This document shows positions 1 to 64,000 of a DNA stretch of 64,000 bases, in pieces. Every line of letters begins with the position of its first letter. The first letter of the stretch is position 1. Both the position numbers and the translations under genes were made by a program. The notes beneath the pieces were generated by a model. The model did no database searches and had not been told where the DNA came from. It saw only the letters and a list, made by a program, of their open reading frames with translations. The DNA comes from Lethocerus indicus. Its lineage: Eukaryota > Arthropoda > Insecta > Hemiptera > Belostomatidae. The DNA is taken from assembly GCA_019843655.1 (NCBI GenBank), contig JACDQD010000003.1, forward strand, positions 32,352,224 through 32,416,223. Direction: 5' to 3'.

Positions 1-172
1 CTAGCCGGTTTCAAAAGCTCGGCAAGGACACGAATTTCCGAGAACGCCGGACGAACATCCAAAAGGTTGCCAACCGTGGCCGGAAGCATGTCAAAAATGC
101 CCTCTCTCATGCCTCTGCTAACATCGCGCCGCTCATCAATTAATATTTGCTGAATCTACTATTTCTAATATT
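1..172. other. coding-like GC-rich island, open on both strands, cut by the window edge
   Basis: Frame +3 is open from base 3 to a TAA at 141-143 and would encode a basic C-terminus ending APLIN-stop. Frame +1 is open to a TGA near 170. The complementary strand is also open across the same codons, giving a less basic peptide that includes MREGIFDMLPATVG and LLDVRPAFSEIRVLAELL. Third positions are richer in C/G than the AT-rich surroundings. A canonical AATAAA about 195 bases downstream on + favours a terminal exon on +, while the peptide composition looks more natural on -. I recognise neither peptide. It could be the last exon of a + gene, an internal exon or transposon fragment on -, or a chance GC island. 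The window edge hides the other end. Confidence 0.3.
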
Positions 173-337
173 TTAGCACTACTAATTTGTGTTTTAGTTG
201 GGGTCGGGAACTTTTTATATATCTGTTCATAATAATAAATTAGGAGGATCAGTGGCTCCAGAACAAAGGAAGGCCCGCGGTATTTGTAAATCTAAATTTA
301 ATTATTTTTAATGTTTAAACAACGAAAAAGTTTAGGA

Positions 338-385
338 AATAAAAGTTATTTGAATTGAATTAGGTGTTGAGCGTGTGTTTGGGGT
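338..385 (+). promoter_or_regulatory. candidate poly(A) signal with GU-rich downstream element
   Basis: AATAAA is at 338-343 and a GT-rich stretch (TGTTGAGCGTGTGTTTGGGG) lies about 20 bases further on. This spacing is normal for metazoan 3' end formation and would fit a 3' UTR after the stop at 143. AATAAA is common by chance in AT-rich DNA, so this stands only together with the coding island upstream. Confidence 0.3.
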
Positions 386-972
386 CCCAGATGTTAGCGT
401 TTCTAATCCGCCTGTGCCGTGGACTTTGGTTTTTATGTTGTTTGTTATGTTATTTGTAAGTAGGGGCAATGATAGGAGAGAACATAAGCCGCTCAATCCG
501 TATCACTAAGCGCCTAGCCGTAGTATAGTAAGCAACGTCAGAAAAAAAATCTACCGAACTAGGATAAATAACTGTTATCTATTTTAGGATAGCCTACTTT
601 AAAATTCGTGTACGACTGATTAAAAGACGAAATAACAGTACGGACTCTAAGTGAGGCTAATCGACCCCGATTGCTCGGACCCCGGCGAGTCGTAGTCTAA
701 TTGTGTTATAGTTTGATGGGAGAACTGCGGCGGCGGGGGACGACTATGAATGCCAAATGAATTAATGGGGAACCGGGCCCTGTGATATATCGTCTACGAT
801 TTAAACCGGGAAGGGTCAAACTGGGCCCCATGATCATAACCTGCGAGTTATTTATTGGCTATTGGTTGGGGCGTGCTCGCACATGGGGCACTCTACCCGG
901 CCCTTAAATCCTGATTTAGAACCTATCTCTCTTCACCTTCGAGACTGATTTATCATTTCAAGTCAGTTCGTA

Positions 973-1011
<39 letters not shown>

Positions 1012-2066
1012 ACAAGGAAGAATTGTTTGAGGGAACTAGAATTTCAGTAAAATATTCCAATTATCTATTCGGTTGTAGGCTAGGTAGATTCCCACTTCGG
1101 TACATTTTGTGTTACTTAATTTCGGTACACAGCAATACATGAAAAACAAAAAATATAATCATTTCTTATAACTAACGAACTCGACATGGTATGATCGCAG
1201 TCCGCTATTTCCTGCATATACATAGTTATAATTGAGGAAAAATTCCGCATGTCTGGAATTAGAAACTGGGTTTATACGAATTGAAAATTTTAACCGACCT
1301 CGCGAGAGAGCAAATATTTAACCTATTTAACAATATTTGAACGCGTCCGCGAAATTCGGCTCGGATTCCTGGAGCTGAAATTAAATCTGAGTTTCGAACA
1401 ACGTAACAATATTAATTAAATAACGAAACAAAAGGGTTCAAAATAACTATGCATATTTGATTATTTCTTTTACGCAATAATTAATTACCTTCGTGATATA
1501 AGGATATTGGTATTTAAAAAAGAATTACATTTATACACAACGAGCCTCGGCTAAATGAAGACCTAACGATACCTGATGAAAAAGGTAGCTGTACTCGGCT
1601 GTGAATGACAGGTCATTGATCCGTTCAATCATATGACCGGAAGAGGTAGATATGAACTCCACTGCTCGTTCGGCCTTCCGACCGCATTCGAACACTGTTT
1701 TTTTTTTTCTGTTTTTAACGCTTCAATTATACGAGTTATCACTGCGGTTTAATAAACTGCCGACTGTAGACCGGTGCGACACTAATGTTTTCTAGTCTAA
1801 TCACTCGAAAAGTGGCCGACCGCATATTCAATTACACTGTTGACCACTTAATGAAATATCGATTTAGCACCTACAGCTTATTTCAATACCGCCGGCTTAT
1901 TGCCGGACCTACTGCATAATGGAATGTAACACGTGACCTGTGATGTTTTTAAAAATATGCGCGTACAGGTTGTTTTTTATAAACTTCATTTTTACAGCCC
2001 CCGATATGCCCTTGTATAGATTGTAATCTATGCTCCATACGTACCTTCCGACTTTATTGGCTTATT
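386..2066. other. intergenic, no gene seen
   Basis: AT-rich sequence without a credible reading frame. It contains a pure (AT)n tract at 975-1008 and an 11-base T run near 1698-1708. I see nothing else. Confidence 0.6.
975..1008. repeat. (AT)17 microsatellite
   Basis: Uninterrupted AT dinucleotide tract of 34 bases. Confidence 0.95.
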
Positions 2067-2100
2067 TTGTCTTAAGCTAGACCGGTTTTGAATTTTCGCC
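2067..2100 (+). repeat. fragment of the hairpin SINE-like family (core only)
   Basis: Contains TGTCTTAAGCTAGACCGGTT, close to the core of the copies at 29 and 32.7 kb (GTCTTTTGCTAGACCGGTTTCGG), followed by a TTCGCC box as in those copies. The flanks do not align, so this is an old fragment or a related family. Confidence 0.4.
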
Positions 2101-2352
2101 ATAGGCAGCAACAGTACTTCAGTGATACAGTGAGGTCTGTTGTTTACTAGAATTCTAGTTCTAGTTCATCACTCACAGCGTTGTATAAGATAGATAAACT
2201 CTTCCAATTTCTTCCAGTGGCAACTAACTACATTCGCCCACATTTTGTACCATCTGTGCTTACTTGGGACTACGTAACGGATTAATCTTTGTAATTGTCT
2301 TTTTGTAATTATCATTCCCAAAGAAATTTTAATGGGAACGGACCTTCCCATA

Positions 2353-2668
2353 GGTTGGGATCACCTTCCACAACCCGGATCCAGTCGGTGGTCTACCCCT
2401 TGGTCTCTGTTCCCTCCCTGGTTATCCTGCACAGTTAGGTGTACGTAGCGGATATCGGAGAAATGAAATTACCGTGGTGGACCGAAAATACCACCTTCAG
2501 CTTTGCAAGAGGAGCTGTTGGCTCAACAAAGGCCCGGGGAAATATTCACCCGTCCTCCTGGCGAAATGTCGGACGTGGGGCAGACGCCCCTACTCTCTAA
2601 AAAAACCTTTAACGTTCAGAAACCTCATAAATGTGTATTAATTAAGGGGAGGTTTACGGTGGAATTTC
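2353..2668 (+). other. GC-richer island with overlapping open frames; possible decayed exon
   Basis: Two + frames lack stops here but have no ATG at a useful place. One is open from about 2356 to 2640. The other, about 2469-2668, reads through ALQEELLAQQRPGEIFTRPP and GEMSDVGQTPLLSKKTF, which has a protein-like composition. A possible splice acceptor (CCACCTTCAG) precedes the second. I see no convincing donor and recognise no family. Open frames of this size arise by chance in GC-richer DNA, so this is only a candidate. Confidence 0.15.
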
Positions 2669-3583
2669 TACGATAAAATTGTTTCGGAAATATTTTCACG
2701 AAAACGCCTTTGGAAGAGTAGGGGAGATGAATTCTTCAACTTTATAAAAATGTTACAGGACTATCGATAAGTGTTCCTTTACGTCCAATTCACTTTTTCT
2801 CAATTCCTTATTAATAAAGACGTAGGGAATTTCATCGGGTTAGACTGGTTCGAATTCCTGGAGGAAATCCATCCAGCGACAATACCAGTTGAGGGGTTGT
2901 ACGTTGAAAAAATTATATTTTAATTAAGATTTTCTACAGCATAAATTCTTGTCGCCGACGAAACAATTCCGTTGGGGTATCTCGACAAAATTCAGTGCCT
3001 CGCAAGAGGCGAGGAATTCGGCGCTGTGTTAATTTACGCGACATATTTGGGGCATCTCGCCGGGACCGTGGGCATTAGCCCGAGCGCGCTTCTCAGAGTT
3101 TGGGCCCTCGGCGTTGATTGCGAGCATTCCTAGCCAGTCAACAACACCGGCGATAATTCATTCAGTTATGAACAAACCCCAGCTCCGCCAACAATACGCC
3201 GCCCCTAATTTCCGTTCCCGTATGTTCGGTTCGAGTAAATTATACTTTTTGGTGAACTACATACATCAAAGAGGGATTCCAACTTTCGGATGATTTAACT
3301 CTTTTAGAACCCCGGTAGCATTATTCGTTGTTGGTATTTTTTGGTTGAAGATTAAGTGCGTATTAATCTGTTAGTACTACTAACGGTAAATGGAAGCTTA
3401 ATCGTCTTATTGTCATCATTCGAATATTTAATTCATTATGCATCAATGTTTAATTAATTCCAGCGATTTTGTGTATCATACATACAGGGCCTGTCACTTA
3501 TCCCGTCAATTGTTCTTACAAATTTTATTAACGTGAGAAGTATAATACCTCGGTTGACTCCCTGCTAGACCGGGATTTTTCCT
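2669..3583. other. intergenic, no gene seen
   Basis: AT-rich sequence with no coding signal, repeat or RNA gene that I can support. Confidence 0.55.
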
Positions 3584-4180
3584 GTGTTTGGAAACTTTCC
3601 CAGCGATCCCCGATTGAAGGGCCTTTGCTCTTTTACCCCGGGAATGCGACGTTTCGGGACTTTTACTGCTTCGTCGTCAGGCCACACTGATTCCGTGTCC
3701 GCTCTCTGTCAGTTCCACGTTGGACAGTTTACGATAAAACAGGGCGGCATTATACATAATTTTCCGATAGCGGACAAGTATTTTGCGCGGCTGACGAAAT
3801 ACGACGCCATAAAACGGGTATTTCGGGTGGACTCCGGGCATTTTGTGACCGGTAGCGTACATTTTTAATGGGGTTGCGTACAATGACCGGGCAATATAGA
3901 GGGTGCTTGGCGGGGCCGGGTTTAGTGCGCGGTGTCCCATTGCCGAACGGCAGTCGTTTAATGCCGGTCACGGTTCTAAGCCCTAGGTTTAAAAAAACAA
4001 CAATCGGCCGAGAATTAATGAGCGACACGAGAGAGGCGGCGGCCGAACACCGCTTTTGATATGCGCAGTCAGACCCGCTAACCCGCATTATCCCGCATAA
4101 ATTAGACCATTTATTTTTCACCCGGCAAATATTGCACAGTGCAATATTCATGCGGCCGTATAGATAGAACTGACTGCGCA
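3584..4180. other. CpG-rich island with several overlapping spurious frames
   Basis: The segment is clearly richer in G+C and CpG than its flanks. It is open in + (3584-3868) and in - (3750-4181) at once, which is expected from composition when neither is real, and none of the peptides resembles a known family. It ends with a perfect palindrome at 4128-4148. It may be a conserved regulatory element or an unmethylated island. Confidence 0.3.
4128..4148. repeat. perfect palindrome, 10-bp arms around one base
   Basis: AATATTGCAC, then A, then GTGCAATATT. It could bind a dimeric protein or form a small cruciform. No function is visible. Confidence 0.8.
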
Positions 4181-5213
4181 AATTCTTCGCTAATTATACC
4201 GGCACTGTTCCATTTCCAGGGCGTTCTATCCCTAACCGATCGTTGGATTGAATTTAGATCGAATTAAAACGGTCGGGAATCTAATTGAACTCGGATTTTA
4301 GCATTACTATTTCTGTCTGAGGCCACTGCACCCGCTACACCAGTGCAATTAACTCTCAATCAATAAACTGCTAGACACAGAGAATCGTTGCGGTATTATG
4401 TTAACTCATTTTGTAAAAGCGCCGAGAGGAAATATTCTACATTTACCCTTATAGTCAATTAATTTTGCGGAAAATTCGTCCGATTTTTCCGCCTCGAATT
4501 CTGCTTCCGTTCGAAGAATTTCCCCGCCCCCGTATTTTTCTGGCATCGAACTGCGGCTATTTTCGACTGGCAAACAGTGCGAAGAGAGCGATAAAGCGGT
4601 TGACTTGTGCGGCGTTGTAAACGTTGGGCCTGAAATATGGCGCCCCCCCTCCGGTTCCGACGTGACAGGAACCTTCGGTCCAGAATAGATTCGGTCTTCT
4701 TCGGCCGAACTTGCTGAACTCTTCGTTTGTCGGCCGAAAGTTGCACAAGAACGTGCTCGGCAAAATAAGATTATCGGAAATTCTGGGAAACCGTTCTTTA
4801 TTAGGATAGTGCGCGTAAATCGGCGTGAAATAAAGCGCCTGTAAAAACTGTAAAAGCACCTAAATTGTCAGGTCTCAGACCTTAGTGCGTCAAGAAGTAA
4901 TGATCTCCGAAGCTGTTATACCGACGATCGTACAATCGCAACGACGTTTCAGGCGTGCAGAAGCGAATTGAAAAACATACTACGTACGGCCGCCTCCCAA
5001 CATCGATATCCCTAATTGAATGATACAATAAAAACATAATACTATACTAATCATTGTATCGGCAATAAACGATTGCTAATGGCCACGAGGGAGATTCGAT
5101 TACGGCTTCAATTTCGAAGATTTGCGGTCACACCGGCACGCCTATTAAGGCGTTCCGCAGGCGCATAATAGGCGCAGATTGAACGCCCGGACGGACTTTG
5201 ATTCGCCTACAAA
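4181..5213. other. intergenic, no gene seen
   Basis: Contains GC-richer patches around 4480-4740 that leave minus-strand frames of up to 100 codons open. The peptides are arginine-rich and unlike any family I know. No RNA gene or repeat is supported. Confidence 0.5.
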
Positions 5214-5221
5214 TTATTCGA

Positions 5222-5412
5222 AGTTATTTTTATTTTTATTTCTAGCGCATCTTGTACCATTCACATGTGACAGTGGAAACAGGAAGCCACACAAGCGTCC
5301 AACCTGCCAAAGGAGGCGACACTGGTATAGTAAAAGACGAAATCGGTGAGACAGAAGAACACGAAATCTACGGTATTCTGACCCCTCGCAGACCACAAAA
5401 TAGGAATTAGTT
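5222..5412 (-). repeat. SINE-like element with an A-rich simple tail (family of the 29 kb hairpin copies)
   Basis: Read on -, it starts with TTTTGTGGTCTGCGAGGGGT and ATACCGTAGATTT, as in the copies at 29.02 and 31.67 kb, then TTCTGTCTC and a diverged middle (CTATACCAGTGTCGCC for the usual CTAGACCGGTTTCGG). Unlike those copies it has no inverted 3' arm and ends in a GAAATAAAAATAAAAAT tail, as SINEs do. Flanks on - (TAACTTCTGAACTAATT before, AACTTCGAATAATTTG after) look like a decayed target-site duplication. Short frames here that begin MVCEG are translations of the repeat, not genes. Confidence 0.7.
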
Positions 5413-6939
5413 CAGAAGTTAAAGTACCAATCGTACTACAGAAAAGGGAATGAACTAAAAAAAAAACCAAAGCTGCATAAGACTGCAAAACCTTGCAGCA
5501 TCGTACGTCTACATCGATGGGAAATCCTGATTGCGTTTCCTCGACCCGTTTTCCAAATGTGGCTAATATAAATAAACCAGGAGTGGGGGCAATAAAATGA
5601 GGAGTTAAACGGGTAGGAATCGATCGTTAAACAAACGTGGAAGGATGTTTGGCCGTCTTCCGCCTATTGCCGCGGGCAAACAGCCCCCTACAAACAGAAC
5701 TAAATCCTCGGCCCACGTCCCGGGCTTATTTTAGCAGGCGAAATTACACCCTCGCCCAGCTACCCTAAATAACTAATCTGCCGGCCGAACGTTTAATTTG
5801 AAGGAAATCAGGTCGCTCCACCCTCGACAACGACGTGAGTTCATTGGACGAAGATTTACGGATTGACGCATGGCCTCCGGGGGCATGTGTTCTGCGTTAT
5901 CGGCAGTCTGTCCGGCCGTGTGCAGTCTACCGTCTATTTACAGACCATTGACCGGTTAACCAAAACGGAAAGGGGATAGAAAAGTCAAAGTGATTACGCG
6001 CACGAATAGAAACGAGTAGAGGTACTATGAAGTAAGAGTTGAACATACAATTGCCTTTGGAATTTCAGAATGGAATGACAGTTGGTAATACCGGCGAGTT
6101 ACAGGAGGAGTGTAACACTTAAGAGGGACAGGCTGGCTACGTGTAGACGTTTTTTTTTTATTTTGACGCTCGGATTTGGCTGAGACAACCGCGCTGGAAT
6201 GCGTCCCCAGCTACGCCTTAGCCCCAGCCTCGTCCTGGCCGCGACATTTAATAGGATCCAGTGTCGCTTATTCAAATTTACCGTCGAACATAAAATACCG
6301 GCTAACTTCAATTCATTTTTCTCGAGCTATAGACATTCTTTGAACTATTAGCAGTTACGAGGTCTCTCTCAGTCCAAGAGGATCTGTCCTTTTTGAATTT
6401 CGAAAGGGCCTAAGCCTGTTACCGGCGCTCAATGACCACTTTCAAAACCAGGAAACGGGATTTAACTCATTCATTAATTTTCTATTCCAGATTTCTAGTC
6501 TCGATATGCCACCCTTTAAAACCGGTTTTTTCCTTCGAAAAAAGATTAGGATTCTAATTTTCAGAATAATTACGCGTTCATTTATTTCTGTACCGAATCC
6601 TGATTTATCCCTCGCGGAGAAATTTTGTCAAACAAGTTCGGTAGCTCACCGTATATTTGTAAAGAGTTCAAGATTATCTCTCACAGAGTTTGATCCTTAG
6701 GTAGAGATATTGTAGAGAGAGACTTCTTGATCCTCACAGAGATTGTTTACGTATTTATCTATTCAACGCCACTAGAAAGAGGGCAACGGTTAAAGAAATG
6801 TTGAGAAAACCCTCTTTAAGGCCAGGAAAAATAAATAGAAAAATAATATTAGATATCTAATGACGCAACAGCCTTGTTAGATCTCAACATCCCGATGTCT
6901 ACGTCCCGAAATACCGGGATCTCGATCCGATGTGGGTTG
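5413..6939. other. intergenic, no gene seen
   Basis: Mixed-composition sequence. Short frames at 6099-6311 (-) and 6506-6700 (+) carry no recognisable domain. No repeat was found. Confidence 0.55.
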
Positions 6940-6963
6940 TAGCGGCCGACCGTGAGCGAGCGG

Positions 6964-6999
6964 GAGTGGTGTTGCTCCCCGCCATAGCGGGCCCCACTC
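6964..6999. repeat. GC-rich hairpin
   Basis: GAGTGG at 6964-6969 pairs with CCACTC at 6994-6999. Inside it CCCGC (6978-6982) pairs with GCGGG (6987-6991). It lies at the upstream edge of the CpG-rich promoter candidate. Confidence 0.6.
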
Positions 7000-7083
7000 T
7001 CTCTATCATCGCCGCTGGCCCGGCTTCAGTCTCGTTCGGACACTCGTTCCTGTCGCGTTAACACACGTCCGTACACTCGACAT

Positions 7084-7178
7084 ACACACACACACACACG
7101 CACGCGCTCGTACAAACAAGTGAAGACGCGCCCCGCGTTCACAAACACACAACACATACACACACACACACACACACA
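7084..7178. repeat. two CA/TG microsatellite tracts
   Basis: Uninterrupted (AC)n at about 7084-7099 and (CA)n at 7158-7178, separated by CpG-rich sequence. The short frames rich in CVCVC or HTHTH here are microsatellite translations. Confidence 0.85.
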
Positions 7179-7304
7179 TACAGCTCGCGCGCTCGCGTAT
7201 ACTCTCCGCCGTATCCAAAGTCAGTGCTCGCGTCGGTCAGTGATTCAGTTGGTTTTATTTCTTCTTGTCATCTTCACAAAAGGAAGGGCCACGAGCGAGT
7301 AAGA

Positions 7305-7660
7305 ATTTGGCGGTAGGATCGACCGTCAGCAGGGGTTGGAGGAGGTAGCAGCGGCCGCCGACACGGTAAACACACTCTTGGCCCTCTTGGCACCGCTTCT
7401 CGTTCTCCTCCTTCTTAGAGACTTCCCTCGGCGTTTCTTGTTTCTTTTCGAGTCGCTCTCAAGTAGGCTAACTTTCCGCGCTCGACCCGGTTTCCCCCCG
7501 GCGCGGGTCCCCGCGTGTCGATGAACTCTCCCCGCCCGAATTCGTTCTTCCGGCCCTGCCTAATACGCCGGCCCGCTTCCGGAACAACCTTACACCGGGC
7601 GACTGTTATTATTATTATTAATAAACTGGCTTTCGAGGTAGAATAGAATTCGTTAAAACG
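7305..7660. other. GC-rich sequence downstream of the candidate first exon
   Basis: Continues the CpG-rich block to about 7590 and contains a short TTA repeat (7606-7622). The frames are Leu- or Arg-rich and look compositional. It could be the start of an intron or a longer 5' untranslated region. Confidence 0.35.
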
Positions 7661-7702
7661 TGTGTGCAGATAAGGGATTACAGAAAAGGAGGATGCTTGA
7701 AA

Positions 7703-7995
7703 CGTGTCATCGGGCACGTAACGGTTACTCGGAGCTCGTCGAGAGTTCGGAATATTATCCCCGGACCGTTCCGCTGATTTGGTTCCGGCTTCTTCCGATG
7801 TCAGTAAGCGGCAGTCCTGCCCGCTCTGTTTTATTTATGAACAGATTTCCGAATGGAGTATCAATTGTACAGGGATGCGTCATCGGTGAATTTATCGACA
7901 CCACTGAAGATGGCGTAAGCCGGAAGAAGTCGAGGAATTGTATCAAAGATTCGAATTATGACTATTACCGGGCTTGATACGTGTAATCGGGCACG
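7703..7995. repeat. near-exact 16-bp direct repeat bounding about 260 bp
   Basis: CGTGTCATCGGGCACG at 7703-7718 recurs as CGTGTAATCGGGCACG at 7980-7995, with one mismatch. Between them CGGCTTCTTCCG and CGGAAGAAGTCG form an inverted pair. It may mark an old insertion or a repeated binding site. Confidence 0.55.
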
Positions 7996-8311
7996 GATGC
8001 TGTAAAGGTCCAAAGCGATCAGCTGTTAGGTCGGTACCGTCGGCCAACTGTGCTCGGAAGTGAAATTTCTGATAACTCCGTCTGAATAATTTATATTGAA
8101 GCGTTTCGTAGGTGAAAACGCCGAGAGAGCGACCGTCGACTCGAATGTCGGATGAAACGGGAGAGAGGTCCTCCTGTACGACATAACGGATGTTGCTGAC
8201 CTCATAAAGGACCGAAAAGTCAGCGTTTTCACGTCGTGAAAGACTTTCCAGTCTCCACTGAAATTTACCTGTCTCCCAATAAATCATTACAGCCCGAACG
8301 TCATTTCTCAC
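7943..8311 (-). CDS. possible reading frame or exon fragment, unknown
   Basis: A 122-codon minus frame. From about residue 18 to 95 the composition is balanced and protein-like, including RENADFSVLYEVSNIRYVV and DGRSLGVFTYETLQYKLF, with many codons ending in C or T. A possible acceptor (TAAATTTCAG) lies just inside the frame, so residues before WRLES may be intron. I recognise no family and see no signal peptide, membrane segment or repeat. The last 20 residues overlap the 16-bp direct repeat and look non-coding. It may be a real exon, a decayed transposon fragment or chance. Confidence 0.22.
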   Translation of the reverse strand: MRNDVRAVMIYWETGKFQWRLESLSRRENADFSVLYEVSNIRYVVQEDLSPVSSDIRVDGRSLGVFTYETLQYKLFRRSYQKFHFRAQLADGTDLTADRFGPLQHPCPITRIKPGNSHNSNL

Positions 8312-9814
8312 TGCTCAGTGAAGCGTTCATGCTTCACACTCTTTCTGTCAAAACTTTCATTCGGCGAATTGACCGCGAAATACAATAAATCTTGCGTAAT
8401 TCGACTTAAAATCGTAATTAAAATCGATTTTTCGAGAAAAACATTTTTTATGTACTGAATTTGAGATGCATTTGTTTGTCTCTCTCTCTCTTTCTAAGTA
8501 TATATTCTTGGTTTACAGCAGTAGTTTAGCACAGATTCTCACGGCGTCAGACTGTATCTGTTAGCTGAGATAGGATGAAGACCTACTGGCCTCTTAGATA
8601 GGGAATTGTCCCAGGGCGGAGGCGTGCCGTCTTAGATAAGGGGGCTTACCGAGAGACCCCACGAGGGGGGCCGAGCGAACCCACCTGTGGTGCACATTAG
8701 TCTAAATATAACCGGTATGTGAACTCTGCCGGTAACCCGTGTGACTGGTTCTGCGGCTCCGGCTCCAGCTGGGGCTCTGGGGCCCGCTACTATTCATTCC
8801 ACCGTAAGGCCGGATTCCAGGCTGCTGGCCTCCTCTAGGTTGGATTTCTCTAGGCCCCATAGACGTTTCACGAGAACGACAACTCTCCGCCCGCTCGATA
8901 CCGAGATAAACACACTGTATTAATCAGTTTCATTGAAATTCTATTATAAATTCGATACGATAACCGTAAGCTATTTATTTAAAATGTCATCCTTCTCGAT
9001 TTTCCTGATTTATAAGGCACTTCTGATAGTTATTAATAATTTGTTCATTATTTTTTCCGGAATTTACGTCGATTTAAATATCATTTTTATTTCTCAGGAT
9101 TCACACATAATATTAACTTCTCGCTTATACATTTCTTCTTAATCCGCTTCTTATATTGTTTAATTACATTAACAACTGTTTCCGACGGAAAGCAACCCGA
9201 AATACACATTGTGCACATTGTTTCGTACACAGCAGCCCTTAGAATTCATATCATTACCATTGTTCCGTTTGTTCATAAATTCGAAGTGATTAGCTCTATC
9301 GGTACAAGAATTCGGACCGTGGGAATAATTTATGTATTCTAGTCAAAAAACACGAATCGACAAATAGTTTTGTTATTTTTCATTTAGTCTAATCGCATCG
9401 ATGTCGGCTCCAGGGAAGGAGACGTTTATATTTGATTCGTGGTTGTTTAAGACGGTAAATATTCTACACAATTGTCGACTGTGTGAATTGACCGAGAAAC
9501 ATTTCGAGACATTGTCCTCGAAGTGTTCCGGAACGCAACATCGTTTCTGATGATTTCACCAGGAGGCCGATGGTATGGGGGGGGGGACGGTATTGCGGCG
9601 TATTGAAAAAAATGAACGGTCCAAGGGGTATTGTTTACTGTGATATAACGGGCGGGCTACTCCCGAAACAACTTTCACCCCGGATTCCCACCGTAATGTT
9701 CTTACTCTCGGAGCCGAGAGAATTGGGGAACACAATCGAGCCGAAACGTTTCGACAGACCTCCCTCCTTCTGACGGTCTTTTATCCCGGATAGTAATAAA
9801 AGTCTTCGCGCGTC
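8312..9814. other. intergenic, no gene seen
   Basis: AT-rich with a short (TC)6 tract near 8479 and a ten-G run at 9577-9586. Frames of 60-69 codons here have no recognisable content. Confidence 0.55.
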
Positions 9815-9840
9815 CTGTCTTAAGGTAGACCGGTTTCAAG
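9815..9840 (+). repeat. core fragment of the hairpin SINE-like family
   Basis: CCTGTCTTAAGGTAGACCGG followed by TTTCAAG shares the TAGACCGGTTT core and the TGTCTTAAG approach with the fragment at 2067. Too short for certainty. Confidence 0.3.
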
Positions 9841-12800
9841 CCAGTAACAGGTAGCATCTAACGAGCACCCGGAGACAATTTCAATTCCGTACCCTTTAGA
9901 TATCAAAATTTATTTTTATTATCCGAATATGATTTTCGTCGAGAGGTCGTCTATTTCGTCGTATTTCGGAGTACGAGTCCCATAATAGTTACCTCCCAGC
10001 AAACCAGCAAACAGCTGTAGCATAATGTTGTGTCCGGGCACAAGGTGTAGACACCGGGAATAGTGTAGACTCGAAGGAAAATTAATTCGATCACTTGCTG
10101 CTCTTACTTCAGATGTAGAAGCTAATAGCTAAAGTAAAGCTGTATGAAATCCTTGGGATAACTTTAAAATATTTACAATATGTCCAGGTTGCCTGAAAGG
10201 ATCCGGCCGAGAATCTCAAACAAAGAAAATAATGATCAATCTTTCTAAAAGAATATCTAAAAGAATCCGTTATTACTTAATTCTTATAACATTTAGCATT
10301 AATGTGCAATAAATTATACTATTGTATAATACACTGTGGAAAAGGAGAATGTCGCTAAAAGTACTTAATGATTGCACAGGGATTGACGAGTTCGTTATTA
10401 ATTAGAAAAACTCGGTTAGATTGGATTACGGAATAGCTTACTTTGACGCGGATACCCATGACAGAACGCATTATTTTTAGTTGTAATTTACATTAAATTA
10501 TAATAAATGTTCTTTAGAACATAAAGAATTAACGTATGTTATTATGAACTGAAGGAAATTATACTGTACACTTATTACATTCCTTGCAGACCGTATAGGG
10601 GACAACATTTATCATAATATTTGAATATACAATAATTTGACATAATTGCCTGCCTGCATTACCAGTTCTTGTACATAATTGCACTATAATCAGTTAAAAT
10701 TCAAAACCAAATTGGAATATTTGAAAGTTATTATAACTGACGAAACAAGAAATACCAATACATACCTGACAACAACTAAGTATATACTCTAACTGTACAG
10801 CCGCGTTATTAAGCTTAATAATTTGAGAGTTGCACTGCAACTTTTGTATCTTGGAACGTTGTCCGTCATGATTATTAAGCACACGACTTACATATTTAAT
10901 TTACTCTTTCATTCGTATTGAATGTTATATATGGAGAAATTCGAAAGTAAGGGAACAAATATCATCCTCCAATCTCCTGTGTTTTCGGTTATATGCTAAT
11001 TATTAAATTTTTAGGGGAGGATGAAAGTAAGAGCAGAGGAGTGCGTTTGAAAAGTTTCCTTTCACAATATATGAAACTAATTTTCAGTCGCGTATTTCAA
11101 TTCACTTTAATACGTCGTTAAAGTTTTTACATTTATCGTCATTCCGGAAAATTTAACTTCTGTTAAGAATATATTTCCACATTTCAAATTACCTTTAGCG
11201 TAGGAAAAAAAGTTAACGCAGGGACCATCGTAATACAGGTTTCGTGTAATTATAATTCGGTGAATAAAATAATGAGGCGTAGAAGAGTATGCAGCGTATG
11301 TAGCATTCTTTCAGCACTCTTAGTTACACTTTCATTTGTTAATATTAAGAGTTTATTGCCAATAACTGGGAAATTAATACAGTTGAAATTATTCCATAAT
11401 TTTCATTTGATATCTCAAATGTGTTCGGTATGCCTTTCCAAGAGGCGTTTTATCCGCCAAAGTGGAAGAACCAAGAGACCGGAACGCCATATTATTTAGA
11501 AATTCAGGAATTCATTTTTGCACTCTCCAGAATGCCGAAACAACGCCATCGTTAAATTCCTAACGGCCGCTGGCTCGATTCACTTAGTTAGAATTATAAA
11601 CGATTCCCCTAACCCTCGGCCCAAATTGATATTCCCAACGACGCTGTTCGCACGCAATAATTCGTTTCGCTAATTCGTTTTATGTTGCTAAACGCGGACT
11701 GTGGCGCAATCCGATCCGGACGGCCCAATGAAATATTTAGCAGCGATACAAGCACGGATCGTTTGATCTGTCTTCTTTTTTTTCGAAACCGTTTCGACCT
11801 TCCTGTTTATCGAGATTTCATGGCGCGTGTACCATACATAAAACCCCTTGATAGACTTGACGTGATAGATTCACATTGCGACACTGAATACCCAAGTAAA
11901 ACCAATGTGTATACGACGCGTATCCTTTAGATCTAGGAGTGTGATCTAGAAATAAAATGTCATCATCTCGCCGATCTGGTCCAACGCTTTCCAAGTAATA
12001 TGTCAGTTGCAAATAGTATCAGTGCAGTCTACAAACCTTTCGGTGAAAGATTTATTGCCGATAGTGCGCCTGTGTCTACAAATATTTGAGTTTTCTAATT
12101 TCTTTGAAACATTTCAGTATCATAATAACATTTCATAAAAATAGGAAAATATCCCTGCTTCGACAGCTAGACGCGAAACATTTATTTACATAACATTTCA
12201 TATTTGAGCGCATAAGTTTACAATTTTTCTTTCCTTTTCCTTTCTTTTCACCTCGAATTATCAGGATTTTCACTTCGTACTCGTCGTTTTCCTCGGGAGG
12301 TCAGCATGAGTAGCGCAGTACTTAAGCTTGTCGGCCGTCAGCAACTAGTCAGCAGAATGTACTGCTAACTTACGTCTAATCATTTCGCGTTTGGAGGCTG
12401 TTGCCATTTCATTATATCCGAATGAACGCCTGTTGCGCAACGGAAAACATGTCCGTGTCAAGTTGAAAGTCAAATTGACTGGTTGGATAAAGACATATCT
12501 TTTCAATCCCGGCCGGGAACAGTTTCAGTGTGGCCGAACGACGCATGATCCTGATCTAAGGCGGTATGGACTTGCCGAAGACAAGTGCCAATCATCGGAG
12601 CTTCCGATTCACTGAGCCGGACCGGGTTCGGATATCGCGGCAATATAATGGGGCTATAATAAGCACTTCGCCAAGCATTCAGTCAGCACAGACAACGTAC
12701 ACTTGTTCCTAGTAGAATAACAAGAAGAATATTTTTTTTATAATCACTCGTACAATTTTCGATGACACTTACAGTGGACTTACGGGACACATGACTGACA

Positions 12801-14888
12801 ACGAAACCGTTCTAGTTTAGGCCCGAATAAGCGAATGGGGACAGTATGACATACCCAATGAGGTACCAACCTGTCTACTTTACAATCGAACAGGGGAGCG
12901 TGACGAAAAATCGCGAATTAGTACAAAATAAATTCTTAAAATGATTAATCCTATTATTAGAGTTATTGAGAACTATTATTCCGAATGCCTTATGAATAGT
13001 AAAATTCTTTCTTCAAGGCCACATAGTCTGATTTCTCGCGGATTGGAAATTCCGATGTTGAAACAATATTCAGAAAATGTCCCAATAGGGGTTGTGCCTT
13101 CAATAAACACCCTGGTCGTTAGATGAAATGGTAATTTGTAAGCAACTGAAAAGAAAGTTTGTTAGCGAAATGAAGAAGCATAGAGACAAGTCGGCAAGGG
13201 GCCTGGTGTGGTAATGCGAGACGTAGCCCGATCTAGACAGTGCTTGAGAACGAATCGATTAGCGCCGTAATCTGGTCACACTCGCTCTCAGTTCCCCCGG
13301 TCTATTGATAATAAATTGCAATATCTGCACAACGAGCGTTACATAGTTGAAAGAGCGTTAGTTAAGCACGGTTGTCTGCCACAATAGTTATAACGCGATT
13401 TCGGTTAACAGATGAAAGTAATAGGGCGTAATGTTTTCTGCAACTCTTCCCCCCCCCCCGGAGTTATTTTTATTTGTATAATTCCAACGTTAATCCGATT
13501 TCATTGATCTTAAAATACTCTGTGCTTCCGTTCAAGCAGTATTAGTACCCCATTTAAACTATCGCAGTAATAAACGAGAGGCCCTGTACACGAGTACTGA
13601 TCAACACATCGCAATATTAATGACGAAGGCCAAACAGCTTTATCTATTAAAAATTATGATGAACTGCTCGATAATTAAGAAAGATTGGGTTACAATTACT
13701 GACTTCGTAGCTTTAATTTCGTCCAAAGAATTGATGAAAAGATGTTAAGTCATGTCAGTTATTTGTTTCCTGAACGCTGTTAGTATCGGATAAGTAGTAT
13801 CACTTGAAAACTTCTAGTGGTGTATGTGCACAATAAATATTAAATATTGCCGCGTATATTGCTTGAATTTTTGTGGTCCAATACTTTCAATTAGTTACCT
13901 TAGAAGGGACACCCAAACGTGCGTTCGGTTGTATTCTATTAAATGTTTCATTTTTTTCAAATTACCTCATTCATATTTCATATATATTTGGAAGAAAGGT
14001 AAATCAAAAAATAATGATTGCACAGAAATAAAATACCAGTCGAGGAATCCAATACTTTTCAACGATGTCCAAAACGACAGGTTGTTTCGGCCGTATAAAT
14101 TTAACGGAACAAAACCGACAAGAAATAGGAGCGTAATGGGAAACTTTATTGGTAGACGAGGGCTTCCACGACTAGCATAACTGCCGGGAATATTTTATCT
14201 ACCAACTGCGGTGGAAATACTTGTTGCACGCCCGGCAGCTACAACCAGTTTGGACCGACCGGGGTTTTATCATGTTTCTATTTTATTCCGTTCGCAAATA
14301 CCCCAGCCAACTACTTGTGGAACAGCTAATGCAGAACTTAATTTCCTTCTTGAATGAATTCGTGTAATCGACAATTACCTGCACATAACATAGTGTTGTC
14401 GAGTTCAAGGCAAATCGTAAATAGTGAAAATACTAGATTTCTTCGTATATGTTTACGTCTGTGTATGTGTAAAATGTTTCACAATTTAATTTTCATTTTG
14501 ATATTATTTTATGGAGCAGTATAAAATTATCTCATGATTATTATGTTCTAACGCTAATATACCTATTTAATATTACTACACAGTAATCTATGACAGCCTA
14601 CAGAAATTTATTTTATTTTTGCTACTTAATACATTTTTTTACAGTTTAGTTCACAAAAATTAGTACCATCGAAGTATCCCATTTCGCACCATTGCGGCTT
14701 GTTTTGGGCATTAAAATCGACTCACGATTGATTAATGCACTGGTAGTCGCCAGGCAATATCGAGAACAAAACATTCCACACGTGCCACATACACACGGTT
14801 ATTTCAGCGGTGGTTTTATGTTCGGTTTTTATTGAACTGGGATTTAGGCCATCTGCGCACCTCGAACCTGAATTGCCGATCGCGGATT
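9841..14888. other. intergenic, no gene seen
   Basis: Long AT-rich stretch. It contains an 11-base C run at 13449-13459 and scattered TATA-like sequences, including TATAAT at 12655 with TCAGTC at 12679. The 118-codon frame at 13824-14180 has an AT-driven composition (I, Y, K, N, F rich) and no domain. No repeat family was matched here. Confidence 0.5.
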
Positions 14889-14945
14889 ATTTCTACAAAT
14901 TCTGACCTGCTCCATAATTGAACCCGGTCCCTCATTCGTACGAAA
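14889..14945 (-). repeat. tRNA-derived SINE-like fragment, family with B-box GGGTTCAATTA
   Basis: On - it reads GGGTTCAATTATGGAGCAGG followed by TCAGAATTTGTAGAAAT. The segment at 49797-49836 on - reads GGTTCAATTACAGAGTAGGC then CGGAATTTGTAAAAT. The two match at most positions. GGTTCAATTA resembles a pol III B box (GGTTCRANNCC), as expected 3' of a tRNA-like head. The head itself is not recognisable. Confidence 0.5.
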
Positions 14946-15784
14946 AAGGGGAGTAAATCGAAAGCCGAACATAAACGGAAGGATCTGTCGGTGAAATGGC
15001 CTGAATGTTGTTGTACGACATGAGGGCGGGACAGTAGCTAAATGCCGCGGACCTTGAGCCAAAATCAAGTAACCGCTGTGGCCCAGCCGTGTACGCAATA
15101 CTGGCCTTACCTACATTGGAGAAAACTAACTCAGTCCTGTCTACATCTGAAACTATTTCATATACACAAATTTATACACTGCTAAATTCTCAATAATTTA
15201 TAACTCCAATTTAAACTCGAAAATTACTGATCTCAACAATCGACCGATTTTCATCACTCTTATTATTTTATTTGACAATTATTGTCATTAAAAGTTATTT
15301 GCATCAAATTTACTATAGGGTAGATAGCGAAAGTTTGAAATTCGCTGGAGGATATTACCTGGTTATGTCACCTCTTTGACGACAGATGTTGATGAACTGT
15401 TTTTCGAGATTCAGTACCAATATTGGTTAGGGGTTAGTAGAGAGGGTCCGTTATTCCATTTCCAATTTGCCCTATATCCCCTGATACCGCCTTATAGTAT
15501 TATCATGTAACACGCGATAAATGCGTTCATTTCTTGATTCCACTGCATGCGCATTCGCGGCTCGCCAGCCTCCGTGGTCCAAAACACTGTTGTCCGACGG
15601 TAACAATGTTAAAACACGATATCCATGATATTATGGCCGGAGGACCGTAAAAATCTTTGATGATAATGAAATAGGTTCGATTCCTTTCGGGAGCCTAACT
15701 GCTTCTGGGATGCGGAATTGCAGTGGCTTAGACTCGGAACTGGTACTGAGGGAAAACATTATAATCGCGAGCGGGATTACTCAG
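14946..15784. other. intergenic, no gene seen
   Basis: No supported feature. A B-box-like GGTTCGATTCC at 15675 has no matching acceptor stem or A box. Confidence 0.5.
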
Positions 15785-15872
15785 CCTCCCCCTTTACCAT
15801 TTTTTTATTTGCCCCTTCCATTTTCCTTTTTTTGTACATTCCTTTTTCCTTTTTCTTCCTTTTTCTCATTTC
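15785..15872 (+). repeat. polypyrimidine tract
   Basis: Nearly pure C/T over about 88 bases, with runs such as CCTTTTTCCTTTTTCTTCC. The Phe/Pro-rich frames over it are compositional. On the other strand it is a polypurine tract that could form a triplex. Confidence 0.7.
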
Positions 15873-18800
15873 GGAGCGGCCTTTTTTCCGGTTCCGCTCC
15901 CGGCTCTCGTATCGCTCTTTACAAAAGACGGAGACGATAGCAGTAAGAATGCTCGTTTAATTCGCCCCGCCTTTTTATACTAATAGGCCCGTTGGGACGG
16001 TTCAAAGGTTAAAGGTTCAGTTTTATATCGCTGTTTTAATTAGAAACGCGGGGCACTCTTTTATTATTCGGTACATCTTAATAATGGTCTTCTTATAAAA
16101 TCAGGACCTCGTGGTAAATTAAATTTGTGAAATCATTTTGTAGGAATTCGGTTGTAAAACACCATGTTCTCAGGGGTACTTTTGTTTAATTTTGTATAGT
16201 CATCGGTAGAAGAGTATATGCTTATCGATCGTGGAAAAATATATAATTTCTTGAGATTTATAAGGCTATTGTTTAACAGATAGACAAATCAGTATTGGAG
16301 TACGAATTATATCCATTTATCTGCTAATAAATATATGTATTAAAGTTGTTGTTTAAGGATCAGTCCTACAATTTGATTATAAACGGGCATTATAGGCTGT
16401 CTAAAAAATCCTCACATCTTTCCTTATACATATTAGACCCATTAGAATTGTAGATATAAACCAGGGTCTATCGGCTATTTTAATTATTGTTGGCATTGCC
16501 TGTTTTTTCTTGGCTCTTGGTCTTACTATATTAGTCGTCGATGATTGATACCGTTCTGTATTTTATTCTTGTTATGCTTTGAGTACTACTAAATTACTTC
16601 AATCTCGAACAATTTCATACAGATAATGAATTCCGCCGTGGATATGTTTCCATAATTCTAGCAGGGTACCATTTGTTGTCGGCCTGTGTACGGTTTTCTC
16701 GGAACCATCTGTCTACGTCCGTGCCTGTCAACCTACTCCTCCTGTTATGCAGGGTGGCGTTAATTCCGCATTTGAAATTTATGAAGCTGTTGTACACGAG
16801 AGCTACCGAATTAGAACCCCTCCTTATTCAGGATTTTGGAAATTAATAGTAGTTTCCATTCATTCAATTTTCAGTTGATCTCCTCCCGCTCTTAACAGTC
16901 GAATATCTACCGTAATTTTTGCCAAATAGACAAATTAAGAAACTCAAAAAATGTTCTACTATATTACTGGATTATGTTTGTGCAGTTACAGTGCTGACGA
17001 AATAGGAGAAATGCGTTACATTATTGACGGATTGATATTAACGTGGATGACCAAACGAAATCGGCCTAGTCAAGACTAAATATTAGTTCATTTAAATGTC
17101 TAATTTTATAATTCAGCCATACGGGGTCCTTCAGGAGGTTGGTACAAACGCTTGGCCCTTTCTGTTCCTGACAGGACGTTGTTCTATAGAATCCTATTTA
17201 CATTTCTAACTAACAGTCCTGTGGTTTGTCAAACTCAATCTTCCTGCCAGCGCACGTTTCCGCCTGTGGCCGCGTTCAGTACGTACCGCAATCGTATTAG
17301 GAACAAGGAAACTCAAGGCTTCAATAATGCGTGTGCTCGGGGAGAGGTAAATTTTCAACTTCAATTAGCCGGCGGATTAATATATCGCTTTTTGAAAGCA
17401 CTCGGCATTCCGCCCGGAATTGGGTCGTCACTTGAGGCCATTCTTTTTCTAGATTAACACGTCCTTGCCTTTTGAAACGGCCGCAGCCCGACACTCGCGT
17501 GCGGACGGCAAAACACGAGCAGTCGCGCAGCTCTGACCGAGAACAATGTCCCTACGTCAAGGAAAACTCCGTTCTCCGAGAGGGAGCAAGTCGAAAAATT
17601 AAACGGAGTCGTCGTTTTGGCCGTGTTAGCCTAAGAAAAGTAATTCAGCTTGTTAATTGTAATTTCAAGGGGTTCTCATTTACTACTGAAAGCACTCTGT
17701 GTCCCGGTATCGCCTTTGCTTTCGCGTTATTCCTACAGTTACACGGAAAAGAAAATTTACTCCCAATGTACATACAGATGTACATATTAGTGTAGAAAAC
17801 TCTTCAACCGGAGCTCTATCGCGTGGTTTCCAAGCACAAAAAATCCCCCTAACCGAGATTCTTAACACTTCGTCGCTGCGGATAAAACCTGTTCGTGGAG
17901 AAAAACTGTGGCCACTTGAATTTTAATTCGAACTAAGGGACCTTTAAATTTCCATTGAAAAAAAATTGATTCCCAGAAGACAATTATCGCATTGCCTTCC
18001 GAATATCCGATTGGAAATTGAGTGGGGAACACGAGTGAAGATAATTAATACGAGTGTGTGAATGATTAAATACAGAGCCGCTAATAAGTCGAAAGGGAAG
18101 GGGACAGATTGAGGGCCCCGGGGGGCATGGACACGGGCATGGGCATGGGCATGTCGGTCGTTGGGACGTCAAAGGGCATGCCAGCCCTCGGGGGGAGAGT
18201 TGAGATGAAAGCTGTGTTCCACAGCTACACTAATCACCGGCCCCCTCCCCCTCAACCGCCCTTTATCGCCGTCCAGTCCAACATCACTCCCATCCACCAT
18301 TCCCTCAGATCCAACGAACGAGACTACCCTCTAAAATATATTAAAATATCGAACGGCTCTATCGCTTTAACGAAAATAAAAAAATAAAATGTATCGAATT
18401 TTATTAATGCGCAGTACTGCTATCTGTGGTCAAAGCATCCGGAATTTAAAATAAAATACCAATTAAGAAAACACATTATTAAACGTACTTACGAATAATA
18501 TATTCATTTCGTATGGCCGCGGCCGTATTTCTTCTGAAGTATTTTTTTGGGGCTCGCCAAAACCATCTTTATTACCACGGTTGGAAACAGAATGTTAAAA
18601 TTGAGTTGTTTACTTCGCCGGCTCCGTACTTCGTAGGGGTCCAAACATGAGTCGGTTGTTATTGGAAAGCCACTATCGGGACAGCGACGAATGCCCCGGC
18701 AGGCTCACGATTCACAAACAGAACCGTTGTTTCGTCCGAACAAATTATGAGGATGTTATCTTGTTTCTCATATGACCCGAATTCGAAGAACCCAATTCTT

Positions 18801-20469
18801 GTTTTCGATTTTATAAGTATCTTCGCGATTAAAATTCGGTAGTTCCTTATTAGATATATAAAAAAATTGAATTTTTGATGGTCAATTGCAGCCGTCGTTC
18901 ATTTTTACAGTAGACCTAAATTGTGTGCCATTCATTGCCGTACTTAATGCCGAAGGAGTGGCGACACGGACAGTAACAGTGCAGTGACATTGCTGACAGA
19001 CTGACATTTGAAAGTACCTCAGATTATTACCGACGCAGTCTCCAACGAAATGCCCCCGACCGAGCCCTGGGAACCGGGCTTAGATGTACAGAGATAAAAG
19101 AGCGAAAGCTCGAATGCCAAAACCAAGTAAGGAGTTCGCAATTTTACATTTTCTTTTCGCTTAACGGCCAGTGCGTGACCCGTCTACGGAGTTTCAGGTA
19201 GCCTTCGGGGGGGCCGGCTTCGAGTGTCGGTGTTCGCCCACAGTCTAAATGCCAGCTTAGCGCAACAAGGCCGCGAAAAATCAATACCAGATCTTGTCTT
19301 CATTCGTCGGTTATTTTCCTATCGGCGCGATAGACGCCCCGTTTCTAATATGGGAGATATGAAAATCTTGTTTTTTATTCCCATTTCTGGGCGCGATATC
19401 TTGTTGGCGGGGTCACCGGCTAGGGCAAGGACGCGCGGCCAACTGTTACCTACACGCCCACGTGACCCACATTTTTTGAACCGAGCTCATCATTAAACGC
19501 GCTACAGTTTCGGTAAATTGTCCCATTAAACTTCCGCCATATTCGAACAACGAAGAGGCAATGAACCGCGGAATTCAAGAGTGGGACTTGACCCGAAATT
19601 GGCCGGAAATTCAAATAAAATTAATGTAGATAGAACGGGTTTCACGATTTAATACAATACCGCACAAGTTATATAAAAATTTCTTAAATTCAATATTGCA
19701 GTGTAGAAACACGTTATGTTAAAATTTTGACTCGGTTTATAGCACATTGCAGGACTTGCCGAAATATAGCAGGTGATAAGAATATAGGACACTTCCTGAT
19801 AATGGAAAGATTAAACCCATACATGCGCGCGCGTTCGTTCAGTGTAAAGCCTATATCGCAGTCCGGAGTAGTATTTGAACAATATGAAAAATATACTTTC
19901 GAACGTTATTCCTTATGCACGGCCTTGTTCCGAGATATTTAATAGGACACGGCCTTTGTGACCGGGCTATTTCCACTTTTACTAGATAGGGTCAATGTCC
20001 GGCGTTCGAAGGGTAGTACGGCTTTACTGAATGAGTAAATGTTTGCTCCGGAGGGAAATCTCTGTTTGAATGAAGTTTGCGTCGGTACCGGGTTGCGAAA
20101 GGGTTGGGTCAGAGGCTGGAGCCTAGAAAGGCCAATCTTCCCAGGGAACCGTCCGAGATAAACAGCCCGCCTTGTTATTTATTTGTCCCCGATTTCCACG
20201 TTGCGCAATTTCCAGTTTTTCCGAGCGCACTATTCCGGGCTCAACCGGACGCGCTAATGATAATCGCCAGAAATACATTTCAGACATCGCGAGAACATTT
20301 TTTCTAATATCTCACTTTGATTTCCAATGTTCGGTATAGTCCAGTTCAACGGTCGAACCACTCCCCGACCCAAAGAGCCACTCTCCGTATATGGAAACGG
20401 CGAAGACAGAATGAAAGTTGTTTTATAAATTGATTTCCAAACAATAGAAAACCAGGAAACAAAAAACAA
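15873..20469. other. intergenic, no gene seen
   Basis: Holds a GGGCAT tandem at 18135-18152 and GC-richer patches near 17150-17600 and 19050-19480. A minus frame at 16615-16797 includes RLTGTDVDRWFRENRTQAD and is somewhat protein-like, but no family or splice pair supports it. Confidence 0.45.
18135..18152. repeat. short GGGCAT tandem repeat (3 units)
   Basis: Three perfect GGGCAT units follow a GGGGGGCATGGACAC lead-in, and another GGGCATG lies near 18174. Read on + it gives a Gly-Met run, which is compositional. Confidence 0.75.
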
Positions 20470-20833
20470 AATAGCACAGAATAGGCAAGAGATAAGAAAA
20501 CCATATTAGGGTGGTGCCACTCTCATTCTGACATAAAAGGAAATGAGGAGGTAGATACACTGACAAAAGAGGCAGAATAACTGCCAATTACACTAAAACG
20601 AGTAGACCCAACATACGTTAGAAGAATGGTGAAACTTACGGGATAGAAAGAAAAACTAGAAGACTGGAAACAACAAACGAATAAATAATAAACTGTATAA
20701 AATAAAAAAATACGTAGCATTATCGACAACAGAAGACACAACAAAATAGACTCAGATCAGGACTTGATATTAAAAAGAAATAGAACAAATAAAAAATTTC
20801 GTAACAGATACAGGAATGATCGAGAAAATTTAG
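20470..20833 (+). pseudogene. decayed non-LTR retrotransposon (LINE) ORF2 3' end with RNase H remnant
   Basis: Codons from 20509 read GWCHSHSDIKGNEEVDTLTK then EAE-stop (20578-20580). This matches the end of the RNase H domain in RNH-bearing LINEs, whose usual pattern is W-P-x-HS-x-I-x-GNE-x-AD-x-x-AKEA. Upstream in frame is ARDKKTIL after a stop. Downstream the same frame continues LPITLKRVDPTYVRRMVKLT, a stop, then KEKLEDWKQQTNK, resembling the W...NKL region after RNase H. After about 80 bases and a +1 frame change, KEIEQIKNFVTDTGMIEKI-stop (20774-20833) resembles the ORF2 terminus of such elements. The cysteine region normally lying between is missing. Several stops and one frameshift show it is dead. 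Placement among the I/R1/Jockey-like groups is inference. Confidence 0.75.
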
Positions 20834-21173
20834 GGGATATCCATGATCCCGTGCGCATAGCGCCAATGCACGATTGCGCTATAAAAATAGAGTTAAAAAA
20901 ATGTTTTGCTTTCGTTTAATGAAGAAAAAACTTTCAATTGTAGTAGGTCGGTTTCAATTTTCGAATAACATAAAAATACCCCCTCGGGGGCCACCGATAG
21001 CTCGTGATCGACGGTTTACCGGCCGCCGGCACTTAGTATCGCGCTCAGTCGGCAACCGGAAAATTACGATTCAAATTTACCTCCAACGATATCGGCTACC
21101 TCGTGAAACTGAAAAGAACGTCCAAGCCGCTCTGTATCGCCGTGCGATCGATTAAACGGCTCGAATGGAGTTA
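20834..21173. other. sequence after the dead LINE, possibly its 3' UTR
   Basis: Starts AT-rich directly after the ORF2 stop and becomes CpG-rich from about 20980. No poly(A) tail or target duplication could be assigned to the LINE, so its end is not defined. Confidence 0.35.
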
Positions 21174-21296
21174 CGAACTGAATTCTAACGAGAACAACGG
21201 GGGCTCCTTTCCGTAATAAATTCAAATTTGCAATTGAAGGATAATTTGGTCCCCGCCGCCGCCCCACCGCCGGGATACGAATCCGAGCCCTCTCAA
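21174..21296 (-). repeat. tRNA-derived SINE, copy 1
   Basis: On - it runs from GAGAGGGCTCGGATTCGTAT and CCCGGCGG (a B-box-like arm), through a GC-rich linker, to ACCAAATTATCC, CAATTGCAAATTTGAATTTA and TTAGAATTCAGTTCG. The order B box, then GAATTNTCCCTCG-like, then GCAAATTTGAATT recurs at 61376-61432. The tail from GACC to GAATTCAGTTCG recurs at 21338-21425. Three independent occurrences support a dispersed family. Confidence 0.65.
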
Positions 21297-21337
21297 CCGC
21301 ATTTTGATGGGGATCAGTCGTTTAGGGAACAAACTGG

Positions 21338-21425
21338 CGAACTGAATTCCAACGAGTGTACCGGAGTTCTTCTTGAACTCCATTTGTAATCAATTCAAAT
21401 TTGCTGTCGAGGGAAAATTCGGTCG
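21338..21425 (-). repeat. tRNA-derived SINE, copy 2 (tail only)
   Basis: On - it reads CGACCGAATTTTCCCTCGAC, AGCAAATTTGAATTGATTAC, then GTTGGAATTCAGTTCGCC, aligning with the 3' part of copy 1 at roughly two thirds to three quarters identity by eye. The head is absent. Confidence 0.6.
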
Positions 21426-23703
21426 TTAGAATTCAGACGCGATTTCTATCTGTTTTCCTCCTTAGTGGGTTTCCGAATGTTTCATACCATGAACTATTTC
21501 AATTTTCGTTCGAGGGATTTATGTCTATTGTTTATTATACAGTATGCCGCGAGTAACGTGCTTCCATTTAGTAAGTCCTAATTGGGGCGTAAGGACTTAT
21601 TTTTTCTTTAATTTTGTTTTTGAAAATTTCCAGATTTTCTCTGATATACCAACTCGTTGTCTTTTCTGCCATGTTGTATTAGTCACTAAATCTTATCTAT
21701 CCGATAGAATCTCCGCTTTTAAAATGCGGACCGGAAAAACGTTTCCGGTGTTTCAAATTTCGTCTATCGGTGTTTTAAATTTCGGTAACGATACACCTCG
21801 CTTTGTGCCCGCACATTCGAACCGTTCATGTCCGACGTTTCGACACAGTTATGATCGCGATACGAAATACAGACGGAGGGGTGCCAATTATGAGAATTTT
21901 TAAGACACGGTCCGTGGAATAATCGGGTCGCCGCTTGCCTCTCGGCCAACCACTCGAGACCTCTACTGAGATTGGCTCGAGTTTCCTACAACTGATACGG
22001 GCTTTTTTATTTCCAAGTGCGCGTTATCGCTTTCAACGAAATTCTGGCGCAGGAAAATGAAAGATAGCGGCCAAATTTCGACCGTAAACAATTGTGGATG
22101 CTTAACTAGATTTTTTTGTTACGCCTTCGCCCCAGGTGTTCTGAGTTTCATTAAATTATATATTAATAATCCAAAATTCGTTAGTGGGACATGACTCTTA
22201 TGTCTTAGCGTGTATACCGTTAGTGCCTTAGAACTTGTGGACGGTGCCGTTTAGTCTTGTATGTACAAGCAGCATTCCGAGAGCATTATACAATTACGAA
22301 TCTCGAATTACGAACTACGAATTAATCGTTAATGTTGCGTTAGGATATTGTTTATTATAAATTGCACGTTAACCGATTCAGTTCATAACGTTATGAAGAA
22401 AGACCTTTCGGGCGGGTTAATGTTAAACCGATCCATTTCTGTTTTTAATCGAAAAACCGTAAATTTTAGTTAAGGTTAAACGATAGTATCAGCCTTGAAA
22501 AGCGGTTATACTCGGTTGAGGAATTGTGGTCACTTAAAATGAATATTAAGTTCATCGGGCATATTGCGTCAGGTGGACTGAGCGAATTACGGCGACTGGC
22601 AATTCAACAAGTTTTCATCGAAATTGGTTGTAATTTTTAGTAATTTTCGCATCGGGTCGATGAAACTTTATCCCCACCCCGGTAAGTGGGAGGCATTAAA
22701 TAACTGGAGGAAAAAGCGTGAGGGTTCTGGAAATTAATTTATTTTCGACTATAATTTTCCCAATTTTCATTAAATATGAAAAGTAATCCCTTTAATATCC
22801 CCATTCGAAGGCAATAGCCCGGGGGTAGATGAAGTACCTAAAGGCCTGCCTTGTAGGGCAATTATTTTCCACGATCGGCGCAAAAATCGATTCTTAATAA
22901 ATGGAATTGAGCTCCCGCCCACATGATTGAAATGTATCCGATATGAGAGTCCTATTACGAAAGTTCATAATATTACAATATAAATAGTCCCGTAAGTAGT
23001 AAGTATTTACATACATAATTTTGCGTGTAGGTGTAAAAAGAAATATTGCTTAAATAGGTCTCCTACATTTTTTTTAGAATTCTGACGGAATTTATAAATT
23101 ACAATGACTGGTGTTATTACGAATGCATATATTTTTGTATATTATTTTGTATAGTCTAAACCAGTGAAGTTTGATCTCTGCAAGTCAACCAGCTTTGCAT
23201 GAACTGTCATTACGAATTATTATAATAATTGTTAGGAAATTAGGATACCGCTGCAATTTAATAATTAATAAGTAATGGGAGATAGCAACACTTTCTCCAA
23301 GTTGCCGTCCTACGGTTGAACAGTTAAGCTAGATATCGGCACATGAGAAAAGCAGCTTGATCGGCCCAGTCAGTTAAATAAATGCTGACTACGTTTTTAA
23401 GCGTTAGTACAATTATAGGCCGTGTTGTAAAGCCAGAATATAGAAAGATGCTCCCGATAAATTTGGCCTGCGTTGTTTCAGTCAGTATTATATTAGATGC
23501 GTCTATAGTTTACAATTTGGAATTATCTCTATTTCAATTAATTTATACGAAGTATTCCTTACAATTTATATGAGTGGACTACATATATACAAGCTCTACG
23601 TGTACATAGTTCATTCTCTCTTTTTGTGAGCATGATGTGTATGTAGGCGGTCATTTGGAGATATTTATTCGTATCTCGTGCCGGACTCCCATCAGCGTGG
23701 TCT

Positions 23704-23713
23704 TATATAAAAG
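23704..23713 (+). promoter_or_regulatory. TATA-box-like motif
   Basis: TATATAAAAG matches the TATA consensus well and is followed by GC-richer sequence. No initiator match lies at the expected spot about 30 bases on (CGCATGATTACT) and no coding frame follows. Similar boxes occur at 27495, 39868 and 41335, so chance is likely. Confidence 0.2.
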
Positions 23714-24489
23714 AATGAAACGAGTGGGCGCCCGCATGATTACTGGGGGCTGGATCCGATCAGGTGTGGTGATCATGTAAGGTGAGGCAGCGTCGTGTCC
23801 CCATTAGGGTTGGACTTTCGGCCCTTTGAAATCGAAAAGCCCGCATGACGCGCCCAGTCGCTGCCACTTTCATAAGTAGTATGGTAGGCATTCTGCAAAT
23901 CATGATATTCCAAAACTTCCCGCACCCCCTCAACGGACACCTTACAGAATTTCTTTTTTTATTTATTTATTAGAATCGTAATTAAGACTGTATCTGTACC
24001 AGAATGCAGAGTCATTCTAATCAAAATCCAACCGGTACAGAATATTTGTACCTAATACTAGCTGGAACACAATTATTGTTGTCCAAAAATTGCGTGATTT
24101 TTATTTTTCAGACCCCTTTCCGTTTCTGGTCACGCGAATGTCCCCCCCCCTTCCCCACGTTATGCCTGTAAAGGGAACGGACAGAATAAAAGTATAAATT
24201 TTTAACATCGTAATTTATTACTGTAATTTTCAGTTTGTTTAGTAACTTTCGGATCGCGTTAAAATCTTCCGCACGGCCGATTGACACGTACGATTATAGG
24301 GGAAGTTACACAACTTCACACTCAGGCCAATTGCACAACAATAGTACGGTTGGACATATTTCATATTAACAGGAAGCTGTAATATTTTTACACCTGCTAG
24401 AATTCACTGCAGGTTCGGTTTGCCTTAATTATATAATCAGTTTTCCGCAAGAAACAATTCTTCAATTTCGTCTTCCTGCCACAGTCGTC

Positions 24490-24490
<1 letters not shown>

Positions 24491-24539
<49 letters not shown>
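24491..24539. repeat. (TA)n microsatellite, about 49 bp
   Basis: Pure TA dinucleotide tract ending in TATGTATG. Confidence 0.95.
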
Positions 24540-24547
<8 letters not shown>

Positions 24548-25060
24548 TTTTACGAATTTCTTACGGACCCTACTGAACTGAAACCGGTTTATCGTACAGC
24601 CAAAGCGATGTGAGAGATCTGGGCCGATGACGGGCTAACGGTATGATCGTGACCCCTAAAAGCTCTATGACTAAACAAACGCCGTCGGCTTATTCCGAGT
24701 AATAGTCTGTTTAATAAAACACACTGACTGGTAGTTTTACCTGGGCCCGAGTGAAAGCACTTTCTCCCCACCCGTGTGTTTCACTATATATCCCATTCTC
24801 GAGATGGAAACCGCATCGGTCGCGGTCGGCCGACCGGGGCAATTGCGGAAACTGAAAAAAGTTCGTCTTTCACTTTCAGCGCAGCTTTTATCGAATCGGT
24901 CGTCGGGCGGAGGTTACAGCCGCGGTGTAGTCTTTCGCAGTCCCCTGACCCGGACAGGTTTTCTATTGTGCTTCGTAGTTATTCCACATCGGCAATATTG
25001 TTCCGATCGTTATTTTTTATTATAAGCTGGCAACAATAATAATAGATCAGAAGTGAAATT

Positions 25061-25078
25061 CAGACCCTCGAGGGTCTG
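25061..25078. repeat. perfect 18-bp palindrome
   Basis: CAGACCCTC followed directly by GAGGGTCTG. No spacer, no recognised binding protein. Confidence 0.85.
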
Positions 25079-25588
25079 GAAACTATATATTATTACACTG
25101 ATAGTAGTACTGATATGCCAAACCACTCTAAACAAATTCTTTAAATTAAATGACTGACTCTTGAAACCAGAAATTACTACTGGGCTGAAGAAAACAAGTA
25201 AACACTAAATATTTATTACTCACCAGGGATGTATGGTTTTCTAAATTAATATATGATTTTGGGTTCCTAATATCATTGTGAGAGTTAGTGTTGACTCGAT
25301 GCTTAACAGATAAGTACCTCGAAGGCGGAACGCGCACGAGTTATGAAATAAATACCCGGTTGTATCTCAACAGGTTATGTAATTTAGACACTGTCTGTGG
25401 TTTTATTTAAATAGCCCGTACTCGGTTCTCTGTTCTCATTTGAACAATGACGGGCGGAATTGCGATTGTTGGAAGATAATAGGCCAGTCGAGGTTCGCAA
25501 AAGAGAGAATATTCAAAAACTTCGGCCATCTCCAGACCAATGACATGTTTCTGAGTAATAGTAAATGCGTAGAAACAAGGATTTATTT

Positions 25589-25690
25589 CTTGACCCAACA
25601 GCTTGGCACATGCGGTAGGAATCCGCCCAGCACTGCCTGACGTCATACGCTCGAATATACCGTCGGAAAATTGAGAAGCTCTAAAGGGTT
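25589..25690 (+). repeat. tRNA-Lys-like SINE fragment, copy 1
   Basis: CAACAGCTTGGCACATGCGG then TAGGAATCC aligns with CAATAGCTCGGCCTATGCGG then TAGGAATCT at 46471; about 29 of 36 bases match around this block. The block resembles a tRNA D-arm and A box (TAGCTCAGTCGGTAGAGC). About 45 bases on, GCTCGAATATACC resembles a B box. Such an A-to-B spacing is usual for tRNA-derived SINEs. Confidence 0.55.
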
Positions 25691-28600
25691 TCGGGACTGG
25701 AGAAACCCTCGATCCAAACCGTGTTTATTATTGACGGCCGTACATCTCAACATCTCAATCTTCTGCATCCTCTTCCCTTCAAAAGAATGTTTCGTGTCCC
25801 CTTTGTATTTTCCTCGCTGGCATTCTGCCCTGTTTCTTCCATAAAATATTTGTACACGGTTCAACCTTCGAAAGTGTGTACCCGTCATACCATAGCCTCC
25901 GTCGAAATGTGAGGAATATCCAACATAAGTCTCACCGTTCAAAATGCTGAGCTCTCAAGTTAATAGATTTTTAAAGTTTCATTATAATAATATGAAATAT
26001 CAGATTTTTTACCGCTACAGTGGCAGAATGATGGCTTTCGAATTAATCGGGTTGTCCGACATTTCAGAAAACTAATTTTAAAATGTCCAATATCCCATTT
26101 CCCCCTTATTGGAACTTAGACCTCTAGCGCGCTTGGCAAATTAAATTTTTTAGAAATCAAATTCATATTTTTTTCGATAAACATTCCCGGTTAAGACTTA
26201 ATCTGATTTTTTATAGGACGACGAACATAATATAAACTATTACAAATTTTCTGCGAATATTTACAAAAAAGTGTAGAGCACATTTTGTGATGTTATTTTT
26301 ATTATAGGGATACAGCCTTTTTCAATTATTTATTTTTATATTTTAACGTATTTTTGGGTGGCCTTTGCGAGAATAACTTAGATGGTACCATTTTCAGTTC
26401 ACTTTGTGGTGCCGAGCTAGACGCGTGTCGGCTCCTCGCTTCCGCCCCTAATACAGGCACAATCGGCGACTGAGGTAGACAGTGAAGTTCACTAACACTC
26501 ATTAGTCAGGTGGTCCGTTCCTGAACAACTGCCTCCAATCTAAAGTGCAGATAGAAGCCTGTCATAGTAGTGCTACTTTGAGACTGCAGCTCCGAAGACT
26601 CTGGTAGAGAGGGATGCCCATTTGTGTATAACGAGATTAGGTTCGGTATGCTGGGTAAACGCGATGGACAGAATTCTCTATCAACTTGAAACTTTAATGA
26701 CCTAAAATTAAGGTGCAGCTCAAAATCAAAATTCACGTACTTAGCAATTATTAACCTAACTTCTTGAACTTGAATCCATTAGCGTTACTGTCTTTTGAAG
26801 ATTCTACGATTTCGTTATTGACTCCGGATTATTATTGATTCCCCGAATTTCTGTGACGATGACATGACTCAGATCTGCATAATTATCATTATCAGTTATC
26901 GTAGACGGGATATTTTCGAATGCGCGGTCATATATCCGTTCTTCAGTAATCGTTCGATGAGCCGTCCCTTTTCCGAATCGTCAATGTAACGCAGATCCGG
27001 GGCCATTCGTAAGGAAGTAATAAACAAGTCCGAAGTGTTTACACGAACTCCTGTGGGGCGTCCAACTCTTAGCCCCGGGTACAGGTTTTATGGGCACAGG
27101 GCGACAGGCTAACCGTCGGCGCCTACGCCTACTGAAACGTGCAGACCGGCAAAAAAATAGACTTTAAATTAGCTACGCCCACGGGACTTTCATCCGGATG
27201 TAATCAGCAGGAATAACCGACGGCGCTTGAATTTGCCCCTCAGGCAAGTTATGATTAGACTTTATTGTTTGTGCTGCATCAATTTTATATTTTCCAGATA
27301 ATTAATCAAATTTCAGCATGTTCAATTTAGCCACAGTCCATATAATACAACGAGCACCATACAGATACCGTACCAGCTTAAAGAAATTAAGCTGTTAATG
27401 AAGAATATAAATTGTATAAACAGAGTGTATATTTTTGCATAAAGCGCCTGCGTGCAGTAAAGGTTTTCTTCTATTTCTGTTTAATAAGCGAGTGTATATA
27501 AAAGTACTGTATACAACAGGCTTCCTTGTCTCTAACTGGTCCCATAAATTAGTACTTTATTTTTAGACCGGTCAAATTCTTAAATTCCTTCGCTCTCCAA
27601 AGCTGTCTGTCGTTTGCAGAAAAACACTGACTTTTGCTACGTTCCATCTGACAGCTCCTAGTCACAACATGACCCTCTGAGTCCTATAACGTTTGCGCTG
27701 ACAACGCAGTTACATTCTACTGACGATGGCGAGAAGCCGGACCCAACGTGGAAAATCGCACGAGTTGCGATTCCCGTTCAATTGGAACCAATTAATAAAC
27801 GAACCCCAGTATAGCAGTTAGGATTTCAGATAGGATTATTCGCTCGAAAAGTAACAATTCATGTCCCGCACGATGTTTAATTAGATTTCGGATTAAGGCT
27901 TAATTATGTCACAATTTAAATTGAAACCGAAACTATGATATGTCGGAGAGACAATGGCCGGGCGATAATTCAGTGAAATTCGTTTGTCATTACAGTAAAT
28001 GCGATTCTATTTGACCTACGTACGGGCGCTTTCAAGTCTGATGCTTGCCGAACGGACAAAGGGAAATGGCTGGAGACCAGCGGTACGCGGAGCAAAGCCT
28101 CCCACAGTATTTACACCGGAGAAATTTCAATTGCAAAATAAGAATTTCCTTTGCCACATCGACGGTTAAGAGGATTGCACAGTGTCATCCGGGCTTGTCG
28201 TACATTTCAAATAAACCTCTCTGGACGTTTATTTAAACTAGAAGCGATACCGAGAAATGTTTTTTTAAATTCAAGTGACGGTTGTTCCTGAATTTTAGTT
28301 ACCAATCTAATGAATTGAAATTATAAAAACCATTTAAGTTAAAATTTCTTTTACATTTTATTTATTATATCTTCTTTTGTTATGAATTCAGCTTTTTACT
28401 TAGTTATTAGATGAAATTATAATAAGGCCATCGGCAGAATGCGTGCATGCAAGGATGCATTTTATCACTTGAGGTCTTAATAGAAGTGGCGGGATGTCCG
28501 CACTTATTAAGAGTAGGATCCGGGAAAAGGAGTAATTGAAGGGAAATTGTGAAGTAGCCGTTGATTTGGGTCGGAACATGGCTAGGTATGCGCAATACAG

Positions 28601-29007
28601 GAATTTTGAAAGTGTATGAAATTTTCGTTGAAATTGAAAAATTTATCTTAGAGCGAGCAATTAATGTTTTCGGGTTTTGCAGTGTAATTTTCCCTATTAT
28701 TAACTAAAAAATCAGTTACTGAAAATGGTATCACAAGCGGATTAAAATTTTAAATAACAAATACGATCAGGTAATTAATTATCTGAAGTATTTTTCGAAA
28801 AACTTCTTAACGTGGCGTCCGAGAAAATTAACTTGTCAGGCACAGTAGGCTTAAAACCTGTGAGATTAATTAGGGAAAAAATGGAATGTGATTTTTGAAT
28901 ATTACTTTCAAGAAAACACCAGGGTCATCCAACCTTTGAGTAGCTACAAATATAATATTTTATTATAATTTATTAGTGTTCTTATGCTGAAATGGTAACA
29001 TATTACG
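25691..29007. other. intergenic, no gene seen
   Basis: AT-rich with no matched repeat or credible frame. A short palindromic stretch GCGTGCATGCAAGGATGCAT lies at 28440-28459. Confidence 0.5.
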
Positions 29008-29335
29008 TTAACAGTATCTAGTTTAACCTACCTGTTTTGTGGTCTGCGAGGGTTGGAATACCGTAGATTTGTGTTTCTGTCTCCTCTCTGCTAGACCGGT
29101 TTCGGCTGTTCGCCACTATTAGCACTGGATGTTTTTCGGCCATCCTCACTTGTACTGTACAAGTAACAGTAAGACAGTACAAGTGACAGTGCATTGAGCA
29201 TGCCCGAAAAACATCCAATGTGCCAATAGTGACTAACACCGCTACTGAAGATGGCGAGCGACCGAAACCGGTCTAGCAAAAGACTAAACCAGCGAGAGGA
29301 GACAGAAACACAAATCTACGGTATTAACAGTATCT
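29008..29335. repeat. target-site duplication flanking the SINE-like copy at 29020-29323
   Basis: TTAACAGTATCT at 29008-29019 is repeated exactly at 29324-29335, directly abutting both element ends. Confidence 0.8.
29020..29323 (+). mobile_element. hairpin SINE-like element, full copy A
   Basis: The element is 304 bp. It begins AGTTTAACCTACCTG, then TTTTGTGGTCTGCGAGGGTT (A-box-like; compare tRNA-Glu TGGTCTAGTGGCTAGGAT), ATACCGTAGATTTGTGTTTC, TGTCTCCTCTC, GCTAGACCGGTTTCGGCTG and a GGATGTTTTTCGG block. A short loop follows, and then the reverse complement of those blocks in reverse order, ending CAAATCTACGGTA. It would fold into a long hairpin. The 3' end is the complement of an internal 5' site, not of the 5' terminus. 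It carries no open frame, so it is non-autonomous. Exact 12-bp duplications flank it. Variable-length duplications in this family (12 and 15 bp) fit LINE-mediated insertion better than a cut-and-paste transposon. Confidence 0.8.
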
Positions 29336-31657
29336 TGTCAAACTAAAACGCTCGATCGAAATTCAGACGCGACAATGTTTTTTGCCAATCGAAGAAATCG
29401 TTAATATTTCTAAAACCATATGTTAGCGTTTTATTGTATTATTTTTCGTGTATTGTCACGATCCAAAATAGCCAAGAATGCAGTTCTAGTTTTAGTTGAG
29501 TAATTTTTTTCAGACCGCCGGCGTCCGACATCCGAGCGCTTTTACGAGCCGTCCCTATTAAACGTCCGGCCGACGTTTATAAGCTTTTTCTATAATATCT
29601 CCAAATCGTAAAATCTCTAGGCTATTCCGCTCGGCGAACGGCCCTCGCGATAAAATTTCCTCTTCGCTTGCGATAATAAAAATTGTCGTAAAGATACCGC
29701 AATTTATGTGCGACGTTGGTGGGGGATTGATTCGGTATGATCAGTATACTGTTCCCGATCTGGGAATCGGAACAAATCCAACCGCCGGGCGCATATCGAA
29801 CACTCATATGGGTCGTTTCTTCACACCTACTGCAATTGCGGAGAATATTTACTTGTTTAATGGTCGGGACACTAACTTATTCGAAATAAAAGTACGTACA
29901 TTTCTTTAAAAAAATATTGATAAATCATAAACCATTTATGTAAATGGTAAACCGCAATGTATCATTGCAGACGCCAAATGGTAATTTCAAGGTTATTAAC
30001 ACTGTGAAAACTTTGTACTGCATCCACTTGAGGTTTCTCTAGTTTAATCTCCCAAATAAGGCATCCGCGAATGTGTTTTATTTACCGCGTACGAAATATT
30101 AGCGGCGAACAAAAGCAACAGGATGAAAATTAATATTTAAAGGGGGCGTCGGGGCAAGATATATCTCCTCCGCCTGTCGCCAACACGCTGAATAAATACG
30201 ATTATGGCACCCGCGAGGACTAATTTCATTCCGGGGCCGAGATTTTAATTTAAGTCTTTGCTTTTGAAGTGTCGCGTTCATTTACAATTTCTCCAAGACG
30301 CGTCCCTCGAAGACATTCCCTCGGGAATTAGGTTCGGTGCCGGTTAACGCAGTGGGGTGACCGCCTTCGACCTTACGTATACTATATAAACATATACAAT
30401 AAATTGGCCGACGGTGCCATCAATATGCAGATCGGGCGTGTCCAATAACGACGGATTTTACCGGAGCCGAGTTTAAACCGGAACTTTACCGCACGAAAAT
30501 TGCAGTAACGCGGTCCGATGGAAGGGAAAATTACTTTTTCTTTCCGAGAAAGAGTATATTCTAATTTATCGTGTTTCCTCCTTGAGGCGGCGAAGGCCGA
30601 TCCGGCCGACAAGCGACGATGGGATCGCCTTAATTTTTGGACGGCATATTTATATTCTGTCGCGACGAACCGGGAACACTGACGTCCTCAAATTCCGTTT
30701 CCAGCGAATACTCATTGGCCTTCATTAGTCGGGAAAATACGTTTCGACTTAAAAGAATAACTTCAGTTATTCTGAAAAAATATCTTTGAATCATGAATTG
30801 AACAATGATTACGCGGTTATTCGTTTAATGTTTTAAATGTTATATCATTATAGTGTAAATAGAGAATTAAATCGTCTACGCGTTGTGTGCCCTCCGAAGG
30901 AATAGCCTTAAACAGAAATAGAGACTACAATTATCAGCGCGTGATACGATCCGACTCGGGCAATAAATCAACGGTATGCAAAATGTATCTTTTGCATAAC
31001 AATCGGAGTGAAAAACCACCGGGACCGCTCTCATATCCCGAATGGATTTTGCCCTTAACGATTGAGATAGGTCGGCTGAAAGTGAAATACAACGAACATC
31101 GGTTACTTTCACCCCGCGGAAGAATAAAAAAAAAGGTTACTTAAGTTTATAGAGGCGTTTATTATAATAGTAACAACGAAAGCGGTTTGTCGGAGTCCTT
31201 AACGAATTTAGACTCGGCTTTTTAATCGGAGCCGAGGAAGGAGGAGCGGCGGCGTATTGAAACTTTCACCTCGAGTTGTGCCTTTTGTGGCGGGACCAAA
31301 GAACGGGGGTCGGCCGCCCGTCGAAAAACGGACAAAGGGTTTTGTGGGCGAAAAAAAAGCGGGGTAGAAAAAAAAGAATAAGACCCGGAGAACTGCGGCC
31401 GGCCCGCCATAATTTCTTCCCCTTTTGCCTTTGCTCCCCATCCCGTCCGCTTCTTATCCCTCATCGCGGATCTGTGTTGGTCCAAATAGAAAGTTTCCAA
31501 AAGCTTCGATTCGATTGTTCGAGTTTCTTGAATCCGCGCCAGGCTCGAACGTTGGGCGCACCGTCGTCTAATAGTTTTTGTTTTTGTCGTTTCAACCCCG
31601 CCAGTTGTGGAATAGAGTCGATAGGACCACTTTTTTAAAATGTAACACTTTGAAAAA
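29336..31657. other. intergenic, no gene seen
   Basis: GC/CpG-richer patches at 29500-29800, 30060-30310 and 31200-31620 leave frames of up to 120 codons open on one or both strands. The peptides are Arg/Pro/Phe-rich with no domain. The 30060-30310 patch has homeodomain-like ATTA sites in CpG-rich context and could be regulatory. Confidence 0.45.
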
Positions 31658-31833
31658 ACAAAATTAAATACTAGTTTAACATACCTGTTTTTGTGGTCTG
31701 CGAGGGGTTGCGATTCCGTAGATTTTTTGTATTTCTGTCTCTGTTTGGTCTTTTGCTAGCCGAAACTAGTCTAGCAAAAGACCAAGCCAGCGAGAAGAGA
31801 CAGAAATGCAAAACATCTACAAAATTAAATACT
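31658..31833. repeat. target-site duplication flanking the SINE-like copy at 31673-31818
   Basis: ACAAAATTAAATACT at 31658-31672 is repeated exactly at 31819-31833, a perfect 15-bp duplication. Confidence 0.9.
31673..31818 (+). mobile_element. hairpin SINE-like element, internally deleted copy B
   Basis: The element is 146 bp. It shares the start AGTTTAACATACCTG, TTTTTGTGGTCTGCGAGGGG and the CCGTAGATTT and TTTCTGTCTCTG blocks. It reaches GGTCTTTTGCTAG, then a five-base centre, then CTAGCAAAAGACCAAGCC, AGCGAGAAGAGACAGAAA and an end near ACATCT, so only the outer stem is left. The arms are still well paired. The perfect 15-bp duplication shows it inserted as this short form, or was shortened without losing its ends. 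A 63-codon frame over it is not a gene. Confidence 0.85.
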
Positions 31834-32692
31834 GCTTCCTATTATTCCAAGCCGCCAGAATTTCTGTTTGTTCTTGACGCTTGAGTTGAGCTAAAAATAT
31901 GAATATATTTAAATACGATATTTAAATAGGTCCCAGTCCTGGTTACGTTAGGTTATGGTTATATTTAATATAACTAATTTACAGTTATTGTTTACATATA
32001 TTTTATGTATAAAAAGAATCGGTGATGTTTTTGATAGGTCTGATATTTGGCCACGTAGCTTCTGCAGTGTACAAATCGATATTTTTTAATGCGTTTAATC
32101 CGGCTGTATAATATTGCTCGCGTTAATTAGATAATAAAATAATACCTGCGGGGATAACGGCGGTTGGAGTAGAGGTAGAGGTTCGGTAATGACGGAGTTA
32201 GACTGGGAGGCGCCTGACGAAATCAATTTAAATCGACGGCGGGCGACCCATTTTCCTTTTTTTTATAGTCGCGCCCTTCTGGATTTTATTTTTGCGCTTT
32301 TTACGCCCGCACTTTTTTTGTCGCCCGTTTATTATATCCGCGGATCCTGAAATAAACGGCGTTGTCGTGACGACCGCGTTTATATATTTTCACGTCCGCA
32401 AATAAAAAAAAACACGTAACGAAAAAATGAAAAAAAGCGGAACGGAACCTGATACCGGGTCGCGGACATATGTATATGTAAATTACGATAAAGCCTGGGG
32501 CGTTGGGATGCGGGAGGAGTGACGTCATTAGGGCTGTGGTGGAGCTACTGAAATTTTGTCTAAAACTCTTCCAACAGATCTGGAATCGGTAATTTCTTCG
32601 TTTTTAAAAAGTCTTTCTTCGGATAAATATATATTAATTACTGCTGATTATTTTTAATTCATTCCGAAACGATGATACAAATTATATATTTT
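31834..32692. other. intergenic, no gene seen
   Basis: AT-rich. At 32230-32330 T runs alternate with CpG-rich words (GCGCCC, GCGC, GCCCGC, TCGCCCG), an uncommon texture but without a named function. Confidence 0.5.
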
Positions 32693-32844
32693 GATACCGT
32701 AGATTTGTTGTATTTCTGTCTCCTCTCGCTGGTTTGGTCTTTTGCTAGACCGGTTTCGGCTGCTCGCCATCTTCAGTAGCGGTGTTAGTCACTATTGGCA
32801 CTTTGGATGTTTTTCGGACATCCTCACTACAGTGACAGTGCACT
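32693..32844 (-). mobile_element. hairpin SINE-like element, 5'-truncated copy C
   Basis: On + it begins GATACCGTAGATTTGTTGTA and continues through TTTCTGTCTCCTCTCGCTGG, GCTAGACCGGTTTCGGCTGC, CATCTTCAGTAGCGGTGTTA and GGATGTTTTTCGG, then stops matching. This is the complement of the 3' arm of copy A, so read on - the copy ends at the family's 3' end CTACGGTA(TC) and lacks the 5' half. A 5' truncation with a kept 3' end is typical of LINE-driven insertions. I could not find its target duplication. Confidence 0.75.
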
Positions 32845-33851
32845 TTGCAAACTTTTACCCCAACTGACTGATTTGGGTCGGATTTAAGATTTTCAGGAGC
32901 GTTCTTCAGTAGATTAGTCCGATATCGAATTGTGAAATTGTTCTAGTATGATGGGATAAAATGATTTGTCCTGAAAATAACAACACGAAAGTAATTCATT
33001 TATCTCTACTATACTCTACTATATTTATGTTTATAAATAATGTAATACAAGTCAAATATGGTCCCGTCCGACAAAATGGTCCCGTTTCCTCCGATATCTG
33101 GGTTCCGGCATTATATTTTTACCTCGATCAGTTTAAGCCCCCGTTTCCCCCGAATATCCATCCATAGTAGCGTTCGCGTCGCGTGTCGGCTTCGTTCGAC
33201 CCCCGTACTTTTGATAATTCTGCGGATATTATTAAGAAAAAAAGAATTATAAGTAAATAAATTGTTGTGTCAAGTTGATTTTGAAGTAATCCTGCAGAAT
33301 ACTGAAATACCCGCAAGGCGGAATTACACGCCACGTTTCGGTTGACTCTTATTTTTACCTGAATTGTGCAGTTTTAACGCCCAAATAAAAAACGAAATTC
33401 TTCTTTCAGATGAAATGTTATTAAATATGACGCGTAGGCGGATACACCTTTTTCAGGTTAAATGAGTCTGTAATGTAATTATTATATATGTAATTCGTAA
33501 TACTCCGTAATTCCCTCAAATCCTGCAGAGAGGGCGTCGAAAGATACAATACAGCCGAATATAATGAACGCTGTATGAAGTTCAATAACTTGAATTCTGA
33601 AGTTGTCCTAAAACCGATATTCAATAGACACATCGGTCACTATTATTAATATTGTTATATAATAATATATTGACAGTCAGATGAAACTTGATATTAAATC
33701 CGGGGGTCATGAATTTTCTAAAGTAATAAAAATTACAGTGGGAATTTTGTATAATAAGTGTTATCGTTTGGATAACTGTGTCAGTTCACTTGACTGAGGC
33801 AATATTTTCTCGATAACCTTTTTCACAATCCATTTCATAATAGAGTTAGGT

Positions 33852-33903
<52 letters not shown>

Positions 33904-36432
33904 AAGCGATGCACTAGTTGAACTTAGCTGTTTATTTCTGATTTTGTTGGTACTGCTTGTTTCTTTGACCTGCCTGTTTTAATAGTAGAACGAATTCTAA
34001 AATTACGTTACGAGGGAAACAAAATTGGATAAAAGGTGACTTAAAGGTCTTCAGGCGTTGAATTTTAAAGCTTAATAACTGAAAGATATTAGTTATTAGA
34101 TTAGTTTGTTGAACGAGTTTCCTGTTTACGTAATGTGGACATATTGTTTTGTTTTTTTTTGTACGCGATCCCTGTACTCGTTTTAATTGCAGGTATCCTA
34201 AAGAAAAAACTGGATTAATTTAAATTCGATGATAATCTCATGGGGTCATTACTGTTAGCCCAGTGTCAAATTTGTAGTTCTCCTTGGCTGATCACTTTCA
34301 CCGCCAAATCATGTTTCGCCATGGCCCATGCTCAATTTGCATAACGCCCGATTTCGTACTTCCTATCCTTTGCCTAAGAGGATATTGTCGAAACGAATGA
34401 AAGTCAAACGTGAAGTGTTAAGCAGTGTTTTTTTACGGCTTGTTTACCAAAGTCACACATTTATCATAAACATAAAAAAAATTGTTTTAATTATATTAAT
34501 TATTATTTAATTAAAAAAGATATAGCCTGTAACAAAAAATTTATAAGGAAAGCGTTGTTACCTTACTCAAATTAGGAGAATTTAACATAGCTATCCTAAA
34601 GTAGCCGTATTGTGTACTTGTAATTTTGGGAGGGACATTTGTAGCCCTTACTTGTGAGAACTTCCCGATATACGTATCATGGGCATGTTTTTAATATAAT
34701 AATATATATAACTAATAGTACTGATTTAACCTTTTTTAAAGGTTATATGGGGTCTGTTAGGGTTATATGATTTATTAAAGATATTTTCTGTGGTATCAGC
34801 GAGGATTACACAAGACAGTTAAATGCCTAATTTACCGCGGGAATTTCGCTAAATGGCTAAATCAGACCCACTTATCTTGAGAACCAACTAAACCCGACCT
34901 TCCGACCGGTATTACCGATATTTATTTCACGATATTATAATATGGACCCAGGTCATCAACGGAAATCTCTTCAACGCCATATTGGCGGCACAGTAGTCTG
35001 TAGTTTGGAAATTTAACGGGAACGACGCGTTTCATTTATGTCGCTTCTGGCTCTTGATACTGTCGAGTTTCTTCGCGTGTGTTAGAGATCCGGCCGCTGG
35101 ATTCTTATTGGCCTACCTGTGAGTGGTATTCGGCTGTAGAGGGGTCTGAAGTAGGCCCAGATGTCACTACCATTCGGCGGTGTCACCACCACCCGAATCC
35201 TGCCGGCTTTGAATCCTTTTACTCTCCCCGCCTTTATTGAACCGAGTGTGGCAACACTGGGAATTGGGAAACGCTTTTCAAAACGCTTTCCCACGTTTTT
35301 CCTCAATCCTCGCCTATTTTTCGTAAGGTTGACATTCCTATTATCATTGTTCATTTTCCATTCCGAAATTGCTCAATATCAGTTTGGAAATTTGAGGGCT
35401 TTAAACAAAATTCTGGAGCGGAAAAATTCTCGATTTAAAACGCATCGGAACCGGGTTATTTTCACGAATGGACATTTTCTTGAGCTCTCCCCATCTTCTA
35501 AACTATTAACTCTAATTCAATTTAAGGAAGATTTGCAGCTGAATTCCTCCAGTAGCACGATAACGCTGTAATTCCGACCGCCTTTTTCAGGCACCATTTG
35601 CAGAACCGAGCTGTGTAGTCCGTATTTATCGGGATCCAAATATCTTAGTAAATATCAATAATGCAGAGAGCGGCACCGACAGGCCGAGAACAGGTTTGTT
35701 ACTAGAAAGGGACCGGCGACATCGTGCACGGTAGAATACGACAGTCCACCACTATCTGATTCATTTAATATCTGCTCTTAATATAACTTCATCTTTGATT
35801 AGGGAAGGCACTAGGGAAATTTTCTCCGTTTCCGATCAAAGCATAGTGATAACCTTCATCCGGATCAATTGTCCGGAGATAGTGTGGTAGATCGTACCAC
35901 AAAGTGTGGATAATCGTTGAAAAAGTACAAGAGGAATTAAGATTAATTCCAATTAAAATTCTTCAGATTAAACATTACGTAGCGCATTTTTTTGGTTGCA
36001 GCGATACTCCAAGTTTATCTTCCCGGTTCATTCCCTGACACCAGATAGTAATGTTTCATAACATTATGAATAAAAAATGCACCTATTTAGAAAGCATTTC
36101 TTTGTAGACTATTTCTCTAAATTATATTCAAATGATTTTATCGGCGACAATTATCGGAATTAATTGCATAAGATTACCCTTCCCTCAACTCTTCAATGTA
36201 TTTTTCCCATGTATTGAACTAGACTGCGGATATAAAAATACGTGCCTTGGGATATAAATAAAATGATTGGGGAAGGGAAAATATGGTAGCGGGAGGGCGT
36301 GGTCCATTGTGAGGCTGTGCGATATCCCGGCACGGCCTTATAAATAGGAGAAGAAGAGATGGAAGAGCGTTGAACCGGAGAGGGAGGCGGCCTTGGCCAG
36401 CTAGGCCCACACGCCCCTCCTCCGGCCCACGG
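32845..36432. other. intergenic, no gene seen
   Basis: AT-rich. Contains the (AT)n tract at 33861-33900 and GTGTGGCAACACTGG at about 35246. The 136-codon frame at 35161-35571 is the longest + frame nearby but shows no domain. Confidence 0.5.
33861..33900. repeat. (AT)20 microsatellite
   Basis: Pure AT tract of 40 bases, preceded by an imperfect TATATATAC. Confidence 0.95.
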
Positions 36433-36438
36433 TATATA
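36433..36438 (+). promoter_or_regulatory. TATA-like box within a GC-rich patch
   Basis: GGTATATAGAC lies inside a GC-rich block (36370-36470) of CCTCCTCCGGCCC-type sequence, the sort of context a promoter has. No initiator motif or credible frame follows. The minus frames across it are compositional. Confidence 0.2.
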
Positions 36439-37439
36439 GACGCCTCGCCTTCTCGCCCGCCTTAACCATTTCAAGCCTACCTCTAATAGGCTCCCTTCGG
36501 CCGTTTACCGATTGGGGAAGCCTGTAAAAGAATTGATGACCTCGTCAAGAAACGGGAAGATTCGACACACGGGCGGGCCTAGAACGACCTCCAGCATGTT
36601 GTACACCGTATGTCAGGCGTCACAGTTCGGAAATTTACTTTCTTCAGTGATTGGGTAAACTTAAGAAAAGACAAGTTATGGCCTCAAGAGGAAATGAGAG
36701 AATAGGTCGAGAGAGATTTGACTTGAACCTCGCAGCCGTCCAAAAAGTGTCCCTGAAACAAATTGGTTCAGAATTTAAGGTTGAAGAACCAGTCGCCAGG
36801 CAGTGTTTGAGAGCAAAACTTTCAATTAGTAAAACAAAAACTGACTTAAACCCAGACTCCTTCTGATATTCCTTCTGTAGGGTTTACTGCATTTGTGTAC
36901 AGGCTCAGTTTGATCCCAAAACGCTCTTCTGGAGGGGTATGCTTTTAAGGCGTTCCGCGGGCGGGGTTTAATCGCATAGAGGGAGAATAAAAGGTCCATT
37001 TGGGCAGGAAAAACGCAAACAGGGAGGAAGAATGGTGTTCATGAAAACCGTGAGAGGTTTTCACAAGACGCGAGAATATGCGGGGCATTCATTGGTCTAA
37101 ATAATTTTCCAATTGACCGCGTGCATCGATCTTATTCGAGTCCTCAATAGCCCAGCTGTTGATCGTTCCGTACGTTATAGCGAAATACGCCTATTTAAAA
37201 GCCATGCAACGCGTACAGTTCACTGTTAATTCTATTTATTTTAATGGCCGCAATAAAAAGGCTGCGACATTGCAAACGGGACTCCCCGCAACCGACATGC
37301 GTAATTCATTATATTACTGCCGGAATGTTGTGCGCGAAGCAGAAACCCTATCTCTTGCTTATGCAAATAGCGGGTTGAAGCGATTAAGTGTTGACATTCC
37401 AGACTTTCTCAGCTCCTCAATCTTTAATCTCTATCTATC

Positions 37440-37507
<68 letters not shown>

Positions 37508-40500
37508 ATTGTAATTCTTTAGTAAATTAAAGATGAGAAATAACTGCTTAATACATTTTCATGAAACGTACGATTTATGTTAGAAGTTGTGCTCTTCTTA
37601 ATTAAATAGTCGGTTTATAAGTTGGAATCGAACTCTCAGTGCTGGAGTATATTTATATACATTCTAATTATAAGACATATACTTGATTCCTTTCTTTTGG
37701 CTTGTTATACCAGTGATATTAAGCAGAAAAAATAATTTTATTTTGTTAGAGTAAAATCTTGATACCCCCCACTTATCAATAACAATTGGCTCTGATACTT
37801 GAACCTGTTCTCATTACGGTAGGGCTTATGTACGAGATGAGGGGCAACAATTCAATCAATTGGAAATCCGTATCGAGTGGATCGAAAATAACTCAAATTG
37901 TTTGGTGCAGATGGTTATTATTTGAGAAGGGATTTCCGGTCACCAAGGAAACAGGACTACTTCAGTTAATCCGTAAGCGTAAGCTCATTATAGCGCACTA
38001 ACAATAGCCCTTGATGAATGAATAAACGAATTCCTCTTATATTTTCCAATAATGATCCATTACCATGAAGTAAGCAACAGTTTTTACTTTGTGCATCTGA
38101 ATTTTCTCACCATTAAAATATTACTGAAACATTAAATGATTATGTCAATGAAATAAATTTTGATTGGAATTTAACCTTTTAAGTTTTTCGGCCTGTTTTT
38201 ATGCGGTTTCGAACTAAATGAATCACGAGCAACTCTGGCCATATGATATCTAGAACATCTTTCGTTCTCATTATATTTCTGCTCATCTAAAATATAACTT
38301 CCTAGTAGCATAAGGATCCGATCCAAATCCAAATTACATTCGATCGATTTTCATTGATAAGTTAAAGACTTCTTTCAGTATTCGCCCTTCCGCAACCCGG
38401 ATCAGGGCCACAGTTTGTTCTTCTTCCGATCCGATTAAGAGGATTCTGAGTGTAGGGGCGGGACTTAGCCGGGTGGGGTGGGGGGGGGGAGGGCGGCTAA
38501 TGCCCTGGGACTTAGCGTGGGGGAAAATGGCTTGCAGTGTCCAACACGAGTCATTTCCCACGGAGGCATGAGGGCGGCAAGGGATCATGCATCGAAACAT
38601 TTTCGCAGCCTGGTTCGAAGAATCCAAATAAGGAAGGACGGCTTTCGATAATTATTCACATATACTTTCCCCTTTCATTCGTTGGGTAAATAAATCCGAA
38701 GAAATTGAATTATATATCTTAAAATTACTAATTTTTGACTTTTGATTTTATTGCGTTTATTTCGAAAGGTTTTGAACCTTTGAATCTCTGTCTCTCAGTG
38801 TTATGAAGCGTCCTGTCAACACTGGTCAATACATGGATAGACATATAATCAAGAAAAATTTATCTTTTATTTTAAAAAATGGTACTTCTATGTTCGAATT
38901 CTACGGTTCAAATATTATCTGTGTACCTTCGTGAAAGTGTCGACCATCGATCCTGCAACGCTCGGGTAGTACCCAACGGGTAGAACGGATGCGGGGTTCC
39001 GCTAAATTGGTGAACAAACGAAGACGGGGAACAAACAGAAATTTATTGGACTCGTACCTGGAACGAAAATGGATGGTTTCGGCGATTTATAAGGCGATCC
39101 CTCTTGTACCGTACTTCGGGGTATATCCGAAATTTCCGCTAATTTAAAAGTCGGAATAAAAATTTCCTTGTTGTTGCACCGAACAACCTACGGGTTATTT
39201 ATCAATTCCTGTTCAGTCATATTTCTGTATAAATGAATTTAAAACAATATTGGTCCGCGCTAAAATACAAGTACCAGAAAAATTTAATTATTCGTCATTC
39301 TCTGTATACTATAGAGTTTCTTGTTATTCGAGTGACGCAGGCGGGTTAAGATAGAGTACATGGTGCATGCAAATATTAGACTAAATATAGAAGTGTACAT
39401 TAACAGAGGCAGTGTAGGGTAGGAGACTGAGAGCAGGCGTAAAAAGCCGACCCAGCTGGTGTTGGAGGCTAGTCAGCTGTTGGGTGAGTTGGTCGACCAC
39501 CGTGTACCGTTAACCCCCAGTTTCCTTCCTTCTCCGCCTGCCCGGCGCATAACCGACTCCACAATCCATTCGTTCCATTTCTCTGAGAACGCTGTTCGCC
39601 ACAACTGGAGCCGGGCAACTCAAAGAGCGAGGAGATCTTATATAATCGCTTGAAGGAAGTTGTGTTTCGTCCACACCCCGGGAATTCGTTAGCCTGCAGA
39701 CATAGTCTAACCTGGAACACGTCTGCGGTATTCAATACAGAAATAATTCGACGCGGCACATTTTTGTATTAATTCTTCAGACACAATTATTTTGAATTAT
39801 ATATTTCCGAATCATCGAGGTTTTAACTTATCGGTCCTGCTGCATCCTGTCACTGTTGCCGTAAACGTATAAAAGCTTTTGCGTTCCTTATTAACAGGAA
39901 AATTCTGGGGATAATAGGCCCTTGGAATAAAATTTTTCTTAGCATTCGACGGTTTGTCCGATGATTAATTGCAGGTTATGCTCACGTTATGCTCAGATTG
40001 GGTTTCATCTGTACAGGAACATGTTGCACAGTAAGTCGTCGGCTTGCTCTATCAACGTATCCGTTGTCGATTGGATTGCACTTGGACAGAGCGGTGTCCG
40101 ACCTTCGTCCACGTGACGGCCCCGTTAACCGCAGCTTTCAGCTCACAGTCTCTTTGTACACAGTCTCCTGGCGCAATTATCGTTTATTAAATTAGTTTAT
40201 TCTCTCAGCTTGGTCACTATTTTAAAATTATATTTAATTTATCTTAGGCCAGTACCATTCCTATTTGGCAGCTGAGAATAATTCCCGTATCGTTGTGAAA
40301 TCTTGGTTTAGAAAGCAAGAAGGCAGCTAAAATTTATTCATGCAATCATTTAATTTTCATCGCTTATTTGGTGTTAAACTGGATTATCTTCAATGTCACT
40401 ACAATTTTACCTTGTTTTTGGTTGTTTACCTGAATTCTGATGTTCCTCTGTCATTTTTTCCATCAATAAATACGACCTATAGATCAAAACGGACAGATCA

Positions 40501-42945
40501 AACTTCACTCGTAATTTTAATGTTTTCTTGCGATAAATGGGGTGGATTCAGTAACTCGTTGGGATACAAATATGTTCAGTCAAGATGTGCTCAGATAACT
40601 TCTGAAACTTCTTAATACAAATATTTGCTCGACGACTTATCCTCCCTCCCCCTGCATCCTACTCGAGTTTTATTGAAGCCCCAAATAATCTCCTCCAGAG
40701 TAAACATTCCTCTGAAATATTTGAATCCTTCCAGAATATTATTTCGGAATCTCTCTATGTTTCTAACTTAGAACTTTTAACTTGAACAGTTAAACTGTCC
40801 TGTAACAACAGTGCAGCGACACCGTGAAATTAAGTATCTACCGGACTGTAAAGGATCACCTGTAAGGGTTAACATAATTAACGATATTTGAATAATGTAT
40901 CTCGTTAGATACATAGAGATTTATGACAGCGTTTTTTATCGACCTGTTAGAAATTATAAAGTGTGGACCCTGCGCACGGCCTCGCACGATATCTTGCGCA
41001 ATACCAGCGTTGAGTAGCCGAAAATTGGGCAATAATCCCGGGGGATAAATTGCTGTTGAGAAAGGGCTCTGGGCAGAGGCAGCTTGATCCCACTGCTGTT
41101 CAGCTAATTTAAGGTCCATGCAAAGCTTACCTTTACTTAGGTCCGTAATCCTGGATTATGTTCTGAATATTGCTTAAAACCCCAGACGCGGATAGGACGC
41201 TTCATATTCATCGGTCGGAGAAAAATATGGCCGAATTCGGTATTCCACATGACTGGGAATTATATAGCTTTTAACTGTTGCTTCTAGCGACGAGAATTTC
41301 AGCGTGTTTTTGGTTTTTGTCTCGGCGAGGTAGTATAAAAGTCCGATTCGAATAGCGGACGATAAATGATCGAGCGGATAATTGTTTTCGAGAATACAAC
41401 CTGGTGTTGGGCAGGAGAGCACAAAGAGGGGAACCAGAGGGTGGTAGAATAATGGACTTCTTCTAACCGTCCTTTTTTCAGTCCTCATGGTTGAGAGTCC
41501 TTACTCTTCATAAGATGAGAGAAGGGGATGGAGAAAATTGAGAGCACTGGCGCTGAAGAATGGTGTTTTCATCCCTAGTCAATTCTGTTTTAAGGTTTAG
41601 ATTTACCCCCGTTTTATGTTTAAATCCTTTTCGGAGAGGATATTCAAAGTACGACTTGAGGAGTACTGAGTATTTATCATATTGTTTATATCCTGGCAGT
41701 ATTCTAGTATATTATGGGCGTATGTAACCTATCCTTTAACCGAAATTCGTAAGCCTAACCCTTAGTTTTGTACGTTGTCATTTTCTCTTCTGGTTGGCGT
41801 CTGTTAATGTTTTACTCTCATAGCGCCTGGTGAATGGTTCCTTGAAATAAATTTCTGAACTAATTAATTTCCTCTCGTGGACTAATTCTTGCCCGCGCAT
41901 CCTCGTCTCCGACCAAAGCCTTCGCGGAGGGAAAACCTGAATTCGTTAGGGAAATAAGCGCGGTACAGAAAAAGCCAGAGGCCGAGGAAAGGACGTCGGC
42001 GCGTTGACGCAACGTGTTTACGCCGGGAAGTGGGGCCCAAGCGCAACGCGGACCGCTCCAACGGCCGTCCGCGCGCGCACGCGCAAACCACCGGGGCGAC
42101 TACTTTCGAAAAAGACATTGAAGGTTTCAGATTTGAAACGGAGCGGAAATGCCGAAGGCCGATCGCTTCCGCTGTGTCAACTCTCCAGCGGACGGGCAGT
42201 TGCCGATTTAGGCTCGGAGGAACCCCGGCTAAACACAGGCTGGAAGGGAAGTTCAATATTAGATTAGAAAACTAAATAGGAGCTCCGGGTTAAAATACTT
42301 AAATACCCCAAACAATACCCGCAATTGAATACATCATAACTTAAATTACGAACTTAGGTTTACAACATTCTATTAAGGGTAGATTAAGACAATTTGCGCG
42401 GATGAATGAGAGGAGTTTTCGAGCATGAAGAGGAAATGATTTCAAAATAGTCAGGAACTACGAGAGAAAAACTTTTACCGATGCTAGCCAGACGAGATAA
42501 ATTAACAATAAATAAATCGTCTCACGTATCCAGAAAGAATTTTTTTAACCCCATATTTATTTGTTTACTGATGGCCGCTGTGGGGATCAAGTATTGCTAC
42601 GGACTTAGGGAATCACTTCACTGTGGATTACGGTTACGAAGTTCAGTTAAGGGATAGATTCAGGACTAAGTTTTCTCATAATATACTACTGTGTTCGGAA
42701 AGCTCCCGCTGGTGGGTCGGCACACGGCTACAATAACTTTGAAAACAAGAACGCCGGTCGTGTTTATTGTCGTTTTGTCCGTGATAAAAGTGTCCCTGTG
42801 TCCAATTTAAAATCGCCGCAATCCGATCGATGGGCTCGTTAAGTGACGGGTAAACTTAATTTCCGCCCTGACCGTAAACTCCTTTTTTGGCGTGTCAATG
42901 TTGATCGGCGGCCGGGGAGAAGCCACCGGCGGCCAACACACAGTC
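36439..42945. other. intergenic, no gene seen
   Basis: AT-rich with GC-richer patches at 38440-38600, 39420-39620, 40960-41110 and 41880-42260. The last is CpG-rich and open in three frames at once, so its frames are compositional. Contains the (AT)n tract at 37446-37500 and a ten-G run at 38480-38489. Confidence 0.45.
37446..37500. repeat. (TA)n microsatellite, 55 bp
   Basis: Pure TA tract; the Ile-Tyr repeat in the frame over it is an artefact. Confidence 0.95.
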
Positions 42946-43018
42946 TCAGTTCAGCTTCCTAGGGGCCCACGTTAACTCGGAGTTTCTCTCACCAACTACA
43001 GTCCACTATTTGGTATGT
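42900..43018 (+). promoter_or_regulatory. candidate TATA-less promoter with initiator and possible first exon
   Basis: A CpG-rich block (GATCGGCGGCCGGGG) is followed by TCAGTT at 42946-42951, an arthropod initiator match, and about 65 bases on by TTTG|GTATGT (43013-43018), a fair splice donor. No TATA box is present. Weaker than the candidate at 6.9-7.3 kb. Confidence 0.22.
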
Positions 43019-46470
<3,452 letters not shown>

Positions 46471-46560
46471 TGACTCAATAGCTCGGCCTATGCGGTAGGA
46501 ATCTCAGTACGCAATTGAATGCTCTCAGGGAAATTCGAGCACTCTAAATCGGTTATGAGA
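46471..46560 (+). repeat. tRNA-Lys-like SINE fragment, copy 2
   Basis: GTTGACTCAATAGCTCGGCC then TATGCGGTAGGAATCT aligns with the copy at 25589. TAGCTCGGCCTATGCGGTAG resembles a tRNA A box and D-arm, and AAATTCGAGCACTC about 50 bases on resembles a B box. It is too diverged to be a tRNA gene. Confidence 0.55.
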
Positions 46561-49500
46561 CTTTAATTTCATTTAAATCCGGGATTTGAAAAAAAGGGTC
46601 GCGAAATTAAATTTCAAGACATCGTAAACTTAAACGAACTGAATAAAACTACCTACGCTTTATAAATTCATCGAATACTTCCAGCGAATTACACGTGTCA
46701 CAATTTGCCGCGTACATATTTCAATATGCTCATATAGTATACGTTTTCTGAAAAGGTTATTTTTTAAATTCGTCTCCAAAGCACATTTTGTCATAGTTTT
46801 TTGTACCCGTATATATGGCTTATTCTGGACCACCATCCCTTTCGAATTTCTTAATCATCTTCTCCGGTCCACTGGAAACCATTTATGAACTCGAATTAGG
46901 TTCCCCACCAGCCCTTCTGCTTTCCCTTGTCCGATACCGGGGATTTTGTCCGAAACGACGCCCAATCAATCACTGGCCAACCGACATACAGAACTCGACC
47001 TTTCTTTCTTGTTCGCTGCGATAAACCCTCGGCAATTGCCCCAAAGGCGGTGAACTAATCTTTCTAAAAGGGCTTCGAACTCGAACAAGGTCCGAAAACA
47101 CGGTATTGGCGTAAACTTTACAGCGGCCCGTAGGGGACAGTATCGTAATACCGCGGCAACTGTAGTCGAGTTACTTCTCTATTAACTTGATTAAGTAATT
47201 ATGTACGGCAACAGTGCGCAGTTCTGTTTGCGGCGGTAATAATAGGTCAAACTGAAATGGCGCGCAGTTCAAAAGGGGAGCGCGTTTTTGGATGCAAAAT
47301 ATTAGAGAGGGCTGGGATCTTTTTCGAAGTTATATAGCGGCGGCGTCGGGGGTAGATTTATATTTTTTTTAGCCCCGATTTTCTTCTCTGAATTTATTCG
47401 TTTTTCTCCCAAGTTGAAAAAGAAGTCGGAAGCAGGAGTAGGGACCTGATTGGCGCCCCAGGCAGTCACCGACTCCGCCTCTCGGGCCCGCTTTTGAGTG
47501 TCACTTCAAAGCTTGGTGTCATTAATAAATATGCTATTCGTTAGTTTTCCCATCATCTCAGTCAGACCCGTCCCTCTGTTTACGTTTTCCGAAGCTTCTG
47601 CACGAGAGCGGCTTCCTCCTCTATACAGAAATGAATCCAATCGTACCGCCTATATTTTTATTTTAGAAGTATCTCATTAGTAGAAATCTCATAAATATTA
47701 CTGAGTGAAGACGGAGAGAAGATTTGATTGAGTCAATTTCTTACGAGATAAGCATCTGAAGTTAATTTAGCAGCTAATAACTATTGCTGCAATATTTATT
47801 TCTTGATTAAATAGAGAAGTTAAACAGTTAAAAAACCCATGATTGTTCCGTGAGTTATTTTTAAACATATGAAACAACACTATACTATTTCGAATTTGTA
47901 GGATCCTTAATTCATTTATATTTATTAGTAATATAAAATGCGTACTTTAAATTTTAAGTTAAAATAAGTATCATATTGGGCTGTATAATTTGCGAAAAGT
48001 GGTAGTCAAAAATCGCTTATTATCCCTAGGTATCCCTGGGCAAACAGGGCAAAGTTTTAAACATTTATATTTAAGATATCTGTTCAATTAGATTGAATCG
48101 TTTCGACTGCCATATTTAGTACAGAATTATTGGACAAAAACAGACAATAACTCATGATTATTACATTCATTAAGTTATTTATGTATGAATTAAGCTACCT
48201 CTGCATCTTTTAAAATGTAATAACTGGGGTTAATACGGTACATCTTGTCCGTATTTCTTATGTAGGGGGATATACTTTTTCACCTTACATTTCGGTAATT
48301 GCTTCTAGTTTTTTTTCCTATTTTATACAACTTTGACTACCGAATAAAAATCTTTTGCCCGAAAAATCCTTTTTCATTCTTATCCTAAAAGGTAGCACTA
48401 ATATTAATATCGGGTATCTCGTTTGAGTTTTCTTTTAGAGCACCTTTTAAATGAGTCTGCCGTTTTACCTGTCATCTTTCCTTTTTCATCTTTCTTTGTT
48501 TTCACCCGACAGTTTTAATGCGGGCAAAAAACAAAGGTGTATAATTGATGGTTTCAAAGAGCGTGTCCTATCAAAGGTGTCTCGACGAGAACACGCCCCC
48601 GAGGAATTGTTCCATATTTTTCATTCTATTTGCAACCGCGCAGTCAATAAAAATTCGAATTTTAATATTTTTACGACAATTGAAAGATCCTAGTAACTCG
48701 AAATTGTAAAATTTCAAGGTGAACTTTCAAAATTAAGTTTCCCTTTCATGGACTCCTACGACTCTAGAAATCTTGTACTCAGTACAATGAGAATAGTAAG
48801 AAAAGAGGAAGATTAACAAGACTCATTAACAAACGTACAATATTAATTTGCACATTGCATTACTTATCAGAATCTTTTGTTGAAGCAGGGACAGATATGA
48901 TATGAATGATTTGCGCCAAGACCCCGTGGACCACCTAACGGGGTGTCATAAATTGTACAAGTATAAGTATAGCCATTTTTTTGTTATTAGCAACAGCACT
49001 TTAGCTATTGGCTCACGAGTAATTATAGTTTGTGAAGAAATCGGCATGGATAATAGTGTTCGGAACGCCAGTGAACATTGCTACTGTCGGAGGTGGCTGT
49101 CGCTCGGAGTATTATCTTCCTTTGGGATTGATAGTAAATTGCGCATTGATTATAGGAACAGAGGAACACCCGTTATAGATCGGTACGTTTCTTAATCCAG
49201 CCCTAATTATTATTCGACACGGTTTATGGTCTGGTTTATTATAGAGGTGAAACCGTTTGATCGTTTTGTAGTTAGGTGTGGGTGAGAGTGCGCCCCTATA
49301 TAAGGAAGGCCCGGTGCCCATATCCATAACGGCCCGACACGCAGAATTTAACTCTTGAGCAATATCCACTTATTATATCTCGACCCTCGCCCTGTCGGTT
49401 AGTATTTTAAACGCCGGTGGAACATTGTGCAATCAATGGCCGCTATGTTGACCAAAATCGCTATATTAATTAAGCCTCCGAATGGATACACGAATATAGC

Positions 49501-49796
49501 CCGCGATCCAGTGTGTTTATTCAGTATATCCACTGAACTGTGTACGAGCACAGATTCTAGTTTGAGTTTTCTGTAATTTATGAAGACACTGTCGATTAAT
49601 TGGAACTCGTACCAATTCTTAGATTGTTTATAGCTGTAAATATAGTTGTGTGTTTGGGAATCAGTTCAGAGAATTTGGTTTGGCTTATCATTTGTTCGGT
49701 TGGCGTCTGGCCAACATCGGAAACTTCCCGTCAGCAATGAACGGCTCCAACTTAAATAGTTGAATTTGTTAAATCCTTGTACTTGATCGGGAATTT
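46561..49796. other. intergenic, no gene seen
   Basis: AT-rich. A short hairpin (ACCCCGT/ACGGGGT) lies at about 48921-48944. No gene is supported. Confidence 0.5.
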
Positions 49797-49836
49797 TATT
49801 TTACAAATTCCGGCCTACTCTGTAATTGAACCTGAG
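49797..49836 (-). repeat. tRNA-derived SINE-like fragment, second member of the GGGTTCAATTA family
   Basis: On - it reads CTCAGGTTCAATTACAGAGT, AGGCCGGAATTTGTAAAAT, matching 14889-14945. Head and tail are not recognisable. Confidence 0.5.
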
Positions 49837-52794
49837 AAACAGTTTGCCGACTGGAAGTTATTACTTTATTATCTTGCGATCTTCCGCCTCCGCTCGGTGA
49901 TTTGGTCTGGCACCAAAAGTCTGGTGACCTAAAGGTATCTTAAAGTAATTATTTTCTGGCGTTATCCTCCGCTTGCTGGTGACGGCCGGTTACGTGAACG
50001 TCCAGAGAGGAACCGAGGGCCTCAACCATCGCGATGACCATATTGTTTGGCGTTCGCGTCCAATTCCCGATCATTGTATGCTAATTCCGAATGTCTCTAC
50101 GTTTAAGGGAGGCGGTTCGATGTGAGGGGTCGGCCCACCAAATCGGGTGTTAAACGAGCCGTCCTTCGCAGGCTAATATCCACCAGTCGATATCCAAGGC
50201 TTATCGTATAATAAGCTTATTGTTTGACAGCCTTCAGTTCTGTACAAACATTCGGATTAGTATTCTTCTCGAATCTATGCCGTACACCACCCGCTGTTTA
50301 TGTCGTTTCCTATTAATAAATATAGTGCTTTATTGTTCCGGCAGCGACAGTACGCAATTAATAATTATTTTTCTACATTATTCCATGATAGATAGATTCT
50401 ACATTACAATATAAAAACGGCATTTTTATGTTCTAAAATATTTATAGAAACTAGATATACTAGCGATTTTCCTATATCTTTGACACCAGTCCATCTGGTG
50501 AATAACCATCCTACAGGGATTAAAAAAGTTTTGTTTTCGCTCAGTTGACACGGTCTTGTGTCCACCGCGTATTTTCATTTAGTCTGACCCGAAGAAACAA
50601 GAATGAAAAAGTAGACTAGACATGTAGCCGATGTAGTATAACAGAGAGCAGTATCGACCGAGGGTGGCGAATTTTTTTACAGAAATAAGCCAGCACGATA
50701 TTGCACCCGCGAGTACAATATTAAATTTTAAAAAAGCAATCTGTTTTTACAAATAATTAAAGAGTTAAAAAATAAGAAAAAAAGAATTACAAAATAAGGA
50801 TTATACTAAAGAGTTATTTTGATGATATGACAGTTTGATTCGAATTTATTAAAAGTGCATTGCATTACTTATGTCAATAGCATAAATAAAAGAGTACAAC
50901 ATGAAAGACAAAGTATGTCGTTGAGAAAGGAGGAAAATGGTGAAAATCGGAATATACATTCCCGCTTTCAAGTATATTCTCTTGTTTCTTTCGTTTTAGC
51001 AAATCGACGACAGAATAATAACGGTCTTTGAAAATTCCAGCCTTTTCCTTGATAATGTTTCAGCGCCGGCAGGATTTTACCGGTCCCGGATAATATTTTA
51101 CTTTGATATTGATGTAGACATTAGACTGAGCCACTGTTCAGATGATAACGCGTCTCCTTCGCCTGCTGTTCTTCGTATTCCCCAATACGGCCTCACCTGA
51201 GGACGGAGGTGACAAATAAAGTCTTCGTAGGAAGGATGACGAAATTAATTATTGGAGCCGCCGAGTCGTACGCAGGCTCCCAGGTAACCCGAAACGGGTC
51301 AAACCTATTGACGCGAAGGTCGACTTCGGGACATTCGTCGAGTCAAAACTCAATGCTAACGGAATTATAAATGCACATAACTAAGAATTTTCACCGGTAC
51401 AAGTGTTCTCTCAACTAGTCACAGATTTTTAAATAAGTCCTTGAGACTGAGTTCAAGTATAATTGAAGGAACAATGTAACAACAGCTGGTCTATGTTATT
51501 TGCAATAACTCAAAAATTTAACTGAAATTAAGGATTGTTTTGAAATTAAATGACGTACGAAATTTTTGAAGATAAATTAGGTACAAACCAATAATTAACC
51601 GAACAATTCTATAAGGTTCGAAACGAAAACTTCTGTGTAACTTGCAAAGATAAATAAAATAAGAGAGTACCGATTGATTTTTTAGTATTATTTATTTATA
51701 ATAATTCTTATTAATAAATTTAGATTATCTTCGGATAGTACCCGCAGCTCATTATATCCCTATAATGTTCTCGATTGTTAAATACAATTATGTTAGCCAC
51801 AGACATATTTAACGTACGAACATATCTGTGAATAGTAGCCTCCACCGCAGGGGATGATGTTACGGGTCCTGTTGGCGCTGTATCTAATTAGGTTCTTTCA
51901 ACGATAATGCGAACAATTCAATTCGCTTCCAATTGTGCGGTGTAATTAAAGTGAAATTCGAAACAGAGCACAGACCAAATGAACTGAAAATATCGAAATT
52001 CTATTCAATAGGTTAAAATGAACCATAAAATCCTGCCGCTGTCGGCGGTGTGTGGGCCACAAGACAATTAATGTTTAAACTTCGGTATTAATCTTCAATC
52101 TCGGTTCAAAATATAATACCCTTTATATTGTTCACGGAAATGGAGGGGATAAATTGGCGCTATGAAAACGGTTTGAAAGAGCCCTGTGACCCCAAAGCCC
52201 CCCTATATATTATTCATCTACGCTAATTGTTTATACCGTGGAAAAAATATTGTTGAGCTAATTAACAATGCATAATAGATTAAGTATCGTTTCAGCAATG
52301 TAACGTCGAGATATTGAAGGTGTAAAAGGTTTTTCGATTTATCATAATTTATAGATGTAATACCGCTAGTTTAGTAATTTTTAATTGATTTCCATTCATT
52401 AAACATACAGATATTTTGGTGAGTCCAATTTTGAGATCAGTTTCCCCTCGCGTCGGTAGTATGGCAAGTAAGACGGAAAGGCGCCCGGACGAACATTGCG
52501 GGTCTTTTTTTAACATGTCACATGTTCATAGTTTTTTTAGTTCATTCTCTATTCTCGGTCGGTATGTGTGAAAATTGTGCTCTCAATACTGCTTGAGTTG
52601 ATAATTTATATTTTTCAAATTGTTTCTAAAGCCTAGGAAGATCGATGTAACTTCGTGGCGCGTCCATTTTCTCGCTCCACAGCCGCTTGGTCCAAAATTT
52701 TGCAGATTGCAAGGTTCGAAGTAGCTTTTCTTCGAACTTTCTTGAACTTAGAGAACTGATTTGGGGGCGGGGGTGATTCGTGACCGCTCGAGGG
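49837..52794. other. intergenic, no gene seen
   Basis: AT-rich with no matched repeat and no credible frame. Confidence 0.5.
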
Positions 52795-52890
52795 CGCCCG
52801 TCGAGTCTCGAACCCACTCCAAGGCGATCGGTAATTTCCTGCCCAATGCTGCTGACCCCATTTTCTCGCTTTGATCTACATACGGCCGCG
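52795..52890 (-). repeat. possible tRNA-derived SINE head
   Basis: On - TGGAGTGGGTTCGAGACTCG holds a good pol III B-box match (GGTTCGANNC). About 35-45 bases upstream GGGGTCAGCAGCATTGGGC could be a worn A box. No second copy was found here and no tRNA cloverleaf can be drawn. A 99-codon minus frame over it is probably chance. Confidence 0.3.
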
Positions 52891-55800
52891 TAAATTCTTA
52901 ATTGATCCGTTAAACCAATAAACAAGTTCCTCGTTTAATTTTTTTTTATTACGATTCGGAAATCGATTTTTCAGATTGGCTAATTAAGGCGCGAATACAA
53001 CTATTTAAGGGAGAAAAAAACTGAAAGGACACGGAAATTACGCGAGTCTCGATGGCCTTTCCGCACATTTTCGTTCTAATATCTGTTAAGTATCCCTTCA
53101 ATGCCGGAGTCATTAAAACATAGTTGAATCGTTAGTGATTTGATCATCTCTCGGCCTATAGCTATATTGCTAATTCTACAGGAGATATTTTACTTGTAAG
53201 GGCGGGAGCGGGTGTACCATCATCGGGTATAGTCTACGTTATAATTTAAAATACTTATACTCGTTACTAAAAAGAAAAATAATTAAGATACCTTACTGTG
53301 AAGATCCCTTAGTTAACTTTTAGTTAAGGTTTTCCATCCCCCCCAAATACCGGTATCACAAAGGCACTAGGTCCAAATCGACTAACTGTTGCGAAACTGT
53401 TGTATTGCAACCGTGCGAAAGGCGGTAGTAATTATTTTATAATAGGAACAATTATGTAACCAATTATTGCTATCCATATCGCATTATGTACATCGCTATT
53501 ACGTATTTGCAACGGGGAACTCCTAAAGGAGAGAGGATTTGAAGGCACGGTTTTAAAAGGAACGGTTTCATTTAACTAAATTTAGCTGTCAAAATATTAA
53601 CGGTCATGTCGGATTCATAATTTATTAAACACATTGAGGCGCTAGAACACTTAGTTCAGAATTCCTTGGAAAAACTGGATAGCCACTTATTTGTGATATT
53701 TATTTTCCTTAAGATATTTTTAAACTAGAACCAATTGAGGGCCCACAGTTCAAATGATCAATTCCTACAACTGAAATTCCTATTTGCAGTTGTTTACAAA
53801 TCGTCCTCTCTCAACTCGTTACTTAATGTCCTTATCCGCGTAATGTTGAGACATATAAACCTTTATTTATGTCTTCAGTCTTGCTATTTTCTTTCTCCAC
53901 TCTCCGATTTACCCAAAAAAAGCCTAATGGCCTTTCACAGCCATTTGTTGAGTTCCTTCACTAGTTTAACGAGTCACCGATAAACTAGTATGCCGATTGC
54001 CTATGCATTTTTTCTATAATCCAGCAGTATGTTAGTGGAATGTTAAGTTACAAATTAATGGGGTATACTGGACATTTAATGTATGAGATGTTAGATCGGG
54101 CTATCATAATACAAACATTTCGAAGTTAGGGTTTAAATGAATAAATCTAAAATTACTACAATATTCTCTCGACACTGCACACTACAAAGCAATTTACTGT
54201 TAACAAGGAAAACCATAATCGTTGGCTGGGCTAATTTAAGAGCTTAAATGTCCCATAAATTATAATTCACGCGCATAAATAGCAGTCTCTTTGAGCGTTA
54301 TATAAGCAAAAATAAAAGAAAATTATTCCATTTCCTTCGCGGCCGCCATTTTTGTATTCTGGCGCCTATAATGTAATAACAGAGACTAATATGACACGCT
54401 TTGAATTTCGTAGAAAATGATATTCTTTTTTTGTCATGGTATATTTAAGGTAGAAGTTACTTTCATACCAATGGATTAGTTAACTTCTTCTTATACCGTT
54501 CTTAAAAATATTATCATTTATTTTTATGGAAACGTTTATATAAGGAAATTGAATTTAAAGGACGATATATTAGAAAATAACTTTGACTATAAAATACCGG
54601 GGATAAAATTTTGAATTTAGTTATTTTTTTATTTTATGAAAGTTCTGTTTTGCGTTGCCTCAATTCAGCTTCATAGTTTGCCGTCAGCGGACCGTGAATT
54701 TTCAACGCAACGCACTATTGATGATAAATGACTCGGCATTAGATCACGTTCCGAAACTGTCCTAAATTTTTATTCCACAGCTGAAACAGTCAACAGGGGG
54801 GCCTGTGTTGATATTCGTCGGTGGATGGCGGATCACCTCCCGGAATTAATAAATGGGGGGGGGGGGAGGCGTCTCTTGTAAATTCAACGAGCGATTATCT
54901 CCGTTCGGGTTTGTTTTTCCGACCGAAAGAATTCCGAATCGATTATAGAGAACCGTCCGGATCCGTGCCCTAGCAAATCTATTAACTAATTAACGACTCT
55001 TTGTTCGCCGCTCGAATAATTTATGTAGGGCCCCCTACCCCCCCGACAGAGAAGTATCCGATTCCGAGAGAACAAAAGGCCTCTCTTCCTCTTCAAATAT
55101 TACCGCCGACTTTCAATTTTATAATGATTCTTTATAACAGTTTTTGTTAATACCGCTCCCGAGAAACAGGAACATTTGAATTTATAAGTCTTGAATATAC
55201 CCCGATAAATTATATATACAACATTAGAAGGTTAAATGATGAGTCCTTACAAATAAGTGAAGGAACACTGTAAGGTACAAAAGTGAAACAGTACTTCTAA
55301 AAATTAAAAGATTAAAAGATGTACAACATTTGAAAATTAATTGATTTTTTTTAAATTAAGCTGTGGCGTAGCGTTTTCATACCTTGGACTAGGCGCTTAC
55401 GTTTAATACCAACCGAGTTCGGTACGTGTAAGTCGATTTGAATAATACTGACGGTGATTTTTCGCCATAAGGGGGAATCAAGAATGGTGGTATTCAAACA
55501 CTCACTGGTAATCGAACACCTTAAAATATACCATACGCTTCTGTTATACTTCAATTTCTATAGCCGGCGATTCGGTGTTGTTTTTAAAATGTGGTTGATG
55601 TAAAATAATATTGACGGTAAAAAACCGGACACGCGTATTTCCGAACGTTCTCAGGATAAATGTAAATAAGCGATGGTGCGAACGGGAAACGAGGGACGCC
55701 CGGCCTCGCCCAGATTTTATTTGTGTTTCATCGAGCCTACCGAAAAGCTATTCGAGATCGGAGTGAAAACCAATTTAAATTCCATTCGGACTTGCACAAA

Positions 55801-56319
55801 TGTTTAAATTTCATTTAGATTCTACCGCAATAAAAGATCGACTAATACCGATATCTCTTATACAAAAGCGGGGACCGCCCGTAATTGGAAGGTTGAGAAG
55901 AATAGTTTGAAAAATCGCCGCTTACACTTTGTGTACGCTTCGCAAGCAGCCGATTGAAAGGGCTTATCGGGCAGCTATAAGCCTGCCGAGTCCCCCCCCC
56001 CTTTTGATTGAGCCTGCAAAATCCGCAGGTTTACATCCCATGCAGACATTAAAATATGATATTTATTGCGCGTTAAGTTTTCATAGTGAATGTTCCTGCT
56101 TATTCACTTCGCGTCGATAGATAACGTGGGTAAGTGAAGACGAAGATTTGAAGTTTAAAAATTGACCATATGCAAAGAATTCGGAATATTATTGCAGCCT
56201 ATTAATTATTCCATCTGGTACATGCCCCGTTCAGGCTTTTCACCATAATCAGTGTCATCATAGTTACTGTTTCGCTATACTTATATGTTCAATTAGCAAA
56301 CCTGAAAAAAGTAACTAGG
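52891..56319. other. intergenic, no gene seen
   Basis: AT-rich, with a 12-G run at 54855-54866, a ten-C run at 55992-56001 and CpG-rich patches at 54890-55030. No gene is supported. Confidence 0.5.
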
Positions 56320-56352
56320 ACCGATGGTGAAGAACCGAAACCGGTGTAAGAG
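56320..56352 (+). repeat. core fragment related to the hairpin SINE-like family
   Basis: GATGGTGAAGAACCGAAACC then GGTGTAAG matches the 3' arm GATGGCGAGCGACCGAAACC then GGTCTAGC of copy A. Confidence 0.4.
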
Positions 56353-57674
56353 AGTAGATTGTACAAACCATTTCCACTCTCTCGGCTTCAGTAATGTAAA
56401 AGATAATCAGCCGGAAATAAGCCCGGCAATTATAATGGAACTGGAACAAATTCTAAATTATAATTCGCCTTTCTATATAGAAATTTGAAGTTCGAACTAC
56501 AGACTTTGCTCTCTGAACTGAGTTGTTGGGCTATTTCCAAATTTAAATTCTATACTGTGACGTAGGCGGGCATTTTTTTATTAGGAACAGCTCCTATTTT
56601 AAAACTGGTTTCTTTTTACTTCCTACATAATATATTCTCCAAGGAATTCTATTTCCAGCTCACAAGCGTCGGCGACGACGACGTCGACAACAAACAGCGA
56701 TAATTTACGACGAAGTATTTTTCTGCTTTACCGTTATTTGATATTAAAATATATTTCGCGCAATCGTGTTGTTTAATCGCAGCATATTCCTAAAAAGAGT
56801 CTACACCATAGTACTGTTTACTGAAGTTGTAAATGCTAATTTTAGGATGGAATAACCGCGAACCAGAATGGTTATCGACATCCGAAATTCGTAAAGTGCC
56901 GTCCGAATTCGCGGTAAGGGGGCATTACCGCCCCCTCACATCTAGCTAGGGGAACCCGTTTTGATGATGTATTTTGCAGCAAATGTGCTATCATAATAGT
57001 AATGGCACGCGCGGGCCACAGCCCATCAAGTGCATTAATACTAAGTATCGAGTAAAGTGCAGCATTCTAAAATCGTTTGCAACGCTTACGAGTGTTGTAA
57101 TTTTTGGAAATTATCGATTGAAATATGCACGTATCTTATGCATAGTCTGAATACAGTATTTAGAAATTCGCGAATCCGATACTTCATTGTGTTTGATAAT
57201 TCGATTCGAATTTGAATTCATAACTGTTTTCTTCGGGAGGTTAAACCGGTTCTCGCCGCCATCGTCCGTTGCATTAAAGGAGCGCAGAACTCATTCTTAC
57301 TCTTATCGGTTGTCGATTGTACGCCATTACGGTTACTCTTACTACCGTATTTTACTAACCGTACTGTTGCGCTGTTTGTTTAACGCTTCGCAATTTGCCG
57401 GGACGTAAATTTTTACACTCACCCGCCGATTTAAACCGAACGTCCTCCAATTTAAAATCATACATTCCGTGGCATCGGTTCCAACCTCTGATCCGTATAA
57501 TTCTCGAGTTCCCGACAGGATGCAAATTCGATCAAACAAGCGGCCAACGGACCGTACGGCGTCCTCAAGACAGCAAGGTATGTCACGGTCGTCCTTGCTC
57601 CAGAAGGTGTACTGCCCCTCTATAGAAAAAAAAGCTACACATTAGTATATAACACTGCCTACACGGTCTCTAGA
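56353..57674. other. intergenic, no gene seen
   Basis: Moderately AT-rich. Frames at 57187-57625 have no domain. No repeat is matched. Confidence 0.5.
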
Positions 57675-57752
57675 CAAGCGGTTCTTAACCATTTTAGTGG
57701 TCGGCACCCTTTTGAATCTGAAAATAAGCTCTTGCCCCCCTTAAAAATGTGT
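57675..57752 (+). mobile_element. hAT-like DNA transposon terminus (non-autonomous fragment)
   Basis: CAAGCGGTTCTTAACCATTT then TAGTGGTCGGCACCC resembles the CAGNGGTTCTTAACC termini common to hAT elements of the Charlie/SPIN type, followed by the usual GGTCG-GCACCC word. It continues TTTTGAATCTGAAAATAAGC. I did not find the opposite inverted end within the next kilobase, so the fragment is one-sided and the 8-bp target duplication cannot be confirmed. No transposase frame is nearby. Confidence 0.55.
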
Positions 57753-58862
57753 GTATATTTTTTATTTAAGAAAAAATTTATTGTTTATTAACAATATATA
57801 TTACTGTAACATAAAAAGTAATATTTAAATTTTAATGGCTAGGTTGTTGTTGATTATTAATAATAATTCTACAGTCATTCCTGCAGTCTGTGTTACTGTC
57901 GACAGTGTTCAGTCTTGAGTAACTTGGGGTTCGATACAACAGTCCTTGCCCGTTTGTTCTCAACCAATTATGTTGTAGCTCCTAAAAGTCGAGTCCTGAA
58001 AATGTGAATTTATTCTTATACAACACTTATTGGCCTATCTTACAGGAGGGGTAATATCAAAACAATCCAAAAAAAGAGATCTCTAAAAGGGAACCTGAAT
58101 CTATTAATAGTCCGCGTTTGGAGGGGGCCGTTCGCCTCGTTTGAAACTATTAGGAAGTGAAATCAGTGAAAGTGGACTTTTTTTTTATTTTGTTAACAGC
58201 CAATTTACTGGCATCGGGCGACAGTAGATAGCGTCCGAGGCCCAACAATAGACCGGTCTTGTCATCTACCCGATAGTAGGGGGTGAGCCCATTCAACTCC
58301 CCCCAACCAAACTCCTCATTGTGCCATACTCAATAGAAAATATTTTAAAAATCTGTTCTATGAGAACAACAATAAATTGTATTGCCTATTGTAGGGCCGC
58401 TCGGATAGGAATTTTTCGGGAAACTGAATGGTGCTAGTTAAAAACTAGAAATATTTGTACTCTTAAAACTTAAAATCGTTGGGATCGCAGGTAATTACGT
58501 TCTGTTTTATCGAAAAAACGCGATTTGTCAGCAATTTAATAGTGAAAAAATTTGATGTAATTTTAATTTAATTGATTGGGAGAATATGCGGGTAAACGTT
58601 TTTATCGAAAGTCCGCGGGAAATTCAAAGATCCTTTCAGGACGAAAAATCATTTGCATGCTAATGGATATGAATTTAATGAGGGGACTGAGGTTTTGACC
58701 TTTTTTAAAAGTATTTTCAAGATGAAGAGATATTATAAGTTTAATACCCATTAAAAAGAGTACCTAACACTAATTGTCGAAATGTCATACACAAAGAATG
58801 TAAAGCCTGAGCCATTTCATTCATAGGAAGTTAATTACGGAGACTGACAGAAGGTTATCGCT
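57753..58862. other. intergenic, no gene seen; start may be transposon interior
   Basis: Very AT-rich directly after the hAT-like end. No credible frame. Confidence 0.45.
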
Positions 58863-58921
58863 CTTGTGGTCTTATGTCGCGAATCGCTAATTTGGTCCTA
58901 TGCTAAACCGGTTTTGTTGTG
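58863..58921 (+). repeat. diverged 5' arm of the hairpin SINE-like family
   Basis: CTTGTGGTCTTATG, then GCTAATTTGGTCCTATGCTA and AACCGGTTTTG follow the order TTGTGGTCTGCG, GCTGGTTTGGTCTTTTGCTA, GACCGGTTTCGG of the better copies. The part between is shortened. Confidence 0.45.
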
Positions 58922-61375
58922 AACGTTACAACGGTATTTATTATTACATGAGAATTCTGCTAGTTTTCTCAAGACTGGTCAGAAAAGCGGTAGTTCTAGT
59001 GTTAAAATGTAATATGGAAATCCAGAAGACTTTGAAAAAATTCTTTAATATTTTATAAAAGGTAGATTATTTTCTCTGTATTTTTTTATTTTAATTCTCT
59101 TTACTCTTTAATCTGGCAACCGGAATTTAATACCCTTCCCCGTTTTCTGATGAAAAGACACTTAAGCGTCTGGCCCGAGTCTGTAACATGAACAAAAGAC
59201 CTTACTTTTTCTACAGTCTGAGAGAAAATTTCAGTTAGGAAAGCCAAGAATAAAATAAATTATAATCACCCACAGGTAAAATATAAATAATAATGGAATA
59301 GTATTAAATAGACTCTCATTGGTACTTCGACCGCGATTTGTCGCGTTTCCCCGAACTTAATTCCGTGAAGTTTTCTGGACTTGGTAAACTAAATTCAATT
59401 GAACTTCAGTTCAATCAGTCAGTCGTCCGCGTTCGATCTGCGCCACGGGCCTTTAGAATTAAATTGCGTTCAAGTCACTATTACGATTTCCTTTTATCAT
59501 CCGGTTTTTCGCGGCCTGCCGTTGAAAAGTTGCTTTCTATCTCGGTTTCTATCTGTGGGCGGCAAAGCCGGTCCCCCCATTAAATGGCCCCAACACAACA
59601 GGAAGTGCTCTCAAGACGGGCCAAGATCTGGGCCAACTTACGTTAATGGGAAACATATTACAATGGGAAACATCGTGTCTCATCTATAGTTACCTGAATA
59701 AGATGATTAACGAAAGGTCCAGTTTATTACAAGCGAACGGAGACTGATCATAAAAGTGTTTTTAAGCCACTTTCAACCGGTTGTCACGAACAGGTTTCAC
59801 TTACCGGGATCTTTATCGTCTCTTTCTAGTTCGAAAATAATGAATGAGAAAATAATCGACGCGGTAACGAGCTTATGAAAAATAAAAATAAAGAAAGAAA
59901 TCTAAAATAGATAGTACATAAAGTTTATGTCCGCCATTTTACTGAATGGTAAAGGGAAATGTGAGGATATATATTTGTATTCATCTGTTGATAGTTTAGC
60001 AACTGGGGACTAACATTTACATTACTCGATCCTCGTTCAATATATAAATTACATGATTTAGTTTTCTATAAAGTGTCATTAAATTTACAGTTATTTTCTC
60101 GATTAATAATTACAGTGTAATAAATGCACCGCAATATAGCTAATAGTTACGCTATTTACACGGATCCGTGGAATTAACAATACGGCGTTTTAGAAAGGCC
60201 CGGAAAGATAACTATAAAATACAATTTCATAAACTACACGGTCATAATCTTTTCTTCAGTTTACAGTATTATATTATACATGTCTGAGTAATGTAAAAAT
60301 TGCAATATTCATATTTTTCTGGGGCCGGCTTGGAATCCGGAAGTCGGCCGATGTTGCGAAGGTCGGCAAACCGACAGAAATAGTACAGTGAACTTGAGAA
60401 AGGAAACGGGTTTCAAGGATACACATCCGTCTTTTCCCCTATTATCTATTTCAGATAGAAAATAGTCGTAGCTCAATATAATTATTAACCTATCATCGAA
60501 TAAACATCCGGAGTACGGACTTTTCGTGTCAGCACTGAGAATCGGACCAGGGTTAAAGGAAAAACTTAAGAAGCCGCTTTTTAAAATGACTAATACTGTG
60601 GAACAAACATAGGATGATGTACCGGAATGAAGTGGCGAATGAAAGCTGACCCAGATGAGTGTTTGTATATCATCTGGGATGATGTATCACCGAAGTCAGA
60701 TTTATGTTTGATTTATCTGGTTTATATTTGCATATAACTCTCCCCCGGCAGTAATGATAACTGTCGACATTAAAACTTAAGGTAGAAGCCAACTGACAGA
60801 TATCTTTATTTCGCTGTTAAAAAAATGTGCACCAAATTTTTTACACTGTACATACACGCATAATATATTTGTACTGTAACTAATTGGAAATAAAAACAGC
60901 TACTTCGGCCGAAATAAAAACACATTATTTCATTTATTTACTTGAAATGAGAGGAGAGGCTAACTTCAGGATATATACCGGGGGGGGGGGTTTGACTTTA
61001 TTCATCCTGAGACCTTAACTTCAATCTTAAGCTACGCAACTTATTAATTGGGTTTATAAGTAATCTCCTTTATTAATTATAATGTCAGACTGAAATTGAC
61101 GTCTAGCGTCGACAGGGACATTTTCAGAGGAAGGTTGAAGGGACAAATTAAAGATATCTGAACAGAGGCGGAGCGGAACGGCGTCTAAACTCCGCGCTTT
61201 AAATGGGATTAAAGTTTCTATTTTGTTGCCAATCCCCAGAGTGAGGGCTTATAGCCAGAGGTCCCTCCTTATAATAGTTAAAACAGAGTCTTATTTTTAT
61301 TTTAATCTAAAACTACTAAGTTGTGCCTAGTCACTGTAAAATCATTATTTATGTGGACATTATTAGACCGAAAAA
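58922..61375. other. intergenic, no gene seen
   Basis: AT-rich, with an 11-G run at 60980-60990. Frames at 59338-59689 show no domain. Confidence 0.5.
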
Positions 61376-61432
61376 CAATTCAAATTTGCAATTCGAGGGA
61401 AGTTCGGTTTGCCATCGAGATTCGAACCCAAT
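61376..61432 (-). repeat. tRNA-derived SINE, copy 3
   Basis: On - it reads GGGTTCGAATCTCGATGGCA, AACCGAACTTCCCTCGAATT, GCAAATTTGAATTG. The B box GGTTCGAATCTC is nearly canonical. The following words align with copies 1 and 2 at 21174-21425. Upstream (higher coordinates) no tRNA head is readable. Confidence 0.65.
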
Positions 61433-61599
61433 TTACAATTATATAAATATTTACTTGAAAAAAGTGATTTTAATCGCGTAAATAAATTTTCATTAATTTC
61501 AATTTCTTACAAGAGGAGCTCATATCGGGAAATAGAAACGGATTAAATCAAATCGAATGAAAGAATCTCTTCAGGCTGAATCAAGATGGGTTTTTCTGA

Positions 61600-61835
61600 T
61601 TCACAGGGTCCGTTATTTAGTGATTAATTGAAACCGCGATCAGCTTAATACGGGCAGTAATTTATGCCGTTCCATAAATTATAATTTTTACAATTAAACG
61701 GTCGTTCGCCGGTCGTAAAACGGTCCATCGATTAACGCTCATCGCGGAAACCGTATGCAAATCATTTGTAATCGACACGAATGGCCACGCATAAATATTC
61801 ATAGGTAATGACCGGCTGTGTGTAACTTAAATTCT
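61600..61835. promoter_or_regulatory. possible conserved non-coding element
   Basis: A block that is CpG-rich for its AT content. It holds ATTA/TAAT sites, an exact octamer ATGCAAAT (61755-61762), CATCGATTAACG and GCATAAATATTCATA close together. This resembles an enhancer for homeodomain and POU proteins. Comparison with a related genome would decide it; from one sequence this is only a guess. Confidence 0.2.
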
Positions 61836-63127
61836 TGCCTTGTGTAAATTATTTAATAAAAGAACGAACGGAAACGTAATTTAATTAATGGTTTGTTTTT
61901 AAAAATAATGGGTATTCCATTGCGTGCGATACCTGATTTCTATTGTACTAATAGGAGAAGACGAATCTGTTCTGTCCCCATTTGCTCACACCGTCCTGAC
62001 TTTTCGCCGTCTTCGATAGCGCCCCGTGTCAGCGCCCCACGGCAGTAGCATTAAAAACTGGGGATTAATGGTTGTTCGTTTGAATATTTCAAACGCGTTT
62101 GGGCGGTTTCCAAAGAGATGCATCGCCCTATTCAACATTCAATTCGGTCGGGGACAACCGAGAAATACGATGCTGGCGAATTGACCGGAGATCGGGGTAC
62201 GGTGGTTGGGCGTTGTGAGAAGTGGGCACTTGTTGAGTGCAGAGGCCGAGATTTATATAAAATCTGATCGGGGCCCCAGTCCGGTCACGTCCTGTCCCCT
62301 GGGGACCAGAAAGTCAGAAAGGAAATCGCGCCAGTTTTACTCCAGCCCACTCTTGGCATTCTTCTGATTCGACCGAAACTGTTTTTCACTTCGACTAATT
62401 TCGAAGCTAAGATGACTATAAAACTGCACTATAAAATATCTAATGTATAAGGAAATATTATCTATAAGGGACTAGAAGGTATAGAAAAGAAAATTTTAAA
62501 CCTTTTTCTCGGATAATATTTATAACATTCCGTCGCTTTTTCCAAAATGCAGCTTCGCCTAGTTACACGTGCCTATGTAGAGAAAAGTATAATGTATAAA
62601 GAATTGAATACTATATCATTTGTTAAGCGCATATCGGTGTTGTATAAACAAAAAGAAAAACGTTATTTGTTAAGTGATGGGCGTTTGTAATTTCATGAAC
62701 TATTTTCATAACTTTATATTGGATAAATTATTATATCATATTGATACATTTGTTCCTACACTACATTTTAAAAGTAGTCACTCGTTCGACTCGTATTTTC
62801 TGAATTACTGTCATTTATAACGCATTGGAATGTAGGTTTTGATTTGAAATAGTAGTATTATATTACTTAAATACTGCCAGTATCCAGTAACAGTCCATTT
62901 CCAGGAAGATCGCCTGCTTTGGTTTAATCTGACTTAATGAATTTTATCATGTTACAAAACCGAGATTCCATTCTGTTATGTTCAGTCACTAATGTTTTGA
63001 TGTACTCAAACAAAAAGGATGTAATATTACTTTTTTTTTAACCCGTCTATTATTAAGAGATGTTTGAATGTAACTCTAGCGACATTTCTATCAGGAGACT
63101 TCTTCGTTGGCTGTATATTAATATACT
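61836..63127. other. intergenic, no gene seen
   Basis: GC-richer to about 62340, then AT-rich. No gene, RNA or repeat is supported. Confidence 0.5.
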
Positions 63128-63200
63128 GAACGGCATTGATGTTGGCGAGAAGCTGAAACCGGTCTGACCGAGGACATAGAGGCCAGAAACAGAGAGTATT
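63128..63200 (+). repeat. diverged 3' arm of the hairpin SINE-like family
   Basis: GTTGGCGAGAAGCTGAAACC, GGTCTGACCGAGGACATAGA, GGCCAGAAACAGAGAGTATT follows the order of copy A's 3' arm (GATGGCGAGCGACCGAAACC, GGTCTAGC, GAGGAGACAGAAACAC). Confidence 0.5.
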
Positions 63201-64000
63201 TAAATTTTAAACATTTCCGGAGGAGGGACGAGTATTTAAATATTCACGAAACGCCTAGTCCACGAAAAGTGCAACTTTCTATACAATCTGCATATTTCAT
63301 TTGTGCTATTAATGGAATGCCTAAGTATATAATCCCCGAGCTTCAGAAACAAGACTGAATCATTCATGGCTTCAAGCGTGCAATGGAAAAATGATTTTCT
63401 ACACTGGAGTATTTTAGTACTTTGAAAGACCATGATCATTGAGGTAGCATTAACTGTCGTCTCTGAAAAAGTAAATGAGTCGCACTCATGCTATTTTGCA
63501 GTTATCATTGCCTAACCCAATTAAGGACTACATATACAAATAAATATTTGTATATGTATAAATATTTGTAGTTTGAAATAAAATTTTCTCAACTGTTAGT
63601 TAATTCCTGTTTTTTAGATTAATTATTTGAAATTTCTGTCGAAGAGAATTTTATATTACGACGTAGTATCTTAAAATCTTCCTGGTCGAGCTTCCGTGTG
63701 TTTCGATTTCCCTTGGCTCTCTTGTTTCGAATATCCTGTTTGTTAACATTTTGTGCTGTCTCGTATTAAATTCATCTTATGTAAACGTCGGTATAAAGAA
63801 AATAAAACTGCTGTAATCTCGTTTTAATAGTGTGAAGCGTACAGAAGAGACATTAAACTTACAAAGTCGTCAAAGACGTTTACACGACTTCCCTATATTA
63901 CTGAAATCGCGGAAAGACTCCAAGAATGTATTCCTTGTTTTTCTTTTGTCCAACCAGGAACACAATGTGTTATTGGACTCATCAATAAACATTACCCATC
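63201..64000. other. intergenic, no gene seen
   Basis: AT-rich to the window end, with a perfect palindrome at 63529-63558. Confidence 0.5.
63529..63558. repeat. perfect inverted repeat, 14-bp arms, 2-bp spacer
   Basis: TACATATACAAATA, AA, TATTTGTATATGTA. Followed by a further TAAATATTTGTA. Could extrude as a cruciform. Confidence 0.9.

Follow-up and report, generated by a model that had tools for sequence, protein, structure and literature searches.

Inverted pseudo-LTR pairs in the genome of Lethocerus indicus as probable by-products of Penelope-like element retrotransposition

Introduction

Penelope-like elements (PLEs) are already known to have pseudo-LTRs (pLTRs), some of them inverted, as well as hammerheads, target duplications and a tail that may be present or absent. 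In the Penelope elements of Adineta vaga (e.g., Pen2a_Av; PMC3846280), as in the copies studied here, pLTRs occur together with an inverted pLTR; one inverted pLTR carries an optional tail, there of 31 bp, and the inverted pLTR is 37 bp shorter. Both systems share an ORF start inside the pLTR, the sequence TATATATA and an Inr-like motif, and the target duplications of the Adineta elements measure 8-10 bp in the cases given, with palindromes at the joints. On these palindromic joints self-copying was put forward for the Adineta elements (PMC3846280). A review found hammerhead motifs, usually minimal and without helix III, in all PLE sequences then available (PMC6155905), and a guide (PMC8969392) cites Craig et al. 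2021 for inverted pLTRs and short extensions.

A second close system is the Poseidon element PAc of Anolis carolinensis (PMC11167929), which resembles the present copies in a hammerhead with the ATG at stem II, in a tail lying between two internal start sites of reverse transcription, in the cleavage and extension of both strands and in AT-rich targets. With the purified Anolis PLE both strands are cut and extended, reverse transcription begins at two neighbouring positions within the RNA, which mark the limits of the tail, and the start sites of PAc in vitro do not differ between the strands (PMC11167929). The evidence for PAc is biochemical, whereas ours is genomic and shows the two sites to be paired almost strictly; the available text of that paper does not mention inverted pLTR pairs. 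As far as the available text of PMC3846280 and PMC11167929 goes, both the insertion route of PLEs and the inverted pLTRs with one tail are left open.

Here we describe copies of such a repeat in a stretch of 64,000 nucleotides (hereafter the window; C3:32352224-32416223) of the 427-Mb, 209-contig genome of Lethocerus indicus. Unlike the Adineta elements, as those are presented in PMC3846280, most of the copies sampled here are inverted pLTR pairs or single pLTRs without an ORF, and they number at least hundreds. The genome holds hundreds or more short products that reveal both start sites, the joint, what is presumed to be the 5' end of the RNA and, in many cases, the duplication, so that self-priming and two-ended priming can be separated through counting. 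We consider it probable that the two copies at the centre of this work are hairpin by-products of PLE retrotransposition, formed via two-ended priming on the mRNA leader.

Results

The window contains two hairpin inserts, copy A (29020-29323) and copy B (31673-31818), which the earlier note had reported with exact target duplications of 12 and 15 bp; positions and flanks, read directly, agree with that report. Both flanks of copy A are the 12-bp sequence ttaacagtatct (29008-29019, the left duplication TTAACAGTATCT, and 29324-29335 on the right), and both flanks of copy B are the 15-bp sequence acaaaattaaatact (31658-31672, the left duplication ACAAAATTAAATACT, and 31819-31833 on the right), with no strand assigned to any of the four. 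The common 5' start that had been noticed is present in both copies as AGTTTAAC[C/A]TACCTG, and their 3' end is, as also proposed, complementary to a site that lies about 40 nt in from the 5' end. Complementary stretches in the arms include, in copy A, 32 nt (100%), 27 nt (89%) and 26 nt (88%) and, in copy B, 30 nt (87%) and 15 nt (100%).

Copies A and B are inverted pairs of a PLE pLTR. In copy A the complete end lies in reverse and is joined to a second copy of it that lacks the last ~41 nt: an inverted, tail-bearing arm on the minus strand (29020-29158), with a tail of ~39 nt placed by eye at 29020-29058 and with internal gaps relative to the family, is followed on the plus strand by a tail-less arm (29174-29323; the alignment begins at 29182 and the remainder from 29174 on was placed by eye), which runs from the predicted start site (acagtacaag) to CTACGGTA. 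In copy B, the tail-bearing arm (31673-31759, minus strand) and the tail-less arm (31759-31818, plus strand) are both truncated inside, and one base is common to both arms at the joint.

The repeat is abundant. A search of the genome with copy A gave 107 matches in the 40 candidates scored, of 4948, and an exact 24-nt stretch of the tail occurs 671 times genome-wide, the reversed pattern not once. Insertions at loci around the best matches to copy A (e.g., L035, L036, L039, L044 and L046) terminate in ..CTACGGTATTCCAACCCCTCGCAGACCACAAAACAGGTATGTTAAACTA or nearly so. Three samples were counted. Set 1 comprises copies similar to A, L014 and L019 being left out as their sequence equals that of L013 and L018; set T comprises the loci of the first 50 exact tails listed, which all lie on contig C1; incidental copies were collected from 292,857 bases of loci and window together, leaving out L007 and L106. 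Positions within the repeat refer to a 231-nt reference, on which the TATA is at 1, the predicted start at 34, the tail-less end at ~190 and the tail end at 231.

The head of the inserts, AGTTTAAC..TACCTG, corresponds to the complementary strand of the ~41-nt PLE tail, which one arm carries and the other lacks. On the strand of the complete end, a frame read by eye from an ATG gives M-A-S-x-R-N-R-S-S-K-R-P-N-Q-R-E-E-T-E-T-..-I-P-T-P-R-R-P-Q-N-R-Y-V-K-L and continues, again by eye, through the tail, and what had been taken for an A-box-like head is instead the complement of a tail that carries on this frame. In copy A, the open frame from the ATG at stem II (MASDRNRSSKRLNQREETETQIYG..; 29251-29323, plus strand) is read as the putative beginning of the PLE ORF.

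A hammerhead-like motif overlaps the ATG of the ORF, with the order GCTA, CTGAAGA, a 3-bp stem II, GAAA, CCGG, TC, cut, TAGC. A strict search for its core found it in 33 of the 66 set-1 arms of at least 120 nt, and 60,000 dinucleotide-shuffled versions of the reference gave no match. Within the window the same search gave one match, in a further copy (copy C, below); the motif of copy A (29241-29277, plus strand; GCTA-CTGAAGA-..-GAAA-CCGGTC/TAGC, predicted cut after 29273) is absent from it because one change weakens stem II. Stem III is without a loop, the Rfam hammerhead models did not report the motif, and minimum-energy folding of the motif did not yield the hammerhead form.

A longer relative of the repeat is present in the genome. 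With a PLE reverse transcriptase (RT) motif as query, 33 matches among 34 candidates were obtained; the same motif gave no match against PDB and Pfam. One RT locus was taken as such (L110) and seven with their downstream sequence (L111-L117), six of which have the same RT, while L116 resembles another PLE. The overlapping stretches L118, L113 and L119 make up a long, decayed element at C8:19189300-19193900, in which a tail-bearing 5' pLTR (90%) and a 3' pLTR (88.8%) reaching only to the tail-less end enclose decayed pieces of an ORF with an RT (YVDDT) and a GIY-YIG region.

The RT of L118 matches RVT_1 with an E value of 9.5e-05 and 22.6 bits, under the Pfam cut-off of 29.6, and L113:510-800 matches PF01541 (GIY-YIG) with 24.6 bits, the cut-off being 22.6. 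PF01541 gave no match to the longer L113 and L117 proteins, nor any in the whole genome at E <= 0.001. Among 19 homologs of the endonuclease region the best relative is P0001 (Rhynocoris fuscipes), with 49% identity over 100% of the query; PF26215 was found in 11 of the 19, and the top homolog is named GIY-YIG domain-containing by a source.

At L110 the RT is joined to the same tail in one open frame. That the tail is part of the RT thumb, an idea drawn from L110, was dropped, as the RT copies at L111-L115 and L117 are without the tail there, so that in L110 an RT has been joined to a pLTR tail. Since the same pLTR bounds the element with RT and GIY-YIG, and L110 joins the RT to the tail, the A/B repeat can be assigned to a Penelope-like element. 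Several features of an EN+ PLE were found. An RT ORF is linked to the repeat, a GIY-YIG region lies C-terminal to the RT, and the pLTRs occur in direct (L118/L119) as well as in inverted orientation, the inverted pairs usually bearing a single ~41-nt tail. The target duplications vary in length and lie in AT-rich DNA, and the pLTR contains the core of a putative hammerhead ribozyme. According to the earlier note, retroposition would be contradicted by an autonomous relative that shares these ends and encodes a transposase; a long relative with the same ends does exist, in decayed form, but it encodes RT and GIY-YIG and no transposase.

The arms and tails of the copies were then counted. Among the 39 heads of set 1, 30 belong to two-armed copies, and the second arm is tail-less in 29 of these and of another kind in one. 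In set T, 37 loci are two-armed, the second arm being tail-less in 32, tail-bearing in two (L089 and L103) and other in three, and 13 of the 50 loci have no second arm by the counting rule, which missed further tails seen by eye in the complex clusters L076 and L077. Copies that have two arms but end elsewhere (L037, L100, L104 and L108) were kept in the second-arm denominators, as was L106, a local duplicate of L105 that was taken out of the inner-end and arm-likeness counts. The incidental copies form 61 clusters, five of them cut by an edge; 27 have both orientations, and these comprise 14 one-tail, 3 two-tail and 2 zero-tail pairs, the last found among incidental copies only, plus 8 that could not be classified.

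If each arm chose its site independently, 9.5 one-tail pairs would be expected among the 19 incidental pairs classed, against the 14 seen (P 0.03). For set T, ~18 two-tail copies would be expected among 34 and two were seen (P 7e-9), or four among 36 when L076 and L077 are added (P 2e-7); both expectations use the site frequencies of the incidental pairs, and the one for set T allows for discovery of two-tail copies through either tail. The one-tail rule is strong but not absolute. The outer ends of the second arms of set T cluster at 185-196, and the inner ends also have a preferred place, 21 of 85 arms ending at 30-34 where 1.6 would be expected from the rest. The 5' truncation noticed earlier needs one correction: truncation concerns mainly the inner arm ends, the two outer ends being nearly fixed.

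TATA and Inr-like signals lie upstream in the longer copies, where TATATATA (TATATAAA in L119) stands 33 nt upstream of ACAGT, counted by eye. The TATA is 31-33 nt upstream of the inner point and CAGT would be the initiator; TATA and initiator are pol II promoter motifs. The inner point at 30-34 is most likely the predicted 5' end of a pol II PLE mRNA.

The depth reached by the two arms bears on the best surviving alternative, in which the source is the same PLE and its antisense RNA or first cDNA folds back at a palindromic 3' end and primes itself. We regard this as unlikely. Only the tail-bearing arm can be the template in one-tail copies, and under self-copying the tail-less arm should never be the deeper one, as a self-copy cannot exceed its template. 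Yet the tail-less arm is deeper by more than 10 nt in 17 of the 31 one-tail copies of set T (the reverse holds in 11, and 3 are within 10 nt), and it is deeper in 25 of 45 with the incidental copies included (reverse 16), 14 incidental inner-end pairs having been copied by hand for this comparison. In set 1 the tail-less arm is longer in 25 copies against 2, in set T in 17 against 11 (binomial p 0.34), and the excess in set 1 is probably due to sampling bias.

Since the tail-less arm is so often deeper, the hairpins do not in general arise by one arm being copied from its partner; self-priming remains compatible with the copies whose tail-bearing arm is longer, and a near-palindromic CTTGTACTGTACAAG at the tip of several copies, A included, is what it would call for. 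Many joints, however, lie away from this palindrome: among the 31 of set T, 8 are overlaps of 1-6 nt, 2 are flush, 7 have filler of up to 15 nt and 14 have more. The self-priming preferred in PMC3846280 for Adineta is a route against which the arm lengths argue here, and as a general route it is unlikely. Of the inverted dimer or self-templated copy that had been suggested for A and B, the second half is indeed the reverse complement, but self-templating fits many copies poorly in view of their arm depths.

The likeness of the arms within one copy is also in line with self-priming. Arms of one copy differ less than arms of different copies (6.9 versus 8.8 edits; 41 pairs, 0 of 20,000 permutations), also in set T alone (15 pairs, 22 of 20,000 permutations), which fits one RNA or one source. 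The narrower proposal that a single RNA molecule serves both arms is not supported, because the opposition of arm lengths that it predicts is absent, the full-length state of one arm showing no association with that of the other (Fisher p 0.20-1.0).

Long palindromes tend to lose their centres, and a complete hairpin may have been inserted whose centre was later lost unevenly through palindrome replication. The internal gaps in one arm of some copies are consistent with such losses, but deletion would not yield one endpoint, and the 21 of 85 inner ends at 30-34 coincide with the predicted start site, which makes centre deletion quite improbable.

We find it very improbable that the hairpins form an independent, non-autonomous SINE-like family, transcribed as a unit and mobilised by a PLE in trans. 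The 671 exact tails without an ORF would suit such a family, as would the 50 set-T loci, in which no shared ORF sequence was seen beyond the tail; matches there extend ~20-30 nt, and the sole long one is the local duplication L105/L106. Against it, the tip varies between copies among the loci read, so that the hairpins were not copied as units, and single arms occur with target duplications of their own (L092; L041, by eye).

Exact target duplications of 9-15 bp were found in 13 of the 27 set-1 and window copies tested. In set T, 12 of 50 loci have duplications of at least 10 bp, versus 1 of 294 mixed controls; as many as 4 letters in these matches may belong to the start of the element itself, as in those of the controls, and the matches do not always lie at the arm's end (30 nt off in L099). 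In the controls, in which left and right sides were swapped between set-T copies, the longest exact match did not exceed 10 bp in 294 trials, and since matches of 7-8 bp were frequent the range was set at 9-15 bp. The 15 nt before the insert have an AT content of 76.6%, versus 59.6% at a distance of 100-400 nt (p 1.2e-7, n=49).

These variable duplications support the earlier preference for retroposition over a foldback DNA transposon, and a foldback/MITE-type DNA transposon or a classical pol III SINE can practically be dismissed, for the inverted arms and target duplications that recall them come with ~41 nt at one end only, where a foldback element or MITE has symmetric inverted repeats, with duplications of 9 to 15 bp rather than of constant length, with a relative of the same ends that encodes RT and GIY-YIG, and with 0 tRNA genes (ARAGORN) and 0 Rfam families at the gathering threshold in the window. 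Of the retroposed SINE in the earlier note the retroposition stands, whereas a SINE is very improbable, the head being the complement of the PLE tail. A miRNA precursor was likewise rejected, as the Rfam scores are far under gathering and hairpins of any kind tend to match.

Discussion

Taking these counts together with the PLE linkage, we prefer two-ended priming on the PLE mRNA leader, a reading built on a long relative that is decayed and on a tail sample of exact tails from one contig. The PLE enzyme, perhaps as a dimer, would cut both target strands, and each target 3' end would serve as a primer, with reverse transcription beginning at one or the other of two neighbouring internal sites in the 5' leader of the mRNA, so that one arm begins at the end of the ~41-nt tail and the other directly before it. 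Either arm may extend to a fixed inner point, at which the PLE mRNA would begin; the two cDNAs would meet and be joined through short overlaps or filler. Initiation would take place on the first (5') pLTR of the mRNA and not on the downstream one, and the insert would for this reason be without an ORF. The overall reaction would amount to a site-specific twin priming.

In LINE-1 twin priming both nicked strands prime on the RNA, which gives an inverted joint within one pair of duplications. The present case would differ in that the position of the second site is constant and a large part of the two arms overlaps. A fuller version, to which we give somewhat less than an even chance, is that inverted pLTRs arise by site-specific twin priming in which two RT subunits use two adjacent leader sites, one per nicked strand, so that a pair usually ends up with exactly one tail; that joining of the cDNA ends completes the insert without a separate second-strand synthesis; and that the SINE-like hairpins are this reaction on the 5' pLTR of the element's own mRNA and not a separate family.

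The present copies look like the product that the Anolis PLE would give with both strands extended and one arm made from each site. The strict pairing of the two sites is left unexplained by PAc in vitro, as there is no strand difference in start site there (PMC11167929). In the literature, subscription papers lying outside the search so that absence weighs little, we found neither a one-tail count over many copies, nor its use against self-priming, nor hairpin pLTR pairs as a common product. Other hairpin 'SINEs' or 'foldback elements' of animal genomes may also be PLE by-products.

The copies also recall the metazoan retrozymes with type I hammerheads, which are short non-coding repeats of about 150-450 bp (PMC7229834). 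As described in that paper, retrozymes are tandem and have canonical hammerheads, whereas here single arms or inverted pairs, a minimal motif and a PLE linkage are found. A metazoan retrozyme was rejected as an identity, the copies being mostly single arms or inverted pairs and not tandem repeats with canonical type I hammerheads.

Apart from A and B, the window holds four further traces of the same pLTR. Copy C (32694-32841, minus strand) is mainly one tail-less arm with an intact hammerhead-like motif (CTGA from 32776, minus strand), for which no clear target duplication was seen by eye. Copy D (5266-5404, plus strand) is an old, single arm extending into the tail, and two old fragments lie at 2060-2115 (minus strand, E 3e-05) and 63131-63177 (plus strand, E 1.1e-05).

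Copies extending upstream and local duplication

Some copies of the Penelope-like element (PLE) reach beyond the predicted start, the inferred 5' end of the PLE mRNA, and carry an extra upstream stretch (GACTTAAGCCGATTAACAAAATCCCACCCC..TATATATA). Such extended copies lie at L036:260-460 and in the upstream parts of L040 and L043-L045, and in L036 the stretch is also present as an inverted pair; an extension of this kind is what read-through or tandem transcripts would give. Two further PLE copies on contig C1, L105 (7773412-7775435) and L106 (7776844-7778867), lying 3.4 kb apart, have more than 500 bp of flank in common at 96%; they are a local duplication in which the insert was carried along with its flank.

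Repeats and apparently shared contig sequence

In L110, where PLE RT and a pLTR (pseudo-LTR) tail are joined in one open frame, a GC-rich repeat array (CGACAACTCACATCCTCCCTCCGGCC.., 30-1430), with units spaced partly at 76-77 bp, lies directly upstream of the broken RT. The long decayed element on C8 has another GC-rich repeat (CCAGCGCGCGGCCCAATGTGTTCGG.., L118:1-830), seen by eye, at its 5' end. Within the 64,000-nt window no closed ORF of at least 150 aa was found, and long simple repeats of the (TC)n and (TA)n types occupy 45651-45850, 24488-24540 and 37450-37500. At L013/L014 and L018/L019, the sequence of contig C99 looks identical to places on C8 and C10, flanks included; C99 may represent a second haplotype or may have been mis-joined.
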